The notes beneath the pieces are model-generated. The model saw only the letters and a list, made by a program, of their open reading frames with translations. It was not told the DNA's origin and ran no database searches. This document shows positions 1 to 64,000 of a DNA stretch of 64,000 bases, piece by piece. The stretch's first letter is position 1. Each line of letters starts with the position of its first letter. The stretch spans positions 3,224,001-3,288,000 of the forward strand of contig NZ_AP022595.1 of assembly GCF_010731875.1 (NCBI RefSeq), written 5' to 3'. Made by a program: the position numbers and the translations under genes. Origin of the DNA: Mycolicibacterium sarraceniae (lineage in GTDB: Bacteria > Actinomycetota > Actinomycetes > Mycobacteriales > Mycobacteriaceae).

Positions 1-78
1 CAGTGAGTCGGCCGTGGGCTGTCGCGGCCTGCGTTTTGGCGCTGGTCGCTGTGCTGCTGCAGCAGTGGCCCGAGCCGT

Positions 79-516
79 TCACCGCGGGCTCTCGGCCAGC
101 ACCGCGTTGTTGGCGGTGTTCCACGACACCGCCAACCCCTCGGCGACCCGAGCCACGGTCAGATGTTGGCAGACAAGGGCTTTCAGTGCCCATTGCAGAG
201 CAGTGCGGGACAGCTCGGCGCGGGGTTCGGCGGCCTTGCTGGTGTCCTGACGCCACACATGAGCGCATCCCGCACACCGATAACGGCGGATCGTGACCAG
301 CAGGGTGGTGGGCCGCCACCCGAACGGCTCATGAGCCAACGCACGGGTGATGCTGTCACGCGGGGTGCCTTCCTCACCGCAGCGACGGCACCAACGGTCT
401 TCCGCGGCGACCCGGCATGCCAGCACCGCCCGATCAGGCTCCAGCCGTTGGCCGGTCACCTCCAGTCCGAGCTCGTCGAGGCGGCAGAAAGTCGTCAGAT
501 TCGAAAGACCTCGACC
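79..516 (-). pseudogene. ISL3-family transposase, N-terminal relic
   Basis: The reading frame opens after a stop at 517-519 and gives FCRLDELGLEVTGQRLEPD, then two CxxC zinc-finger pairs (WCRRCGEEG, YRCAGCAHVW) and a helix-turn-helix ending SWNTANNAVLAE. This is the N-terminal order of ISL3-family transposases, in which a DDE domain should follow. Here the frame stops right after the HTH and the DDE part is missing from the window, so about 140 of roughly 400 residues remain. The open frame before TTFCRL has no ATG/GTG/TTG, so the start also looks lost (a GTG exists at 459). It is a dead fragment, and the DNA left of about position 85 appears unrelated to ISL3. Confidence 0.75.
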
Positions 517-608
517 TCAACCCTGGCACCAACACGCCGAGCACCTCTACACCCTCAACTGCGAAGATCCCGATATCTACCGTCACGGCGGCCTTCAGGT
601 GCTGCACG

Positions 609-851
609 GTGCTGCCCTGGGCGGTGACGGCAGTTGCGATTTATCCCGTCAGTTTCCTGTGGTTCAACGCCTGGCTGTATCGCACGTCTCTGCGACTTGC
701 TCCCGACTACCCGACGTACGTCGCGGCGTTCACTGCAGCGATCGAGCACGTGACGCGAGCCGACAAACTCTTGGCTGTCGGGATGCACCCGCTACTGTTC
801 TTCGCTGTCGCAGCGGTCACCATCGCCGCGTTAGCGTGGCGCGTCCCCTAA
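609..851 (+). CDS. possible small membrane protein, hypothetical
   Basis: Not recognised. From a GTG at 609 the frame encodes about 80 residues. A first hydrophobic stretch (LPWAVTAVAIYPVSFLWF) and a second (LLFFAVAAVTIAALAW) flank a polar segment with Tyr, Arg and Asp, as in a two-pass membrane protein. The frame is open further upstream to 417, but that part lies antisense to the ISL3 relic and is unlikely to be coding. The true 5' end may have been destroyed by the insertion, in which case this is the 3' part of a larger gene. No ribosome site stands out. Confidence 0.3.
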   Translation: MLPWAVTAVAIYPVSFLWFNAWLYRTSLRLAPDYPTYVAAFTAAIEHVTRADKLLAVGMHPLLFFAVAAVTIAALAWRVP

Positions 852-876
852 TCGGATTCGCTTGTTGCACTTGATG

Positions 877-2246
877 TCACGCGGTCCAGGCCGCGCCCGC
901 ATCATCGGCTGGTGGGTCGCTGTCGTTGTCCAGTAGCCGTTCGGGGTGGTGGTAGTCGTTGACGCCGCCGGTGAGCATGGGTAGTCCAGGTGGTGGGATC
1001 CATTGGGTGTCGCCGTTGGCGAGTGTGCGGGTGTTCCAGCTGCCGGTTTCGACGAGGTTGTTGTCGGGTGGGCAGGCCAGGCCGAGGTCGTCGATATCGG
1101 TGTTGCCGCCGTTTTTCCAGTCTTGGGCGGCGTGGTGGACGCCGCTGTGGTGGCCGGGGGCGTCGCAACCCGGTCGGGTGCAGCCGCGGTCCTTGGCGTG
1201 CAGGATGATTCACTGATCGGCGGAGGCGTTCCGTTTGGTGCGGCCCAGCCATAACGCTCGCCCCTTTGGCCCGTCGAACAACGCGAGGTAGAGGTGGGCG
1301 TGGCTGGCCATCCGGATCAGATCGGGGATCGGCAGCAAGGTGCCTCCGGCGGTGACGGCATGCCCGGCCTTGTTCTGCAGGTCGTGGACGGTGGCGGTGG
1401 CGATCACGGTGACGGGTAGCCCGTTGTGCTGGCCGAACTTCGGATCGCCGAGCCGTCCACGTACCAAGGCTGTCAGCGCATCATGCTGACGCTGCCCACA
1501 GCTGCGCCGGTCTCGCTCCTGGACCTCATCCGAGGGTGCGACGGTCGGGTTATCGTCGGCGGGGTTGCCCACGCCGGGGGCGGCGAACTTGGCGAACCAG
1601 GCGTCGAGTTCCGAGCGTAGTTCGGGGTCGGCGATCAACCGGTCGACGCTCATCCCGTCGACCTGTTGACCCCCACACCAGACAAACCCGCGCTTGCGGG
1701 CGCGGTCCTCATCGGAAAACGTGCCATCGGGATTGAGATGCAGTGCGAGCCGGTGGGCGAGTTTCTCCAGCTGATCCGGGCGCAGATTCACCGCATGCTG
1801 GGCTAAGGACTGCTCGGCCTTCTCGATCTCGACTGGCGGGACATGGTCGGGCAGATCACGGAAGAACTTCTGAATCACCCGCAGGTGCTCGCCATCAAGT
1901 TGTCCGTCGTGCCACGCCGTCGCAGTCTTGGGCAGCATGGGCGGCAACAGTTGCCCCGTCAGCGTGGTCCGTGGCGCGAGTTGTTCGGCGTTGCGGATCC
2001 GCCGGTTGGCCTCCTTGCGGCTGATCCGCAACACATCCGCCAACGCAATCCCCACCGGCGGGCACCCCTCAAACCGCTCCAACCGCGCCACCCCGGTATG
2101 AGAGACCGCCGTCAGCCGACGCTGAGCCGTTTCCCCCACTCCAACACCGCGAACCGCTCGGGCGGGTCGGGGGCGCCGAGATCAAGAGGGGCGACAGTGT
2201 CGATCGCAGCGACGAGCGCCTTGCGTGCCGCATCGATCGAACCCAT
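877..2246 (-). pseudogene. DUF222/HNH endonuclease-domain protein (13E12-type), broken
   Basis: The 13E12-repeat family consists of multicopy mycobacterial genes with a DUF222 region and a C-terminal HNH domain. Three pieces line up on the minus strand. An ATG at 2246 starts MGSIDAARKALVAAIDTVAP and runs to FAVLEWGKR. The frame then slips by one base near 2136, and the main body (TAQRRLTAVSHTGVARLERF onwards) continues in another frame to 1213. An in-frame TGA sits at 1210-1212. Beyond it the same frame resumes with HAKDRGCTRPGCDAPG, the conserved CxxxxC/HNH region, and ends at a TGA at 877-879. The family normally has DQR at the TGA position, so a CGA to TGA change is the simplest explanation. 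Otherwise the gene is nearly full length, so decay is recent. Confidence 0.85.
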
Positions 2247-2395
2247 GTGCGAAAGACTACGCCGGGCCAACGACAAGAATCAGCGTCAGCGAGCGGCAAA
2301 GCTAGCCTTCTTGAACATCCCCGACCTCCCCACGGCAGATGCTTGACCCGGCAATCCACGGTGGGCGGTGGGCGGCGTAAATCCGCGCAGGTCGG

Positions 2396-5300
2396 TCAGG
2401 CTGCACTGATCGCGGAGTCGCTGGCGGACTGGGGAAGTGCCGTGACGATCGTCAGGTTGTAGTCCGTTGCCCCCCACGCCTTCATGAATCCGCTGAGGCT
2501 GAATTCCTGGCCTCCGCTGGGCAGCGCGCTGTCGTTGACCCACACCTTGCCGTTAGTCACGTCCACCCTGAGCACTTGGATCTGGTGGTTGTAGGTGGTG
2601 AAGTCGGGATTCGCCGAAGATGGGCGCCAGTCGGACCGCGACGAATACAGCGAGATGTTGTTGATCCCCACTGTGATCGCGCTGCCTTGTGCCAGAGCGG
2701 CGTCCATATCGTTGAGCGCACGCTGCCCGTCTTCGTTGGTCGCCCTGGCGATCCGGTTGCCATTTGCGTCGTAGGTCGCGTAGTCGGTGTTAACCGCTGT
2801 GACCGCCCAGTGCTGCTCCAACAACCGCGGGGCATCTTTGGGTGAGGCGCCCAGCTCGATCCGCTCGCTGAGGTACATCTTCCGCCCAGGGGAGGCGACG
2901 CTGTCCAGTTCCTTGGCCCACCGAACGACGGTGTCCTCGGCCACGGTTGAGGATCCGGTGACTTGAGCCGCCGCCATAGCCGACGCCATCAACAGGCAGT
3001 TGCCATAGCTTTGTAGCCGGTACAGCTGCGCCAGCTCCACCACGTTGCCGCCGTAAACGCCTGTGCCGGTGACGGTCACGTTGACCTTCCGGTCGATGCT
3101 GTCCGGCTTGGCTATCCCGAGCGCGACCGCGACCGAGTGCAGCGTGGACTGGACGAAGCCGGCGAAGCCGGGCAACGTGGCGCTATCACCATTGTTGACG
3201 GTTATCACGAAACTGTCACTGATGCCTGAGTTTACGAACTCCGGATTCGCGACGTAGCTGTAGCGGCCGGTCTTCTCGTCGAACGTGAGCGTGCCGTACT
3301 TCGGCTGCGTCTTGATGGAGTAGGTGACCGGGAAGCCGTTGTTGGCGGCCGCGTTGAGGTCGACGGTGATCAGCTTGGTGGGGCCCCACTGACTCCACAC
3401 ACTCGGTGCCACAGTGGGTGCCTGGTTGAAGAAGATGTAGGACAACTGGTGGGTCATCGCGGTCCACATTGATTGCAGCGCGGCAAACGGGGACGCCGGG
3501 GCTGCCGCTGCAGCACGAGTCAGTTTGGCTGTCGCAGAGTCACTTACGGTCATCACAGCTGCGGCGTACGCCGCAGCTGTGGCATCGTCCGGGCCCCGGT
3601 TCCCGCCGTTGCCGTACCGACCGTTCTCGCCCGCCGTGGCGTTCGTGCTGATGCCGCCGGTGCCGTATCCACCGCCGCTACCGCCGCCACCGCCGCTGCT
3701 TTGGCGGGGGCCACCGGTGCCCCCAGCTCCGCCGTCACCGCCGTTGCCACCATTGCCGCCGTCGCCGCCGCTGCTGTAGACGCCTTGACCGCCTTGGCCA
3801 CCCGCTCCCGCGTCACCGCCGGTTCCGCCGTCGCCGGCGGCGGTGGTGGCGGTTCCGGCGCCACCGGCACCACCCTTGCCGCCGTTGCCGCCGTTGCCGC
3901 CCTGGCCGCCGGCGCCTATGCCCCAGCCTGCTCGCCCACCGCTGCCGCCCCAGCCGCCGATTCCGCCGTCGCTATTCTGACCGCCTGAGCCGCCGTTTCC
4001 GCCGTCCCCGCCCCGGCCGCCGAGACCGCCAGTCCCATTGGAGTCGTTGGTGATTCCGCCGTTGCCCCCACCGCCGCCCTGGCCACCGTGGCCGCCGACA
4101 CCGCTGGCGCCGGCCGACCCGCCCGACGGCATCACGAACAGGTAGGCGCCGCGGCCAGGCTTTCCACCCAGGGCTCCGCCGGGTCCGCCGTCGCCCCCGG
4201 CGCCACCATCGCCGGCGTTTATCCCGTTGCCGGTGCTGACGTTGTAGGCGGCCGTCCAGTAACTGAAGCCTTTACCGCCGGTGCCGCCCCAGCCGCCTTT
4301 GCCGCCGTTGCCGCCGTTGCCGCCGACGCCGAAAAGCAGACTCCCGTTGCCGCCGTCGCCGCCGCTGCCCCCTTCGGTGCCGGAGAACCCGGTGTAGCCA
4401 TTCGGATCCTCCGCGGTGCCGTTGTCGCCGGCGCGCCCTTGTTGGCCGATACCACCGGCGCCACCGGCGCCACCTCGGCCGAACACCGACAAGCCCCCCA
4501 CGTCACCGCCGGCACCGCCGTCACCGCCGCCGTAGCCGCCGGCGCCGCCGTCACCGCCGTTGCCCATCCACAGACCGCCGCGTCCACCGTGGCCGCCGTC
4601 GCCACCGACGTCGGCTCCGTGGCCAAGAAATGGGCTCTCGCCACCAGTTCCGCCGACGCCACCGGTGGCGTACAGGGCGAAAATGCCGCCGTTTCCGCCG
4701 TTTCCGCCGTTTCCGCCGTAGGAGCCCTTGCCGCCGACGCCGCCGTTTCCGGCGACACCACCCAGCGACATCACCCCACTATTGCCACCGTTGCCGCCCG
4801 CGCCTGCCTTGCCGCCGTATTCGATGGCGTCGCCACCGATGCCGCCGGTACCGCCATTGCCCACGAAGGCGCCACCGTTGCCGCCTCTGCCACCGTTGGC
4901 GCCCACGGCTCCGAAGGCCACGCCGGCATTTCCGCCTTTACCGCCCTTGCCGAACAGGCCGGCCGATCCGCCGTTGCCGCCACTGGCCCCGCCCAGGGTC
5001 TGCGTGCCGTTGCCCCCAGCGCCGCCATTGCCCGCGATCAGGCCGCCTCTGCCCCCGTCGCCGCCGGCACCGTTGTTGATGTCGGCGGCACCGGAGCCGC
5101 CCTTGCCCCCGTCGCCGAACCAGCCTGCGGCGCCGCCGTTTCCGCCGTTGAACCCGTTTCCGCCGTTGCCGAGCAGACCAGCCCGGCCGCCGTTGCATGC
5201 GCTCGTCGGGCAGGTATCGGCGGTGTAGGAGAAGCCATTGCCCATGATGATGCCGCCGTTGGGATGGGCGGCCGTGCCATTGCTGAAGAAGACGCTGAGC

Positions 5301-5848
5301 AGCGACTGGAGGCCGCCACCGACAGCGAACTGCTCGGACTTCGGTGTTTTGGTCACCGCTACGGTCGGGGTGGCCGTCGGCGACGGGCTGGCCACCTCGG
5401 CGCTCGTATCCGTGGTCGGGGCAACGACGCTCGTGGGACTGGTCTGCGCCGACACTGCGCTGGCAGGGGAGTTGGACTTGACGGTCTGCTTGGCGCCGAC
5501 CGTAAACCCGCGTGTCGCGATCTTGCTTTGGGAAGGAGTCTTCGCCGGGCGAGCGGGACCAGCGTGTCCGGTCGACTTCGATGATGTTCGGTCGGGCGAC
5601 GGGCCACTCGAGGAAGCGGATTCGCTCTTCCCGGTCGACGCGCCGGTGTCTGCAGAGGCCGCTGGTGCCGTCGAAGCGATTGCGGCGCCGAGGCTCAGCG
5701 CAATAGCAGAGGCGCCCACCCACGTCAGCACCCGCAGATGCCCGGAAGCGTCCGACTTCGGTGCGGCTATGCCGCCGAATCGAGCCGGCAGCATCCGCAG
5801 TGTGTCCGCGGCGTCGGTGGTCGTGAGGTGACGCGGAGTCGAACTCAT
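2396..5848 (-). CDS. secreted PGRS-like glycine-rich protein with C-terminal C39-like cysteine peptidase domain
   Basis: The predicted protein has 1150 residues. A long N-terminus ends in a hydrophobic segment (about residues 40-60) and an AxA site near residue 66 (PAASA-DT), read as an extended export signal. A Ser/Thr/Pro-rich linker follows to about 190. Then come some 550 residues of GGxGG/GNGG repeats like the PGRS part of PE_PGRS proteins, but no PE domain. Around 815-930 lies an Ig/cadherin-like module (YSIKTQPKYGTLTFDEKTG). The last 210 residues resemble peptidase C39-like domains: Cys951 in YGNCLLMASAM, His1088 in YNHQIQVLRVD, and Asn1105-Asp1106 in WVNDSAL, giving a Cys-His-Asn/Asp set. 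A GGGGGAAG ribosome site lies 9 bases before the ATG. The gene stands alone. Protease activity and substrate are inferred, not shown. Confidence 0.8.
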   Translation of the reverse strand: MSSTPRHLTTTDAADTLRMLPARFGGIAAPKSDASGHLRVLTWVGASAIALSLGAAIASTAPAASADTGASTGKSESASSSGPSPDRTSSKSTGHAGPARPAKTPSQSKIATRGFTVGAKQTVKSNSPASAVSAQTSPTSVVAPTTDTSAEVASPSPTATPTVAVTKTPKSEQFAVGGGLQSLLSVFFSNGTAAHPNGGIIMGNGFSYTADTCPTSACNGGRAGLLGNGGNGFNGGNGGAAGWFGDGGKGGSGAADINNGAGGDGGRGGLIAGNGGAGGNGTQTLGGASGGNGGSAGLFGKGGKGGNAGVAFGAVGANGGRGGNGGAFVGNGGTGGIGGDAIEYGGKAGAGGNGGNSGVMSLGGVAGNGGVGGKGSYGGNGGNGGNGGIFALYATGGVGGTGGESPFLGHGADVGGDGGHGGRGGLWMGNGGDGGAGGYGGGDGGAGGDVGGLSVFGRGGAGGAGGIGQQGRAGDNGTAEDPNGYTGFSGTEGGSGGDGGNGSLLFGVGGNGGNGGKGGWGGTGGKGFSYWTAAYNVSTGNGINAGDGGAGGDGGPGGALGGKPGRGAYLFVMPSGGSAGASGVGGHGGQGGGGGNGGITNDSNGTGGLGGRGGDGGNGGSGGQNSDGGIGGWGGSGGRAGWGIGAGGQGGNGGNGGKGGAGGAGTATTAAGDGGTGGDAGAGGQGGQGVYSSGGDGGNGGNGGDGGAGGTGGPRQSSGGGGGSGGGYGTGGISTNATAGENGRYGNGGNRGPDDATAAAYAAAVMTVSDSATAKLTRAAAAAPASPFAALQSMWTAMTHQLSYIFFNQAPTVAPSVWSQWGPTKLITVDLNAAANNGFPVTYSIKTQPKYGTLTFDEKTGRYSYVANPEFVNSGISDSFVITVNNGDSATLPGFAGFVQSTLHSVAVALGIAKPDSIDRKVNVTVTGTGVYGGNVVELAQLYRLQSYGNCLLMASAMAAAQVTGSSTVAEDTVVRWAKELDSVASPGRKMYLSERIELGASPKDAPRLLEQHWAVTAVNTDYATYDANGNRIARATNEDGQRALNDMDAALAQGSAITVGINNISLYSSRSDWRPSSANPDFTTYNHQIQVLRVDVTNGKVWVNDSALPSGGQEFSLSGFMKAWGATDYNLTIVTALPQSASDSAISAA

Positions 5849-7342
<1,494 letters not shown>

Positions 7343-7346
<4 letters not shown>

Positions 7347-7795
7347 AGCGTCTGCTGATTGTGCATCACACGCCGTCACCGCACTGTCACGAGATATTCG
7401 AGGCGGTGCTCGCCGGCGCCACCGATCCCGAAATCGAAGGCGTAGAAGTCGTTCGGCGTCCGGCGCTCACCGTCTCGCCGGTCGAGATGTTGGAGGCCGA
7501 CAGCTACCTACTGGGCAGCCCGGCGAACCTCGGGTATGTCTCCGGCGCTCTCAAGCATGCTTTCGATGTCAGCTACTACCAGCTACTGGATTCGACACGG
7601 GGCAGGCCGTTCGGTGTCTGGCTGCACGGCAACGAGGGCACCGAGGGAGCTGAGCGCGCCATCGACGGCATCACTGCCGGGCTGGGTTGGGTTAAGGCAG
7701 CTGAGACTGTAGTGGTGTTGGGCAAGCCGACCAAGGCCGACCTGGAGGCCAGCTGGAATCTTGGTGCGACTGTGGCGGCGACGCTGACGGAGTGA
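7343..7795 (+). CDS. flavodoxin-like / NADPH-dependent FMN reductase family protein
   Basis: ATG overlaps the previous stop (ATGA), so it belongs to the dapB transcription unit. The 150 residues show a flavodoxin-like layout: an N-terminal beta strand and phosphate-binding loop region (LLIVHHTPSPHCHE), a middle loop with GSPANLGYVSGALKHAFD that is typical of the flavin-contacting segment, then FGVWLHGNEGTEGAERAI. It corresponds in position to Rv2771c. It most likely binds FMN and shuttles electrons or reduces a small substrate; the partner cannot be read from sequence. Confidence 0.85.
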
Positions 7796-7939
7796 CCGGC
7801 GCAGGGGCCTTGATCCGCCACCCTGGATGTCCGCTGTCGAGCGTGTGCCAGTACTACAGTTGTAGATCGGGTTGCGGCGTGTTTGCGCTGGTGGAGGCGG
7901 TCAGCGCGCGATCATCGTTGGTGGTGAAGACAACGAAGA

Positions 7940-8165
7940 ACGCGGCGCTGACCGCGCCGTTGAGCATAGATCCCGGCGACTGGCTCGATGAGTTCGTCGC
8001 GCTGATGGATCGTGTCCGGCCTCGGTTCGTCCGCTGTGAGCCCGCTCGCCATGCGGCGGGGTTGATGCTGGGTTTGATGTCGAATCTGGAACGTGGTGCA
8101 ACGCCAGTACACCGGCACGGCCGGGCGAAAACTCTCAGATCGGGGTTTATCAGTTCAACGATGCT
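7940..8165 (+). pseudogene. IS701-family transposase relic with internal deletion
   Basis: One frame reads DPGDWLDEFVALMDRV and HAAGLMLGLMSNLER, the N-terminus of IS701-type DDE transposases. It then jumps, with frame changes, to VVQRQYTGTAGR and NSQIGVYQFNDAQGE, which lie well over 100 residues further along in intact relatives. A large internal deletion and frameshifts therefore leave only two short blocks. The relic abuts the IS5-like relic that follows, without a gap. Confidence 0.7.
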
Positions 8166-8545
8166 CAGGGGGAGTTGATTTCGGAGTTGTTGCCCTCCAA
8201 TGAGGGGCGGTGGGGTCACCCGTTCGGCGATGATCGTCGCGTTGTGGAGGGCATCATCTACGGGTACCGGACCGGGATTCCGTGGCGGGGATCTGCCCCG
8301 ATCGGAGTTCGGGCCGTGGCAGACGGGCGTTGTTGGCGATGGCCGATGCCCAGGGTCAGTTGGATTGGACGGTCACGGGGTGGGGTGACTACCACGATCC
8401 ACACCGCCGTCGAGGGCAACGGTCGCCCGCTGGCAGTAGTGATCACCGGCGGCCAGCGCAACCTCGTCGAACCTTCGTTCGCTCTACTCAAACAATGGCG
8501 CGCCCTGGCGACCCAATACGACAAACTCTTTGGGTTGGTTCGCGC
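8166..8545 (+). pseudogene. IS5-family (IS427-group-like) transposase relic
   Basis: Short blocks in changing frames match IS5-type transposases: LLPSNEGRWGHPFGDDRRVV and YRTGIPWR at the start; DLPRSEFGPWQT and ALLAMADAQGQLDWTV in other frames; then TTIHTAVEGNGRPLAVVITG and VEPSFALLKQWRALATQYDK from the C-terminal half. At least three deletions or frameshifts separate them. The 3' end runs antisense into the next gene's stop codon at 8545, so that gene may have been trimmed or fused here. Confidence 0.7.
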
Positions 8546-9327
8546 TATTGCTGAAAAGCCGTGATCCAGTTGCCGAACTCGGTGGCTAGGTGCCAGCGGT
8601 GTTCGGTAATCATTTTGGACGGAAACAGACGCGGGAACTCGACGGTCAGCACAGCTTCCATTGCACCGTCGAGGTCGCGGAACTGGTGGCGGACACCGCC
8701 GATGACGAGGCCATCGTCCAGGACGGCTTGACCGGCGATTTGAACTGGATAGTCGGGATTCGCCGGTACCGACACCTGTTCGCCGCTGCTGTAGTCGACG
8801 AGGAATCTGGTAGCCGTGGGTGATCCGCCGGTGGTTTCTACGACTTCTTGGCGTCCGTCTGGCAATCCACGCAGGAGGTAGTGGTCGGGGCACGCGCCGA
8901 TCATGTCGGCTTCGGCGTTAGTGGCAGTGAGACCGTCGAACCATGCTCCGAACTGCGAGGCCGAGCAGTGGGGCACGACGAGCCGGATCGTGCTGTAGGT
9001 GTTGCCGCCGCGACTCGCGGCGACGGCGATGCGGGCGATGCGTTCGGACAGGGCGAGTTCGTGCTTCACGATGGCGTAGAGACCGGCGTGGCCCAGGTGC
9101 AGCTTGACCGTGACGAGTAGGTCGCGCATCATCTGCGCATCGGTGGTGTTTAGCGCGGAGAGGTCGACGCCGGGAAGCAGGTCGGCCATGGCGAGCTTGC
9201 CGACGCGAGAGGTCAGCTTCTTGAGGACCGCCGAAGCCCGCCGGGACTCCCAGCTATGGACTTCGGCAGGTGCGACGAGGCGACCGTCGATGTAGGTGTC
9301 GATGGCGTCGTGTGTGGTCACAGGCAC
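8545..9327 (-). CDS. hypothetical protein, TetR-linked
   Basis: Not recognised. The frame encodes 260 residues from a GTG start at 9327. It is soluble, with no signal peptide or membrane span. The first 110 residues are helical and charged (ALNTTDAQMMRDLLVTVKLH, HELALSERIARIAVAASRG); the second half is mainly beta-type (QVSVPANPDYPVQIAGQAVL). It begins 6 bases after the stop of a TetR-type regulator on the same strand, so the two form an operon and the regulator probably controls it. Its last codons overlap the IS5 relic antisense; the C-terminus NWITAFQQ may or may not be native. Confidence 0.65.
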   Translation of the reverse strand: MPVTTHDAIDTYIDGRLVAPAEVHSWESRRASAVLKKLTSRVGKLAMADLLPGVDLSALNTTDAQMMRDLLVTVKLHLGHAGLYAIVKHELALSERIARIAVAASRGGNTYSTIRLVVPHCSASQFGAWFDGLTATNAEADMIGACPDHYLLRGLPDGRQEVVETTGGSPTATRFLVDYSSGEQVSVPANPDYPVQIAGQAVLDDGLVIGGVRHQFRDLDGAMEAVLTVEFPRLFPSKMITEHRWHLATEFGNWITAFQQ

Positions 9328-9333
9328 TGCTTT

Positions 9334-9930
9334 CTAGTTGTGTTCGGGGCGCGGCAGGATGCCGTCGAGCACCAGGTTGGTGAGGCGCTCGCACAAGTCG
9401 CTGTCGATGGCTTCCCGCGTGGCGAGAACGCGGAACTGTAGGGGCGCGATGAGGGTTTCGAGCAGGAGTCGGGCGTCGGTATCGGGTGGCACCTCTTGTC
9501 GTTCGACGGCCCGGTCCACGATGGAGCGGGCCAACTGCAACCGAGTCGTCCAGAAGTCGAATCTAACCTTCTCCCAGCGGCCTTCATCACCGCTGAACGC
9601 GAGAGCGTGACTCATGGCCTTGCCGATGGGCGTCGCGAGGTAGTCGGCGACGGCTGCCAGGAGTTCCCGCAGATCGGTTCTGATGGACCCGGTGTCGGGA
9701 ACCGGAATGAGGCGCTCACTATAGGCGAGGAGCGTGTCGGCGATGAGGTTCTCCCGGCTGCCCCATCGACGGTAGATCGACGTCTCGTGTACACCTGCCC
9801 GCACGGCCACGTCGGTGACGGTGAAGTCGGCGAGACCCTTCTCGGCCATCACGGCCAGCGTGGCGTCGGCGACCGCTTGTGCGATGCGAGCGGATCGACC
9901 ACCGGGGCGGCGGCGCACCTGGCCGGTCAC
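9334..9930 (-). CDS. TetR/AcrR-family transcriptional regulator
   Basis: The 198-residue protein starts at GTG 9930. Residues about 15-60 form the TetR DNA-binding domain: IAQAVADATLAVMAEKGLADF, then VTDVAVRAGVHETSIYRRW as helix-turn-helix. The C-terminal ligand domain (RTDLRELLAAVADYLATPIG, LLETLIAPLQFRVLATRE) resembles the TetR_C_11-type family. It is first in a two-gene unit with the hypothetical gene downstream. A perfect inverted repeat lies 17 bases upstream of its start and is the obvious autoregulatory operator. The ligand is unknown. Confidence 0.9.
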   Translation of the reverse strand: MTGQVRRRPGGRSARIAQAVADATLAVMAEKGLADFTVTDVAVRAGVHETSIYRRWGSRENLIADTLLAYSERLIPVPDTGSIRTDLRELLAAVADYLATPIGKAMSHALAFSGDEGRWEKVRFDFWTTRLQLARSIVDRAVERQEVPPDTDARLLLETLIAPLQFRVLATREAIDSDLCERLTNLVLDGILPRPEHN

Positions 9931-9947
9931 GATAGCCGGCCCCGATT

Positions 9948-9972
9948 TAAACGCAGGTCGATCATGCGTTTA
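9948..9972. promoter_or_regulatory. candidate TetR operator, perfect 8-bp inverted repeat
   Basis: TAAACGCA, a 9-base spacer, then TGCGTTTA: an exact palindrome just upstream of the TetR gene start. A second, overlapping partial palindrome (CATGCGTTTAGCATG) shares the right arm. Position and symmetry fit an autoregulatory TetR site; binding is inferred. Confidence 0.65.
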
Positions 9973-10558
9973 GCATGCAGCAGTTGCGGCGCGTAACGCA
10001 AGCCCTTCCAGCGTTAGCACGGTCACACTAGGGGATTTACTAAATGGCTGGGGCATTGGGACATCTCCTTGGTGGTGTTGATCGTTGGGGTGGTCCTGGT
10101 GTTGGCCCTGCTGCTATGTGGTGGTCGCCTCTGTAGTGGAACGACGGGCCGCCGCAGTCGGGGTGCAGGGTGTCGCGTTGAGAATCAATCACCTTGCGGC
10201 ACCGCCACAAAGCCATCGCCTGGTCGCACTCGATCACGCCGGGATCGTCCAGCTGGGAACCGGGGGAGATCAGTCCGGCCCGTCGTGCCCGCCAGGACGA
10301 GGGCGGCAACAGCGAGGGATTTGTCGGGGTCTGCGCTGCTGCCATGTGGGCCACACTAGTCGGCCCGCATGCGCTGTGGCATTGCCTAGAACGTCACCGG
10401 CCTTTCGCCGTAATCCATTGTGGGAAAACATGTTTACCGATACAACCACGTTGCCGGCTGTGCCCTATGTACCGAAAGGTGGCCCTGGCCAGGCAGGTTG
10501 AACCGGGACAATGCCGCCGTCGTCACGTGTTCTCTTGTGCACCAATGCCATCGAATCG
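9973..10558. other. intergenic region, no convincing gene
   Basis: Nearly 590 bases between the TetR promoter and the stop of the restriction-like gene. Frames longer than 60 codons exist on both strands (for example 10040-10354 minus, with VIECDQAMALWRCRKVID) but have odd composition (many Cys/Trp/Pro), no ribosome site and no family I know. The segment may be debris from insertion-element decay; I could not assign it. Confidence 0.4.
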
Positions 10559-11302
10559 CTACTTGCTGCGCGACTTGCGAATCGTGCCGTCACCGACTGA
10601 CTCGTACATGTCGAAGTTTCGCTCCGCGGTCAGCGCGACCAGTTCATCGAACACGGTCTCCAACTCGACCGGTTCGAGGGGACTGTTCACCTCGTGGCAG
10701 ATGACCGACGGCTTGAACTGGTTGGAGTCGACCAACAACACGTAGAGCCGTTCGAACTGTTCGTCGCGGTCGGCCGGATCCGCGCGCCCAGTGAACAGCC
10801 GGAACCGCGGGAAGACGTTCTCGAAGGTGCTGTTGCGTCGCGGGGTGTCGTCGGTCGCCGCGTCCTTGTCGAAGAAGAAGAACCCGGCGACCACGGCGAA
10901 TGGGAACCGGCGGTGCAGGGTGGTCGACTCGAATAGCAGGTCGCCGCGTCGGTTGGTCAGGTTCTTCTGGAAGCCGCCACTCTGGTTGTCGCGGAACATG
11001 ATCGTTTTCACCGAGCACGCCAGCATCAGGCCGGATTCCTCGGTCGCCCAAGTAACGTCGACCTTCTTGGCGCCGAGGCCGCCCGCCAGTCGTCGCTCGG
11101 CGCCGGAGAGGCCAGGGTCGCCCGGCTCGCCCGGTCGCGCGCCGTCCATGCCTCGCTCGCGAAGCTCGTGAGCGATAGCCAACGCCAGCGTGTTACTGAT
11201 CCTGTTGCCCCATGGGTTCTTCTCTTTTTGAGGTGCATCGTCGGCTGGCTTTGGTCCGACTGCCTTGATGGCCTCGACCAGCGAGTCGTCAATCCGTGCC
11301 AC
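10559..11302 (-). CDS. putative type II restriction endonuclease (PD-(D/E)XK-like)
   Basis: The 247-residue protein starts 14 bases inside the end of the DNA methyltransferase gene on the same strand, so translation is coupled as in many type II restriction-modification pairs. The N-terminal part (NPWGNRISNTLALAIAHELR) is helical. The core has VDVTWATEESGLMLACSVKT: an acidic residue, a beta strand and a terminal SVK. This fits a PD-(D/E)XK nuclease centre in which the second acid is replaced or shifted. A hydrophobic strand follows (PFAVVAGFFFFDKDAA). I do not recognise the recognition-site family. The endonuclease call rests mainly on this motif and on the neighbour; an alternative is an accessory protein of the methyltransferase. 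Confidence 0.65.
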   Translation of the reverse strand: MARIDDSLVEAIKAVGPKPADDAPQKEKNPWGNRISNTLALAIAHELRERGMDGARPGEPGDPGLSGAERRLAGGLGAKKVDVTWATEESGLMLACSVKTIMFRDNQSGGFQKNLTNRRGDLLFESTTLHRRFPFAVVAGFFFFDKDAATDDTPRRNSTFENVFPRFRLFTGRADPADRDEQFERLYVLLVDSNQFKPSVICHEVNSPLEPVELETVFDELVALTAERNFDMYESVGDGTIRKSRSK

Positions 11303-12977
11303 GGCGGCCTCGCGCGACTCGTCGTGCCGTCAACTCGGCGTGCGCATCTCGCAGCACGCGGACATCAGGGCGCGACATGCCCAGTTCGCCGACCAGCAGC
11401 ACGTCGTCAACGATCTTGGAGGCCTCGATCAGCTTGCCGCTGCGCAACAGACCGGCGACCTTCGGGCGCATATTCGTCAGCCGTTCAGAGGCCGCCTGCA
11501 CCACAGCCTCCGAGGGCACCGGCAGTCGATCTGCCTCGCGCGGTTCAATTTTCAGCATTCCGCCGCCATACGCGCGACCAACCGTCTCGGCGCCGACCAG
11601 GGTCATGGAGGTTAGAGAGGCCAGCGGTAGGAGCGCCTTGCCCAGCTTGCGCACCTTGGGCGCCAGGTACACGCCGTGCACCGAGTTGAGGTGTGCGGCC
11701 CTGGCGGCGTTGGTGGACAGCCGAGGCGTGTCGGCGTTGGCGTTCATGTACGTGAGCAGCAGATCCGCGGGGGCCAGTGGAGGTACACGCCACCACGGTT
11801 TGCGAACGCGGCACTTGTAGGCGGTGTTGACGCCTGCGGCCTCCCCGGCGGCGATGTATGCCCACCCAGCTGGTGAGGGTTCACCGGCTGGCCGGAACAG
11901 CCACGTGGCAGAACCGTTGCGACCAAGTTCGTTGAGCGCCGCGGTGCCGAAGGCGAGACCGCGCAGGTGTCGGCTGCCCGGCGGCGAAAGTCGCAGGATG
12001 TCAGTCGATTCGAGCCCAAGGTCGGCCACCCGCGCCGGTGACAGGGCGAAGTATTTGTTATTGCCGGTGACCATGCCCAGCGTCGTGTCGCCCCAGGTTT
12101 CCAGCACGGTGAACCCACCGCCGGACAGCAGGTTGGTGTAAGCGTCGAGTGCGTCGGCCGACAGCAGCGACGGCGTCCACTTGTCACCGGGACTCGGCGG
12201 CGTCCAGGTTCGTCCGGCCGCGATGGTGGCCAACTCAGCGGCGTTGCGCGCCTGGTAGATCGAGGCGTGGTCGGTCGGCCCCTGCCCGTAGCCATCAGCT
12301 AGGAGCAGCAGCACGTCCTCCTGGGCGTCGGGGAATACGCGCTCGGTAAACAGCACCAGATCGACATGCGCGAACGACTGCAACAGGAAACGACGCACCT
12401 CGGCGGCGTAGTTGACGCTGAGCAGTTCAGCGGGTAGCACCAGGCCCATGCGACCACCGGGCCGCAGGAACAACGCCGAGTGCACCGCGAACGCCGCCCA
12501 GCTGGATGCCAGGTTGGTCAGCCCGACGCCCGCCCGTAGCGCAGCCTCGCGGGAGCGAGCGCGCGCGAGTCCAGCGAAGTCCTGGTAGCGGATGTAGGGC
12601 GGGTTCCCAATCACCACGTCATACGAGGCGGTCGGCTCCACGCAGAAGAAGTCACCAACGGTCACCTTGGCGGCCACGCCCGCCTGGCGCAGCAGCGTTC
12701 GCGCGGCACGGGCCGATGCGTCGTGCATCTCGATTCCGTCGAGCGCCGCTGGCTGGCCGTCGTCGGCTGTGCCGCGCAGCTCGGTCAGCCGGTCGACGGC
12801 GGCGAGCAGGAACGATGCCTCACCGCATGAGGGCTCCAGGATGCGCTCGGTAGTAGAGCGAACGGCCCACTCGGTGACGTACCGCGCGACCGGAGCGGGC
12901 GTGAAGAACGCGCCGCGCGCCTTGCGCAATGCCGCCGTGTCGCCCCCGGCCGACCTGAGCACCATGTGGTGCATCAT
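11289..12977 (-). CDS. N6-adenine DNA methyltransferase, M.TaqI-like class
   Basis: Transfers methyl from S-adenosylmethionine to adenine in a specific DNA site; partner of the overlapping nuclease-like gene. Motif X region is RGAFFTPAPVARYVTEWA, motif I LEPSCGEASFL, motif II-like GIEMHD, and catalytic motif IV GNPPYIRY. The C-terminal 300 residues would hold the target-recognition domain (WWRVPPLAPADLLLTYMN), the usual order of the NPPY gamma class. The frame is open to an ATG at 13169, but those 64 extra residues are low-complexity, have poorer GC at third positions, contain a Gly-Val repeat and overlap decayed DNA. I prefer the ATG at 12977, which has a short AAGG upstream and sits about 20 residues before motif X. 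From there the product is about 562 residues. Confidence 0.85.
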   Translation of the reverse strand: MMHHMVLRSAGGDTAALRKARGAFFTPAPVARYVTEWAVRSTTERILEPSCGEASFLLAAVDRLTELRGTADDGQPAALDGIEMHDASARAARTLLRQAGVAAKVTVGDFFCVEPTASYDVVIGNPPYIRYQDFAGLARARSREAALRAGVGLTNLASSWAAFAVHSALFLRPGGRMGLVLPAELLSVNYAAEVRRFLLQSFAHVDLVLFTERVFPDAQEDVLLLLADGYGQGPTDHASIYQARNAAELATIAAGRTWTPPSPGDKWTPSLLSADALDAYTNLLSGGGFTVLETWGDTTLGMVTGNNKYFALSPARVADLGLESTDILRLSPPGSRHLRGLAFGTAALNELGRNGSATWLFRPAGEPSPAGWAYIAAGEAAGVNTAYKCRVRKPWWRVPPLAPADLLLTYMNANADTPRLSTNAARAAHLNSVHGVYLAPKVRKLGKALLPLASLTSMTLVGAETVGRAYGGGMLKIEPREADRLPVPSEAVVQAASERLTNMRPKVAGLLRSGKLIEASKIVDDVLLVGELGMSRPDVRVLRDAHAELTARRVARGRRGTD

Positions 12978-13040
12978 GCCTTGGGGTTGTGACAGGTTGC
13001 GGTAGACCCACTGTGCCGAGCTAGGCCGCGTGGTGACGAG

Positions 13041-13064
13041 CACGCCCACGCCCACGCCCACGCC
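13041..13064. repeat. hexanucleotide tandem repeat (CACGCC)x4
   Basis: Four exact copies of CACGCC lie just upstream of the preferred methyltransferase start, or inside its N-terminus if the ATG at 13169 is used (encoding Gly-Val repeats on the minus strand). A change in copy number would keep frame but alter spacing. Confidence 0.8.
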
Positions 13065-13352
13065 ATGGCTAGGAGCGTGGGTCGGTGACGTTTCGAGTGG
13101 TGCGGGTGTCGGATGTGTGTAGGGATCGCGGTCGAGGTGGTCGGGGTGAGTTGTGTGGATGCTCGCCATGGTTGTGGGTCAACCCGGCGGGCAGCCTCGG
13201 CCACCAGGGGGCGCGCACTGGATCAGGCACCCGTTCGATTGCCTTGCCGGTCTCGGGGTCGCGAATGATCTTGTAGCCACCCTCGACGGTTGCGGCCCGG
13301 ATCAGCTGGTTGGCGCGTTCGGATCGTCCGTGCGAGTCCTCGGTCAGCTCGC

Positions 13353-13860
13353 TCACGCCCCGGAGGTCGCCCCGCCGACGTCCAGGACGCCGCCGCCGTC
13401 GGGATCCTCGACCTCGACCACGGGATCGTCGCGGTCGTCGAATTCCCGCCGCAGCGCCCGCGACATGATCGCGTGCATCACGTACATCGATGTGGTCGAA
13501 GCAATCGGCAGTCTGCCAGGACGGAATCGCCGCGATCTGCTCCTCGGACAGGCCTGCCGACCGGGAGGCCTTGCAGTGCTGGGAGAACACGAACTGGCTG
13601 CCGACCACCCAGCCGGCCCGGATCTGGCCGAGTTCGCGATGGTCGCAGCGGATGCCCATCTCCTGGCGGTGTAAGCGGAATCCGCGAACGGCGTGTCGTA
13701 AGGCGGCGGGGGATTGGGCCATGACCGTCCGCCAGTCACCTGTGGTGCCACCGGCCGTGCCGGGTTCGGCGACGGGGTCGCGGTCACCGAACATGAAGTC
13801 GTACATCCGGCGGGTGAAGTCGTCGGTGACCTCGGCGCGGGAAACCTGGCCAATTTGGGC
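13353..13860 (-). pseudogene. carboxymuconolactone-decarboxylase-like (AhpD-fold) protein, broken
   Basis: One minus frame reads ALAQIGQVSRAEVTDDF and MYDFMFGDRDPVAEP, then GDWRTVMAQSPAALRHAV, RAGWVVGSQFVFSQHCKASR and EEQIAAIPSWQTADCFD. This is the CMD/AhpD-type layout with the catalytic-region Cys-His pair (SQHCK). After DCFD the frame shifts, and YVMHAIMSRALRREFDDRDD continues in another frame to 13353, so a deletion or frameshift cut the gene in the middle. No start codon follows the stop just before FCWAALAQIG. In the first frame a different tail (RANQLIRAATVEGGYKIIRD...) runs on to 13069 and is unassigned. Confidence 0.65.
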
Positions 13861-14004
13861 AAGCGCCGCCCAGCAAAACTACGTCATCGCGCGTGCAACC
13901 TCGCCTGATTGCGTGACCGGCTTAACCCGTCGAGGCCCGCATTCGCGTCACGATCTGGCCCCGTTTCTGGACCGGCGGCCCGGTCGGTTCTACCGTCTGT
14001 GGGC

Positions 14005-14460
14005 ATGGGCATCGCTGATATCGCACTGGGGGCCGCCCCGATCGCCGGCGGTGCGCTGCTCGGCGTCGCTGCGGGCAGCCTGAGAGGCCCCGATGTCCGC
14101 GGCGCGATCAAGGACGACATCGAGCTTCTGGACAAGATCCCCGAGGAGAACGTCGAGCTGCGCGAGGCGCTGCGCAAGAGCATCGACGAGCGCATCGTCG
14201 ACCTCATCGCCGCTACCGAGAAGACCCGCGAACTGCGCGAGATCGCCACGTCCTACAAGGGCAACTGGCGCGATATCGTCGTGTTCGTCTGCGCCGTCTT
14301 GTTCACGATCGTCTGGTGGAACGTGCCGCACAGTCGCAGCAACTGGCTGGTGACGTTCATCTTCCTGATCGTGCTCTCCGGTGTGGTCGCGCTGTACGCC
14401 TCGCGCGGCGTGATCCGCGTGCTGAGCAGCATCCGCCACCGGCACGATTCAGCGGGGTAA
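14005..14460 (+). CDS. hypothetical two-helix membrane protein
   Basis: ATG at 14005 chosen over upstream in-frame starts because it begins a clean hydrophobic leader (MGIADIALGAAPIAGGALLG). The product is 151 residues. A charged helical, probably coiled-coil region (about 28-85: IKDDIELLDKIPEENVELRE) is followed by two membrane spans (DIVVFVCAVLFTIVWW and WLVTFIFLIVLSGVVALYA) and a short basic tail. It reads as a small membrane protein with a cytosolic helical domain. No family recognised. Its end overlaps the convergent hydrolase gene by 12 bases. Confidence 0.75.
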   Translation: MGIADIALGAAPIAGGALLGVAAGSLRGPDVRGAIKDDIELLDKIPEENVELREALRKSIDERIVDLIAATEKTRELREIATSYKGNWRDIVVFVCAVLFTIVWWNVPHSRSNWLVTFIFLIVLSGVVALYASRGVIRVLSSIRHRHDSAG

Positions 14461-15192
14461 GTGCGCCCCGAAGACTTCCTTCATCGCGTCCCAGTGCCGC
14501 TGCGCGGCGGCCTCGTCGTAGGCGGCGCTGTGGTCAGCCACCGCGTAGCCATGCAGCGCGTCGTACCACTCGATGGTGTGCTCGACGCCCGCGGCGGTCA
14601 GCGCCTTATCGAGTGTCTCGGCAGCCTCGGTGGTGAAGGAAGCGTCGTCGCGAGCCCCGCCGACGTACACGGCGGCCTGGATCTGGTCGGCGAGCAGGTG
14701 CGGGCTGCTCGGATCATCGGTGGCCAGACCGCCGCCGTGGAACGACATCGCCGCCGCGACACGCTCGGGCAGGCGGCCCGCGACGATCAGCGATGTCCGC
14801 CCGCCCATGCAGTAGCCCGTGGTGCCGAACGTCGTGCCGTTGACCTCGGGGCGGGACTGGAGGTAGTCGAAGAACGCCACGGCATCCGACGCCATCTTGT
14901 CCGGGGTGATGCCACCCATCATGGTCATCAGCCGCCGACGCTCGTCGGGGTCGGTGAACGCCGTGTTCAGGTCGAACGGTGCCCAGTCGCCGCTGCGGTA
15001 GTAGATGTCGGGCACCAGGACCGCGTAGCCGTAGCCGGCCAGCTGGGCGGCCATCTCGCGGAACACCGGGCGTGGGCCGCCGGCGTCGGGGTACATGAGA
15101 ACCCCGGGCCACCGGCCGGCCCAGTCGGGGGTCGTGAAGGTGACGGGACAGGTGCCATCGGGCGTGGTCACGGTGTCGGTGATGGTCGGCAT
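14449..15192 (-). CDS. dienelactone hydrolase family protein (Rv2765-like)
   Basis: The 247-residue alpha/beta hydrolase starts at [13 protein letters not shown] (ATG 15192); the longer frame upstream lies antisense to thyA and is rejected. The nucleophile elbow is GYCMGG, with Cys as in dienelactone hydrolases. The oxyanion-side strand is [10 protein letters not shown], and the late catalytic His is in DALHGYAV. Family members hydrolyse dienelactones or related esters; the true substrate is unknown. Position next to thyA matches Rv2765 in M. tuberculosis. It is transcribed divergently from thyA. Confidence 0.9.
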
Positions 15193-15235
15193 GGCATCCG
15201 TTCTACGCCTGCGCCATGGACGTAAGCTGACGGGC

Positions 15236-16036
15236 GTGCCGATCGCCACGCCATACGAGGATCTGCTGCGACTTGCGCTCGAGCGAGGCACCCCGAAATC
15301 CGATCGGACCGGCACCGGCACCCGCAGCTTGTTCGGTCATCAGCTGCGCTACGACCTGTCGGCTGGGTTTCCGTTGATCACCACGAAGAAGGTGCATCTG
15401 AAGTCGATCGTCTACGAGTTGCTGTGGTTCCTGCGCGGCGACTCCAACGTGGCCTGGCTGCAGCAGCACGGGGTCAGCATCTGGGATGAATGGGCTTCTC
15501 CCACTGGCGATCTCGGGCCGGTCTACGGAGTGCAGTGGCGGTCCTGGCCGACCCCGTCGGGGGGGCACATCGACCAGATCAGCGCGTCGCTCGAAATGCT
15601 CAAGAGCGACCCCGACTCGCGTCGCAACATCGTGTCAGCCTGGAACGTCGGCGAAATCCCGCACATGGCGCTGCCGCCGTGTCATGCGTTCTTCCAGTTC
15701 TATGTCGCCGACGCCAAGCTGAGCTGCCAGCTCTACCAGCGCAGCGCCGACCTGTTCCTGGGCGTCCCGTTCAACATCGCCAGCTACGCGCTGCTGACCC
15801 ACATGATGGCCGCCCAGGCCGGGCTGGATGTGGGCGAGTTCGTCTGGACCGGCGGTGATTGCCACATCTACGACAACCACGTCGGGCAGGTCACCGAACA
15901 GCTCAGCCGTGACCCACGTTCGTATCCGGAACTTGTTTTGGCTCAGCGTGATTCGATCTTCGACTACACCTACGACGACATCCAGATCCGCAATTACGAT
16001 CCGCACCCGGCGATCAAAGCGCCGGTCGCGGTATGA
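15236..16036 (+). CDS. thyA: thymidylate synthase (folate-dependent, ThyA)
   Basis: Converts dUMP to dTMP with methylene-tetrahydrofolate as both carbon donor and reductant. The 266-residue product from GTG 15236 shows the phosphate-binding [27 protein letters not shown], catalytic Cys149 in [10 protein letters not shown], and [20 protein letters not shown]. The stop overlaps the dfrA start by four bases, so synthesis of the enzyme is coupled to that of dihydrofolate reductase, which regenerates the folate it consumes. The genome also has thyX 4 kb downstream. Confidence 0.97.
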
Positions 16037-16512
16037 GTGTTGGCCTGATCTGGGCGCAGTCGACCTCAGGTGTCATCGGCCGCGACGGGGGCATCCCGTG
16101 GCACCTGCCCGAGGACCTGGCCCGGTTCAAGGACGTCACCATGGGCCACACCGTGGTGATGGGCCGTCGCACCTGGGAATCGCTGCCGGCCAAGGTCCGC
16201 CCGCTGCCGGGCCGCAGAAATGTCGTACTGACCCGGCAAGCTGACTACATGGCGCCCGGAGCGACGGTGGTGGGCTGGCTCGAAGAGGTGGACGACCCCG
16301 AGGCGTGGGTGATCGGCGGTTCGGAGATCTATCACCTGGCACTGCCGCTGGCGACCCGCTGCGAGGTCACCGAGGTCGAGATCGACCTGCGGCTGGAAGA
16401 CGACGACGCCCTGGCGCCGATGCTCGACGAATCGTGGATCGGCACGACGGGGGACTGGCACGACAGCAGTTCGGGTCTGCGCTACCGGTTCCACCACTTT
16501 ATGCGGGCATGA
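16033..16512 (+). CDS. dfrA: dihydrofolate reductase
   Basis: Reduces dihydrofolate to tetrahydrofolate with NADPH. The product is 159 residues, the usual mycobacterial size. Recognisable segments: [20 protein letters not shown] (substrate and cofactor loop), [23 protein letters not shown], and VIGGSEIY near the cofactor. It is translationally coupled to thyA upstream (ATGA) and to the YcaQ-like gene downstream (ATGA). It is the target of antifolates in mycobacteria. Confidence 0.97.
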
Positions 16513-17717
16513 CCCGGCTGACCGCCGACCAGGCCCGCCGCATCGCGATCTCCGCCCAGGGCCTGGCCGAACCCAAGCCGAGCGGGCCCGTCACCCGCGC
16601 TCATCTGCGCCGGCTGATCTCGCGTATCCAGGTGCTGCAACTCGATTCGGTGTCGGTGGCGGTCCGCGCCCACTATGCGCCGGTGTTCAGCCGGCTCGGC
16701 CCGTACGACCGCGAAGTCCTGGACAAGGCTGCCTGGAGCCACCGCGCCCGTTCACCGCGGCTGCTCATCGAGTACTGGGCGCACGAGGCCGCGCTGATGG
16801 CCGTCGAGGATTGGCCGCTGATGCGTTGGCGGATGCGGGAATACAGCCACGGCCGCTGGGGCACCGAGATCGTCAAAAAGAATCTGCGGCTGGCCGAGAA
16901 CATTCTGGCCACCGTCGCCGAACTCGGCCCCAGCACTGCGGGTCAGATCGAGGCGCACATGGAGTCCGAGCCACGTGGGCGCAAGGGACCGTGGTGGGAT
17001 CGCAGCGACACCAAGTGGGTGGCCGAGGCGCTGTGGTCGTCGGGGGCGCTGACGACCGCCACCCGGGTCGGCTTCGCCCGGCACTACGACCTCAGCGAGC
17101 GGGTGCTGCCGCCCGAGGTGTTCGCCCGTGAGGTCGATGATGTCGAGGCCGTCCGGGAGCTGATACTGCGGGCAGCCGGCGCGCTCGGGGTGGCCACCGA
17201 ACCCGATCTTCGCGACTACTTCCGGCTGAGTCCGAAACAGAGCAAGCCCGCGGTCGCCGCGCTGGTGGCGCAGGGAGAGCTGGAGGAGGTCGAGGTCGAC
17301 GGCTGGTCGGCACCGGCCTACCTGCGGGCCGGAGTGTCCGTGCCGCGCACCGAGCGGGGGACCGCACTGCTGTGCCCGTTCGACCCGCTGATCTTCTTCC
17401 GGCCGCGGGTGGAGAGGCTCTTCGGCTTCGAGTACCGCATCGAGATCTACACCCCTGCGCCCAAACGGAAGTTCGGGTACTACGTGTGGCCGTTCCTGCT
17501 CGACGGTCGCCTGGTGGGCCGGGTGGATCTCAAGGCCGACCGGAATGCGGATGTGCTCAACGTGATCGGGGCGTTCGCCGAACCCGGGGCCGACGCGTCG
17601 CGGGTGGCTCCTGCCCTGGGCGCCGAGCTGCAGGCGATGGCCAGCTGGCTGGGGTTGCCGGCGATCAGCATCGGCCAGCGAGGCGAACTGGCCGCGCCGC
17701 TGCGGGCGTTCGTGTAG
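16509..17717 (+). CDS. winged-helix DNA glycosylase family protein (YcaQ/AlkX-like)
   Basis: The product is 402 residues from the ATG that overlaps the dfrA stop. It matches the HTH_42/YcaQ family, whose E. coli member unhooks DNA interstrand crosslinks and alkylated bases. Visible features: an N-terminal helical domain beginning [16 protein letters not shown], the conserved QLDSVSV segment with [14 protein letters not shown], a middle winged-helix region ([20 protein letters not shown]), and a C-terminal part with [26 protein letters not shown]. Coupling to thyA-dfrA is consistent with a genome-maintenance role. Substrate is inferred from family only. A strong hairpin lies 56 bases after the stop. 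Confidence 0.85.
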
Positions 17718-17773
17718 CCCGCGAGATCGACGTTAGGGTCGGCGAACACGGCGGCGGGCGTGTGTTAGGTGGA

Positions 17774-17812
17774 ACATCCCGCACGGGCACAAGTAAGGCT
17801 GCTGCGGGATGT
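17774..17812 (+). terminator. candidate intrinsic terminator hairpin after the thyA-dfrA-YcaQ unit
   Basis: Perfect 10-base inverted repeat ACATCCCGCA / TGCGGGATGT with a 19-base loop, 56 bases after the last stop codon of the operon. No T-run follows, as is common for proposed mycobacterial terminators. It could also be an insertion-element end or a protein site. Confidence 0.45.
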
Positions 17813-17888
17813 GCCTGCCCCGCCCGGTCCAAAGTGCTCAGAGCGGTTCGTCCGCATATCTTCTTCGAAGACCAACAGTCACACCTAG

Positions 17889-18014
17889 ACGGACTGGACG
17901 GTCCGCGACGATGTGCGCGCCAAACTGCGCTCGTCGATCAAGCGGTTGTTGGTCAAATACAAGTACCCGCCCGACAAACAGCCGGGTGCCATCAAGCTCG
18001 TGATTGAGCAGATG
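17889..18014 (+). pseudogene. type I restriction enzyme HsdR, C-terminal scrap
   Basis: Right after an in-frame TAG (17886-17888) the frame reads DWTVRDDVRAKLRSSIKRLL and VKYKYPPDKQPGAIKLVIEQ, then loses similarity. This is the extreme C-terminal helical segment seen in HsdR subunits of type I restriction systems. About 40 residues of roughly 1000 remain, with no start. In M. tuberculosis the interval between dfrA and thyX carries hsdM/hsdS genes, so this is probably what is left of a comparable locus. Confidence 0.6.
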
Positions 18015-18037
18015 GAGGTGGGACCGCCCGGGCCCGG

Positions 18038-19690
18038 TCAGTGCGCGGGTAGCACGCAATCCGCTGACTTGTCGGTGCTCAGGCACAGCGAGCACACGTG
18101 CGCATCGTGGGTTTCGCAGGCGACCATGTCGGGGCGCTCGTACTCGATGCCGCAGGCGTGGCAGAGCAGATGCATGTCGACGGGGTTGCCGTGGTCGTCA
18201 TACATCGGCAGGTCGATGCCGTCGTGATCGCGACGCAGGTAGTACTTGCCCTTGGTGGCGATCGCGAAGATCGGCGGCAGCACCAGACCCAAACCGATCG
18301 CGACGAGCGGCGAGTACGGCCGGAGCGTCTCGCCGAGACCGCCGAAGAAGGCCAGGATCGAGACGCCCGCGGCAAGCAGCATCGAGCAGAAGCCGACCGG
18401 GTTGATGGCGTAGAGCATGCCGCGGCGGAACTCGGGCTCCTTGGGCGAGATCTTCAACAGGTATTTGTTGATCGCGATGTCGGAAGCGACCACCACCACC
18501 CAGGCCATGCCGCAGTTGGCGTAGAAACCCAGGATCGTGTTGAGGAAGTCGAACATGTTGGCTTCCATCAGGATCAGCGCGATCACCAGGTTCACCCCGA
18601 GGAAGACGAGCCGCCCCGGGTAGTGCTTGGTGACCCGGGTGAAAGAGTTGGTCCAGGCCAGCGACCCCGAGTAGGCGTTGGTGACGTTGATTTTGATCTG
18701 GCTGATCACGACCAGCGCCACGGCCAGTGTCATCGCCAGCCACCCCGGCATGAAGTTCTGGTAGATCTCCAGGAATTGGTGCACCGGCTGGTTGGCGATC
18801 GTCGCGCCGTCGGCGACGTTGGCGATCAGGTAGACCGCCAGAAAGAGGCCGATGATCTGTTTGATGGCGCCGAAGATCACCCAGCCGGGGCCGGCCAGCA
18901 CCATCCAGGTCCACCAGCTGCGGGCGTTGTCCGGTGTGCGCGGTGGCATGAAACGCAAGTAGTCGATCTGCTCGGCGATCTGGGCGATCAGCGACAGGCA
19001 GACACCCGCAGCCAGCAGGATTGAGCCGAAATTGGTTGTGCCACTGCCATGTTCACCTTGGTAGTCGAAGAACTGGCCGATCGACTCGGGATGGCTGATC
19101 ACCAGGTAGGCAAACGGGAAGACCATAAGGAACAGCCAGAGCGGAGTCGTCCACACCTGAAGTGTGGACAGCACTTTCATGCCGTAGATCACCAGCGGGA
19201 AGATGATCAGCGTCGAGGCCGCGTAGCCGAGCCCCAGCGGCACGCCCAACCCCAGTTTGAGGCCCTGGGCCATGATCGACCCTTCCAGGGCGAAGAAGAT
19301 GAACGTGAACGTCGCAAAGATGACGTTGGTGACCACCGAGCCGTAGTAGCCGAACCCGGCACCGCGGGTGATCAGGTCGAGATCGATGTTGTAGCGCGCG
19401 GCGTAGTAGGCCAGCGGAAATCCGGTGGAGAAGATGACCACGGCGAAGATCGCGATGCCCCACAACGCGTTGGTGGTGCCGTACGAGATGCCGATGTTGG
19501 CGCCGATCGCGAAGTCGGCGAGGTAGGCGATGCCGCCCAGCGCGGAGATGCCGACCACCCGCGTCGACCACTTCCGGTAGCTGCGGGGAGCGAACCGCAG
19601 CGTGTAGTCCTCCAGTGTTTCCTTGGTAGCGGCGATTGACGCTGAAGGGGCAGCGGTGTCGATGTCGATGCGTTCGGCTTCTTGCGTCAT
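18038..19690 (-). CDS. NCS1-type purine/cytosine permease-like transporter with C-terminal Cys/His cluster
   Basis: The 550-residue protein has about 12 membrane helices, starting near residue 45 (VVGISALGGIAYLADFAIGA). Signature parts are TRGAGFGYYGSVVTN, SQIKINVTNAYSGSLAWTNS and GMAWVVVVASDIAINKYLL, which match the nucleobase:cation symporter-1 family. The cytosolic tail (about 490-550) carries HLLCHACGIEYERPDM, ACETHDAHVCSLCLS and a last Cys, looking like a zinc ribbon. That tail is unusual for transporters. The stop lies right next to the HsdR scrap. It is divergent from thyX, with a 228-base gap containing a small hairpin (TGGCCC/GGGCCA at 19705-19724). Substrate unproven. Confidence 0.85.
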   Translation of the reverse strand: MTQEAERIDIDTAAPSASIAATKETLEDYTLRFAPRSYRKWSTRVVGISALGGIAYLADFAIGANIGISYGTTNALWGIAIFAVVIFSTGFPLAYYAARYNIDLDLITRGAGFGYYGSVVTNVIFATFTFIFFALEGSIMAQGLKLGLGVPLGLGYAASTLIIFPLVIYGMKVLSTLQVWTTPLWLFLMVFPFAYLVISHPESIGQFFDYQGEHGSGTTNFGSILLAAGVCLSLIAQIAEQIDYLRFMPPRTPDNARSWWTWMVLAGPGWVIFGAIKQIIGLFLAVYLIANVADGATIANQPVHQFLEIYQNFMPGWLAMTLAVALVVISQIKINVTNAYSGSLAWTNSFTRVTKHYPGRLVFLGVNLVIALILMEANMFDFLNTILGFYANCGMAWVVVVASDIAINKYLLKISPKEPEFRRGMLYAINPVGFCSMLLAAGVSILAFFGGLGETLRPYSPLVAIGLGLVLPPIFAIATKGKYYLRRDHDGIDLPMYDDHGNPVDMHLLCHACGIEYERPDMVACETHDAHVCSLCLSTDKSADCVLPAH

Positions 19691-19918
19691 GACGGCAACC
19701 TAGGTGGCCCTTGTTACCGGGCCATCACACCGACGTTTCGTCGAGCTGTGTGTTCACCATGCATGCGGAACAGTGTTGCCGCCCTGTGATTTTGGCCCAT
19801 ACGCGACTGTGTCGCGTGGCGACCTGAAGCTCATCGATCGAGGTGGCGCAGCACGTCGCCGAGGGCTGCAAGTGGTGGCCTCCACTGCTGGCGTGGCCTG
19901 GCCCACTAAGGTGAGCCC

Positions 19919-20671
19919 GTGGCCGAGACCGCGCCGCTGCGCGTGCAGCTGATCGCCAAGACCGAGTTCCTGGCGCCCGCGGACGTGCCCTGGAGCACCG
20001 ACGCCGACGGCGGACAGGCACTCCTCGAGTTCGCCGGGCGCGCCTGCTATCAGAGCTGGTCCAAGCCGAATCCCCGGACTGCCACCAATGCCTTGTACTT
20101 GAAGCACATCATCGACGTCGGCCATTTCTCGGTGCTCGAGCACGCAACGGTGTCGTTTTACCTCACGGGTATCTCACGGTCGTGTACCCACGAGCTCATC
20201 CGGCACCGGCACTTCTCGTACTCGCAGCTGTCCCAGCGGTACGTGCCCGAGAACGACGCCCAGGTCGTCGTGCCGCCCGGACTGGAAGACGACCCGGAGC
20301 TGCAGCAGATCCTGCTCGAGGCCGCCGACGCCAGCCGCACCGCGTATCTGGAGCTGCTGACCCGCCTGGAGGCAAAATTTGCCGACCAGCCCAACGCCGT
20401 ATTGCGGCGCAAGCAGGCTCGGCAGGCGGCGCGCGCGGTGCTGCCCAACGACACCGAGACCCGCATCGTGGTGAGCGGGAACTACCGGGCCTGGCGGCAT
20501 TTCATCGCGATGCGGGCTAGTGAACACGCCGACGTGGAGATCCGCCGGCTAGCGATCGCCTGCCTGCGTCAGTTGGCTGATGTCGCCCCCGCCGTCTTCG
20601 CCGATTTCGAGATCACCGAGCTGGCGGATGGCACCGAGGTCGCGACATCCCCGCTGGCTACGGAGGCATAG
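19919..20671 (+). CDS. thyX: FAD-dependent thymidylate synthase (ThyX)
   Basis: Makes dTMP from dUMP using FAD/NADPH for reduction, leaving tetrahydrofolate. The product is 250 residues from GTG 19919, the size of the M. tuberculosis enzyme. The ThyX signature RHRx7S is present as [11 protein letters not shown] (residues 95-105), followed by QRYVPE. Another conserved block is [15 protein letters not shown]. It is followed after 24 bases by dapA on the same strand, as in other mycobacteria. Confidence 0.97.
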
Positions 20672-20689
20672 CCGAAGCGGGTAATCTAG

Positions 20690-23260
<2,571 letters not shown>

Positions 23261-23274
<14 letters not shown>

Positions 23275-24253
23275 CGGTCCGCAGCCATCTGACCGCGCGG
23301 TCCCGGTAGGCGCTCAGACCCTTGTATTCGACCATGTCGTCAGGCAATTCGGCCAGCACCGACGCGGTGCGGTCCCGCCACTCGTCGACGGTGGCGATAT
23401 CAGCCAGCGGCAGCATGTAGCTGCGGATCAGGAAGCAGATGGCGCCGGACTCCGCCAGTCGGATCAGGTGCTGGACCTCCACCCGCAGGTGGATCAGCCG
23501 GCCGAACGTCTCGTCGTCGAGCGCGTCGAGGCGGTCGCGGTCGGGCAGCCACTCGGGAAAGGCTTCGGTGGACACATCCAGCCGGCGTCCCACCGTCATC
23601 GACCAGTTGGTGCGCCGGTAGATGTCGTTCGGTGCCAAGCGCATCAGGAACTCTCGGGCTCGGGTGATCACCCCGGTTTCCCGCAGTCGGGGGACCGGGC
23701 CGTGGATCTCCAGGAACGTCATCCCGACGTCGAACCCGAACGACCAACCCGCGGCGAACGTGACTACCCCGGCATCGGCGAACAGGTCGCCGTCGCGCTG
23801 ATCGAGCAGAACGATGTCCTCCTGCACCTGACCCGCGATGTATGCCAGCGGGTCGCAGGGCAGGCTCGACTCGTCGCCGATGGTGAAATCCTGTGTGATA
23901 TCCAGCAGTTCGTTACGCCAATGCCAGGTGTCGCCGTCGCGCGTCAACGACATGCTCGCCGGGTAGGCAGTGGCCATTTCGGTCATCAACGCCACCATGG
24001 TGTCCCAGCAGGCGATCCGCATATGCGGCAGCACCACATGACGGGACGTGTCCGCGGTCAGGATGCGGCGCCGCTCAGCGATTTCGTGGGCGTACTCGCT
24101 GTCGATGTTCACCACCCGCTGGCCCCACTGCCCGGTCGCGGTGGCGACGACACCGCGGGCCGGCGCGATGTTCGTGCTGTAGCGGTAGGAGTCAGCCGTG
24201 TAGGGAAAAGGGAACGTCGCGAGCAGATCCGGTGCCGAGACCAGCCCACTCAT
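23261..24253 (-). CDS. DUF3445 / heme-dependent oxidative N-demethylase family protein
   Basis: The 330-residue product starts at ATG 24253, overlapping the stop of the reductase gene before it; the longer frame lies inside that gene. Diagnostic blocks of DUF3445 proteins: FPFPYTADSYRYSTNIAPA near the start, HMRIACWDTMVAL, then IHGPVPRLRETGVITRAR, TNWSMTVGRRL, and LRVEVQHLIRLAESGAICFL. Characterised relatives are heme subunits that oxidatively demethylate dimethylamine or similar secondary amines, fed by a ferredoxin reductase. The two upstream genes supply exactly such partners. The substrate here is inferred. Confidence 0.85.
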
Positions 24254-25173
24254 AGCTCCAGCTCCACCCGGCCGGACCCGCGCGACACGCAGGCCATCAT
24301 CGAGTCGGCGCGCTCGTCGTCGCTCAGATAGAGGTCGCGGTGTAGCACCTGCCCGGAACGCACCGGCACCCGGCATTCACCGCAGACTCCCTGGTGGCAC
24401 AGGCTCGGCACGGCATGGCCGCGAGCCGTCAACGACTCCAGCAGGGAGACACCCGATTCAACGGTGAAAACATCGCCGCTGCAGGATAACTCGACCTCGA
24501 ATGGGTCGCCGGGCGCCAGCTCGCCGCCGAAGTGCTCGATATGGATGCGGCTGCCAGGCCAGCCCAGCGCTGTGGCGGTGGTGACGACGTCGTCGATGAA
24601 TTGGCTTGGGCCGCACATGTAGGCGTGCGTGCCGAATGGCTGGCCGGCCAGCGCGGAGGACAGCTCGGATAGGAAGGAGGCGCGGTCGGTGAAAAGCGAT
24701 GCGTTGTCGGTGAGGGATCCGATCTCGTCGACATAGGCGCCGCGGCCCTCGCGGTGGACGTAGAGCAAGCGCACGTCTCGATCCCAGCGCCGGGCGCTAC
24801 GCAGGTGCGACACCATCGGGGTGATGCCGATTCCGGCGGCGATCAGCAGGTGTCGCGTGGCGCGCAGCACCGGGGCGAATGCGCTGCGCGGTGGATGGGC
24901 CATGACCGTGTCGCCGACCGCTAAAGCTCGGTGAATCCAGCGGGATCCGCCGCGGCCCTGTGGGCATTCCAGCACCGACACCACGTATTCGTGAGGCGAG
25001 GTGGTCTCGCCGGTCAACGAGTAGGCGTTGGCGCCCTCTGCGCACTGGATCACGATGTGGCTACCCGGCGTGAATGACGGCAACACCTCTCGGCCGGCGC
25101 CGGCCAGGCGCAGGGTCCGGATCCCGGGAACCTGATCGTCGACCGCGACGACCTCCAACGTCAGGGTGGTCAT
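24250..25173 (-). CDS. PDR/VanB-type ferredoxin-NAD(P)H oxidoreductase
   Basis: The 307-residue product has three modules in order: a flavin domain (about 1-100, with GSHIVIQCAEGANAYSLTGE), an NAD(P)H domain (about 100-220, GIGITPMVSHLRSA and AYMCGPSQFIDDV), and a C-terminal plant-type 2Fe-2S domain (SLCHQGVCGECRVPV plus a later Cys in MMACVSRG). It passes electrons from NAD(P)H via flavin to the iron-sulfur cluster and on to an oxygenase. Overlapping start and stop codons on both sides tie it to the DUF3445 subunit and the DmmA-like gene. Confidence 0.9.
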   Translation of the reverse strand: MTTLTLEVVAVDDQVPGIRTLRLAGAGREVLPSFTPGSHIVIQCAEGANAYSLTGETTSPHEYVVSVLECPQGRGGSRWIHRALAVGDTVMAHPPRSAFAPVLRATRHLLIAAGIGITPMVSHLRSARRWDRDVRLLYVHREGRGAYVDEIGSLTDNASLFTDRASFLSELSSALAGQPFGTHAYMCGPSQFIDDVVTTATALGWPGSRIHIEHFGGELAPGDPFEVELSCSGDVFTVESGVSLLESLTARGHAVPSLCHQGVCGECRVPVRSGQVLHRDLYLSDDERADSMMACVSRGSGRVELEL

Positions 25174-25688
25174 GACGGGTCAGCGCGGGTCGCGAACCCG
25201 AGATGGGCACCGAGCCGGCGGGAGACGTGGTGGTAGACGAACAACTGGCGCCGGCAGCCGGGGCAGCAGACCTCGTCGGCCAGTCCCACGGGCGCAGTCG
25301 TGGTGGTCCGGCAGTGCGGGCAATAGATCTCGCGGGTGGCGACTTCGGTACTGGCGACGGTGATCTCGTCGTCACCGGCGCCCAGTTCCAGTGCGCGGGC
25401 ACGGACCCGAAGGCAGGCATGGGCGGGGCCGGCCAGCAGCAGCCGCCAGCCGACGAGAGCATCGGCGAGATCTGCGTCCAGCGCACGGCATGCCTCGGCA
25501 GTATCGGCGACCAGATGCACCCGAGGCTCAGCGCTGATCTCGGCGATCCACCCTCTGGCGATCTCGGCGGCGTCGGCACCGATCGCCAGCACTGTGTACT
25601 GGCGGCCGGTCAGATCGGGCCTCGGACAAGCGGGTTCGACGGCCCAGGACGGGACGCTGGTGAGGTCCAGATCGGGTGTCATCGTCAC
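25170..25688 (-). CDS. DmmA-like subunit (dimethylamine monooxygenase-type)
   Basis: First gene of the operon; 172 residues. The N-terminal two thirds look like a small alpha/beta domain (QYTVLAIGADAAEIARGW, DALVGWRLLLAGPAHACLRV). The C-terminus carries a zinc-ribbon-like or rubredoxin-like cluster, IYCPHCRT with 16 residues to CCPGCRRQ. This architecture next to a DUF3445 protein and a PDR reductase is that of DmmA in dimethylamine monooxygenase operons. It may carry electrons or stabilise the complex; its exact role is not visible. Confidence 0.75.
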   Translation of the reverse strand: MTMTPDLDLTSVPSWAVEPACPRPDLTGRQYTVLAIGADAAEIARGWIAEISAEPRVHLVADTAEACRALDADLADALVGWRLLLAGPAHACLRVRARALELGAGDDEITVASTEVATREIYCPHCRTTTTAPVGLADEVCCPGCRRQLFVYHHVSRRLGAHLGFATRADPS

Positions 25689-25699
25689 CCGATGGTATG

Positions 25700-26515
25700 T
25701 CAGCGCTTGTTGGTGTACCCGGCGTCGACGGGCAGCGTGACCCCGGTGACGTACCGTCCAGCGCCGGAAACCAGGTAGTACACCGCGTTGGCGACGTCCT
25801 CGGGTTCCAGCGTCTGCACCGGCAGCGCGTTGCTCATGTCGGGGCCGCCCTGCATCTGCTGGGCGAAGCCCTCCAGCCAGGATCGGGTGAACTCGTTGTC
25901 GATCATGGGTGTGTTTACCCCGGCGGGGTGCACCGAGTTGACCCGGATATTGAATGCCGCAAGGAAATTCGCGTATGCCCGCATCAGGCCGACCACACCG
26001 TGTTTGGCGACCGTATAACCCAGCGACCCGGCGACGGGGGCGCCGATGCCGACCAGTCCGGCCACCGAGCTGGTCAGCACGATCGCGCCGCCGTCGCCCT
26101 GCTTGATCATCGGCTTCATCGCCACGTCAACGGTGTGATAAACGCCGGTCAGATTCACGTCGATGACGTCCTGCCAGGCACCGTCATCGGCCATCGGGGC
26201 GATACCGGCGTTGGCGATCACGATGTCGAGCCGGCCCAGTTCCTCGATGCCCTGGTACACGGCTGCCTTGAGCGCCGACCGGTCCCGGACGTCGGCCTCG
26301 CGGGCGATGATGCGCGCGCCGAGGTCCTCGACGAGCTTGACCGTGGCGGCCATGTCCTCGGGGGTGGCCAGCGGGTAGGGCACGCTGGCGATCTGATCGC
26401 ACAGATCCACCGCGATGATGTTGGCACCCTCCGAGGCCAGTTTCACCGCGTGCGCGCGACCCTGGCCGCGGGCGGCACCGGTGATCAGCGCGACTTTGCC
26501 GTCAAGTTCACCCAT
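25700..26515 (-). CDS. mycofactocin-coupled SDR family oxidoreductase (Rv2750-like)
   Basis: The 271-residue short-chain dehydrogenase has cofactor loop [16 protein letters not shown] motif in VIANAGIAP, catalytic Ser in [11 protein letters not shown], and YTVAKHG (Tyr-x-x-x-Lys). Insertions such as the [14 protein letters not shown] segment before the second cofactor contact are typical of actinobacterial SDRs that hold NAD tightly and use mycofactocin as external acceptor. It matches Rv2750 in position. The stop lies 11 bases before the start of the DmmA-like gene, so it may be co-transcribed with the N-demethylase operon. Alcohol substrate unknown. Confidence 0.88.
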
Positions 26516-26518
26516 GGC

Positions 26519-26833
26519 TTAGGGGCGGACCTGTCCCTTGGCCGGATCGCCGGCCGGGATGGGCTGCAGCATCTTGATGTCGGGTGCGCCGTCGAGGTGC
26601 TCGCCGATCGCGCCGAACAGAGCCGTCACGCCAGGCGCGGTGCTGTGGTTTTTGAGCGCCTCCTCGTCGGCCCACTGCTCGACGAACACAAACGTCTTAT
26701 CGCCTTCGTGGACCGCATACAGGTCGCAACCAGGCTCTTCATGGACCGCCGCGACGGCCGTCTTGCAGGCCTCACGCACAGCGTCGACGGATTCAGGCCT
26801 GACGGTGAAGCTGGCAACGACGACGACGGGCAT
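26519..26833 (-). CDS. antibiotic biosynthesis monooxygenase (ABM) domain protein (Rv2749-like)
   Basis: The 104-residue ferredoxin-like ABM protein reads MPVVVVASFTVRPESVDAV, EEPGCDLYAVHEGDKTFVFV and EQWADEEALKNHSTAPG, with the usual central histidine. Such proteins are dimers acting as cofactor-free oxygenases or heme/quinone-binding proteins. It is three bases upstream of the SDR gene on the same strand, the same pairing as Rv2749-Rv2750, so it is probably co-expressed. The intergenic stretch to ftsK (26834-27031) must hold divergent promoters. Confidence 0.88.
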   Translation of the reverse strand: MPVVVVASFTVRPESVDAVREACKTAVAAVHEEPGCDLYAVHEGDKTFVFVEQWADEEALKNHSTAPGVTALFGAIGEHLDGAPDIKMLQPIPAGDPAKGQVRP

Positions 26834-27031
26834 GAGCGAGCTCCTCGAAAGTAGGTGTGACGGGGCTTACGTTAGCCGTGCTTCGTATCGGCGCACGACG
26901 GGGTCCCGGCGAGGGGTGTGAGGGCCGCATAATCGGCCGCTGCCGGCCTTTGTCGCAGTCTGGCAACGACGCGCAGTGTTACGGGTGTTGTGGGTGGTGC
27001 AGATGGGGTAATTGCGACTAGGCTTGCCCGC

Positions 27032-29554
27032 ATGGCGAACAAGACGGCCGCTCGCTCAAGCGCGCGAACGACCAGGTCAAAGGGTACGTCGCGACCGGCA
27101 AAGCCGGCTGCGCGGCGCAAGCCCGCCAAGAAGCGCACCTCCTCGCCAGTCGCCACCGCCGCAGTAGCCTCCGGGCGGGCTGCGCGGGCGACCTGGCTGA
27201 TGTTGGCCAAGGGGGCCGGCTCGACCGCCCGATCGGTCGGTCGGGCTGGTGACATCGAGCCCGGTCATCGTCGCGACGGGATAGCGCTCGGGTTGCTGGC
27301 CGTCGCGGTCGTGATCGCCGCCAGTTCGTGGTTCGACGCCGCCCGCCCGGTGGGGGCCTGGACTGACTCGGTGCTGCGCACGCTCGTCGGTGGGGCGGTA
27401 GTGCTACTGCCTGTCGCCATCGCTGTCATCGCCGTGTCGCTGATGCGCTCCGAACCCAACCCCGACGCCCGCCCGCGGCTGATCCTGGGCTGCGCCATGA
27501 TCGCGCTGCCGGTGCTGGGCCTGTGGCATCTGTGGTCGGGTGCCCCGCAGGATCCGGCCGCCCGGCAGCGTGCCGCCGGTTTCATCGGCTTCGCGATCGG
27601 TGGACCGCTATCCGACGGGTTGTCCGCGTGGATCGCCACGCCGCTGCTGATCATCGCCGCACTGTTCGGCGTGCTGCTGCTGACGGGCACCACGATTCGC
27701 GAAGTGCCCGAGACGCTCTACGCTATGTTCAGCACCCGCGGCCGTTATGACGAGGACGACGAGTACGACGAGGAGTGCGACGAACCTGAGGCCGTCGAAC
27801 CTGCTGAGCCAGAAGACTTCTCCGATGGTTACTACGACGACCCGCGGTCCTACACCGTCGACGAGGCGCCCACCTGGCCGGGGGCGAAGGGGCCGGTAGG
27901 TACGCCGCTGGACAACTATCCGCTGGAAGAGGATGCGCCGACGGCGCCCGAGCCGGTCAAAGCTCGGCGCAAGAAGTCGGTGCCCACGCCGGACGCCGTC
28001 ATCGATGACGCACCCAAGCAAGACACCAAGGTTCTCGATCGGGTGGTCGAAGGGCCCTACACCCTGCCCTCGCTGGATCTCCTGGTGGCCGGTGACCCGC
28101 CGAAACGCCGCAGCCCCGCCAATGACCACATGGTGGAACGGATTTCGTCGGTCCTGCAGCAGTTCAAGGTCGATGCGTCGGTGACGGGCTGCACCAGAGG
28201 GCCGACTGTCACCCGTTACGAGGTCGAGCTCGGACCCGGCGTCAAGGTCGAGAAAATCACTGCGCTGCAACGCAATATCGCCTATGCGGTGGCCACCGAA
28301 AGCGTCCGGATCCTGGCACCGATCCCGGGTAAGTCGGCCGTCGGCATCGAGGTGCCCAACACCGACCGCGAAACGGTCCGTCTTGCGGACGTTCTCACCG
28401 CGCCGTCGACCCGCGGCGACCATCGCCCGTTGGTGATCGGGTTGGGCAAGGACATCGAGGGCCACTTCGTCTCGGCCAACCTGGCCGATATGCCACACCT
28501 GCTGGTGGCCGGCTCGACCGGCTCGGGCAAGTCCAGCTTCGTCAACTCGATGCTGGTCTCGCTGCTGGCCCGTGCCACCCCTGAAGAAGTGCGGATGATC
28601 CTCATCGACCCGAAGATGGTGGAACTCACGCCGTATGAGGGCATTCCGCACCTCATCACGCCGATCATCACCCAACCCAAGAAGGCCGCCGCAGCGCTGG
28701 CTTGGCTGGTCGAGGAGATGGAACAGCGCTACCAGGACATGCAGGCCTCGCGGGTGCGTCACATCAAGGATTTCAACGCCAAGGTGCGCTCCGGGGAGAT
28801 CACCGCGCCCCTGGGCAGCCAGCGGGTGTACAAGCCTTACCCGCTGATCCTGGCCGTCGTCGACGAGCTAGCCGACCTGATGATGACCGCACCGCGTGAC
28901 GTCGAAGAAGCGATCGTGCGGATCACGCAGAAGGCCCGCGCGGCCGGTATCCACCTGGTTCTGGCCACGCAGCGGCCATCAGTCGACGTCGTCACCGGCC
29001 TGATCAAGACCAACGTGCCGTCCCGGTTGTCGTTTGCGACGTCGTCGCTGACCGACAGCCGAGTGATCCTCGACCAGCCGGGCGCGGAGAAGCTGATCGG
29101 CATGGGCGACGGCTTGTTCCTGCCGATGGGCGCAGGCAAGCCGGAGCGGCTGCAGGGCGCCTACGTCAGCGACGAGGAGATCCAGGCCGTCGTGCAGGCC
29201 TGTAAGGACCAGGCCGAGCCCGAATACACCGAGGGCGTCACCGCCGCCAAGCCGACCGGAGAGCGCACCGACGTCGACCCCGATATCGGCGACGATATGG
29301 ACGTCTTCCTGCAGGCCGTCGAGCTGGTGGTGTCATCGCAATTCGGGTCGACGTCGATGCTGCAGCGCAAACTGCGGGTCGGATTCGCCAAGGCTGGTCG
29401 TCTGATGGACCTGATGGAGACCCGCAACATCGTCGGGCCCTCGGAGGGATCCAAGGCCCGCGAGGTGCTGGTCAAGCCCGAGGAGCTGGCCGGCACGCTC
29501 ATGCTGATCCGTGGTGGCTCCGCCGACGATGATGATGACGACGACGACTTCTAG
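27032..29554 (+). CDS. ftsK: DNA translocase FtsK
   Basis: Pumps chromosomal DNA through the division septum. ATG 27032 (MANKTAARSSART) was chosen over 26990; the product is 840 residues. A basic N-terminus precedes four hydrophobic spans between about residues 80 and 225 (GIALGLLAVAVVIAASSWF to LLIIAALFGVLLLTG). An acidic/proline linker follows to about 380 (YDEDDEYDEECDEPE). The motor domain contains TRYEVELGPGVKVEKI, Walker A GSTGSGKS near 494, LILAVVDELADLMM (Walker B) and ATQRPSVDVVTGLIK. A C-terminal gamma winged helix (LQRKLRVGFAKAGRLMD) should read polar DNA motifs. The protein ends in an acidic run of Asp. Confidence 0.97.
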   Translation: MANKTAARSSARTTRSKGTSRPAKPAARRKPAKKRTSSPVATAAVASGRAARATWLMLAKGAGSTARSVGRAGDIEPGHRRDGIALGLLAVAVVIAASSWFDAARPVGAWTDSVLRTLVGGAVVLLPVAIAVIAVSLMRSEPNPDARPRLILGCAMIALPVLGLWHLWSGAPQDPAARQRAAGFIGFAIGGPLSDGLSAWIATPLLIIAALFGVLLLTGTTIREVPETLYAMFSTRGRYDEDDEYDEECDEPEAVEPAEPEDFSDGYYDDPRSYTVDEAPTWPGAKGPVGTPLDNYPLEEDAPTAPEPVKARRKKSVPTPDAVIDDAPKQDTKVLDRVVEGPYTLPSLDLLVAGDPPKRRSPANDHMVERISSVLQQFKVDASVTGCTRGPTVTRYEVELGPGVKVEKITALQRNIAYAVATESVRILAPIPGKSAVGIEVPNTDRETVRLADVLTAPSTRGDHRPLVIGLGKDIEGHFVSANLADMPHLLVAGSTGSGKSSFVNSMLVSLLARATPEEVRMILIDPKMVELTPYEGIPHLITPIITQPKKAAAALAWLVEEMEQRYQDMQASRVRHIKDFNAKVRSGEITAPLGSQRVYKPYPLILAVVDELADLMMTAPRDVEEAIVRITQKARAAGIHLVLATQRPSVDVVTGLIKTNVPSRLSFATSSLTDSRVILDQPGAEKLIGMGDGLFLPMGAGKPERLQGAYVSDEEIQAVVQACKDQAEPEYTEGVTAAKPTGERTDVDPDIGDDMDVFLQAVELVVSSQFGSTSMLQRKLRVGFAKAGRLMDLMETRNIVGPSEGSKAREVLVKPEELAGTLMLIRGGSADDDDDDDDF

Positions 29555-29560
29555 CCGGCG

Positions 29561-30061
29561 TCAGAGCGTGAGTAGCATCCGGGTGTTGCCGAGGATGTTG
29601 GGCTTCACGTACGACAGGTCGAGGAACTCCGCGACACCGATGTCGTAGGAGCGGCACATCTCCTCGTAGACCTCGGAGGTGACGGGCGTGCCCTCGATCT
29701 CGGCGAAGCCGTGCCGGGTGAAGAACTCCGTCTCGAACGTCAGCACGAACAGCCGCTGTAGTTGCAGCTCACGGGCTACCGTCAGCAGCTGGTCGACGAT
29801 CGCGTGCCCGATACCGCGCCCTTTGACCTTCGGGTTGACGGCGACAGTGCGCACCTCGCCCAGGTCGGCCCACAGCACGTGTAGCGCTCCGCACCCCACG
29901 ACCTCGTCGTCGAGCACGGCCACCCAGAATTCCTGGACCGCCTCGTAGAGCGTGACCAGGTTCTTCTCCAGCAGGATCCGGCCTGCGTAGGTGTCGACCA
30001 GACGCTTGATATCGGGGACATCCGAGGTGCGGGCACGGCGGACGACGACATCAGGACTCAC
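29561..30061 (-). CDS. argA: amino-acid N-acetyltransferase (GNAT, ArgA-like; Rv2747-type)
   Basis: The 166-residue GNAT protein starts at GTG 30061 (VSPDVVVRRARTSDVPDI). The acetyl-CoA site is VAVNPKVKGRGIGHAIVDQL, and the C-terminal part has FFTRHGFAEIEGTPVTSEVY. M. tuberculosis Rv2747, in the same place beside ftsK, is the single-domain N-acetylglutamate synthase that starts arginine biosynthesis. This protein has the same length class and lacks the amino-acid-kinase domain of E. coli ArgA. Convergent with ftsK with a 6-base gap. Confidence 0.85.
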   Translation of the reverse strand: MSPDVVVRRARTSDVPDIKRLVDTYAGRILLEKNLVTLYEAVQEFWVAVLDDEVVGCGALHVLWADLGEVRTVAVNPKVKGRGIGHAIVDQLLTVARELQLQRLFVLTFETEFFTRHGFAEIEGTPVTSEVYEEMCRSYDIGVAEFLDLSYVKPNILGNTRMLLTL

Positions 30062-30115
30062 GGGTGCAGAGTATCGGGCGTCGGGCCCCTTGCCGCCAAC
30101 CGATATTCTGGTGCC

Positions 30116-30721
30116 GTGTCGGGACAACCCCAGAGCGGTCCAGTGGTCCCGCGTGTGCGAGTGGCCAACGTCGCCAACCTGCTTACGGGGGTCCGGCTCG
30201 TCCTGGTCCCGATTTTCCTGCTTGCCCTCTTTGCCGGTAATGGTCACGAAAGTGGTTACCGGATAACGGCTTTCGCCATATTTGCGGTGGCGGTCATCAC
30301 CGATCGCTTCGATGGTGCGCTGGCCCGGACCTACGGGATGGTCACCGAGTTCGGCAAGCTCGCCGACCCGATCGCCGACAAGATGCTCATTGGGGCCGCG
30401 CTGATCGGCTTGTCGATGCTCGGTGACGTCCCCTGGTGGGTGACGGTGGTGATCCTGGTCCGTGAGCTGGGCATCACAGTGCTGCGGCTGGTGGTGCTGC
30501 GCCACGGAGTGATTCCGGCCGGCCGCGGGGGCAAGCTCAAGACCCTGGTGCAGGCCGTCGCGATCGGACTGTTCGTGCTGCCACTGCACAACTGGTCATC
30601 GCCCTGGCTGACCGTGGCGTGGGCGATCATGTGGGCCGCGGTCGTGCTCACGGTGCTCACCGGTATCGACTACGTGGTGTGCGCGGTCAAGGACTCCCGT
30701 GAGAGATCCGCTGGTCGGTGA
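30116..30721 (+). CDS. pgsA: CDP-diacylglycerol-glycerol-3-phosphate 3-phosphatidyltransferase family protein
   Basis: Membrane enzyme of the CDP-alcohol phosphatidyltransferase family; 201 residues with about five membrane spans. The family signature DGxxARxxxxxxxxGxxxDxxxD is visible as DGALARTYGMVTEFGKLADP followed by IADK. It starts at GTG 30116. It is in the pgsA3 (Rv2746c) position next to clgR and probably makes phosphatidylglycerophosphate for cardiolipin/PG synthesis; the exact substrate among paralogues is not certain. The broken cinA piece starts inside its 3' end. Confidence 0.9.
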   Translation: MSGQPQSGPVVPRVRVANVANLLTGVRLVLVPIFLLALFAGNGHESGYRITAFAIFAVAVITDRFDGALARTYGMVTEFGKLADPIADKMLIGAALIGLSMLGDVPWWVTVVILVRELGITVLRLVVLRHGVIPAGRGGKLKTLVQAVAIGLFVLPLHNWSSPWLTVAWAIMWAAVVLTVLTGIDYVVCAVKDSRERSAGR

Positions 30722-30976
30722 TGCCGCCCGCGCGCTGGTCGCACGCGGTCAAACGGTCGCCACCGCGGAATCGCTGACCGGCGGGCTGACCGGGGTCGCA
30801 GGCCCGGAACCCCACGGCGGGTATCCGGTCGGCACGGTCTACCTCGGACTGGCCGGTCCGGGGCGGGGCCTACCGAGGTCGCTGAGCTGCGGTTGGATGG
30901 CTCCCGCTGGGAGATCCGGCTGGCTGCGGCGCGTCAGGCCATCGACCGGCTGTCCGGCCTGGTCGAGCGAACCTGA
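30699..30976 (+). pseudogene. cinA: CinA C-terminal (nicotinamide-nucleotide amidase) domain, decayed
   Basis: From a GTG at 30699 the frame gives DAARALVARGQTVATAESLT, the start of the CinA C-terminal domain. It jumps straight to GVAGPEPHGGYPVGTVYLGL, which normally lies some 70 residues later, so the middle has been deleted. After GLAGPG the frame slips; another frame continues TEVAELRLDGSRWEIRLAAA and ARQAIDRLSGLVERT to a TGA at 30976, the normal C-terminus. Intact CinA domains deamidate nicotinamide mononucleotide. This copy lacks core residues and cannot be functional. Confidence 0.8.
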
Positions 30977-30984
30977 GGTTTCCT

Positions 30985-31010
30985 GGGAACCAAATCGCCG
31001 CTTCGCGGCG
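30985..31010 (+). promoter_or_regulatory. hairpin and ECF-like -35 element upstream of clgR
   Basis: GGGAAC at 30985-30990 resembles the -35 box of mycobacterial SigE/SigH-type promoters. It is followed by a perfect CGCCGC-TTC-GCGGCG hairpin (30996-31010) and then CGTTG. The spacing to GTT is a few bases longer than the usual 15-17, so the hairpin could instead terminate the pgsA/cinA transcript. clgR-psp promoters are SigE-controlled in M. tuberculosis. Confidence 0.35.
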
Positions 31011-31048
31011 TTGCAGTAGGTGTTGCAACTCTTGGAGAGGACAGCTCG

Positions 31049-31384
31049 ATGGCCGTACTGCTGCGTGAGGTGATCGGCGACGTACTTCGTGACGCCCGTA
31101 CTTCGCAGGGACGCACCCTTCGCGAGGTGTCCGATTCGGCCCGTGTCAGCCTCGGTTACCTGTCCGAGGTGGAGCGTGGCCGCAAGGAAGCCTCCAGTGA
31201 ATTACTCAGTGCGATCTGCACCGCACTCGCTGTCCCGCTGTCGCGGGTGCTGACCGATGCGGGTGAGAAAATGGCCGACCGTGAGCGCATTGCCCGGTTG
31301 ACCGCCGTGCCGGCTACCGACAGCGTGATCGACGTCGCCACGAAGGTGGTCATCCCGCATCCCGTTGCGATGGCGGTCGCCTGA
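31049..31384 (+). CDS. clgR: transcriptional regulator ClgR
   Basis: The 111-residue XRE-type regulator has a helix-turn-helix about residues 12-66, with [20 protein letters not shown] and [20 protein letters not shown]. In mycobacteria ClgR activates clp protease, htrA-like and psp genes after envelope stress and is itself a Clp substrate; the short non-polar C-terminus (PVAMAVA) fits a degradation tag. A GGAGAGG ribosome site precedes the ATG. It heads the clgR-pspA-pspM cluster. Confidence 0.93.
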
Positions 31385-31494
31385 CCCTGTCCGGGGGTGG
31401 ATGCCCTCAGAGGTGTGTGCTGGCATCGTGAACCGATAAGTTGGGCACCAACGACCACCACATTGCGGCACTCGACACGAAGGCGGGGCAACTG

Positions 31495-32295
31495 ATGGCC
31501 AATCCGTTCACCAAGGCGTGGAAGTACCTGATGGCGCTTTTCAACTCCAAGGTCGACGAATACGCCGACCCGAAAATCCAGATTCAGCAGGCGATCGAAG
31601 AGGCCCAACGGCAGCATCAGGCGCTGACTCAGCAGGCCGCCCAGGTGATCGGAAACCAGCGCCAGCTCGAGATGCGCCTGAATCGTCAGCTTGCCGACAT
31701 CGAGAAGCTGCAGGTCAACGTCCGCCAGGCGCTCACCCTCGCCGATCAGGCCACCGCGGCCGGTGACGGTGCCAAGGCCACCGAGTACAACAACGCCGCC
31801 GAGGCGTTCGCCGCCCAGTTGGTCACCGCCGAGCAGAGCGTGGAAGACCTCAAGGGCCTGCATGACCAGGCCCTGCAGGCCGCGGGTCAGGCCAAGAAGG
31901 CCGTCGAACAGAACGCGATGATGTTGCAGACCAAGATCGCCGAGCGCACCAAACTGCTCAGCCAGCTCGAGCAGGCCAAGATGCAGGAGCAGGTCAGCGC
32001 GTCACTGCGGTCGATGAGCGACCTCGCCGCCCCGGGTAACACCCCCAGCCTTGATGAGGTGCGCGACAAGATCGAGCGCCGCTATGCCAACGCGATCGGT
32101 TCAGCGGAGCTGGCCCAGAACTCGGTGCAGGGCCGCATGCTCGAGGTGCAGCAGGCCAGTGTCCAGATGGCCGGCCACTCTCGGCTCGAGCAGATCCGGG
32201 CCTCGATGCGCGGCGACGCGCTGCCCGCCGGCGGCGCTGCCGCCCCGGCAACTCCTGCCAACACACCCGAGCCCGAGCAGCCGCTCGGACTGTAG
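31495..32295 (+). CDS. pspA: phage-shock protein A homologue (35-kDa antigen, Rv2744c-like)
   Basis: The 266-residue PspA/IM30 protein starts at [20 protein letters not shown] (ATG 31495), the conserved start, preferred over 31441. Almost the whole chain is predicted coiled coil ([20 protein letters not shown] through [20 protein letters not shown]); the N-terminal amphipathic helix should touch the inner membrane face. The C-terminus is a Pro/Ala-rich tail ending PEQPLGL. It protects membrane integrity under stress and in mycobacteria binds ClgR and PspM. Located 110 bases after clgR. Confidence 0.95.
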
Positions 32296-32309
32296 GAGGC
32301 GAACATTCG

Positions 32310-33140
32310 ATGGCGGTGACACCGGACAAACCGGGGTCCGTATCGCGCCCATGGCGTTCGGCCATCCAGCGCGGTATCGACACCGTCAGCGAGTACGCCG
32401 ACGTGGCGGCCCAAAAGCTTAGTGCCGCAGCGGATCCGCGCGCCCGATTGCTGCGTAAGCGGCGCTGGTCATTGCGGCTAGGTCTGTTCTTCTCGTTTGC
32501 GACCGTGTTCTGGGTGGCGGTCACCGGACTGCTCGCGACGTGGAGCACGCCGGTGTGGGGGCTGATCATCACCGGTGTGATCGCCGCGGGTGCCGCGGTG
32601 CCCGCGACGCTGCTCTTGTTGCGCTACCGCTGGCTTCGGGCCGAGCCACTGCCGCCGCAGCGTCAGGTCAGCGGCCGCCGGCTGCCACCGCACGGTTCGG
32701 TGGCCCGGCCGTCGATGTCGGCGCTGGGCGCTTCCGAACGGGGATTCCATTCACTTCTGGGCGTCATGACGCGCGGGAACATGCTGCCGCCGGAGGAGAT
32801 TCGCGAGTTGACCGCAGCTGCGGACCGCACCGCGGTGACCATGGCGGCGACTGCCGCCGAAGTGGTCTCGATGGAGCGGGCTGCCATCGAGACGCCGCAG
32901 TCGCAGTCCTACCTGGCACCGACGATCAACGCCTTCACCACTCAGCTCAACGCCGGGGTGCGGCAGTACAACGAAATGGTCACTGCCGCAGCTCAACTGG
33001 TATCGGCGGCCAACACCGGCTCGATGTCGAGCTCGCCGATGTCGCAGCAGCGTTATCGCAGCGAGCTGGCCGGTGCGACCGACCGGCTGACGGGCTGGGC
33101 GCAGGCCTTCGACGAGCTGGGCCAGCTCCGCCGGGCCTAG
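32310..33140 (+). CDS. pspM: PspA-associated membrane protein PspM (Rv2743c-like)
   Basis: 276 residues, starting 14 bases after pspA. A cytosolic N-terminus (AIQRGIDTVSEYADVAAQKL) is followed by two membrane spans (LRLGLFFSFATVFWVAVTGL and VWGLIITGVIAAGAAVPATL) and a long helical C-terminal domain (IRELTAAADRTAVTMAATAA). In M. tuberculosis Rv2743c (PspM) docks PspA at the membrane, and Rv2742c (PspN) follows. Here no PspN gene follows; instead a convergent epoxide-hydrolase-like gene overlaps the last codon. Confidence 0.85.
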   Translation: MAVTPDKPGSVSRPWRSAIQRGIDTVSEYADVAAQKLSAAADPRARLLRKRRWSLRLGLFFSFATVFWVAVTGLLATWSTPVWGLIITGVIAAGAAVPATLLLLRYRWLRAEPLPPQRQVSGRRLPPHGSVARPSMSALGASERGFHSLLGVMTRGNMLPPEEIRELTAAADRTAVTMAATAAEVVSMERAAIETPQSQSYLAPTINAFTTQLNAGVRQYNEMVTAAAQLVSAANTGSMSSSPMSQQRYRSELAGATDRLTGWAQAFDELGQLRRA

Positions 33141-33580
33141 AGAGTCGGACGCAAGCCTGGCAACACGGCGCCGATGAGGCCGCGCACCGTCGCCTTGAGC
33201 ATGTCATACATATCGAAGTAGTCCCGCCACAGCGTGATTCGGCCGTTATGCACCTCGAACACCCCGCATACCCAAAACTGCAGCCGCACCGGGCCGATCG
33301 CCAGCACGTCGGTGCGTTCGGTCAGCACTACCGGCCCGTTGACCGCGATGCGGTGGATCTTGACCTCGAAGCCGAAGCTGGGGCGCTGCAACCCCTTGAA
33401 AATCTTCATTGCCCGCTTACGGCCGCGAATGGTCGGGAAGCCGACGTTCTGATAGACCAGGTTGTCGTCCAGCTGGGCGTCGGCGGTCGTCAGGTCCTGG
33501 GCCTGCAGTGCGGACAGGAAGACCTCGACGGTATGGGCGTTGTCGATGTCGGAGCTCACATTGGCGGTCTGCTCGGTCAT
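33137..33580 (-). CDS. ephG: limonene-1,2-epoxide hydrolase family protein (EphG, Rv2740-like)
   Basis: 147 residues with an NTF2-like fold. The start is MTEQTANVSSDIDNAHTVEV (ATG 33580). Conserved blocks include DDNLVYQNVGFPTIRGRKRA, GFEVKIHRIAVNGPVVLTER (catalytic Arg/Asp region) and LQFWVCGVFEVHNGRITLWR followed by DYFDMYD with the second catalytic Asp. M. tuberculosis EphG hydrolyses epoxides of large lipid or sterol-like substrates. Divergent from the glycosyltransferase gene, 42 bases away. Confidence 0.92.
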   Translation of the reverse strand: MTEQTANVSSDIDNAHTVEVFLSALQAQDLTTADAQLDDNLVYQNVGFPTIRGRKRAMKIFKGLQRPSFGFEVKIHRIAVNGPVVLTERTDVLAIGPVRLQFWVCGVFEVHNGRITLWRDYFDMYDMLKATVRGLIGAVLPGLRPTL

Positions 33581-33622
33581 GCTCGCCAGCCTAGGCTTTG
33601 TGCCCTGTGGCAGGGTAGGCCC

Positions 33623-34795
33623 GTGCGCGTCGCAGTGGTGGCCGGTCCGGATCCGGGCCATGCTTTCCCCGCGATCGCGATATGCCTGCGTCTGGCCGCC
33701 GCCGGGGACGATCCCGTCCTGCTGACCGGCGCCGAATGGCGCGAGACGGCGCGGACGGCCGGCATCGAGTTCGTCGAATTGGCCGGGCTCGAACTCGAAG
33801 ACGGCGACGACGACACCGACGCGGGGGAGAAGATCCACCGGCGTGCGGCGCGGATGGCGGTGCTCAACGAGCCGGTCCTGCGCGAGCTGACGCCCGATCT
33901 GATCGTCTCCGATGTCATCACGGTCTGTGGCGGCATGGCAGCCGAGTTGATGGGCATTCCGTGGGTCGAGCTGAACCCGCAGCCGTTGTACCTGCCGTCG
34001 CGGGGCCTGCCCCCGATCGGCAGCGGGCTGGCGCCTGGAACCGGCCTGCGCGGCCGGATGCGCGACGCGGTTCTGCGCGCGCTGACCGCGCGGTCGCTCA
34101 AAGAGGGGCAGCGGCAGCGGTCGGCGGCGCGGGTCGAGATCGGGCTGCCGGCAGCCGAACCAGGTCCGGCACGGCGGCTGATCGCCACCCTGCCCGCACT
34201 CGAGGTGCCGCGCCCCGACTGGCCGGCCGAGGCTGTCGTCGTCGGACCACTGCACTTCGAGCCGACGGCCGCAGTGTTGCCGATCCCGCCCGGCGACGGC
34301 CCGGTCGTCGTAGTGGCGCCGTCGACGGCCGCCACCGGAGTCGTCGGCGCCGTCGAATTGGTGCTGGAACACCTGATCCCCGGCCGCACCCTGCCGGTGG
34401 GCTCGCGAGTGGTGATCTCCCGGCTCGGCGGCAACGACTTTGACGTTCCGCCGTGGGTGAACGTCGGGCTCGGCCGCCAGGACGAGCTGCTGACCCATGC
34501 CGATCTGGTGATCTGCGGTGGGGGTCACGGCATGCTGTCCAAGACCCTGCTCGCCGGTGTTCCGCTGGTGGTGCTCCCTGGCGGAGGTGATCAGTGGGAA
34601 CTAGCCAATCGTGTTGTGCGACAAGGAAGTGCGCGGCTGATCCGGCCGCTGTCGGCTGAGTCGTTGGTGGCCGAGGTAGGTGAGGTGCTGTCGTCGCCGG
34701 GGTATCGGGAGGCGGCCCGGCGCGCCGGTGAGAGCGTCCGGGACGTCACCGATCCGGTACAGGTGTGCCATGAAGCGGCGCGGGTGGCTGGGTAG
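33623..34795 (+). CDS. glycosyltransferase, GT1/MurG-like fold (Rv2739c-like)
   Basis: 390 residues from GTG 33623 (VRVAVVAGPDPGHAFPAIAI, a typical GT-B N-terminal loop with GHA/FP). The C-terminal donor domain contains NVGLGRQDELLTHADLVICG, GGGHGMLSKTLLAGVPLVVL and PGGGDQWELANRVV, matching the UDP-sugar-binding signature of family 1 transferases. It corresponds to Rv2739c (388 residues). Acceptor unknown, possibly a lipid or secondary metabolite. The much longer open frame upstream, antisense to ephG, is not coding. Confidence 0.9.
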   Translation: MRVAVVAGPDPGHAFPAIAICLRLAAAGDDPVLLTGAEWRETARTAGIEFVELAGLELEDGDDDTDAGEKIHRRAARMAVLNEPVLRELTPDLIVSDVITVCGGMAAELMGIPWVELNPQPLYLPSRGLPPIGSGLAPGTGLRGRMRDAVLRALTARSLKEGQRQRSAARVEIGLPAAEPGPARRLIATLPALEVPRPDWPAEAVVVGPLHFEPTAAVLPIPPGDGPVVVVAPSTAATGVVGAVELVLEHLIPGRTLPVGSRVVISRLGGNDFDVPPWVNVGLGRQDELLTHADLVICGGGHGMLSKTLLAGVPLVVLPGGGDQWELANRVVRQGSARLIRPLSAESLVAEVGEVLSSPGYREAARRAGESVRDVTDPVQVCHEAARVAG

Positions 34796-34804
34796 GTTGG
34801 TGAC

Positions 34805-34999
34805 GTGCGGCTGACGGAATTCCACGAACTGGTCGATGGGCAGTTCGGCCGCGCTCGTGGTCGGTCGCTGCTGGTCGATCACGTGCTGACGCAGCTGGGT
34901 GGACGTACTGCGACGCAGGCTATCGAGGACGGTCTGGACCCCCGCGACGTGTGGCGGGCGTTGTGCGCGGACTTCGACGTACCGCGCGATCAGTGGTGA
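34805..34999 (+). CDS. DUF3046 protein (Rv2738c-like)
   Basis: A 64-residue protein from GTG 34805: MRLTEFHELVDGQFGRARGR, then DHVLTQLGGRTATQAIEDGL, and it ends RDVWRALCADFDVPRDQW. This is the conserved small DUF3046 protein found immediately before recA in actinobacteria. Its position, 145 bases upstream of recA, and its conservation suggest a DNA-metabolism link, but no function is established. Confidence 0.9.
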   Translation: MRLTEFHELVDGQFGRARGRSLLVDHVLTQLGGRTATQAIEDGLDPRDVWRALCADFDVPRDQW

Positions 35000-35027
35000 C
35001 TGACACGCGCGGCGCGTTGGCTTGCTT

Positions 35028-35043
35028 TCGAACACCTGTTCGC
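35028..35043. promoter_or_regulatory. LexA box (SOS operator) upstream of recA
   Basis: TCGAACACCTGTTCGC matches the mycobacterial SOS box TCGAACrnnnGTTCGA at all but the last position. It lies 102 bases before the recA ATG, consistent with one of the two recA promoters being LexA-repressed. Confidence 0.85.
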
Positions 35044-35069
35044 TAATCTGGGGGGCGTTCGACCGAGTT

Positions 35070-35094
35070 TTGTCAGAGGCCCCCTCTAGCGTCA
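35070..35094 (+). promoter_or_regulatory. RecA-NDp-type (LexA-independent, PafBC-linked) promoter
   Basis: TTGTCAGAGG followed after 7 bases by TAGCGTCA matches the damage-inducible RecA-NDp promoter motif (TTGTCrgtg-N8-TAnnnT), which is activated by PafBC in mycobacteria. It lies 50 bases before recA and downstream of the LexA box, giving recA two independent SOS inputs. Confidence 0.7.
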
Positions 35095-35144
35095 CGGCCA
35101 ATTGACCAACACGGTCAGAAGACGACTACCGGAAGAGGTTTTCT

Positions 35145-36197
35145 ATGGCGCCACAAGCCTTCGATCGCGAGAAGTCCCTCGAGCTCGCGCTTGCGCAGAT
35201 CGAAAAGAGTCACGGCAAAGGCTCGGTGATGCGGTTGGGCGACGAGGTTCGTCAACCCATCTCGGTCATCCCGACCGGATCCATCGCCTTGGATGTAGCG
35301 CTGGGTATCGGCGGGCTGCCCCGCGGTCGCGTCGTCGAAATCTATGGCCCGGAATCCTCGGGTAAGACCACGGTGGCTCTGCATGCCGTGGCCAACGCGC
35401 AGGCGGCCGGTGGTATCGCGGCATTCATCGATGCCGAGCACGCGCTCGATCCGGACTACGCCAAAAAGCTCGGCGTGGACACCGACGCACTGCTGGTCAG
35501 CCAGCCCGACACCGGTGAGCAGGCGCTGGAGATCGCCGACATGCTGATTCGTTCGGGAGCCATCGACATCATCGTCATCGACTCGGTGGCCGCATTGGTG
35601 CCGCGCGCCGAGATCGAAGGCGAGATGGGCGATAGCCACGTGGGCCTGCAGGCCCGGTTGATGAGCCAGGCGCTGCGCAAGATCACCGGTGCGTTGAGCA
35701 ATTCTGGTACCACCGCGATTTTCATCAACCAGCTGCGTGAGAAGATCGGTGTGATGTTCGGCTCGCCCGAAACCACAACGGGCGGTAAGGCTTTGAAGTT
35801 CTATTCCTCGGTGCGTCTGGATGTTCGGCGGATCGAGACACTCAAGGACGGCACCGACGCAGTGGGTAACCGCACTCGCGTCAAGGTCGTCAAGAACAAG
35901 GTGTCGCCGCCGTTCAAGCAGGCCGAATTCGACATCCTGTACGGCAAGGGCATCAGCCGTGAAGGCTCGCTCATCGATATGGGCGTTGACCAGGGCTTCA
36001 TCCGGAAGTCCGGATCGTGGTTCACCTATGAGGGTGAGCAGCTCGGACAGGGCAAGGAGAACGCCCGCAACTTCCTGATCGAGAACCCCGATGTGGCCAA
36101 CGAGGTCGAGAAGAAGATCAAGGAGAAGCTCGGTATCGGCGCGGTGGTGACCGATGGGCCTATCGATGACGTCCTGCCAGCCCCAGTCGACTTCTGA
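35145..36197 (+). CDS. recA: recombinase RecA (no intein)
   Basis: ATP-dependent strand-exchange protein and coprotease for LexA. 350 residues, uninterrupted; unlike the M. tuberculosis gene there is no intein. Walker A is GPESSGKT (69-76); the MAW motif, loop L1 ([20 protein letters not shown]) and L2 ([20 protein letters not shown]) are intact. A GGAAGAGG ribosome site precedes the ATG. The recX start lies inside the last 44 bases, so the two are co-translated. Confidence 0.98.
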
Positions 36198-36684
36198 GAC
36201 CCGTGAAGAGCTGGCGCACGCGCTGTGTCTGCGCCTGCTCACCGCGCGGTCGCGGACTCGATCGGAGTTGGCCGCGCAGCTGGCCAAGCGGGGATACTCC
36301 GACGAGGTCGCGGCAACGGTACTGAACCGGCTGGCCGCAGTCGGACTGATCGATGACGCTGACTTCGCCGAACAGTGGGTCCGATCGCGACGACAACGGG
36401 CCGGAAAAGGTAAGCGCGCCTTGGCTGCTGAGTTGCGGACCAAGGGTGTTGACGACGAGGTGATCGCCGCCGCGCTCGACGGTATTGACGCCGGTGCCGA
36501 GCGGCTGCGCGCCGAGGAGTTGGTGGAGCAGAAGCTGCGCTGCGAGAGACTGGAGGGCGACGACGACGTCAAGGTGATGCGCAGGCTAATCGGGATGCTG
36601 GCCCGTCGCGGCTACAGCCAAAGCATGGCCGTTACCGTGGTCAACGAGGGCTTGGCGGCCGAGCGGGAACGCCGGCGGGTCTAG
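36154..36684 (+). CDS. recX: RecA regulatory protein RecX
   Basis: 176 residues, starting inside recA (ATG 36154 or 36166). It is built of repeated three-helix units: [60 protein letters not shown] and [20 protein letters not shown]. It caps RecA filaments and limits strand exchange. Overlap with recA keeps stoichiometry tied. Its end overlaps the convergent DJ-1-like fragment by 44 bases. Confidence 0.95.
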
Positions 36685-37096
36685 CCGAGTCGGCGTTGAC
36701 CGGTGACCGCCGTTCGGGGGAGTCGTCCGGCACGGGAATGGCCTTGAGTTCATCGCCGCGCACCAGCACGTCGAAGTCGAGCTTCAACCGCATCGGCTTG
36801 GTGACTGATTGACGCCAGGTAGCCCGTTGGCCGTCGGCGTCCGGGACGATGACAATGTCGTTGAGCGAGACGGTTTCGTCCTTGCCGGCGGCGCTGCCGA
36901 CAATGGCCTGATCACGTTCGGCGAAGCTGTACACCACGTGCAGCGTGCCGATGGTCACCGGGCGGGGGCCTTCGGCGGTCACCATCTCGACCACCAGTTC
37001 GCCGCCGATCGCGTCGCTTCGGGCGGCCAGGACTTCGAACGGAGCGATGGCGTCGAGGGGATCGAATCCGTCGAACAGGACTATCTGTGCGTGCAT
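36641..37096 (-). CDS. truncated DJ-1/PfpI-like protein, doubtful
   Basis: 151 residues. The start [20 protein letters not shown] plus [20 protein letters not shown] is the N-terminal strand and helix of DJ-1/PfpI (ThiJ) proteins. The nucleophile-elbow Cys and the C-terminal half of that fold are absent. The rest ([40 protein letters not shown]) is not recognisable as part of it. It may be a degraded or fused gene, or a real short paralogue. The end runs antisense into recX, which suggests truncation. Confidence 0.5.
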
Positions 37097-37184
37097 GCTG
37101 ACATCGTCGGTCGTACCAGTCCGTCACCAACAGCGGCGGTGTCGACAACTGGCGATGGGATTTGGCCACCGCAGTGTTCCGGTG

Positions 37185-38471
37185 TCAGCGCTTTGTGTAG
37201 CCGACCGGACAGGGATCGGCCGCGCGTGCCACGCCGCCAATCTGAGCGGACACCGGACGTGGGTATCCGACCCACTCGGGCCTCATGTCGTAGCGGCCCA
37301 CGAGGCGGGTCATCGCCATCGTCATCGCGGCCAACGAAAACGGTTGTGCCGGACAGGAATGCCTGCCGTGTCCGAAGGCGGTCACCAGCATCGGTGACGG
37401 CAACGCATGTGCATCGACGAGCCGGTGTCGGTGCCACCGACTGGGATCCCAATCCTCTAAGCCCGCCGCCGCCGACGTGTTCAGCAGCGGTAGGAGCGTC
37501 GCGATGGTCCAGCCTTTCGGCACGTCGACCACGCCGACTCCAGTATCGAATGCGACCGGTTCTAGGACAACGCGGGCCATGATCGAACGCTGCGCCAGTC
37601 GGGTGCTTTCGAGAGCACAGCTGGACGCGAGCTCACGGTCGCCGTCCGCGACCAGGCGGAGTTGATCGGGATGAACGATCACGTCAACGAGAGCCCAGCC
37701 GAGCGCTGCCATCAGGTTCGACATCGAGGCGATGTGGATGAGGGCGATATCCATTGCAATACCGCGATTGCGGACGTCCGGGGGTTCCGAAGCCCAGGCA
37801 TCGACGATTCGGCTGAACAACCCCGCGCGGACCTCGGGCGTCGAATCATGCTGCCGCAGTGATGCTTCGATCACCTCGGAAACCTCCGTCAAGGCGGCTC
37901 GTTCGGCCCGCATACCCGAGGCGGCCACGGCCGCCATCGCGTCCGGGTGAACGAAGGCGTCCGAACCGTCGAGCACGTCGAATGCGCGCACGAGCCGCTC
38001 GAACGCGTCCCCGTCGGCGCAGCCCGGCCCAGCCCACGACGCCAACCCCATGCGATGGCCGAGCCGTCGGGTCAGCGCGAACAGGTCGACGGTGCCGCTC
38101 TCGCCGAGTTCGACCTCGGTCGCGTCGAGAGCACCGTCGAGGTTCGCGAGGTAGGAGGTGACGTCGTCGCGGCGAAACAGCGAACTCGGTAGTAGTCGTC
38201 TGCCGGCGAACACCTCGTCGGGCAGCTTGCGCCGCAGCATGAGGAAATCCGCGACGCCCTTGCTCGCGGTTTCTTCACCGAGTGCGTAGAACGATTCGAC
38301 GCCGGTGGGTGAGAAGGTGAAGAGGTATCGCCCGCCGCCGCTCTCGACTACGAACGTGTCGCCGTAGCGTGCGCGTGCCGTGGCGATCGCACCTACCGCA
38401 TCGTCAACTGCGACATCCCATGGCAGCCCGATACCGTCGGCGACCGGCAAGACATCGAGCGGGTTTGCCAC
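37185..38471 (-). CDS. cytochrome P450 with atypical I-helix
   Basis: The 428-residue P450 has heme-thiolate signature FGHGRHSCPAQPFS (Cys about 382) and ExxR as ALESTRLAQRS. The I-helix region reads IALIHIASMSNLMAALGWAL. The usual (A/G)GxxT acid-alcohol pair is missing; the order A-S-x-x-N resembles CYP7/CYP8-type enzymes, in which Asn replaces the acid/Thr oxygen-activation pair. No membrane anchor, as expected for bacteria. No ferredoxin or reductase gene adjoins it. Substrate unknown; a sterol or lipid is a guess. Flanked by the MmpL/IS630 debris and the DJ-1 fragment. Confidence 0.9.
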   Translation of the reverse strand: MANPLDVLPVADGIGLPWDVAVDDAVGAIATARARYGDTFVVESGGGRYLFTFSPTGVESFYALGEETASKGVADFLMLRRKLPDEVFAGRRLLPSSLFRRDDVTSYLANLDGALDATEVELGESGTVDLFALTRRLGHRMGLASWAGPGCADGDAFERLVRAFDVLDGSDAFVHPDAMAAVAASGMRAERAALTEVSEVIEASLRQHDSTPEVRAGLFSRIVDAWASEPPDVRNRGIAMDIALIHIASMSNLMAALGWALVDVIVHPDQLRLVADGDRELASSCALESTRLAQRSIMARVVLEPVAFDTGVGVVDVPKGWTIATLLPLLNTSAAAGLEDWDPSRWHRHRLVDAHALPSPMLVTAFGHGRHSCPAQPFSLAAMTMAMTRLVGRYDMRPEWVGYPRPVSAQIGGVARAADPCPVGYTKR

Positions 38472-38563
38472 GGCGCTGACGATACCGTCTCGTTCGGACG
38501 GATGGCCTCCGATCCGGCGATCTGTTGCGGGACAGCCATTCTCGATGCGCGTGCGGTTCCGTC

Positions 38564-38880
38564 TTAGTCGTGCGCGAGCTGAGCCGCCTCGCTGAGGTCG
38601 CGGTTCCCCTCAGTCGCAAGCTGAGCGGGACGGCGGGCGGGCCGGGTTCGGACATTCTGGGGCCACCAGAACCACCGGCCCAGGAGTGTCGCTATCGACG
38701 GTGTCATGAAGGATCTGATCACCAACGTATCGACCAGTAGGCCGAGGCCGATGGTCGTCCCGACCTGGGCCATCACTTTCAGGTCACTGATGGCGAAGGA
38801 CATCATCGTGAACGCGAACACCAGACCGGCCGAGGTCACCACGCTGCCGCTGCCGGAGATGGCCCGGATGTTCCCGGTAT
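38564..38880 (-). pseudogene. MmpL-type RND transporter, C-terminal fragment
   Basis: The frame reads [40 protein letters not shown] and [20 protein letters not shown], then [12 protein letters not shown] to a stop: the last two membrane spans and tail of mycobacterial MmpL lipid exporters. About 105 of roughly 950 residues remain. Upstream, similarity stops abruptly at the IS630 remnant, so the rest of the gene has been lost to an insertion-associated deletion. Confidence 0.85.
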
Positions 38881-38892
38881 GAAGGCCGGCAT

Positions 38893-39363
38893 CTCCTTTT
38901 CCACGAACAGCGGGTCTTTGGACAGTTTCCACGAATCCTGTTTGTGCGGCGCCAATCCGAATGCTCGCCACACCCGCGAGACCATCGACTGACTCAAGCC
39001 CAGGTGCTCGGCCATCGAGCGGGTCGACCAGTGCGTGGCATCCGGTGGCGTGGTTTCCAACGTCGCGGTGATCAAGTCCTTGATTCGCTCGTCACCGACC
39101 ACCCGGGGCCGGCCCGGTCGAGGCTCATCGAGCAACCCGTCGCAGCGGTACTCAACAAACCGGTTACGCCACTTGCGCACCGTGCTCCGATGGACCTCGA
39201 ACCGATCGGCCACCTCAATGTTGGTGCCACCATCGCTGGCCGCCAACACGATCCGCGCCCGCAACGCCAACCCCGCCGCAGTAGTCCGCCGACGCGTCCA
39301 CCCCTCCAACTCGGCTCGCTCGGCATCAGTCAACACGATCTGCGCAGCATGCGGAGACGGCAT
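38893..39363 (-). pseudogene. IS630-family transposase, N-terminal fragment
   Basis: From MPSPHAAQIVLTDAERAELE (ATG 39363) the frame shows the tandem helix-turn-helix part of IS630 transposases: NIEVADRFEVHRSTVRKWRN, then [20 protein letters not shown] and [20 protein letters not shown]. It ends at KDPLFVEK, where intact elements continue into the DDE domain. Similarity stops exactly where the MmpL fragment begins, so the 3' half of the element and most of mmpL are gone together. An in-frame extension to 38836 is read-through into mmpL sequence. Confidence 0.85.
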
Positions 39364-39403
39364 CACCCACCCTAACAAGAGACCGCGAATTAACGCTAGG
39401 AAC

Positions 39404-40267
39404 CTAGTCCCCAGGCTCCAACGCCGCATCCGCATGCATCGGGGCAGGCGCGCGCTTGGAGCGCCGTAACCGCTTCTCCAGCTTTGTCGCCGCCACCGAC
39501 AGTGCGAAGTTCACGCTGATCATCAGCACCGCGATCACGATCAGCGCGGGCACGTAATTGCCGTAGGACGACCCGACGACCGTGCCCTGGCGGACCATCT
39601 CGACGAACGTGATCTGATAGCCGATCGCGGTGTCCTTCAGCACCACCACCAACTGCGACACCAGCACCGGCAGCATCGAGGTAATGGCCTGCGGCAACAG
39701 GATTGCCCGCATCGTCTGTCCGGAACGTAAGCCCAGTGCCGACGCCGCCTCACCCTGGCCCCGGGGCAGCGAATTCACCCCGGCGCGCACGATCTCGGCG
39801 ATCACCGCACCGTTGTAGAGCGTCAGCCCCGTCACCACGCCGGCCAGCGCCAGGTACTTCGACGGGAAGACGTCGTACAGCGCGAACAGGAAGTACGCGA
39901 AGATCATCATGATCAGCACCGGCACGGAGCGGAAGAACTCGACGATCACCGCCGACGGCCAGCGGATGAAGCCGACCTGCGAGAGACGTCCCACCCCCAG
40001 CAGGAAGCCGAGGACCAGGGCCAGCACGATCGAGAGCGCCGCGGCGGTCAGCGTGCCCTCGATGCCGGGCAGTACGTAGGTCTTCCACAGATTGGCCGTC
40101 AGGAACGGCTGCCACTTGGCCTCGGTCAGCTGACCTTTGCTGGACAGTTTGGCGACCACCGCCCAGACCACCAGTGCGGCAATGACAATCGTGACCCCGG
40201 AGATAATCCGATTGCGGACCCGGGCCCGTGGCCCCGGCGCATCGAAGAGGACCGACACTGTGCTCAT
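39404..40267 (-). CDS. gluD: glutamate-type ABC transporter permease
   Basis: 287-residue inner-membrane permease of the HisM/GltK amino-acid family. N-terminal span about 22-42 (IISGVTIVIAALVVWAVVA), then the family core with EGTLTAAALSIVLALVLGFL, EFFRSVPVLIMMIFAYFLF and the ATPase-docking EAA-like loop GQGEAASALGLRSGQTMRAI. It pairs with the preceding permease, whose stop it overlaps (ATGA). Last gene of the gluABCD unit; its basic C-terminal tail ends LRRSKRAPAPMHADAALEPG. Confidence 0.9.
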   Translation of the reverse strand: MSTVSVLFDAPGPRARVRNRIISGVTIVIAALVVWAVVAKLSSKGQLTEAKWQPFLTANLWKTYVLPGIEGTLTAAALSIVLALVLGFLLGVGRLSQVGFIRWPSAVIVEFFRSVPVLIMMIFAYFLFALYDVFPSKYLALAGVVTGLTLYNGAVIAEIVRAGVNSLPRGQGEAASALGLRSGQTMRAILLPQAITSMLPVLVSQLVVVLKDTAIGYQITFVEMVRQGTVVGSSYGNYVPALIVIAVLMISVNFALSVAATKLEKRLRRSKRAPAPMHADAALEPGD

Positions 40268-40944
40268 CTGGCCACCGCCAGCCGCTTACCCAGCCAGCCG
40301 AACAACAGGCCCAGCGGCAGGGTCAGGATCACGAAGCCCAGCGCGAAGATCGTGCCCACCGTCACCAGCGCCGCGGTGTTCTCGGTCATCTCCTTCATCA
40401 GCAGTGCCGCCTCGGCCACCCCGATCGCCGAGGCGATCGTCGTGTTCTTCGTCAACGCGATCAGCACCGAACCCAGCGGGATGAGTACCGACCGAAAAGC
40501 CTGCGGCAACAGGATCATTCGCAGGTTCTGACTGAACGTGAACCCCAATGAACGAGCCGCCTCGGCCTGGCCCAGCGGCACTGTGTTCACTCCGGACCGC
40601 ACCGTCTCGCAGACAAATGACGCGGTGTAGACCGTCAACCCGAGCACCGCCAGCCGAAAGTTACTGTCCGCGATAGATGTTGCGGACTTAGGGTCCACCA
40701 GCGTAATTCCCAGCGTCTGCGCCAGTCCGAACGAACAGAACAGGATGATCAGCGTCAGTGGGGTATTGCGCACCACGTTGACGTAGGTGGTGCCCAGCCA
40801 GTTGAGCATCGGCACCGGTGCCAGCCGCATCGCGGCCAGCACGGTACCGAGGATCAGCGCTCCGATCGCGGAGAGCACCGTGAGCTGAATCGTCGTCCAG
40901 AACGCCTCGAAGATCTGGCCGCGAAACTCGCTGAAGACCTCCAC
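40264..40944 (-). CDS. gluC: glutamate-type ABC transporter permease
   Basis: 226-residue permease. TIQLTVLSAIGALILGTVLA forms the first span, VNVVRNTPLTLIILFCSFGL is the conserved entry helix, and GQAEAARSLGFTFSQNLRMI is the EAA loop that contacts the ATPase. With GluD it forms the membrane channel. It starts 12 bases after the binding-protein gene. Confidence 0.9.
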   Translation of the reverse strand: MEVFSEFRGQIFEAFWTTIQLTVLSAIGALILGTVLAAMRLAPVPMLNWLGTTYVNVVRNTPLTLIILFCSFGLAQTLGITLVDPKSATSIADSNFRLAVLGLTVYTASFVCETVRSGVNTVPLGQAEAARSLGFTFSQNLRMILLPQAFRSVLIPLGSVLIALTKNTTIASAIGVAEAALLMKEMTENTAALVTVGTIFALGFVILTLPLGLLFGWLGKRLAVAR

Positions 40945-40956
40945 GTCGGTGCGGCC

Positions 40957-41775
40957 TCAGCAGCCGTCGAGCGCCGGCGGCGCCGGTGCAGTGATACCGG
41001 CCGGGCCGAGGTTCTTGTCGAACGCGGCCTTCCACGAGCCGTCGGACTCCATCTTCTTCAACGCGTCGGTGATCTTCGTGCAGGTGGCGGTGTCACCCTT
41101 GGTCAGCCCGATACCGTAGCGCTCCTCGGAGAACGGCTGCCCGACGATCTTGAACTTGCCGGGGGACTGCGCGGCATAGCCGGCCAGGATCACCTCATCG
41201 GTGGTCACCGCGTCGATCGCGCCGTTCTTCAGCGCCTCGACGCACGCCGAATAGGTGTCGTACTGCTGCAGCTGAACACCGGGGTACTTGTCCTTGATTC
41301 GCTGCGCCGGCGTCGACCCGCTGACCGAGCACAGCTTCTTGCCGTTCTGCAACGAGTCCGCGCCGGTGATATCGGTGTCGTCGGCGCGTACCAGCAGGCT
41401 CTGCCCGGTCAACAAGTACGGCCCGGCGAAGCTGATCTTCTGCTTGCGCGCGTCAGTGATCGAATAGGTCGCGACGATGTATCTCACCTGGCCGTTCTGG
41501 ATCAGGTTCTCGCGCTGCCCGGACGGCGCTTCCTTCCATTCGATCTTGTCCTCGGGGTAGCCGAGCTCCTTGGCGACGTACTTGGCCACGTCGACGTCGA
41601 ATCCGGTCATCGTCCCGTCGGGGTTCTTCAACGCCAGGCCGGGCTGGTCGAATTTCGTTCCGATGACCAGCTTGTCGCTACTGCTACCGCCACCGCACCC
41701 AGTCGCGGCGAACGGCAACGCGACAGCAAGAACAGCGGCGCCGACGAGCCGCCAAGAAAAAAGAGGAGAACGCAT
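40957..41775 (-). CDS. gluB: glutamate-type ABC transporter substrate-binding lipoprotein
   Basis: 272 residues. A lipoprotein signal (RLVGAAVLAVALPFAATGCG) has the lipid-attachment Cys at residue 27. The mature type II binding fold follows: TMTGFDVDVAKYVAKELGYP, SITDARKQKISFAGPYLLTG, then VSGSTPAQRIKDKYP and AIDAVTTDEVILAGYAAQSP. This is a family-3 polar amino-acid binder, probably glutamate/aspartate/glutamine. Placed between the ATPase and permease genes. Confidence 0.92.
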   Translation of the reverse strand: MRSPLFSWRLVGAAVLAVALPFAATGCGGGSSSDKLVIGTKFDQPGLALKNPDGTMTGFDVDVAKYVAKELGYPEDKIEWKEAPSGQRENLIQNGQVRYIVATYSITDARKQKISFAGPYLLTGQSLLVRADDTDITGADSLQNGKKLCSVSGSTPAQRIKDKYPGVQLQQYDTYSACVEALKNGAIDAVTTDEVILAGYAAQSPGKFKIVGQPFSEERYGIGLTKGDTATCTKITDALKKMESDGSWKAAFDKNLGPAGITAPAPPALDGC

Positions 41776-41795
41776 AGTCGGGTGTTCCTTTCGCC

Positions 41796-42548
41796 CTAGT
41801 GGTTGAGGATCTTGCCGAGAAAGTCTTTGGCGCGCTCCGAGCGCGGATTGTCGAAGAACTCTCCTGGCGCGGCGTCCTCGACGACCGCGCCGTCGGCCAT
41901 GAAGACCACCCGGTTGGCGGCCTTGCGGGCGAAACCCATTTCGTGGGTGACCACGACCATCGTCATGCCCTCGGTGGCCAGCGAGGTCATCACCGCCAGC
42001 ACTTCGTTGATCATCTCCGGGTCCAGCGCACTGGTCGGCTCGTCGAACAGCATCACCTTGGGGTTCATCGCCAGCGATCGGGCGATCGCGACCCGCTGCT
42101 GCTGACCGCCGGACAGTTGCGCCGGGTACTTGTCGGCCTGGTTGGCCACCCCGACCCGCTCCAACAACGCCAAGGCGTTCTCGCGCGCCTTGTCCTTGCC
42201 GACCTTGCGCACCTTCACCGGTGCCAGAGCAACGTTCTCCAGGATCGTCTTGTGCGCAAAAAGGTTGAACGACTGGAAGACCATGCCGACATCGGCGCGC
42301 AACTGCGCGAGTTTGCGCCCCTCCGAAGGTAATTGCTCACCGTCAATGGTGATCGTTCCCGAATCGACGGTCTCCAGGCGGTTGATGGTGCGGCACAACG
42401 TCGATTTACCCGAACCCGACGGACCCAACACCACCACTACTTGGCCGCGGTCGACCTCGAGGTTGATGTCTTTGAGCACGTGGAGCTCGCCGAAGTGCTT
42501 GTTGACGCCCTTGACCGAGATCATCGGCTCGTCGCCGCTGCGTCCCAT
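41796..42548 (-). CDS. gluA: glutamate-type ABC transporter ATP-binding protein
   Basis: 250 residues from ATG 42548, or 242 from ATG 42524 ([20 protein letters not shown]). Walker A is [17 protein letters not shown]-loop [11 protein letters not shown], signature [15 protein letters not shown], Walker [16 protein letters not shown], switch His VVVTHEMG. It powers uptake through GluC/GluD. It heads the four-gene unit and is divergent from miaB, about 93 bases away. Confidence 0.93.
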
Positions 42549-42641
42549 GCGTTCAGACCCTACCCAGGTAATCTCCAGATTGCCGAGCGTTGGCCGATCC
42601 GCGATTTCTCCACTGCACCAAGCGCTCCGTACGATGGGTGT

Positions 42642-44168
42642 GTGACATCGGTGCTGACCACTGACCACCCGGCGGGCGAAGTGCCCAGTTCGGGGGCTGG
42701 GCGCACCTACCAGGTCCGTACCTATGGCTGTCAGATGAACGTCCATGACTCCGAACGGCTGTCCGGGCTGCTCGAAGCCGCCGGATACGAGCGCGCGCCC
42801 GAGGGTTCCGACGCCGACGTGGTGGTGTTCAACACCTGCGCGGTGCGCGAAAACGCTGACAACAAGCTGTACGGCAACATCAGCCATCTGGCCCCCCGCA
42901 AGCAGGCCGATCCGAATATGCAGATCGCCGTCGGCGGCTGCCTGGCCCAGAAGGACCGTGACGGCCTGCTGAAAAAGGCGCCGTGGGTCGACGTCGTGTT
43001 CGGCACCCACAACATCGGCTCCCTGCCGGCGCTACTCGAGCGGGCGCGACACAACCAGCAGGCTCAGGTCGAAATCGAAGAGTCGCTGCGGGAATTCCCG
43101 TCCACTCTGCCCGCCGCCCGCGAATCTGCTTATGCGGCATGGGTTTCCATCTCTGTTGGCTGCAACAACACCTGCACGTTCTGCATTGTGCCGTCGCTGC
43201 GCGGCAAAGAGGTGGATCGCCGCCCGGTCGATATCCTCGCCGAGGTGCAGTCGCTGGTCGACCAGGGCGTACTGGAGGTCACCCTGCTTGGCCAGAACGT
43301 GAACGCCTACGGGGTCTCATTCGCCGACCCAGACACCCCACGCGACCGGGGTGCCTTCGCCGCGCTGCTGCGTGACTGTGGGCGCATCGAGGGGCTGGAG
43401 CGGGTCCGGTTCACCTCACCGCACCCGGCCGAGTTCACCGATGATGTCATCGAAGCCATGGCGCAGACCCCCAATGTCTGCCCGGCCCTGCACATGCCGC
43501 TGCAATCCGGATCCGACCGCATGCTGCGGGCGATGCGGCGCTCCTATCGTGCCGAGAAATACCTCGGCATCATCGACCGGGTCCGCGCGGCCATGCCGCA
43601 CGCGGCGATCACCACCGACGTCATCGTCGGCTTCCCCGGCGAGACCGAGGACGATTTCGCCGCCACGCTCGACGTCGTGCGCCAGGCCCGTTTCTCGACC
43701 GCCTTCACCTTCCAATACTCGAAGCGGCCCGGCACGCCCGCCGCCGAACTGGACGGCCAGCTTCCCAAAGCTGTTGTGCAGGAACGCTATCAACGCCTCA
43801 TCGAGCTGCAGGAGCAGATTTCCTTCGAGGAGAACACCGCTCGGATCGGCACCGAAGTCGAGCTTCTGGTGGCCACCGGCGAGGGCCGTAAGGATGCCAG
43901 CACCGCCCGGTTGAGCGGACGTGCCCGCGACGGGCGCCTGGTGCACTTCACGCCGGGCGGGATCGAGCCGCGGCCCGGAGATGTCGTCACCACGACGGTG
44001 ACCGGCGCGGCCCCGCACCACCTGATCGCCGATGCGCCGCTGCTCAGCCACCGGCGCACCCGGGCGGGTGACGCCCACGCCGCAGGTACCCGGCCCCGCA
44101 CGGTCGGGTTGGGGCTGCCCCCGGTGGGCCGGCCGCGCATCGAAGAGACGACGGGATGTTCGCGATGA
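42642..44168 (+). CDS. miaB: tRNA-2-methylthio-N6-dimethylallyladenosine synthase MiaB
   Basis: Radical-SAM methylthiotransferase acting on i6A37 made by MiaA (encoded 5 kb downstream). 508 residues from GTG 42642. First 4Fe-4S cluster: [26 protein letters not shown]. Radical-SAM triad: [12 protein letters not shown]. The C-terminal TRAM domain includes [17 protein letters not shown]. The last residues form a Pro/Arg-rich tail overlapping the next gene's start. Confidence 0.96.
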
Positions 44169-44794
44169 GTCGCGCAGATGACTACCCACACGATCGCCCA
44201 CACGAGGACGGAAGTGAGGCATACCGATCCGATATCGAGGCCGCCGAACGCAAGGTCGCCGGTGAGATTCAGCCGGGTGCCCGCGCGATGGTCGTGGCGA
44301 TCCTGGTGTTCGTCCTGCTGGTATCGCTGATCCTGCCGCACACCGGCGGAGCGCGCGGTGTCGACGTGCTGATGGGGGACAGCAAGGCCATCAGTGTGGC
44401 GATCGCCGTGCCGTCGCGGCTGTTCGTCTGGCTGGCCCTGGTGTTCGGCGTCGGCGTCTCGATGCTGGCGCTTCTGACTCGGCGCTGGGTACTGGCCTGG
44501 GTGGCACTGGCCGGCTCCGCGCTGTCCAGCGCGGTCGGTCTGCTCGCAGTCTGGTCACGTCAGACCGCCGTGCACGGTCATCCCGGCCCCGGCATCGGAC
44601 TGCTGGTGGGCTGGTTCGCGGTGATCCTGCTGACATTCCACTGGGCGCGGATCGTCTGGACCCGCACAGCCGTGCAGCTGGCCGCTGAGGAGCAACGCCG
44701 CGCCACGTCAACCGAGCGGCAAGCGCGGACTCTGCTGGAGGATGTGGACCGTCGCGAGGGCAAACAACAGCCCCCGCGGCCGGATCCTAGCTAG
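44165..44794 (+). CDS. conserved mycobacterial membrane protein (Rv2732c-like)
   Basis: About 209 residues (ATG 44165; an in-frame ATG at 44156 is possible). A hydrophilic N-terminus is followed by four spans: [56 protein letters not shown] and [15 protein letters not shown]. The charged C-terminus ([20 protein letters not shown]) lies in the cytosol. Same place after miaB as Rv2732c; function unknown. Confidence 0.85.
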
Positions 44795-46119
44795 CGCTTA
44801 CCCAGCGATTCGACCGCCGCGTCGGCCCACTGCCGCCACTGCTCGGCGCTGGCCCTGGCCGCCTGGGCATCCTTGGTACGGCCCGCGGCCTCCGCCTTCT
44901 CGGCCTGCCGTTCGTACTGTTCGACGCGGGCCTGGAACTGCTCGGCGCGAGCCTTGGCCTGCGGATCGATCCGGCCGGAGTCGGCCGCGTCGCGCACCTT
45001 CTTCTCTACCGCGCGCAGCCGGCGCTCGAGCTCGGCGGACCGCTCCCGCGGCACCTTGCTGATCGCGTCCCACTTGTCGGTGATCGTCCGCAACGCCGAG
45101 CGGGCCGCGTCGATATTGGACGTGTCGAGCTTCTCGGCCTCGGCCAGCAATGCCTCTTTCGCGGTGGCATTGGCCGCAAACTCGCTGTCGCGTTCTGCGT
45201 TCACTGCGTTGCGCGCCGCAAAGAACGTGTCTTGCGCGGACTTGAATCGATGCCACAACGAGTCGTCGACGTCCTTGGCCGCCCGCCCGGCCGCCTTCCA
45301 CTGCGTGAGCAGATCCCGGAACGCCGTCGCCGTCGCCGACCAGTCGGTGGAGCTGGACAGCTCCTCGGCACGCTCGCAGAGCGCTTCCTTGGCCTGCCGG
45401 GCGCCGGCGCGTTCACGGTCCAGGTCGGCGAAGTGCGAGCCACGCCGGCGGTTGAAGGTCTCCCGGGCCGCCGAATACCGCTTCCACAACGCGTCGTCGG
45501 TTTTGCGGTCCAGGCCGGTGACGGTGCGCCACTCGTCGAGGATGGTACGCAGTCGGTCGCCCGCCGCCTTCCATTGCGTCGAGGTGTTGGCCAGTTCCTC
45601 GGCCTCGACGGCGAGCGCCTCTTTTCGGGCGGTCTGCGCGGCGCGATGTTCGTCGCGGCGAGCACGGTCAGCAGCGGCGGTCTCTTCGGCGTGGTCGCGG
45701 ATCGCGGCGAGACGTTCGGCCAACGCGTCGAGATCGCCGAGAACGCTTGCGGTAGGCAGAGTTTCAGCGAGTGCGGCCGCCGCCGCCTTGATCTTGCGGG
45801 CGTCGCCGGTGCCCGAGGCCAGCCGGGTTTCCATCAGCGTGATCTCGGTGGCCAGATCCTCGAAGCGCCGGCCGAAGTGCGCGAAGGCGGCTTCGGTGTC
45901 ACCGGCCTGCCAGGAGCCGATGGACCGTTCACCCGATGACGTGATCAGCCACACGGTCCCGTCGTCGTCGATGCGGCCGAACCGGTGCGGGTCACTGGAT
46001 GGCGGCACCGCCAGCGGGGCAGCGGGAGGGTGGGGTTTGGGTGTGGGACGCGGCGGTCCCGGTCTCGGTCTCGGTCCCGGTCTCGGGGGTCCGCCGGCGC
46101 TGGGTTCGTCGATGGTCAT
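44791..46119 (-). CDS. DUF349 repeat protein (Rv2731-like)
   Basis: 442 residues. A proline-rich start ([20 protein letters not shown]) precedes a short beta region ([20 protein letters not shown]). Three or four DUF349 helical repeats follow, each with a W-K-x-x-G / D-D-x-L-W pattern ([54 protein letters not shown]). The C-terminus is a coiled coil. Almost entirely helical and highly charged; cytosolic. Convergent with the membrane gene upstream, overlapping by four bases. No biochemical role established. Confidence 0.88.
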
Positions 46120-46335
46120 GGACTCGCCTCACCTACCCTCCACGCGGTCGTCCCGCGCATCTGCCGCGCGATGCGGCGCCACTGGTGCATAGACGACACC
46201 CCACGCGCGGGCAGCCGTCCCCGTTGGTATTGAACCAGGTCGATGCCCTACATGCGCCCGGGTTGGCTGGTCTGAGGTTGCGACGCCCGCGACCGGCGGG
46301 CAGGCTGGCGGATTCTAGGGTGGAGGAGATCGCTC

Positions 46336-47223
46336 GTGGCAAAGGCGGATATCGCAGTCCTGCTTGCGTTGTGCGCCGCGTTTTTCATCGCGATCGGCGA
46401 CGTGATCCAGCAGCGCACGACTCACGAAGTCACCGTCGAAAAGCTCAGCCCGATCGAGTTGTTCGGGCGACTGCTGCGCGACAAGACGTGGTGGGTGGGC
46501 AGTATCGTCGGCGGCGCGGGATTCGGATTCCAGGCTGCCGCGCTGGGTTTCGGGTCGGTGCTGCTGGTTCAGGCGCTGCTGGTGACCTCGCTGCTGTTCG
46601 CCCTGCCGTTGAGCGCCTACTTCGCGCATCGGCGGGTCAGCCGGTCCCAGTGGTTGTGGGCGGTGCTGCTCGCGGCGTCGGTGGCGGTGATCGTCACCGT
46701 CGGCAATCCCACCGAGGGGCATTCTCGCGCCGGCCTCGAACTGTGGATCTGGGTGGCCGCGATCATGGGCCCGGCGATGGCGTTGGGTGTCCTGGGTTCG
46801 CGGATCTGGTCCGGCAGACCCGTGGCCGCGGTGCTGCTGGCGCTGGTGTCCGGCTCACTGTGGGGGTTGTTCGCGGTCCTGACCAAGGGCGTCGTCGGAC
46901 GTCTGGACCATGGCATCGTGGCGATGCTGGTCAGCCCGGAGCTGTACGCGTGGGCGTTGGTGGCCGTGGCCGCGACCATGTGGCAGCAATCGTCGTTCCG
47001 AGCCGGGTCGATGGCGGCGTCGTTGCCGACGATGACGGTTGCCGAACCGATCGTCGGCTCGGTCCTGGGCATCTTCGTCCTCGGCGAGACACTGCGGCCC
47101 GGTGACTCCGGTTGGTTCCTGCTGATCGTCGCGGTGGCCGTGATGGTGGTCGCGACGGCCGCGCTGGCCCGCGGTGAGGTCGCGGCCAAGAACGCACCTG
47201 CCGCCGAGAGTGTGTCCGGCTGA
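46336..47223 (+). CDS. DMT/EamA-superfamily membrane transporter (Rv2729c-like)
   Basis: 295 residues with 9-10 spans, from IAVLLALCAAFFIAIGDVIQ to FLLIVAVAVMVVATAALARG. Two halves, each with the EamA-type arrangement: FGSVLLVQALLVTSLLFALP in the first and VAEPIVGSVLGIFVLGETLR in the second. Substrate unknown. A 216-base gap separates it from the divergent DUF349 gene; nothing else was seen there. Confidence 0.85.
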   Translation: MAKADIAVLLALCAAFFIAIGDVIQQRTTHEVTVEKLSPIELFGRLLRDKTWWVGSIVGGAGFGFQAAALGFGSVLLVQALLVTSLLFALPLSAYFAHRRVSRSQWLWAVLLAASVAVIVTVGNPTEGHSRAGLELWIWVAAIMGPAMALGVLGSRIWSGRPVAAVLLALVSGSLWGLFAVLTKGVVGRLDHGIVAMLVSPELYAWALVAVAATMWQQSSFRAGSMAASLPTMTVAEPIVGSVLGIFVLGETLRPGDSGWFLLIVAVAVMVVATAALARGEVAAKNAPAAESVSG

Positions 47224-47234
47224 CGGCCACTACC

Positions 47235-47930
47235 GTGTGTGGCGTGCTGTCCGCCATCGCCCTGAGCCCGTCGGCGCCCGTCCTGGTGCCCGAGTTGGCC
47301 GGCGCGGCGGCAGCCGAGGTAGCCGACTTCCGTGTCGCGGCACTGACTGCCGCCGCCGAGCTGCCTGCTCGCTGGATCGCGATCGGTGTGGGGGCCGACG
47401 ACCAGGTCATCAGCCCCGACGCCAGGGGAACGTTCGCCGGCTACGGCGTGGATATCCCCGTCGCGCTGTCGCCGGAGGAGTCGTCGGAGATCAGTGCGCT
47501 GCCGCTGTGCGCATTGTTCGCCGGCTGGCTGCGCGAGCAGGCCAACCCGTCGGCCCGGGTGCAGGTCCGGGTCTACCGCACCGACCATGACGCCGACACG
47601 GCGGTGGCACTGGGTCGGGCGCTGCGCGCCGAGATCGACGACGCCGCCGATCCGGTCGGGGTGCTCGTCGTGGCCGACGGCGCCAACACGCTCACGCCGC
47701 CCGCACCGGGCGGTCACGACCCGGAATCGGTGACGGTACAGGCCGTGCTCGATGACGCACTGGCCTCTGGCGATGGTGCGACGTTGACCCGGCTGCCCAG
47801 CGGCATCGTCGGCCGCGTCGGCTACCAGGTGCTGGCCGGACTCACCGAACCCGGGCCGCGGGCAGCCAAGGAGCTGATGCGAGGCGCGCCGTACGGGGTG
47901 GGGTACTTCGTGGGCGTCTGGACTCCATGA
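47235..47930 (+). CDS. class III extradiol dioxygenase-like protein (Rv2728c-like)
   Basis: 231 residues from a GTG at 47235 (or 47244, [20 protein letters not shown]). The beginning and the [20 protein letters not shown] segment resemble LigB-type extradiol dioxygenase domains, but metal-ligand histidines are hard to place and activity is doubtful. It starts 11 bases after the transporter and ends in the miaA start (ATGA), forming one unit with miaA-dapF-hflX. Function unknown. Confidence 0.8.
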
Positions 47931-48847
47931 GCGCCCGACCGATTGCGGTCATCGGGCCGACCGGTGCCGGCAAGTCGGCGCTGGCCCTCGATATCGCCGA
48001 GCGTCTCGGCGGCGAGATCGTCAACGCCGACGCCATGCAGCTGTACCGCGGCATGGATATCGGCACCGCCAAACTCACCGTCGCCGAGCGCCGCGGTATC
48101 CCGCATCACCAGCTCGACGTCCTCGACATCGCCCAGACCGCCACCGTCGCGCGTTACCAAGTGGCCGCCGCCGCCGACATCGAGGCCATCGCCGCCCGCG
48201 GCGTGCCGCCGGTCATCGTCGGCGGCTCGATGCTCTACATCCAATCCCTGCTCGACGAATGGGCCTTCCCGGCCACCGACGCGCAAGTCCGCGCCCGGTG
48301 GGAACAGCAGCTCGCGGAGATCGGAGTGGCCGCTCTGCACACCGAACTGGCCCGCCGCGACCCGGCCGCCGCGGCGGCGATCCTGGCCACCGACGGCCGC
48401 CGGATCGTGCGGGCACTGGAGGTGGTCGAGCTGACGGGCCAACCGTTCGCCGCGTCGGCACCCCGGATCGGCGAGCCCCGCTGGGACACTCTGATCATCG
48501 GATTGGATTGGCCCACAGAGATTCTCGATGAACGCCTGGCCCAACGCACCGACGCGATGTTCGACACCGGTCTGGTCGACGAGGTGCGGGGGCTGCTGGA
48601 TCACGGGCTGCGTGAGGGCGTCACCGCCGCCCGGGCGCTGGGCTACGCGCAGGTGCTCGACGCCCTGGATGCCGGTGGCGCCGACGCGCAGCTGGGCCAG
48701 GCCCGCGAGCTGACCTTCATCGGCACCCGGCGCTATGTGCGACGGCAGCGATCGTGGTTTCACCGCGACCATCGCATCCATTGGCTCGACGGGGCGGGTG
48801 CCGGCCTCGCCGACGAGGTGATCACGCGGTGGCGGCACGTATCCTGA
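47927..48847 (+). CDS. miaA: tRNA dimethylallyltransferase
   Basis: Transfers the dimethylallyl group to A37 of tRNAs reading codons that begin with U. 306 residues. P-loop [18 protein letters not shown]; substrate segment [44 protein letters not shown]-terminal [14 protein letters not shown] and [15 protein letters not shown]. MiaB, which acts next in the pathway, is encoded nearby. Confidence 0.97.
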
Positions 48848-48851
48848 TCAG

Positions 48852-49730
48852 GTGATCTTCACCAAGGGGCATGGCACCGAGAACGATTTCGTGCTGCTGC
48901 CCGACCTGGACGCGCAGCTGGACCTGGCACCCGCCGCGGTCGCCGCGCTGTGCGACCGCCGCCAGGGGCTGGGCGCCGACGGTGTCCTGCGAGTCACCAC
49001 GGCCGGCGCGGTCGTCGCTGCCGGTGTGCTGGAGCGGCTGCCCGAAGGCGTCGCCGCCGACGACTGGTACATGGACTACCGCAACGCCGACGGCTCGATC
49101 GCCCAGATGTGCGGTAACGGCGTCCGGGTGTTCGCCCACTACCTGCGGGCCAGCGGTCTGGAGCAGCACGACAAGTTCGTTGTCGGGTCGCTGGCCGGGC
49201 CGCGGCCGGTGATCGTGCACCACGCCGACGCACTGGACGCCGAGGTCACCGTGGACATGGGCAAGGTCAACATGCTCGGATCCGGCACCGCCACCGTCGG
49301 TGGCCGGCACTTCACCGGCGTCGGTGTCGACGTCGGCAACCCGCATCTGGCCTGCCTGGATCCCGGGTTGTCCGAAGCCGCGCTGGCCGCCCTCGACGTC
49401 GCCGGGCCCGTCCAGTTCGACCACGAACAGTTCCCCGACGGGGTCAACGTCGAGGTGCTGACGATCGTGCGCGATGGGGGCGTCAGCATGCGCGTGCACG
49501 AACGCGGCGTCGGCGAGACCCGCTCCTGCGGCACCGGGACGGTGGCCGCCGCCGTCGCGGCCTTGGATCACCTCAACCTCGCGACCGGCACGCTGCGAGT
49601 GCGCATCCCGGGTGGCGAAGTCACCGTCGGGATCAGCGATACCAGCAGCACCTTGCGCGGGCCGTCGTGCCTGGTGGCGCACGGTGAGGTAGCCGACTCG
49701 TGGTGGGCGGCCCAGGTGTGCGGCACGTAA
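48852..49730 (+). CDS. dapF: diaminopimelate epimerase
   Basis: Converts LL- to meso-diaminopimelate for lysine and peptidoglycan. 292 residues from GTG 48852. Cofactor-independent racemase with two catalytic cysteines: Cys87 in [15 protein letters not shown] and Cys226 in [12 protein letters not shown]-terminal [12 protein letters not shown] is typical. It starts 4 bases after miaA. With dapA and dapB it is the third DAP-pathway gene in the window. Confidence 0.97.
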
Positions 49731-49793
49731 TTGGAGTGCATGACGCTGCCACTCGTGACACCATCGACCCACCGTTTATGACACGTAAGGCCT

Positions 49794-51194
49794 ATGACGA
49801 AATCTGACTTCCCCGACCCGAGCCTCGGCGACCTCGCGCTCGAAGACCGCGCCGCCCTCAAACGCGTCGCCGGGCTATCGACCGAACTCACCGATATCTC
49901 CGAGGTCGAGTACCGCCAGTTGCGCCTCGAGCGGGTCGTCCTGGTGGGGGTGTGGACCGACGGCAGCGCCGCCGACTCCGAAGCCAGCCTTGCCGAGCTG
50001 GCCGCACTGGCCGAGACCGCCGGCTCCGAAGTCCTCGAAGGACTGATCCAGCGCCGCGACAAGCCGGACCCCTCCACCTACATCGGCTCGGGCAAGGCCC
50101 AAGAGTTGCGCCAGGTCGTGATCGCAACCGGCGCCGACACCGTGATCTGCGACGGTGAGCTCAGCCCCGCTCAACTCAACGCGCTGGAAAAAGTGGTGAA
50201 GGTCAAGGTCATCGACCGGACCGCCCTGATTCTGGACATTTTCGCCCAGCACGCCACCAGCCGGGAAGGCAAAGCGCAGGTGGCGTACGCGCAGATGGAG
50301 TACATGCTGCCCCGGCTGCGCGGCTGGGGTGAGTCCATGTCCCGCCAGGGCGGTGGCGCCGGCGGCAGTGGCGGCGGCGTGGGCACCCGCGGTCCCGGTG
50401 AGACCAAGATCGAGACCGACCGGCGCCGCATCCGCGAGCGAATGTCCAAGTTGCGCCGCGAGATCAAAGATATGAAGCAGATCCGCGACACCCAGCGCAG
50501 CCGCCGGTTGCACAGCGATATGGCGTCCGTCGCGATCGTCGGTTACACCAATGCCGGCAAGTCCAGCTTGCTCAACGCGCTGACCGGCGCCGGGGTGCTG
50601 GTGCAGAACGCGTTGTTCGCCACACTCGAACCCACCACTCGCCGTGGCGAATTCGATGACGGCCGGCCTTTCGTGCTCACCGACACCGTCGGGTTCGTCC
50701 GGCACCTGCCGACCCAGTTGGTCGAGGCGTTCCGCTCCACCCTGGAAGAGGTCCTCGACGCCGACCTGCTGGTGCACGTCGTCGACGGATCCGACAGCAA
50801 TCCGCTCGCCCAGATCGAGGCCGTTCGTCAGGTCATCCGCGAGGTTCAGAACGACCACCACGCGCCACCGGCACCGGAACTGTTGGTGGTCAACAAGATC
50901 GACGCTGCGACAGACCTCATGCTGGCCCAGCTGCGCCGCGCGCTACCAGGCGCTGTCTTCGTCTCGGCGCACACCGGCGATGGCCTGTCGCGCCTGCGCG
51001 CTCGGCTCGGCGAACTCGTCGAACCGCGAGAGATCACCGTCGACGTGACGATCCCGTACGACCGGGGCGATCTGGTGGCCCGCCTGCACAGCGACGGGCA
51101 CGTCGACGCCGTCGAGCACACCGACGCGGGCACACGCCTCACAGCACGGGTGCCCGCGGCGCTGGCAGCGAGCCTGCGCGACTACAGCAGCTAG
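49794..51194 (+). CDS. hflX: GTPase HflX
   Basis: Ribosome-binding GTPase that splits stalled or heat-damaged ribosomes. 466 residues. N-terminal HflX domain: YIGSGKAQELRQVVIATGAD and ICDGELSPAQLNALEKV. A coiled linker follows (RRIRERMSKLRREIKDMKQI) with a glycine-rich loop before it. The G domain has P-loop GYTNAGKSSLLNAL (about 248), G3 DTVGFV and G4 NKID. Last gene of the miaA-dapF-hflX unit. Confidence 0.97.
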   Translation: MTKSDFPDPSLGDLALEDRAALKRVAGLSTELTDISEVEYRQLRLERVVLVGVWTDGSAADSEASLAELAALAETAGSEVLEGLIQRRDKPDPSTYIGSGKAQELRQVVIATGADTVICDGELSPAQLNALEKVVKVKVIDRTALILDIFAQHATSREGKAQVAYAQMEYMLPRLRGWGESMSRQGGGAGGSGGGVGTRGPGETKIETDRRRIRERMSKLRREIKDMKQIRDTQRSRRLHSDMASVAIVGYTNAGKSSLLNALTGAGVLVQNALFATLEPTTRRGEFDDGRPFVLTDTVGFVRHLPTQLVEAFRSTLEEVLDADLLVHVVDGSDSNPLAQIEAVRQVIREVQNDHHAPPAPELLVVNKIDAATDLMLAQLRRALPGAVFVSAHTGDGLSRLRARLGELVEPREITVDVTIPYDRGDLVARLHSDGHVDAVEHTDAGTRLTARVPAALAASLRDYSS

Positions 51195-51453
51195 GCGGCG
51201 TGCCGGAAAGTGCTTGCGGCTGCAGGCCTTTCGTTCTTGGGTGTGCCGGGTTCCCCGACCTGGGTGACGGGCTGCTGGCCAGGTCGACGATCAGCTTCAC
51301 CGGATTGATCGGCGTGAAGATGGTGAACGGCGACATCAGATCCACGAGCGGCTTGATCAGCGCGGTGGCGCCGGACGCAGCACCGATGTCCAGCAGCGGC
51401 CACATGATCGGCAACGTTCCGATGCGGCGGTGCCGCTGCCTGTGACTTTGGTG
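51195..51453. other. intergenic region with a possible gene remnant
   Basis: Of the 320 bases between hflX and fadE20, the minus strand (about 51250-51410) encodes ASGATALIKPLVDLMSPFTI and FTPINPVKLIVDLASSPSPR. The style is that of the C-terminus of mycobacterial secreted proteins, but there is no upstream body and the frame ends inside hflX. It is probably a fragment or chance. The fadE20 promoter and operator follow. Confidence 0.35.
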
Positions 51454-51471
51454 ACCAACCATCCGGTTGGT
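51454..51471. promoter_or_regulatory. candidate operator upstream of fadE20
   Basis: ACCAACC-ATCC-GGTTGGT, a perfect 7-base inverted repeat, lies 43 bases before the fadE20 start, where promoter elements would be. Such symmetry is typical of TetR-type regulators of fatty-acid or acyl-CoA genes. The regulator is not in this window. Confidence 0.65.
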
Positions 51472-51514
51472 TATCCTCGTTCGCAAACCCACAGTGCCCT
51501 CCGGAAGGAAGTCA

Positions 51515-52687
51515 ATGGCTCTCGAGAAGAACGCCACCGTTAAGTACGAGCGGACCCTGTTCGAGCCCGAACACGACCTGTTCCGCGAGTCCTACCGGGC
51601 GTTTCTCGATCGGCATGTCGCGCCGTTCCACGAGCAGTGGGAAAAAGACAAGATCGTCGAGCGCGAGGTCTGGCTCGAGGCCGGTAAGCAGGGCTTTCTC
51701 GGGATGGCCGTGCCGGAAAAGTATGGCGGCGGGGGCAACGCCGATTTCCGCTACAACGTGATCCTGACCGAGGAGACCGCGGCCGGCCGGTACAGCGGCC
51801 TCGGGTTCGGCCTGCACAACGACATCGTCGCGCCGTATCTGCTGGAGCTGACCACCGACGAGCAGAAGCAGCGCTGGCTGCCCAAGTTCTGCAGCGGTGA
51901 GCACATCACTGCCATCGCGATGACCGAACCCGGCACCGGTAGTGACCTGCAGGGCATCAAGACCCGGGCGGTCAAAGAAGGTGACCACTACATCCTGAAC
52001 GGATCCAAGACGTTCATCACCAACGGCATCCACGCCGACTTGGTGATCGTGGTGGCCCAAACCGACCCCGAAAAGGGTGCGCAAGGCTTCTCGCTGCTGG
52101 TCGTTGAGCGCGGTATGGAGGGCTTCGAGCGCGGCCGGCACCTCGACAAGATCGGCCTGGACGCGCAGGACACCGCGGAACTGTCCTTCACCGACGTCAA
52201 GGTCCCGGCCGAGAATCTCTTGGGTCAGGAGGGCTTCGGCTTCATCTACCTGATGCAGAACCTGCCGCAGGAGCGCCTCAACATTGCGGTGATGGCAGCC
52301 GCGGCGATGGAAAACGTGCTCGAGCAGACGCTGCGATACACCAAGGAACGCAAGGCGTTTGGCAAGCCGATCGGCAGCCAGCAGAACAGCCGCTTCCTGT
52401 TGGCCGAACTGTCCACCGAGGCGACCGCCGTGCGCATCATGGTCGACGAGTTCATTCGCCTTCACCTTGACGGAAAACTCTCGGCCGAGCAGGCATCGAT
52501 GGCGAAGTGGTACTCCACGGAGAAGCAGGTGTACCTGATCGACCGGTGCCTGCAATTACACGGCGGCTACGGCTATATGCGCGAGTATCCGGTGGCCCGC
52601 TCCTACCTCGACGCCCGGGTCCAAACGATTTACGGCGGCACGACCGAAATCATGAAGGAGATCATTGGTCGCAGCCTGGGCGTCTAA
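51515..52687 (+). CDS. fadE20: acyl-CoA dehydrogenase FadE20
   Basis: FAD enzyme introducing the alpha-beta double bond into acyl-CoA in the cytosol. 390 residues from ATG 51515 with GGAAGGAAG ahead. Three-part fold: helical N-terminus (FRESYRAFLDRHVAPFHEQW), the beta domain with IAMTEPGTGSDLQGIKTRAV and YILNGSKTFITNG, then the helical C-terminus with RKAFGKPIGSQQNSRFLLAE, QLHGGYGYMREYPVARSYLD and QTIYGGTTEIMKEIIGRSL, the last carrying the usual Glu region. Corresponds to Rv2724c. Confidence 0.95.
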   Translation: MALEKNATVKYERTLFEPEHDLFRESYRAFLDRHVAPFHEQWEKDKIVEREVWLEAGKQGFLGMAVPEKYGGGGNADFRYNVILTEETAAGRYSGLGFGLHNDIVAPYLLELTTDEQKQRWLPKFCSGEHITAIAMTEPGTGSDLQGIKTRAVKEGDHYILNGSKTFITNGIHADLVIVVAQTDPEKGAQGFSLLVVERGMEGFERGRHLDKIGLDAQDTAELSFTDVKVPAENLLGQEGFGFIYLMQNLPQERLNIAVMAAAAMENVLEQTLRYTKERKAFGKPIGSQQNSRFLLAELSTEATAVRIMVDEFIRLHLDGKLSAEQASMAKWYSTEKQVYLIDRCLQLHGGYGYMREYPVARSYLDARVQTIYGGTTEIMKEIIGRSLGV

Positions 52688-52906
52688 CCCAGGCATGGGG
52701 TCTGAGCTGGCATTTCTAGGACCGCTCAGCCGCCATTCGGTACCCGGTTACCCGAATAGCTCGGCTTTGTGCTCGACTTTTCCGGAGTTTTACCCCTTCC
52801 CCGAGTGCGGCATATCTAAGGAAATGCCGCGTGTCGCGAAGTGCTGACGCAAAGTTGACACGGAGGATAAGGGGAATCATCTTGACCGAAACTGCGGGGA
52901 GAGCGC

Positions 52907-55039
52907 ATGACCTGGCTTGGAAGTCGCCTCAGTAGAGGCGTCGGGCGAATGGCGCTCGTCGTCGTCGCGACGGCTACAGCGGGTCTGCTGTCGGCGCCCG
53001 GGGCGATCGCGACCCCCGACAGTGATGCGAGTGGTGCCATCGACCAGGCCTGGCAGGCTGCTGGCGGCACCAGTTCTCCGGTCGGTGCCAAGGACGGCGA
53101 CGTCTACGCGGTCGGCGATGGGTTCGCCCAGAACTTCAGTGGCGGCAAGATCTTCTTCACCCCGGCCACCGGTGCCCACCTGTTGTTCGGGCCCATCCTG
53201 GACAAGTACCAGGCCCAAGGCGGCCCGGCCGACAGCGATCTCGGTTTCCCCACCATCGACGAGGTTGCGGGCCTGGTCGGCCCCGACAGCCGGGTGAGCA
53301 CGTTCAGTGCCAGCGACAAACCGGCGATCTTCTGGACGCCCGACACCGGCGCGTGGGTGGTGCGCGGCGCGATCAACGCGGCCTGGGACAAACTCGGCGG
53401 CTCGGCCGGCACGATGGGCGTCCCCACCGGCGACGAGACCTTCGACGGCAACGTGGTGAACCAGAGGTTCACCGGCGGTGAGATCTCCTACGACAACAGC
53501 TCCAACACGTTCACCACGGTGCCGCCCGAACTGGCCGGCAACCTGGCCGGTCTCCAAGTGCCGACGGATGCGACGACGGCGATCAATGAGGCGTGGCGAG
53601 CCGTGGGCGGGCTCGCGGGCCCGCTCGGTGCCCGGCAGGGTGCGCAGAGTCCCGTCGGGACCGACGGTGCCGTGCAGGATTACGCCGGCGGCAAGATCTT
53701 CTACTCGCCGGCGACCGGTGCGCACGCTGTGACCGGCGCGATCCTGACGAAGTACGAGGCGCAGGGCGGACCGACGGGTGATCTCGGCCTGCCGACCGGA
53801 ACCGAGGCGGACGGGGGTGCCCCGAACAGCCGCGTCAGCGCGTTCAGTGCCTCCGATAAGCCGGTGATTTTCTGGACGCCTGACAACGGTGCCATCGTGG
53901 TGCGGGGCGCGATCAACGCCGCATGGGCGAAGTTGGGCGGGGCAGGCGGCGAGCTCGGTGCTCCGACCGGCGAGCAGAGTGTCAACGGCGACACCGTGAC
54001 CCAGAAGTTCAGCGGTGGCGAGATCTCCTGGAACAAATCCGCCAGCAAATTCACCACCAAACCGCCGGAGCTGGCCGGACAACTCGCCGGGCTGCAGGTG
54101 CCCAACGGGACCGGGCCGCAGTCCGGTCTGGCCGCACCGAAGTCCGGCACGGGTTTCACCTTCCACCTGTGGTGGTTGCTGATCATCATTCCGGTGCTGC
54201 TGCTGGTCGCGGTGATCGCGCTGGGTGTGCTCTGGCTGCGGCGGCGCCGTGGTAGCGATATCGAGATCGACGACGACTTCCACGATCCCGATTACGACGA
54301 CGATGACGGTTACTGGCCGGATGAGCATGAGGGTCCCGCGGGTGCTCCTTCGACTGAACGCTTTTCGACCTACCCCGACGACGGCGGCGTCGTGCAGGTC
54401 GCCCAGGCGCCCGGGTTCTCTTGGGCGCAACCGGGTGGCGAGGACAAGTCGCAGCCCGGGCTCGGGGATGTGTTCGACGGCGACGAGGACTCCATCGACA
54501 CCACGCCGACACGCATTCCCGCTGGGCCGGTCGATGCCGACGAGGTGGACGCAGCCGAGGCGCCCGACGGTCATACGTACGTCGAGATCGACGAGGTTGC
54601 CGATTCGGGGCGGCACGCGGTGGTGAATCTTGGTGAGTCGCAGTCGATGTGGCGACTCGATGTGGGCGAATTCGGTAGGCCGGGTCGGCGTCGCCGCGCC
54701 GCGAAGCCGGACGACGAGCCAGCGCCGGAGGAGTACGCCGAGGCCGAGATCGTCGAGCAGTACTTCCCTGCGGATCTCGAGGATGAGGGCAAACCGGTCA
54801 CCGAGCCGGCGGAGGTTCTGCAGTCCGATGTGGCGGCCGGCACCGCCTCATCGCGCCCGGCGATCCACCTTCCGCTCTCTGATCCGTACCAGGCACCTGA
54901 GGGTTACGTGATCAAGGCCAACACCCACTCGGGGCTCTACTACGCCCCGGATTCGGCCCTCTACGACCACACCGTGCCCGAAGTCTGGTTCGCCAGTGAG
55001 GAACTCGCTCAGGCGAACGGGTTCGTCAAGGCGGAGTAG
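52907..55039 (+). CDS. LGFP-repeat, single-span membrane protein with C-terminal sunset domain
   Basis: 710 residues. A signal peptide (MALVVVATATAGLLSAPGAI) has a cleavage site near residue 36. Residues about 40-400 contain six LGFP-type repeats (DLGFPTIDEV, TMGVPTGDET, PLGARQGAQ, DLGLPTGTEA, ELGAPTGEQS and the first one), which in mycolata are thought to bind the arabinogalactan/mycolyl layer. A membrane span follows at about 421-445 (FHLWWLLIIIPVLLLVAVIA). An acidic cytosolic tail ends in a 50-residue sunset domain (PEGYVIKANTHSGLYYAPDS, PEVWFASEELAQANGF). It probably ties the cell wall to an intracellular partner. Not part of an operon. Confidence 0.85.
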   Translation: MTWLGSRLSRGVGRMALVVVATATAGLLSAPGAIATPDSDASGAIDQAWQAAGGTSSPVGAKDGDVYAVGDGFAQNFSGGKIFFTPATGAHLLFGPILDKYQAQGGPADSDLGFPTIDEVAGLVGPDSRVSTFSASDKPAIFWTPDTGAWVVRGAINAAWDKLGGSAGTMGVPTGDETFDGNVVNQRFTGGEISYDNSSNTFTTVPPELAGNLAGLQVPTDATTAINEAWRAVGGLAGPLGARQGAQSPVGTDGAVQDYAGGKIFYSPATGAHAVTGAILTKYEAQGGPTGDLGLPTGTEADGGAPNSRVSAFSASDKPVIFWTPDNGAIVVRGAINAAWAKLGGAGGELGAPTGEQSVNGDTVTQKFSGGEISWNKSASKFTTKPPELAGQLAGLQVPNGTGPQSGLAAPKSGTGFTFHLWWLLIIIPVLLLVAVIALGVLWLRRRRGSDIEIDDDFHDPDYDDDDGYWPDEHEGPAGAPSTERFSTYPDDGGVVQVAQAPGFSWAQPGGEDKSQPGLGDVFDGDEDSIDTTPTRIPAGPVDADEVDAAEAPDGHTYVEIDEVADSGRHAVVNLGESQSMWRLDVGEFGRPGRRRRAAKPDDEPAPEEYAEAEIVEQYFPADLEDEGKPVTEPAEVLQSDVAAGTASSRPAIHLPLSDPYQAPEGYVIKANTHSGLYYAPDSALYDHTVPEVWFASEELAQANGFVKAE

Positions 55040-55042
55040 CCC

Positions 55043-55711
55043 CTAGATCTTGCGGATGACGGTGACGACCTTGCCGAGGATGGCGGCGTCGTTACCGGGG
55101 ATCGGGTCGAATGCAGGGTTGTGCGGCATCAGCCATACCTGACCATTGGTGCGCTTGAACGTTTTCACAGTGGCTTCGCCGTCGATCATCGCCGCGACGA
55201 TATCGCCGTTGTCAGCCACGTTCTGCTGACGGATGACCACCCAGTCACCGTCGCAGATCGCGGCATCGACCATCGATTCGCCGACGACCTTGAGCAGGAA
55301 CAGCGAGCCCTCACCGACCAGTTCCTTGGGTAGCGGGAAGACGTCCTCGACGGCCTCCTCAGCCAGGATCGGGCCGCCGGCGGCGATGCGGCCGAGCACC
55401 GGCACGAACGTCGGTTCGGGAAGGGCGTCCGAGCCGGCGACATCGGTGGTCACGGCGGTCACCTCGTCGGCGCTGCGCACATCCACGGCGCGCGGGCGGT
55501 TGGCGTCGCGGCGCAGATAGCCCTTTCGCTCGAGGGTGCGCAGCTGGTGCGCCACCGAGGACGTCGAGGTGAGGCCGACGGCGTCGCCGATCTCGCGGAT
55601 GCTCGGTGGATAGCCGCGGGTGGTGACCGAGGCGCGGATCACCTCGAGGATCGTTCGCTGCCGCTCGGTCAGTCCGGAGTCGGCACCTGATGTCTCACTG
55701 CGGTCGCTCAT
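55043..55711 (-). CDS. lexA: SOS repressor LexA
   Basis: 222 residues from ATG 55711 ([20 protein letters not shown]); the longer frame upstream covers the operator and is rejected. N-terminal winged helix: [20 protein letters not shown]. Cleavage site Ala111-Gly112 in [10 protein letters not shown]; catalytic Ser146 ([10 protein letters not shown]) and Lys183 (ATVKTFKR). It represses SOS genes until RecA filaments trigger self-cleavage. Convergent with the LGFP gene, 3 bases apart, and divergent from chiZ. Confidence 0.97.
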
Positions 55712-55743
55712 GGGCCCGAATGTAGTCGCGGGGCAGCAGATAA

Positions 55744-55759
55744 TCAAACACTTGTTCGA
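55744..55759. promoter_or_regulatory. LexA box upstream of lexA
   Basis: TCAAACACTTGTTCGA, one mismatch from the SOS consensus palindrome, 33 bases before the lexA start; an autoregulatory site. Confidence 0.8.
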
Positions 55760-55862
55760 CCGCGGCGTGTCGCCGCCGTCAATCGTGCAGGTGATCGGCA
55801 CCGCCAAAACGTGTCGGTGGGCGGATTTATTCTCCAGACACGCTCGCTCACATGTTCGTATT

Positions 55863-55878
55863 TCGAACGCATGGTCGA
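55863..55878. promoter_or_regulatory. LexA box upstream of chiZ
   Basis: TCGAACGCATGGTCGA, one mismatch from consensus, 55 bases before the chiZ start. A third, weaker copy (TCGAACACAAGGGCGA, 55886-55901) follows. Together with the lexA site they make the divergent promoter region SOS-controlled on both sides. Confidence 0.7.
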
Positions 55879-55932
55879 GTACAGTTCGAACACAAGGGCG
55901 AACAGTGGGCGTCTTGGAGGAAGGAAACAGAC

Positions 55933-56424
55933 GTGACAGTCATCGACGATCGGCAGGTTTTCCCATCCGCACCGGTGCGGCCGATGCGCCCCCGTGCGGC
56001 GGTCAGGGCTAACACCCCCGTTCGGACCCGTCCCGCCGGGCCCCGCGGCCAACGGCCGTACCCGGCTCGCCCGGCCATCGCCCCGATGCGTTACTCCGGC
56101 ACCGGCGTCACCTTCTCGCGGGCGCCGCACGTGCGGCGGCCGGTGAGCACCGCCGTCACGATCGCGCTGGCCGGGGTGGCCGCTCTGATCACCCTGTGGC
56201 TGGGTCTGGTGGGTCATCTCAGTGGCACGTCGGCGGCCACCGACCAGGTGCCCGATCAGCTTGCGGTGGTCCAGGTCCAGGCGGGGGAGACGCTGCAGCA
56301 GCTCGCCGGCCGGGTGGCCCCCGATGCGCCCGCCGGGCAGGTGATGGCGCGCATCCGCGACTTGAACAAGCTCGATTCAGCCACGTTGGATGCCGGACAG
56401 ACGCTCATCGCCCCGATGGGGTGA
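55933..56424 (+). CDS. chiZ: cell-division regulator / LysM protein ChiZ (Rv2719c-like)
   Basis: 163 residues from GTG 55933. The cytosolic N-terminus is disordered and rich in Pro/Arg ([20 protein letters not shown]). One membrane span, [20 protein letters not shown], is followed by a short extracellular LysM domain ([32 protein letters not shown]). In M. tuberculosis Rv2719c is DNA-damage induced, interacts with FtsI and halts septation. LexA boxes upstream fit this. Confidence 0.92.
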
Positions 56425-56588
56425 TCGCGCGACGCATCACGGTCGGCCACAACGTGTGCCGGACAAGCGGCCTTGCTGGTGGCGGTCTCGCTCGCCCGAG
56501 TTTTCGGGGCGTGGCCGTCGGCAGGGCAGCACAGGTAGTCTCTGGGTGGTCCGAAGCATCGAGCTGCGGCGGAGGCGAAGGAGCGGCC

Positions 56589-57053
56589 ATGCATTGCCCG
56601 TTCTGTCGCCATCCTGATTCCAGAGTGGTCGATTCCCGTGAAGCAGACGAGGGTCAGGCCATTCGGCGGCGCCGATCCTGTCCGGAGTGCGGCCGGCGGT
56701 TCACCACCGTCGAGACCGCCGTGCTGGCGGTCGTCAAACGCAGCGGCGTCACCGAACCGTTCAGCCGCGAGAAGGTCATCAGCGGCGTGCGCCGGGCCTG
56801 CCAGGGTCGAGACGTCGACGACGATGCGCTGAACATGCTGGCCCAGCAGGTCGAAGACGCTGTGCGGGCGGCCGGTTCTCCCGAGATCCCGAGCCACGAG
56901 GTCGGCCTGGCCATTCTTGGGCCGCTGCGCGAACTCGACGAGGTGGCGTACCTGCGCTTCGCCTCGGTGTACCGCTCCTTCAGCTCCGCTGAGGATTTCG
57001 AACGCGAGATCGAGGCGCTGCGCGCCCATCGCGCGGTCGGCACCTCCGGCTGA
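56589..57053 (+). CDS. nrdR: transcriptional repressor NrdR
   Basis: Senses ATP/dATP and represses ribonucleotide reductase genes. 154 residues from ATG 56589. Zinc ribbon Cys3/Cys6 (MHCPFCRH) and Cys31/Cys34 (SCPECGRRF); the ATP-cone domain begins [20 protein letters not shown]. Sits in the same place as Rv2718c. A 164-base gap after chiZ has no clear feature. Confidence 0.97.
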
Positions 57054-57060
57054 CTGGTCG

Positions 57061-57747
57061 TCAGCCCAGCTGGCGGGCACCGTCACTGACCACGCGGCCC
57101 GCCACTAGAACCCACCCTTCAGCATTCCAGGTCGTGTAGATCTGCGATCCCTGGCCCTGCGTGATCATCAGATCCCGGCTCAGATAGTCGGTCAGGCGAG
57201 CTGCCGCTGAACCGGTCGCCTCGTCCTCCGGAACGCCGAGATTGGTGGCGAACATCCGCGAACGAATATGCCCGCGATCGCGATCGAGCCAAGACCACAC
57301 GTAGTGCTCGACGTCGTCGGGGTAGTCGCCGGGATCGGTGGCCAGCAACTCCTCCACCGAATCCAGCTCGTGGATGGCGAACTCCGGTGACCATTCCGCC
57401 CGGGCCCGCACCGTGGTGAGTGCGTCGTCATAGCTGATCTGCACGATGCCGGCAGGCACTTGGAGGGTACGGATCGGCGTGCCTCGTTCCCGCAGCCACC
57501 AGGCCGCACCCACGGTCGGGTGCCCGGCGAACGGCAGCTCGGTGGCCGGGGTGAAGATGCGTGCGTGCGCGGTGGTCGCCCCGTTGGACGGCACATCGAT
57601 GAATATGGTTTCGCTGTAACCCAATTCAGCGGCGATGCGTTGGCGCTCAGTTGCGGGAACGGTCGCCGCGTCGATGACGCCAAGGGGATTACCAAAATTG
57701 CCATCGGAATCGGTGAACACCCGCAACACGGCTACGTCGATGGTCAT
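57061..57747 (-). CDS. PhzF-family isomerase-like protein (Rv2716-like)
   Basis: 228 residues, two-lobed PhzF fold. [18 protein letters not shown] near the start and [20 protein letters not shown] carry the family pattern; the catalytic Glu lies in [11 protein letters not shown]. The C-terminal [20 protein letters not shown] is the conserved phosphate/substrate loop. PhzF proteins isomerise or epimerise small carboxylates; the substrate here is unknown. Confidence 0.9.
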
Positions 57748-57799
57748 GCTCCGACACTACGACGCTCTGAGATTTTGCGACGCCGCCCGGGTGAGGTGC

Positions 57800-58822
57800 T
57801 CAGGTGGCGCTGCGCTCGTCGGCGCCCATGGCGTCGAGCACCGCCACCCGGGTGTCGAGCGTGCCGGTGACCGAACGCTCGGACAGTCCGGTGCGCAACA
57901 GTTCACGCAGCACGTCCTGGTCGTACTCGGCCGGTGCGGTCGAATCGATGAATCGCTCGACGACCTCGACGAAGCGGTCGGGGTCGTCGTGGAAGGGGAA
58001 GTGCCCGGACCGGCCGAAGATCTCCAACCGGGAGCCGGGCATCGCGGCATGGGCCATCCGTGCGTGACTGACCGGGATCATCGCGTCCTGATCACCCCAA
58101 ATTAGTTGCACAGGAACAGATTCAGTCAAATAACAGCGGTCGAGCATGGTCACCACCTGCCCGCGCCAGTCCACCACTGAGCGCAACGTGCGGGTGAATG
58201 CCGACGACGCGGTGGGCTCGGGCAGATCGGTCAGGATGCGCAGCGCATCAGGCAGATCGCGGCCCAGCCCGGTCGAACCGAACACGGTGCCCAGTGCCCG
58301 TCCGGCGACCTGCATGGCAGGCAGCACCAGGGGCAGTCGCAGCAGTGCCAGTGCCTCGCCGCCCATCGGCAGTGAGGCGGCCCGCAGCGCGATGTTGACG
58401 TCCTTGGTCACACCACCGGCACCGACGAGGATCAGCCGTTCCACCAATTGCGGATACTGGTAGACGAATTGCATCGCCACGCCACCGCCGAGGGAGTGTC
58501 CCACGACGGTGACCTTGTCGACCTCGAGGACACTGAGCAGATCGCGCATGCCGTTGGCATAGGCCGCCACCGAATAATCGGCCCGCGGTTTGTCGGACTG
58601 GCCGTGTCCGAGCAGATCCGGGGCGATGACGGTGAACCGCTGAGCCAGCTTGCTGTGCACCGAATGCCACGTCGTCGAGTTGTCGCCGATTCCGTGAATC
58701 AGGAGCAACGCGGGGCCCGACCCGGCCACCCTGAACGCCCGGCGGTAGCCGTGAATGGTCCGGAAATGCAGCGTGGGCGTCATTTCCCGCACGGGCTGCA
58801 GATTCGGCTTTCGCTGCGTCAT
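57800..58822 (-). CDS. alpha/beta-fold hydrolase (Rv2715-like)
   Basis: 340 residues from ATG 58822. Oxyanion loop LLIHGIGDNSTTWHSV; nucleophile elbow VVGHSLGGGVAMQF (Ser); acid in LIWGDQDAMIPVSHA; catalytic His in FGRSGHFPFHDDPDRFVEVV. Mycobacterial homologues are esterase/epoxide-hydrolase-like enzymes. The cap region (about 150-230) is rich in Leu/Pro, fitting a lipophilic substrate. Downstream of the PAC2 gene on the same strand, 31 bases away. Confidence 0.9.
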   Translation of the reverse strand: MTQRKPNLQPVREMTPTLHFRTIHGYRRAFRVAGSGPALLLIHGIGDNSTTWHSVHSKLAQRFTVIAPDLLGHGQSDKPRADYSVAAYANGMRDLLSVLEVDKVTVVGHSLGGGVAMQFVYQYPQLVERLILVGAGGVTKDVNIALRAASLPMGGEALALLRLPLVLPAMQVAGRALGTVFGSTGLGRDLPDALRILTDLPEPTASSAFTRTLRSVVDWRGQVVTMLDRCYLTESVPVQLIWGDQDAMIPVSHARMAHAAMPGSRLEIFGRSGHFPFHDDPDRFVEVVERFIDSTAPAEYDQDVLRELLRTGLSERSVTGTLDTRVAVLDAMGADERSAT

Positions 58823-58853
58823 GGGCAACCCCGTCGTTGTGCGGTGGAGTTCC

Positions 58854-59828
58854 TTAGGTATCCCCGTTATCGGTGAAACCGTCTTTGAACTCGTCGGCGT
58901 GCTGGGCCAGGAATCGCTCGAACTCCGCACCCAATTCGTCACCGCTGGGCAGATCCTCGTCGCGAGCCAGAAGCGACCGGTTGTCTTGAGCGGCAACGAA
59001 AGCATCGTACTGTCGCTCCAGTGCGCTCACCACTTGAGAGACCTCCGGCGAGGCCTCTACCTGCTCGTTGATCTTGGTTCGGATACCCTCACTGGCATCG
59101 GTCAGGGCCCGCAGCGGCACCTGCAGCGAAGTCAGTTTGGCCACTTGTTCCAGCAGCGCCTCCGCGGCCGCCGGGAAATCGGTCTGGGCCAGATAATGCG
59201 GCACGTGGACGGTGAACCCGACCACTTCGTGGCCGTGCTGGGCCATCCGGTATTCCAGCAGGTTGGACACGCTGCCGGGAACCTGCACCTCGCCCACCCA
59301 CGGGGTGAACTCGGTGATCAGCTCGCGGTTATTGGAGTGCGCTGTCAACGTGACCGGGCGGGTGTGCGGCACCGCCATCGGGATCGTGCCCAGGCCGATC
59401 GTCTGCCGCACGTCGAGCCGCTCGGCCAACAGCCGTACAGCGGTGACGAACCGCTCCCACTTCAGGTCCGGCTCCAGACCGGCGAGCAACAGAAACGGCG
59501 TGCCGAGGCTGTCGCGCAGGGCGTATAGGTTGAGCTGCGGATCGTCATAGTCGGTGAAGTGGTCGGTCTTGAACGTCATCAGCGGGCGACGGGACCGGTA
59601 GTCCAGGAGGTCGTCGATCGCGAATGAGGCGACGAGCTCGGTGTCGAGCTTGCTTTTCAGGTGTTCAGCGGCCAGATGAATGGCATGGCCGGCATCGGAG
59701 AACCCTTCCAGAGCATGGATCAACACCGGTCCGCGCCCGTCGGGCGCGGACAGTTGAGGGGCCGGAAACTCCAGTTCATACATTCCGGTCTGCTCGGGTT
59801 GGTACTGCTGTCCTTGCTCGTCAGTCAT
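58854..59828 (-). CDS. PAC2-family protein (Rv2714-like)
   Basis: 324 residues from ATG 59828 (MTDEQGQQYQPEQTGMYELE). PAC2 fold: VLIHALEGFSDAGHAIHLAA, ELVASFAIDDLLDYRSRRPL, TPFLLLAGLEPDLKWERFVT and LTAHSNNRELITEFTPWVGE. PAC2 proteins are related to proteasome-assembly chaperones; some actinobacterial members have been proposed as chaperone or purine-salvage-like proteins. Function unproven. The length equals Rv2714. Confidence 0.9.
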   Translation of the reverse strand: MTDEQGQQYQPEQTGMYELEFPAPQLSAPDGRGPVLIHALEGFSDAGHAIHLAAEHLKSKLDTELVASFAIDDLLDYRSRRPLMTFKTDHFTDYDDPQLNLYALRDSLGTPFLLLAGLEPDLKWERFVTAVRLLAERLDVRQTIGLGTIPMAVPHTRPVTLTAHSNNRELITEFTPWVGEVQVPGSVSNLLEYRMAQHGHEVVGFTVHVPHYLAQTDFPAAAEALLEQVAKLTSLQVPLRALTDASEGIRTKINEQVEASPEVSQVVSALERQYDAFVAAQDNRSLLARDEDLPSGDELGAEFERFLAQHADEFKDGFTDNGDT

Positions 59829-60017
59829 CGTCTCCGCCTCCTCGCGGTGCTCGGGCACGGTGCCGTGTCCTTGTACCATGACAACCAGTGTCTCTTAGAT
59901 TCGGGCCCGCGCTATCGATAGCGCCTGTGTTGCACAACGCAGGCGTGCTGCCCGTCGTTCCCCGCAGGCTGTGATCGGGACCAGCCCACAGCCTCCGCAT
60001 CAGGCAAGATCGTGCTG

Positions 60018-60803
60018 ATGCGGACGGTTTCGGTGGCACTCAACCTGGCGGTGGCCGCCGCGCTGCTGGCGGGCTGCCAGCTGTCGAACCAGTCGCCGGT
60101 CAAAGCCGCCGAGGCCGCTGTCGCACGCTCGGTCACCAAGAATGCGCGGCCGGTCTCGCCTCAACCGGCGGTGGGCGCATTGTTCCTCGGCGGCACCGAT
60201 GCCCACACCTGTACCGCCTCGGTGGTCCACTCCACGACCCAGGATCTGATCCTGACCGCGGCGCACTGCCTCACACCGGGCGTGCCGGCCACGTTCGTGC
60301 CGGGGTTCAACGACGAGGCGGCCCCCGACGCTGTGTGGACCGTCGACGCCGTCTACCTCGACCCCCGGTGGGTCGCCTCCCAGGACCCCAAGACCGACTA
60401 CGCGTTCGCGCGTGTCAGCCGCTCCGCGGGTGGGAATGTCGAATCTGTGGCCGGGCAGGCGCTGACCCTTGGGGTGGCGCCTGGCGGCTCCGCCCCGGTG
60501 ACGGTCATCGGGTACCCGTTCGGCGTCGGGGGACCGCCGATCGGCTGCGAGACCAGCGCCGCCATGGCCTCGGGCGGATATCCCTGGCTGCGCTGCGGCG
60601 GTCTGGTCGACGGCACAAGCGGCGGTCCGTGGATCACCGGCTCGACGGTGATCGGTGTGATCGGCGGCCGCGACGGCGGCGGTTGCCAGGACAACATCTC
60701 CTACTCGGCGCCGTTCGGCGCGGCGACAGCCGCCCTGCTGACCCGTGCCGAGGCGGGCGGTGCCGGTGACGACGCGCCCACGGCGCTGGATGGCACGTGC
60801 TGA
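60018..60803 (+). CDS. trypsin-like serine protease, lipoprotein
   Basis: About 261 residues; ATG 60018 (a GTG at 60012 is possible). Lipoprotein signal ALNLAVAAALLAGCQL with Cys around 20. Chymotrypsin-fold catalytic triad: His in LILTAAHCLT, Asp in PKTDYAFARV, Ser in VDGTSGGPWI. A likely disulfide joins CETSAAMASGGYPWLRC. It should be an extracytoplasmic, membrane-tethered protease. Convergent with sthA, with no gap. No regulator seen; substrate unknown. Confidence 0.85.
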   Translation: MRTVSVALNLAVAAALLAGCQLSNQSPVKAAEAAVARSVTKNARPVSPQPAVGALFLGGTDAHTCTASVVHSTTQDLILTAAHCLTPGVPATFVPGFNDEAAPDAVWTVDAVYLDPRWVASQDPKTDYAFARVSRSAGGNVESVAGQALTLGVAPGGSAPVTVIGYPFGVGGPPIGCETSAAMASGGYPWLRCGGLVDGTSGGPWITGSTVIGVIGGRDGGGCQDNISYSAPFGAATAALLTRAEAGGAGDDAPTALDGTC

Positions 60804-60804
60804 G

Positions 60805-62217
60805 TTATTTGCGGAACTGGTTGAGCGCCCGCAGCTTGTTCATCACGTCCAGCGCCGCGACCTTGTAGGCCTCCGAGAACGTCGGGTAGTTGAAGACGGC
60901 GTCGACGAGGTATTCGATCGTCCCGCCGCAGCCCATCACAGCCTGGCCGATGTGCACCAGCTCGGTGGCGGCGGTGCCGAAGATATGGACACCGAGCACC
61001 GTGAGATCCTCGGTGGACACCAGCAGTTTCAACATGCCGTACGAGTCGCCGGCGATCTGGCCGCGGGCCAGTTCGCGGTAGCGGGACACCCCGACCTCGT
61101 AGGGAACGGAATCCTTGGTCAGCTCCTGCTCGGTGGCACCGACGTAGGACACCTCGGGGATCGAGTAGATGCCGATCGGCTGCAGCTGGGTGATACCGGC
61201 CGTCGGCTCACCGAAGGCGTGGTAGGCGGCCAGCCGGCCCTGCTCCATCGAGGTCGCCGCCAGGGCCGGGAACCCGATGACGTCGCCGACGGCGTAGATG
61301 TGGTCGACCTTGGTCTGGAACGTCTTCTCGTCGACGAAGATCCGGCCGCGGTTATCGGCCTCCAGGCCGGCGTTCTCCAGATCCAGGTGATCGGTCTGGC
61401 CCTGCCGGCCGGCCGAGTACATGACGGTCTCGGCCGGAATCTGCTTGCCGCTGGCCAGCGTGGTGACGGTGCCCGCCGCCCCGACGTCGACGGCGGTCAC
61501 TGCCTCACCGAACCGGAAGGTCACCGCCAGATCGCGCAGATGAAAGCGCAGCGCCTCGACGATCTCGGGGTCGCAGAAGTCCAGCATCGTGTCGCGCTTC
61601 TCCACAACGGTGACCTTGGTGCCCAGCGCGGCGAACATCGAGGCGTACTCGATGCCGATGACTCCGGCGCCGACGACAACCATCGAGCTCGGGATGTTCT
61701 TCAGGTCGAGGATGCCGTCGGAGTCCAGCACCCGGTTCTCGTCGAATTCGATGCCGGCCGGTCGCGCCGGCTTGGTGCCGGTGGCGATGACGATATAGCG
61801 GCCGCTGATGGTGAAGTGTTCGGCGCGGGTGGGGTCCTCGATGATCAGATTGTGCTCGTCCAGGAACCGGCCACGGCCCATGTAGAGCTCAACCCCGTTG
61901 CGCATCAACTGGTTTCGGATGACGTCGACTTCTTTGCCGATCACATGCTGGGTGCGCGCGAGGAGATCAGCAGGGGTGATCTTGTCCTTGACTCGGTAGC
62001 TGGCTCCGTAGAGTTCGCGTTGGCTCATTCCGGTCAGGTACAGGACGGCCTCGCGCAGCGTCTTGGACGGGATGGTGCCGGTCTGCACGCAGACACCGCC
62101 GATCATGTGGCCCCGCTCGATGATGGCTACCGACTTGCCCAGCTTGGCCGCGGCGATGGCGGCCTTCTGGCCGCCGGGTCCCGAGCCGATGACGACGAGG
62201 TCGTATTCCAAACCCAT
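60805..62217 (-). CDS. sthA: soluble pyridine nucleotide transhydrogenase
   Basis: FAD enzyme exchanging hydride between NADPH and NAD+. 470 residues from ATG 62217 ([23 protein letters not shown] site). The disulfide region reads [19 protein letters not shown], so only one cysteine is present, which separates it from lipoamide dehydrogenases and fits SthA. NAD(P) loop [20 protein letters not shown]; the C-terminal interface domain carries [20 protein letters not shown]. Confidence 0.95.
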
Positions 62218-62398
62218 GAGGACAAGGTGTACGCCGGTTTGCCGAAGCTCGCATGCCGACGATGTCAATACGACATGAACAATCCGCTCTACCGCGCGCA
62301 TCGGCGCTGATCCCCAGCCTCGATTTCATCCACAGGGGCGGGCCTCTGTAGGCGTCGGCCGAGCGGTCTCGTCGGTGCTGATTGACAGCGTCACGCCC

Positions 62399-63457
62399 AT
62401 GACCACACACGAACCTGACTTCCGCTTCACCAGACCCGGCGCGCTGATCGCTGCCCTGCCCGCTGTGCTCGGCTTCGTGCCCGAAGAGTCGCTGGTGCTG
62501 GTATCCCTCGAACGCGGCGAGATGGGTGCGGTGATGCGCCTCGACCTGTCCCAGGCGCTCGGTGGTGACCTCAGCCACCTGGCCGAGCTTGCGTCGGCTT
62601 CGGGTGCGGACACGATGGTGGCGGTGATCGTGGACGACGATGGCGCGGGGTGCCCCATGTGCAACCAGAATTACCGTGACCTGTGCGACGAGCTGACGGC
62701 GGCACTGTCCGCCCACGGCATGGACCTGTGCGCGGGCCATATCGTCGACCGGGTCGAAGCGGGCGGTCGCTGGCATTGCGTCGACGGGTGCGGGTCCGCC
62801 GGCGCGGTGGAGGATCCGATGGCGTCTCCGTTGGCAGCTGCCGCCGTTCTCGATGGCCGGCGGCTGTACCGGCGCCGGGGCGATCTGCAGGCGGTGATCG
62901 CGGTTGCCGACGAAAATCGGAGTGCGGCACTGGTTCCGGCGATCAATGACCACGCCGAGCTGCGCGAGGCGGACTGGCGAGCCGATCCCGACGGCTGCGG
63001 CCGGCGCGACGTGGAGGCGGCGATCGCTTGGGGTGGCTGGGTGAGCGACGGCGGCACGCTGGGCGACGGCGAGCTGGCAGCGCTGGCGTGCGCACTCACC
63101 GATGTCAATGTGCGCGATACGTTGTACGCGTTGGCCGTGGGCACCGGCGCGGCAGCCGCCGAGGCGTTGTGGGCCCTGCTGGCGCGCACACTTCCTGATC
63201 CGTGGCGAGCGGAAGCGCTTGTGCTGCTGGCTTTTTCGGCCTACGCCCGTGGTGATGGCCCGCTGGCCGGGCTGTCGCTGGAAGCGGCGTTGCGCGGCGA
63301 TCCCGACCATCGGATGGCAAGCATGCTCGACACCGCGCTGCAATCCGTTATGCGGCCCGAGCAGATTCGCGAGTTGGCCGTCACCGGGTATCGGCTGGCC
63401 AAACAGCTTGGGGTGAGGCTTCCGCCGCGGCGGTCGTTCGGCCGCCGCGCCGTGTGA
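62399..63457 (+). CDS. DUF4192 protein (Rv2712c-like)
   Basis: 352 residues from ATG 62399 (MTTHEPDFRFTRPGALIAAL). The pattern PAVLGFVPEESLVLVSLERG followed by AVMRLDLSQAL is the DUF4192 hallmark. The middle contains an unusual Cys cluster (AGCPMCNQNYRDLC, WHCVDGCGSAG), perhaps metal-binding. The C-terminal half is helical (TLYALAVGTGAAAAEALWAL). Neighbour of sthA and ideR as in M. tuberculosis. Function unknown. Confidence 0.88.
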   Translation: MTTHEPDFRFTRPGALIAALPAVLGFVPEESLVLVSLERGEMGAVMRLDLSQALGGDLSHLAELASASGADTMVAVIVDDDGAGCPMCNQNYRDLCDELTAALSAHGMDLCAGHIVDRVEAGGRWHCVDGCGSAGAVEDPMASPLAAAAVLDGRRLYRRRGDLQAVIAVADENRSAALVPAINDHAELREADWRADPDGCGRRDVEAAIAWGGWVSDGGTLGDGELAALACALTDVNVRDTLYALAVGTGAAAAEALWALLARTLPDPWRAEALVLLAFSAYARGDGPLAGLSLEAALRGDPDHRMASMLDTALQSVMRPEQIRELAVTGYRLAKQLGVRLPPRRSFGRRAV

Positions 63458-63463
63458 GTCGGG

Positions 63464-64000
63464 TCAGACCTTCTCGACCTTGACCGCGTGCGCCATTTCG
63501 TGGGGGAGCTCGACGTTCTCGTGGCCGGCGATCACGATCGTCACGCTGCCGGTCGTGTTGTTCTCGACCTGCACGCGGGCATTGGGTACAACGCCGGCGG
63601 CCTTGAGCATGCCGATCAGCTCGACGTCACCCTGGACGTGTTCGGTCAGCTGGCGCACGACCACCGCGACCGGCGTGCCTGGCGGGAGCTCGGTCAGCCG
63701 CACCAGATGGGCGTCCTCGTGCAGGCCCATCTCCAGACCCAGCAGGGACAGACCCGGAATGGGGTTGCCGAAGGGGGACACCGTGGGGTCGTCGAGAACC
63801 TGCACCAAGCGGCGCTCGACGTCCTCGCTCATGACGTGCTCCCACTTACAGGCTTCGGCGTGCACCTCTTCCCAGGGCAGTCCGATGACGTCCACGAGCA
63901 ACCGTTCGGCCAGCCGGTGCTTGCGCATCACGGATACGGCAAGTCCGCGGCCCTTGTCGGTCAGTTCGAGGTGCCGGTCGCCGGCCACATGTAGCAGGCC
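63464..64000 (-). CDS. ideR: iron-dependent repressor IdeR, 5' end beyond window
   Basis: Partial: the C-terminal 178 residues of a roughly 230-residue DtxR/IdeR protein; the DNA-binding N-terminus lies beyond the right edge. Metal-ligand region MRKHRLAERLLVDVIGLPWE and EVHAEACKWEHVMSEDVERR keeps the His, Glu, Cys and His ligands of sites 1 and 2. The SH3-like domain (HVQGDVELIGMLKAAGVVPN) completes it. Represses siderophore genes and controls iron storage in mycobacteria. Convergent with the DUF4192 gene. Confidence 0.95.
   Translation of the reverse strand, partial: GLLHVAGDRHLELTDKGRGLAVSVMRKHRLAERLLVDVIGLPWEEVHAEACKWEHVMSEDVERRLVQVLDDPTVSPFGNPIPGLSLLGLEMGLHEDAHLVRLTELPPGTPVAVVVRQLTEHVQGDVELIGMLKAAGVVPNARVQVENNTTGSVTIVIAGHENVELPHEMAHAVKVEKV

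Follow-up and report, generated by a model that had tools for sequence, protein, structure and literature searches.

A putative Sec-exported PGRS protein with a predicted C39-like cysteine peptidase domain in Mycolicibacterium sarraceniae

The window (the whole stretch of DNA analysed, 64,000 nucleotides of Mycolicibacterium sarraceniae, NZ_AP022595.1, positions 3,224,001 to 3,288,000) carries on its minus strand an open reading frame (2396–5848) with its ATG start codon at 5848; 8 bases upstream of the ATG lies GGGGGGAAG, a ribosome-binding-like stretch by eye. The gene is flanked by a dapB-like gene and, on the other side, by a 13E12/HNH-like ORF (names by the look of the sequences). A sequence-only reading had described the product as a PGRS-type repeat protein with an export signal in place of a PE domain, an Ig/cadherin-like spacer and a C39-type peptidase end. 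The features are collected in Table 1.

Table 1. Features of the gene and its product (coordinates of the window; residues of the 1150-aa protein).
Feature	Coordinates	Strand	Basis or remark
Whole ORF, putative Sec-type PGRS protein with Ig-like module and C39-like peptidase domain	2396..5848	-	1150 aa
Residues 1–66, putative signal peptide	5651..5848	-	long n-region, hydrophobic core 44–59, AxA before Asp67
Residues 67–178, Ser/Thr/Ala/Pro-rich linker	5315..5650	-	composition, dN/dS; pLDDT about 24–36
Residues 179–785, PGRS-type GGX repeat region, entry SNGTAAHPNGGIIMGNGFSYTADTC	3494..5314	-	Gly content, GGX count
Residues 790–926, helix and Ig/cadherin-like (Big_9) module	3071..3481	-	relatives' Pfam matches, model strands
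Residues 929–1140, predicted papain-fold, C39-like cysteine peptidase domain	2429..3064	-	model, PDB structure matches, conservation
Gln946, presumed oxyanion-hole residue	3011..3013	-	34/34 sequences
Cys951, presumed nucleophile	2996..2998	-	34/34; first residue of helix 951–964
His1088, presumed catalytic base	2585..2587	-	34/34; first residue of strand 1088–1096
Asp1106, presumed third triad member	2531..2533	-	Asp in 34/34

Comparison of the window gene with four orthologues (NG86) gave dN/dS of 0.16–0.27 for the C39 domain, 0.15–0.32 for the Ig module and 0.19–0.37 for the PGRS region; the linker was relaxed (0.30–0.98, the highest in the protein). Since the values in the PGRS, Ig and C39 parts lie at 0.15–0.37, the frame is, by its codon changes, a real gene under purifying selection, which speaks against a GC artefact. 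That the Gly-rich frame merely reflects high GC, the real gene being the short C-terminal part alone, would fit a database entry of 380 aa (Mycolicibacterium sp. CH28, P0003), the C-terminal fragments entered as separate database proteins and the overlapping ORFs on the antisense strand, but it is very improbable in view of the constraint on the PGRS frame and of 20 fetched loci (L038–L057, 18 genomes). PGRS and C39 occur together in all 20 of these, in a single open frame of 1104–1420 codons spanning both in 18 (L041 and L047 are split over two frames), and a signal-like N-terminus is present in 19, L054 starting inside the signal. The full-length model of the protein is poor (mean pLDDT 62.6, pTM 0.43), above all at residues 1–179 and in much of 530–793, and therefore does not give the mutual arrangement of the parts.

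At the N-terminus, hydrophobic residues 44–59 are followed by a putative cleavage site (A64-S-A66/D67), the sequence LPARFGG (residues 20–26) stands in the n-region upstream of the core, and the N-termini of relatives resemble this one. No PE domain (PF00934) was matched by Pfam in the protein or in its N-terminus scanned separately, and the proposed signal in place of PE was thus borne out as far as the hydrophobic core and the ASA/D site can indicate it. The protein shares GGX repeats and a GNG entry with the PE_PGRS proteins of slow-growing mycobacteria; its entry is of the SNGTAAHPNxGxxxGNGYSYTxxTC...C type and, unlike theirs, comes without a PE domain, so that the protein is not a PE_PGRS. 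The GRPLI motif, described for the PGRS start of PE_PGRS proteins in PMC10216338, is absent from it. The Sec-like N-terminus argues against secretion by ESX-5.

The PGRS region contains 44% Gly and 102 GGX triplets; PF21526 remained below its cut-off in the window gene (best 19.5 bits vs 27, E 0.005) and passed it at other places of the same genome. Model blocks covering residues 180–520 showed pLDDT mostly of 57–85 and almost no helix or strand. The best Foldseek match of the full-length model was 7jjv, a polyproline-II-type antifreeze bundle (E 6e-3, TM 0.33 by target, rmsd 14), which is too weak to prove a polyglycine-II fold; the model agrees with such a fold. Published models of PGRS show a flat polyglycine-II sandwich, or "sail" (PMC9436101, PMC10216338), and for this reason the earlier picture of a PGRS "stalk" is doubtful. 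The protein has only three Cys residues, namely Cys951 and a pair (213 and 218) at the PGRS entry. The pair 213/218 (window 5195–5212) is invariant in the 30 entry-motif loci sampled below, and possibly forms a disulphide that marks the class.

In the region between PGRS and the C-terminal domain, strands are predicted, with structure matches to protocadherins (E 4e-3 and weaker). Big_9 gave no Pfam match in the window protein at E≤1; it passes its cut-off in the relatives P0003 (77% identical), P0005 (66% identical) and P0012, and the notion of an Ig/cadherin-like spacer is supported by the first two of these. Elsewhere in the genome (L004:961-2748, about 0.953 Mb) a 596-aa protein has a similar signal, a Ser/Thr/Ala linker, a Big_9/cadherin-like module over the cut-off and a C-terminal stretch, HELMHTFGF, which we take to be zincin-like; its plan suggests a common display frame for differing hydrolases.

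For the C-terminal domain a papain-like fold, as anticipated, and not another one was obtained in the model, and the sole Foldseek match under 0.001 was a C39-like peptidase. Cys951, His1088, Asn1105 and Asp1106, singled out earlier, are found at these positions; in the model Cys951 starts a helix, His1088 starts a strand and Asp1106 comes directly after the next strand. This is the canonical papain/C39 layout (Cys at a helix start, His at a strand start, Asp after the next strand). Position 1105 is less conserved (Asn in 33 of 34 sequences; Gly in 60 of the 75 rows of the wider set A2). The predicted fold and the Gln-Cys-His-Asp set are those of PF13529 C39-like peptidases such as 3erv; the window protein differs in lying below Pfam detection and in its large N-terminal display region. 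C39_2 was matched neither by the whole protein (E≤1) nor by its C-terminal piece in Pfam; it was matched at E≤0.1 by six of the ten members of A1. The paralogue in the same genome stayed below the cut-off (17.1 bits in one scan and 21.8 in another, vs 24). NCBIfam offered no useful family for the protein, and the best hit of a PDB sequence search (E 0.67) was a chance match. The same catalytic domain occurs in short mycobacterial secreted C39-like proteins of about 240–400 aa (e.g., P0017, Mycolicibacterium helvum), which, unlike the window protein, have no PGRS and often no Ig module.

True C39 domains are peptidases of bacteriocin-processing transporters, fused to ABC-transporter membrane and ATPase domains. 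None of the latter was found in the window protein by Pfam, and it is therefore not a true C39 transporter peptidase. The domain is, on the strength of the model, a predicted C39-like cysteine peptidase.

Two other uses of this fold have to be weighed. Papain folds are also found, among the structure matches, in enzymes that are no general proteases (phytochelatin synthase) and in 2b1m, which lacks the catalytic Cys. A thiol enzyme that takes wall peptides or thiols as substrates, whether as transpeptidase, isopeptidase or phytochelatin-synthase-like transferase, is rather unlikely, given that the only Foldseek match under 0.001 is a C39-like peptidase and that P0012, the sole scanned relative passing any papain-fold Pfam cut-off, passes that of Peptidase_C39_2 (25.0 vs 24 bits); the fold alone is not decisive. 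An adhesin or surface-coat protein, whose papain-fold domain merely binds, would have its precedent in 2b1m, and an Ig/cadherin-like module with repeats is typical of adhesins; this reading is improbable because none of the four presumed catalytic positions varies among 34 sequences, although whole-region identity to the window protein falls to 22%.

A homologue search with residues 781–1150 gave no matches, perhaps since the candidates were crowded with Ala-rich words; with the C39 part as sole query there was one match, and a ten-sequence alignment used as query gave 73 among the 7997 candidates sharing most words. At E≤1e-3, a relative of the C39 domain was present in 139 of the 297 genomes sampled from the genus. 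Besides the 20 loci mentioned, PGRS precedes Ig-C39 in eight further loci of eight further genomes (L024–L031; their N-termini lie outside the fetched stretches), which with the window gene makes 29 PGRS-C39 genes in 26 genomes; the nearest named relatives are from Mycolicibacterium litorale F4 (L037), Mycolicibacterium sp. CH28 (P0003) and M. rhodesiae JS60 (L036). Forms without PGRS consist of signal and C39 (L081, L083), of signal, linker and C39 in tandem (L080, L082) or of signal, linker, Ig and C39 (L084), and one in the M. sarraceniae genome itself (L079) bears a lipobox-like LVAGC. Because these relatives carry the same catalytic domain, PGRS is one of several display modules. The tandem runs of four (L080:6467-11309) and three (L082:5092-8730) secreted C39-like proteins are mutually divergent, and their flanking genes are common to the two genomes. 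Around the short C39 forms (six stretches) tandem copies were seen, and an obvious partner gene was not found.

A tree of 44 domains was built with 28 rows labelled PGRS and L024 labelled as lacking it, and implied two changes owing to L024, which in fact has PGRS; after this correction (relabelling on the same tree) the 29 PGRS rows form one side of a branch with support 96/93. One fusion event therefore fits, as would one loss on the opposite side.

The same plan recurs in the genome at 2.67 Mb (L038), in a neighbourhood common to eight other loci. A second PGRS-C39 lineage sits at a shared place (L038, L044–L047, L050–L053); its neighbours, which we take from the look of their sequences to be PCD-like, NUDIX-like and P450-like genes, give no hint of a substrate, and in L050, L052 and L053 the next gene begins within about 15 bases of the end of the PGRS-C39 gene. 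The dapB gene, the ORF after it and the HNH-like ORF were not found in the stretches fetched around 20 other copies (22 loci, two duplicates), so that the place of the window gene is not common to the family.

The wider class was approached with a query of 69 residues over the PGRS entry (297 genomes, cut-off E≤1e-6). The entry motif was found in 99 genomes, at 12 places in the M. sarraceniae genome and at up to 15 in another. Thirty loci were sampled, namely the best match of each of the 30 best-scoring of these 99 genomes; the sample is not random, and for this reason is skewed to close relatives. In 29 of the 30 an AxA site follows a strongly hydrophobic stretch (L104 runs into masked bases), PE was matched in none, and the Pfam PGRS repeats were matched in four at E≤0.01. 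By a loose pattern, the signals were of the LPxEFGG type in 12 loci and of the VGRVGALAVALGVG type in 11; the LPxEFGG-like motif lies before the hydrophobic core (window 5771–5791) and might be a targeting signal of its own. The loci sampled thus point, by their predicted N-termini, to a Sec-type signal for the entry-motif class, and the window protein is not isolated but one branch of this Sec-type PGRS class.

PE matches in the M. sarraceniae genome were two only (frames of 119 and 132 aa). A PE match of 1.5e-25 or better was present in 120 of the 297 genomes, and the entry motif occurred in one of these 120 vs 98 of the 177 others, with 16 candidates scored per genome and with a cut chosen after inspection of the table (the next genome scored 2.7e-23). 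The PE search also matched, unexpectedly, a control genome labelled Escherichia coli. As PE_PGRS repeats escape the entry-motif query, it is uninformative on PGRS in general. Species relatedness accounts for part of the split and leaves a p-value on it with little meaning; we infer the split to reflect two sets of lineages with two export routes. It is about an even bet that the PGRS proteins of mycobacteria fall into two distinct systems that almost exclude each other, the known PE/ESX-5 one and a large Sec class with an entry motif (SNGTAAHPNxG...TC...C) and long signal peptides peculiar to it, in PE-poor lineages, the PGRS-Ig-C39 proteins being the enzymatic branch of the second, surface-displayed cysteine peptidases arisen by one fusion.

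Among the other PGRS loci of the genome, L072, L075 and L078 (about 4.387, 1.651 and 0.564 Mb) are closely alike by eye, the repeat region being split over several frames in L072 and L075; either misassembly of the repeats or genuine variation of the frame could account for this. L076 and L077 (about 2.463 and 0.174 Mb) are near-duplicate genes by eye, one copy a single 1672-aa frame and the other split over two frames, and their second half turns into a Ser/Thr-rich GGDA-type repeat.

The reading preferred here, with a probability of roughly 0.6, is that the gene product is a Sec-exported, cell-envelope-located PGRS protein that carries a cysteine peptidase with a C39-like (papain) fold. What was observed are the gene, its architecture and conservation, the predicted fold and the family distribution; export route, location, catalysis and substrate are proposed as follows. 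The long signal peptide would route the protein into the Sec channel, with cleavage by signal peptidase after Ala66; the flexible Ser/Thr/Pro-rich linker would cross the wall; the PGRS region would form a polyglycine-II sheet-like body that keeps the protein at or within the outer membrane; the Ig/cadherin-like module would serve as a spacer and the peptidase would face outward, where Cys951, His1088 and Asp1106 with Gln946 may cleave an envelope substrate, or one from outside, at its peptide or isopeptide bonds. For the fold and membrane placement of the PGRS region this scheme borrows from work on PE_PGRS proteins (PMC9436101, PMC10216338).

A protease on PGRS had been put forward as a new use of the repeat; this is not supported, since PecA/PE_PGRS35 is a surface aspartic protease with PGRS (PMC6819658, PMC9436101). 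PecA/PE_PGRS35 (Rv1983) and PE_PGRS16 combine, like the window protein, PGRS with a C-terminal protease domain, and the surface location of PecA has been shown (PMC6819658). They have a PE domain, the ESX-5 route and an aspartic protease, whereas the window protein has a Sec-like signal, an Ig-like module and a predicted papain fold; an aspartic protease domain was not matched in it by Pfam, and its C-terminal domain is papain-like in the model. If active, it would be, like PecA, a PGRS-bearing protease of the cell surface, differing from it in catalytic class and export signal. PecA also processes PE_PGRS proteins (PMC6819658), and the 12 entry matches in the genome would be possible substrates for a Sec-route analogue that acts at the surface on itself or on other PGRS proteins of the Sec type. 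Such a role is quite unlikely, since a C39 relative at E≤1e-3 is missing from 53 of the 99 entry-motif genomes, and the entry motif from 93 of the 139 genomes with such a relative.

Work on PGRS usually links it with PE domains, ESX-5 and pathogens. In the open-licence literature no description was found of PGRS joined to C39, or of PGRS proteins exported as a class by Sec. For PGRS proteins of M. smegmatis and Mycolicibacterium, PMC11939664 calls the annotation of the N-termini "questionable" and leaves the PE domain open in its section 2.2; it names two such genes of M. smegmatis, RS04235 and RS25935. These fast-grower proteins probably are the same class as here, and the words peptidase, protease and cysteine occur 0 times in its main text. 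If the Sec-exported class in PE-poor mycobacteria is true, PGRS function would be separable from PE export in harmless fast growers, the question of the N-termini of the M. smegmatis-type PGRS proteins would gain a testable answer, and the C39 branch would endow PGRS proteins of these species with a directly assayable enzymatic activity.
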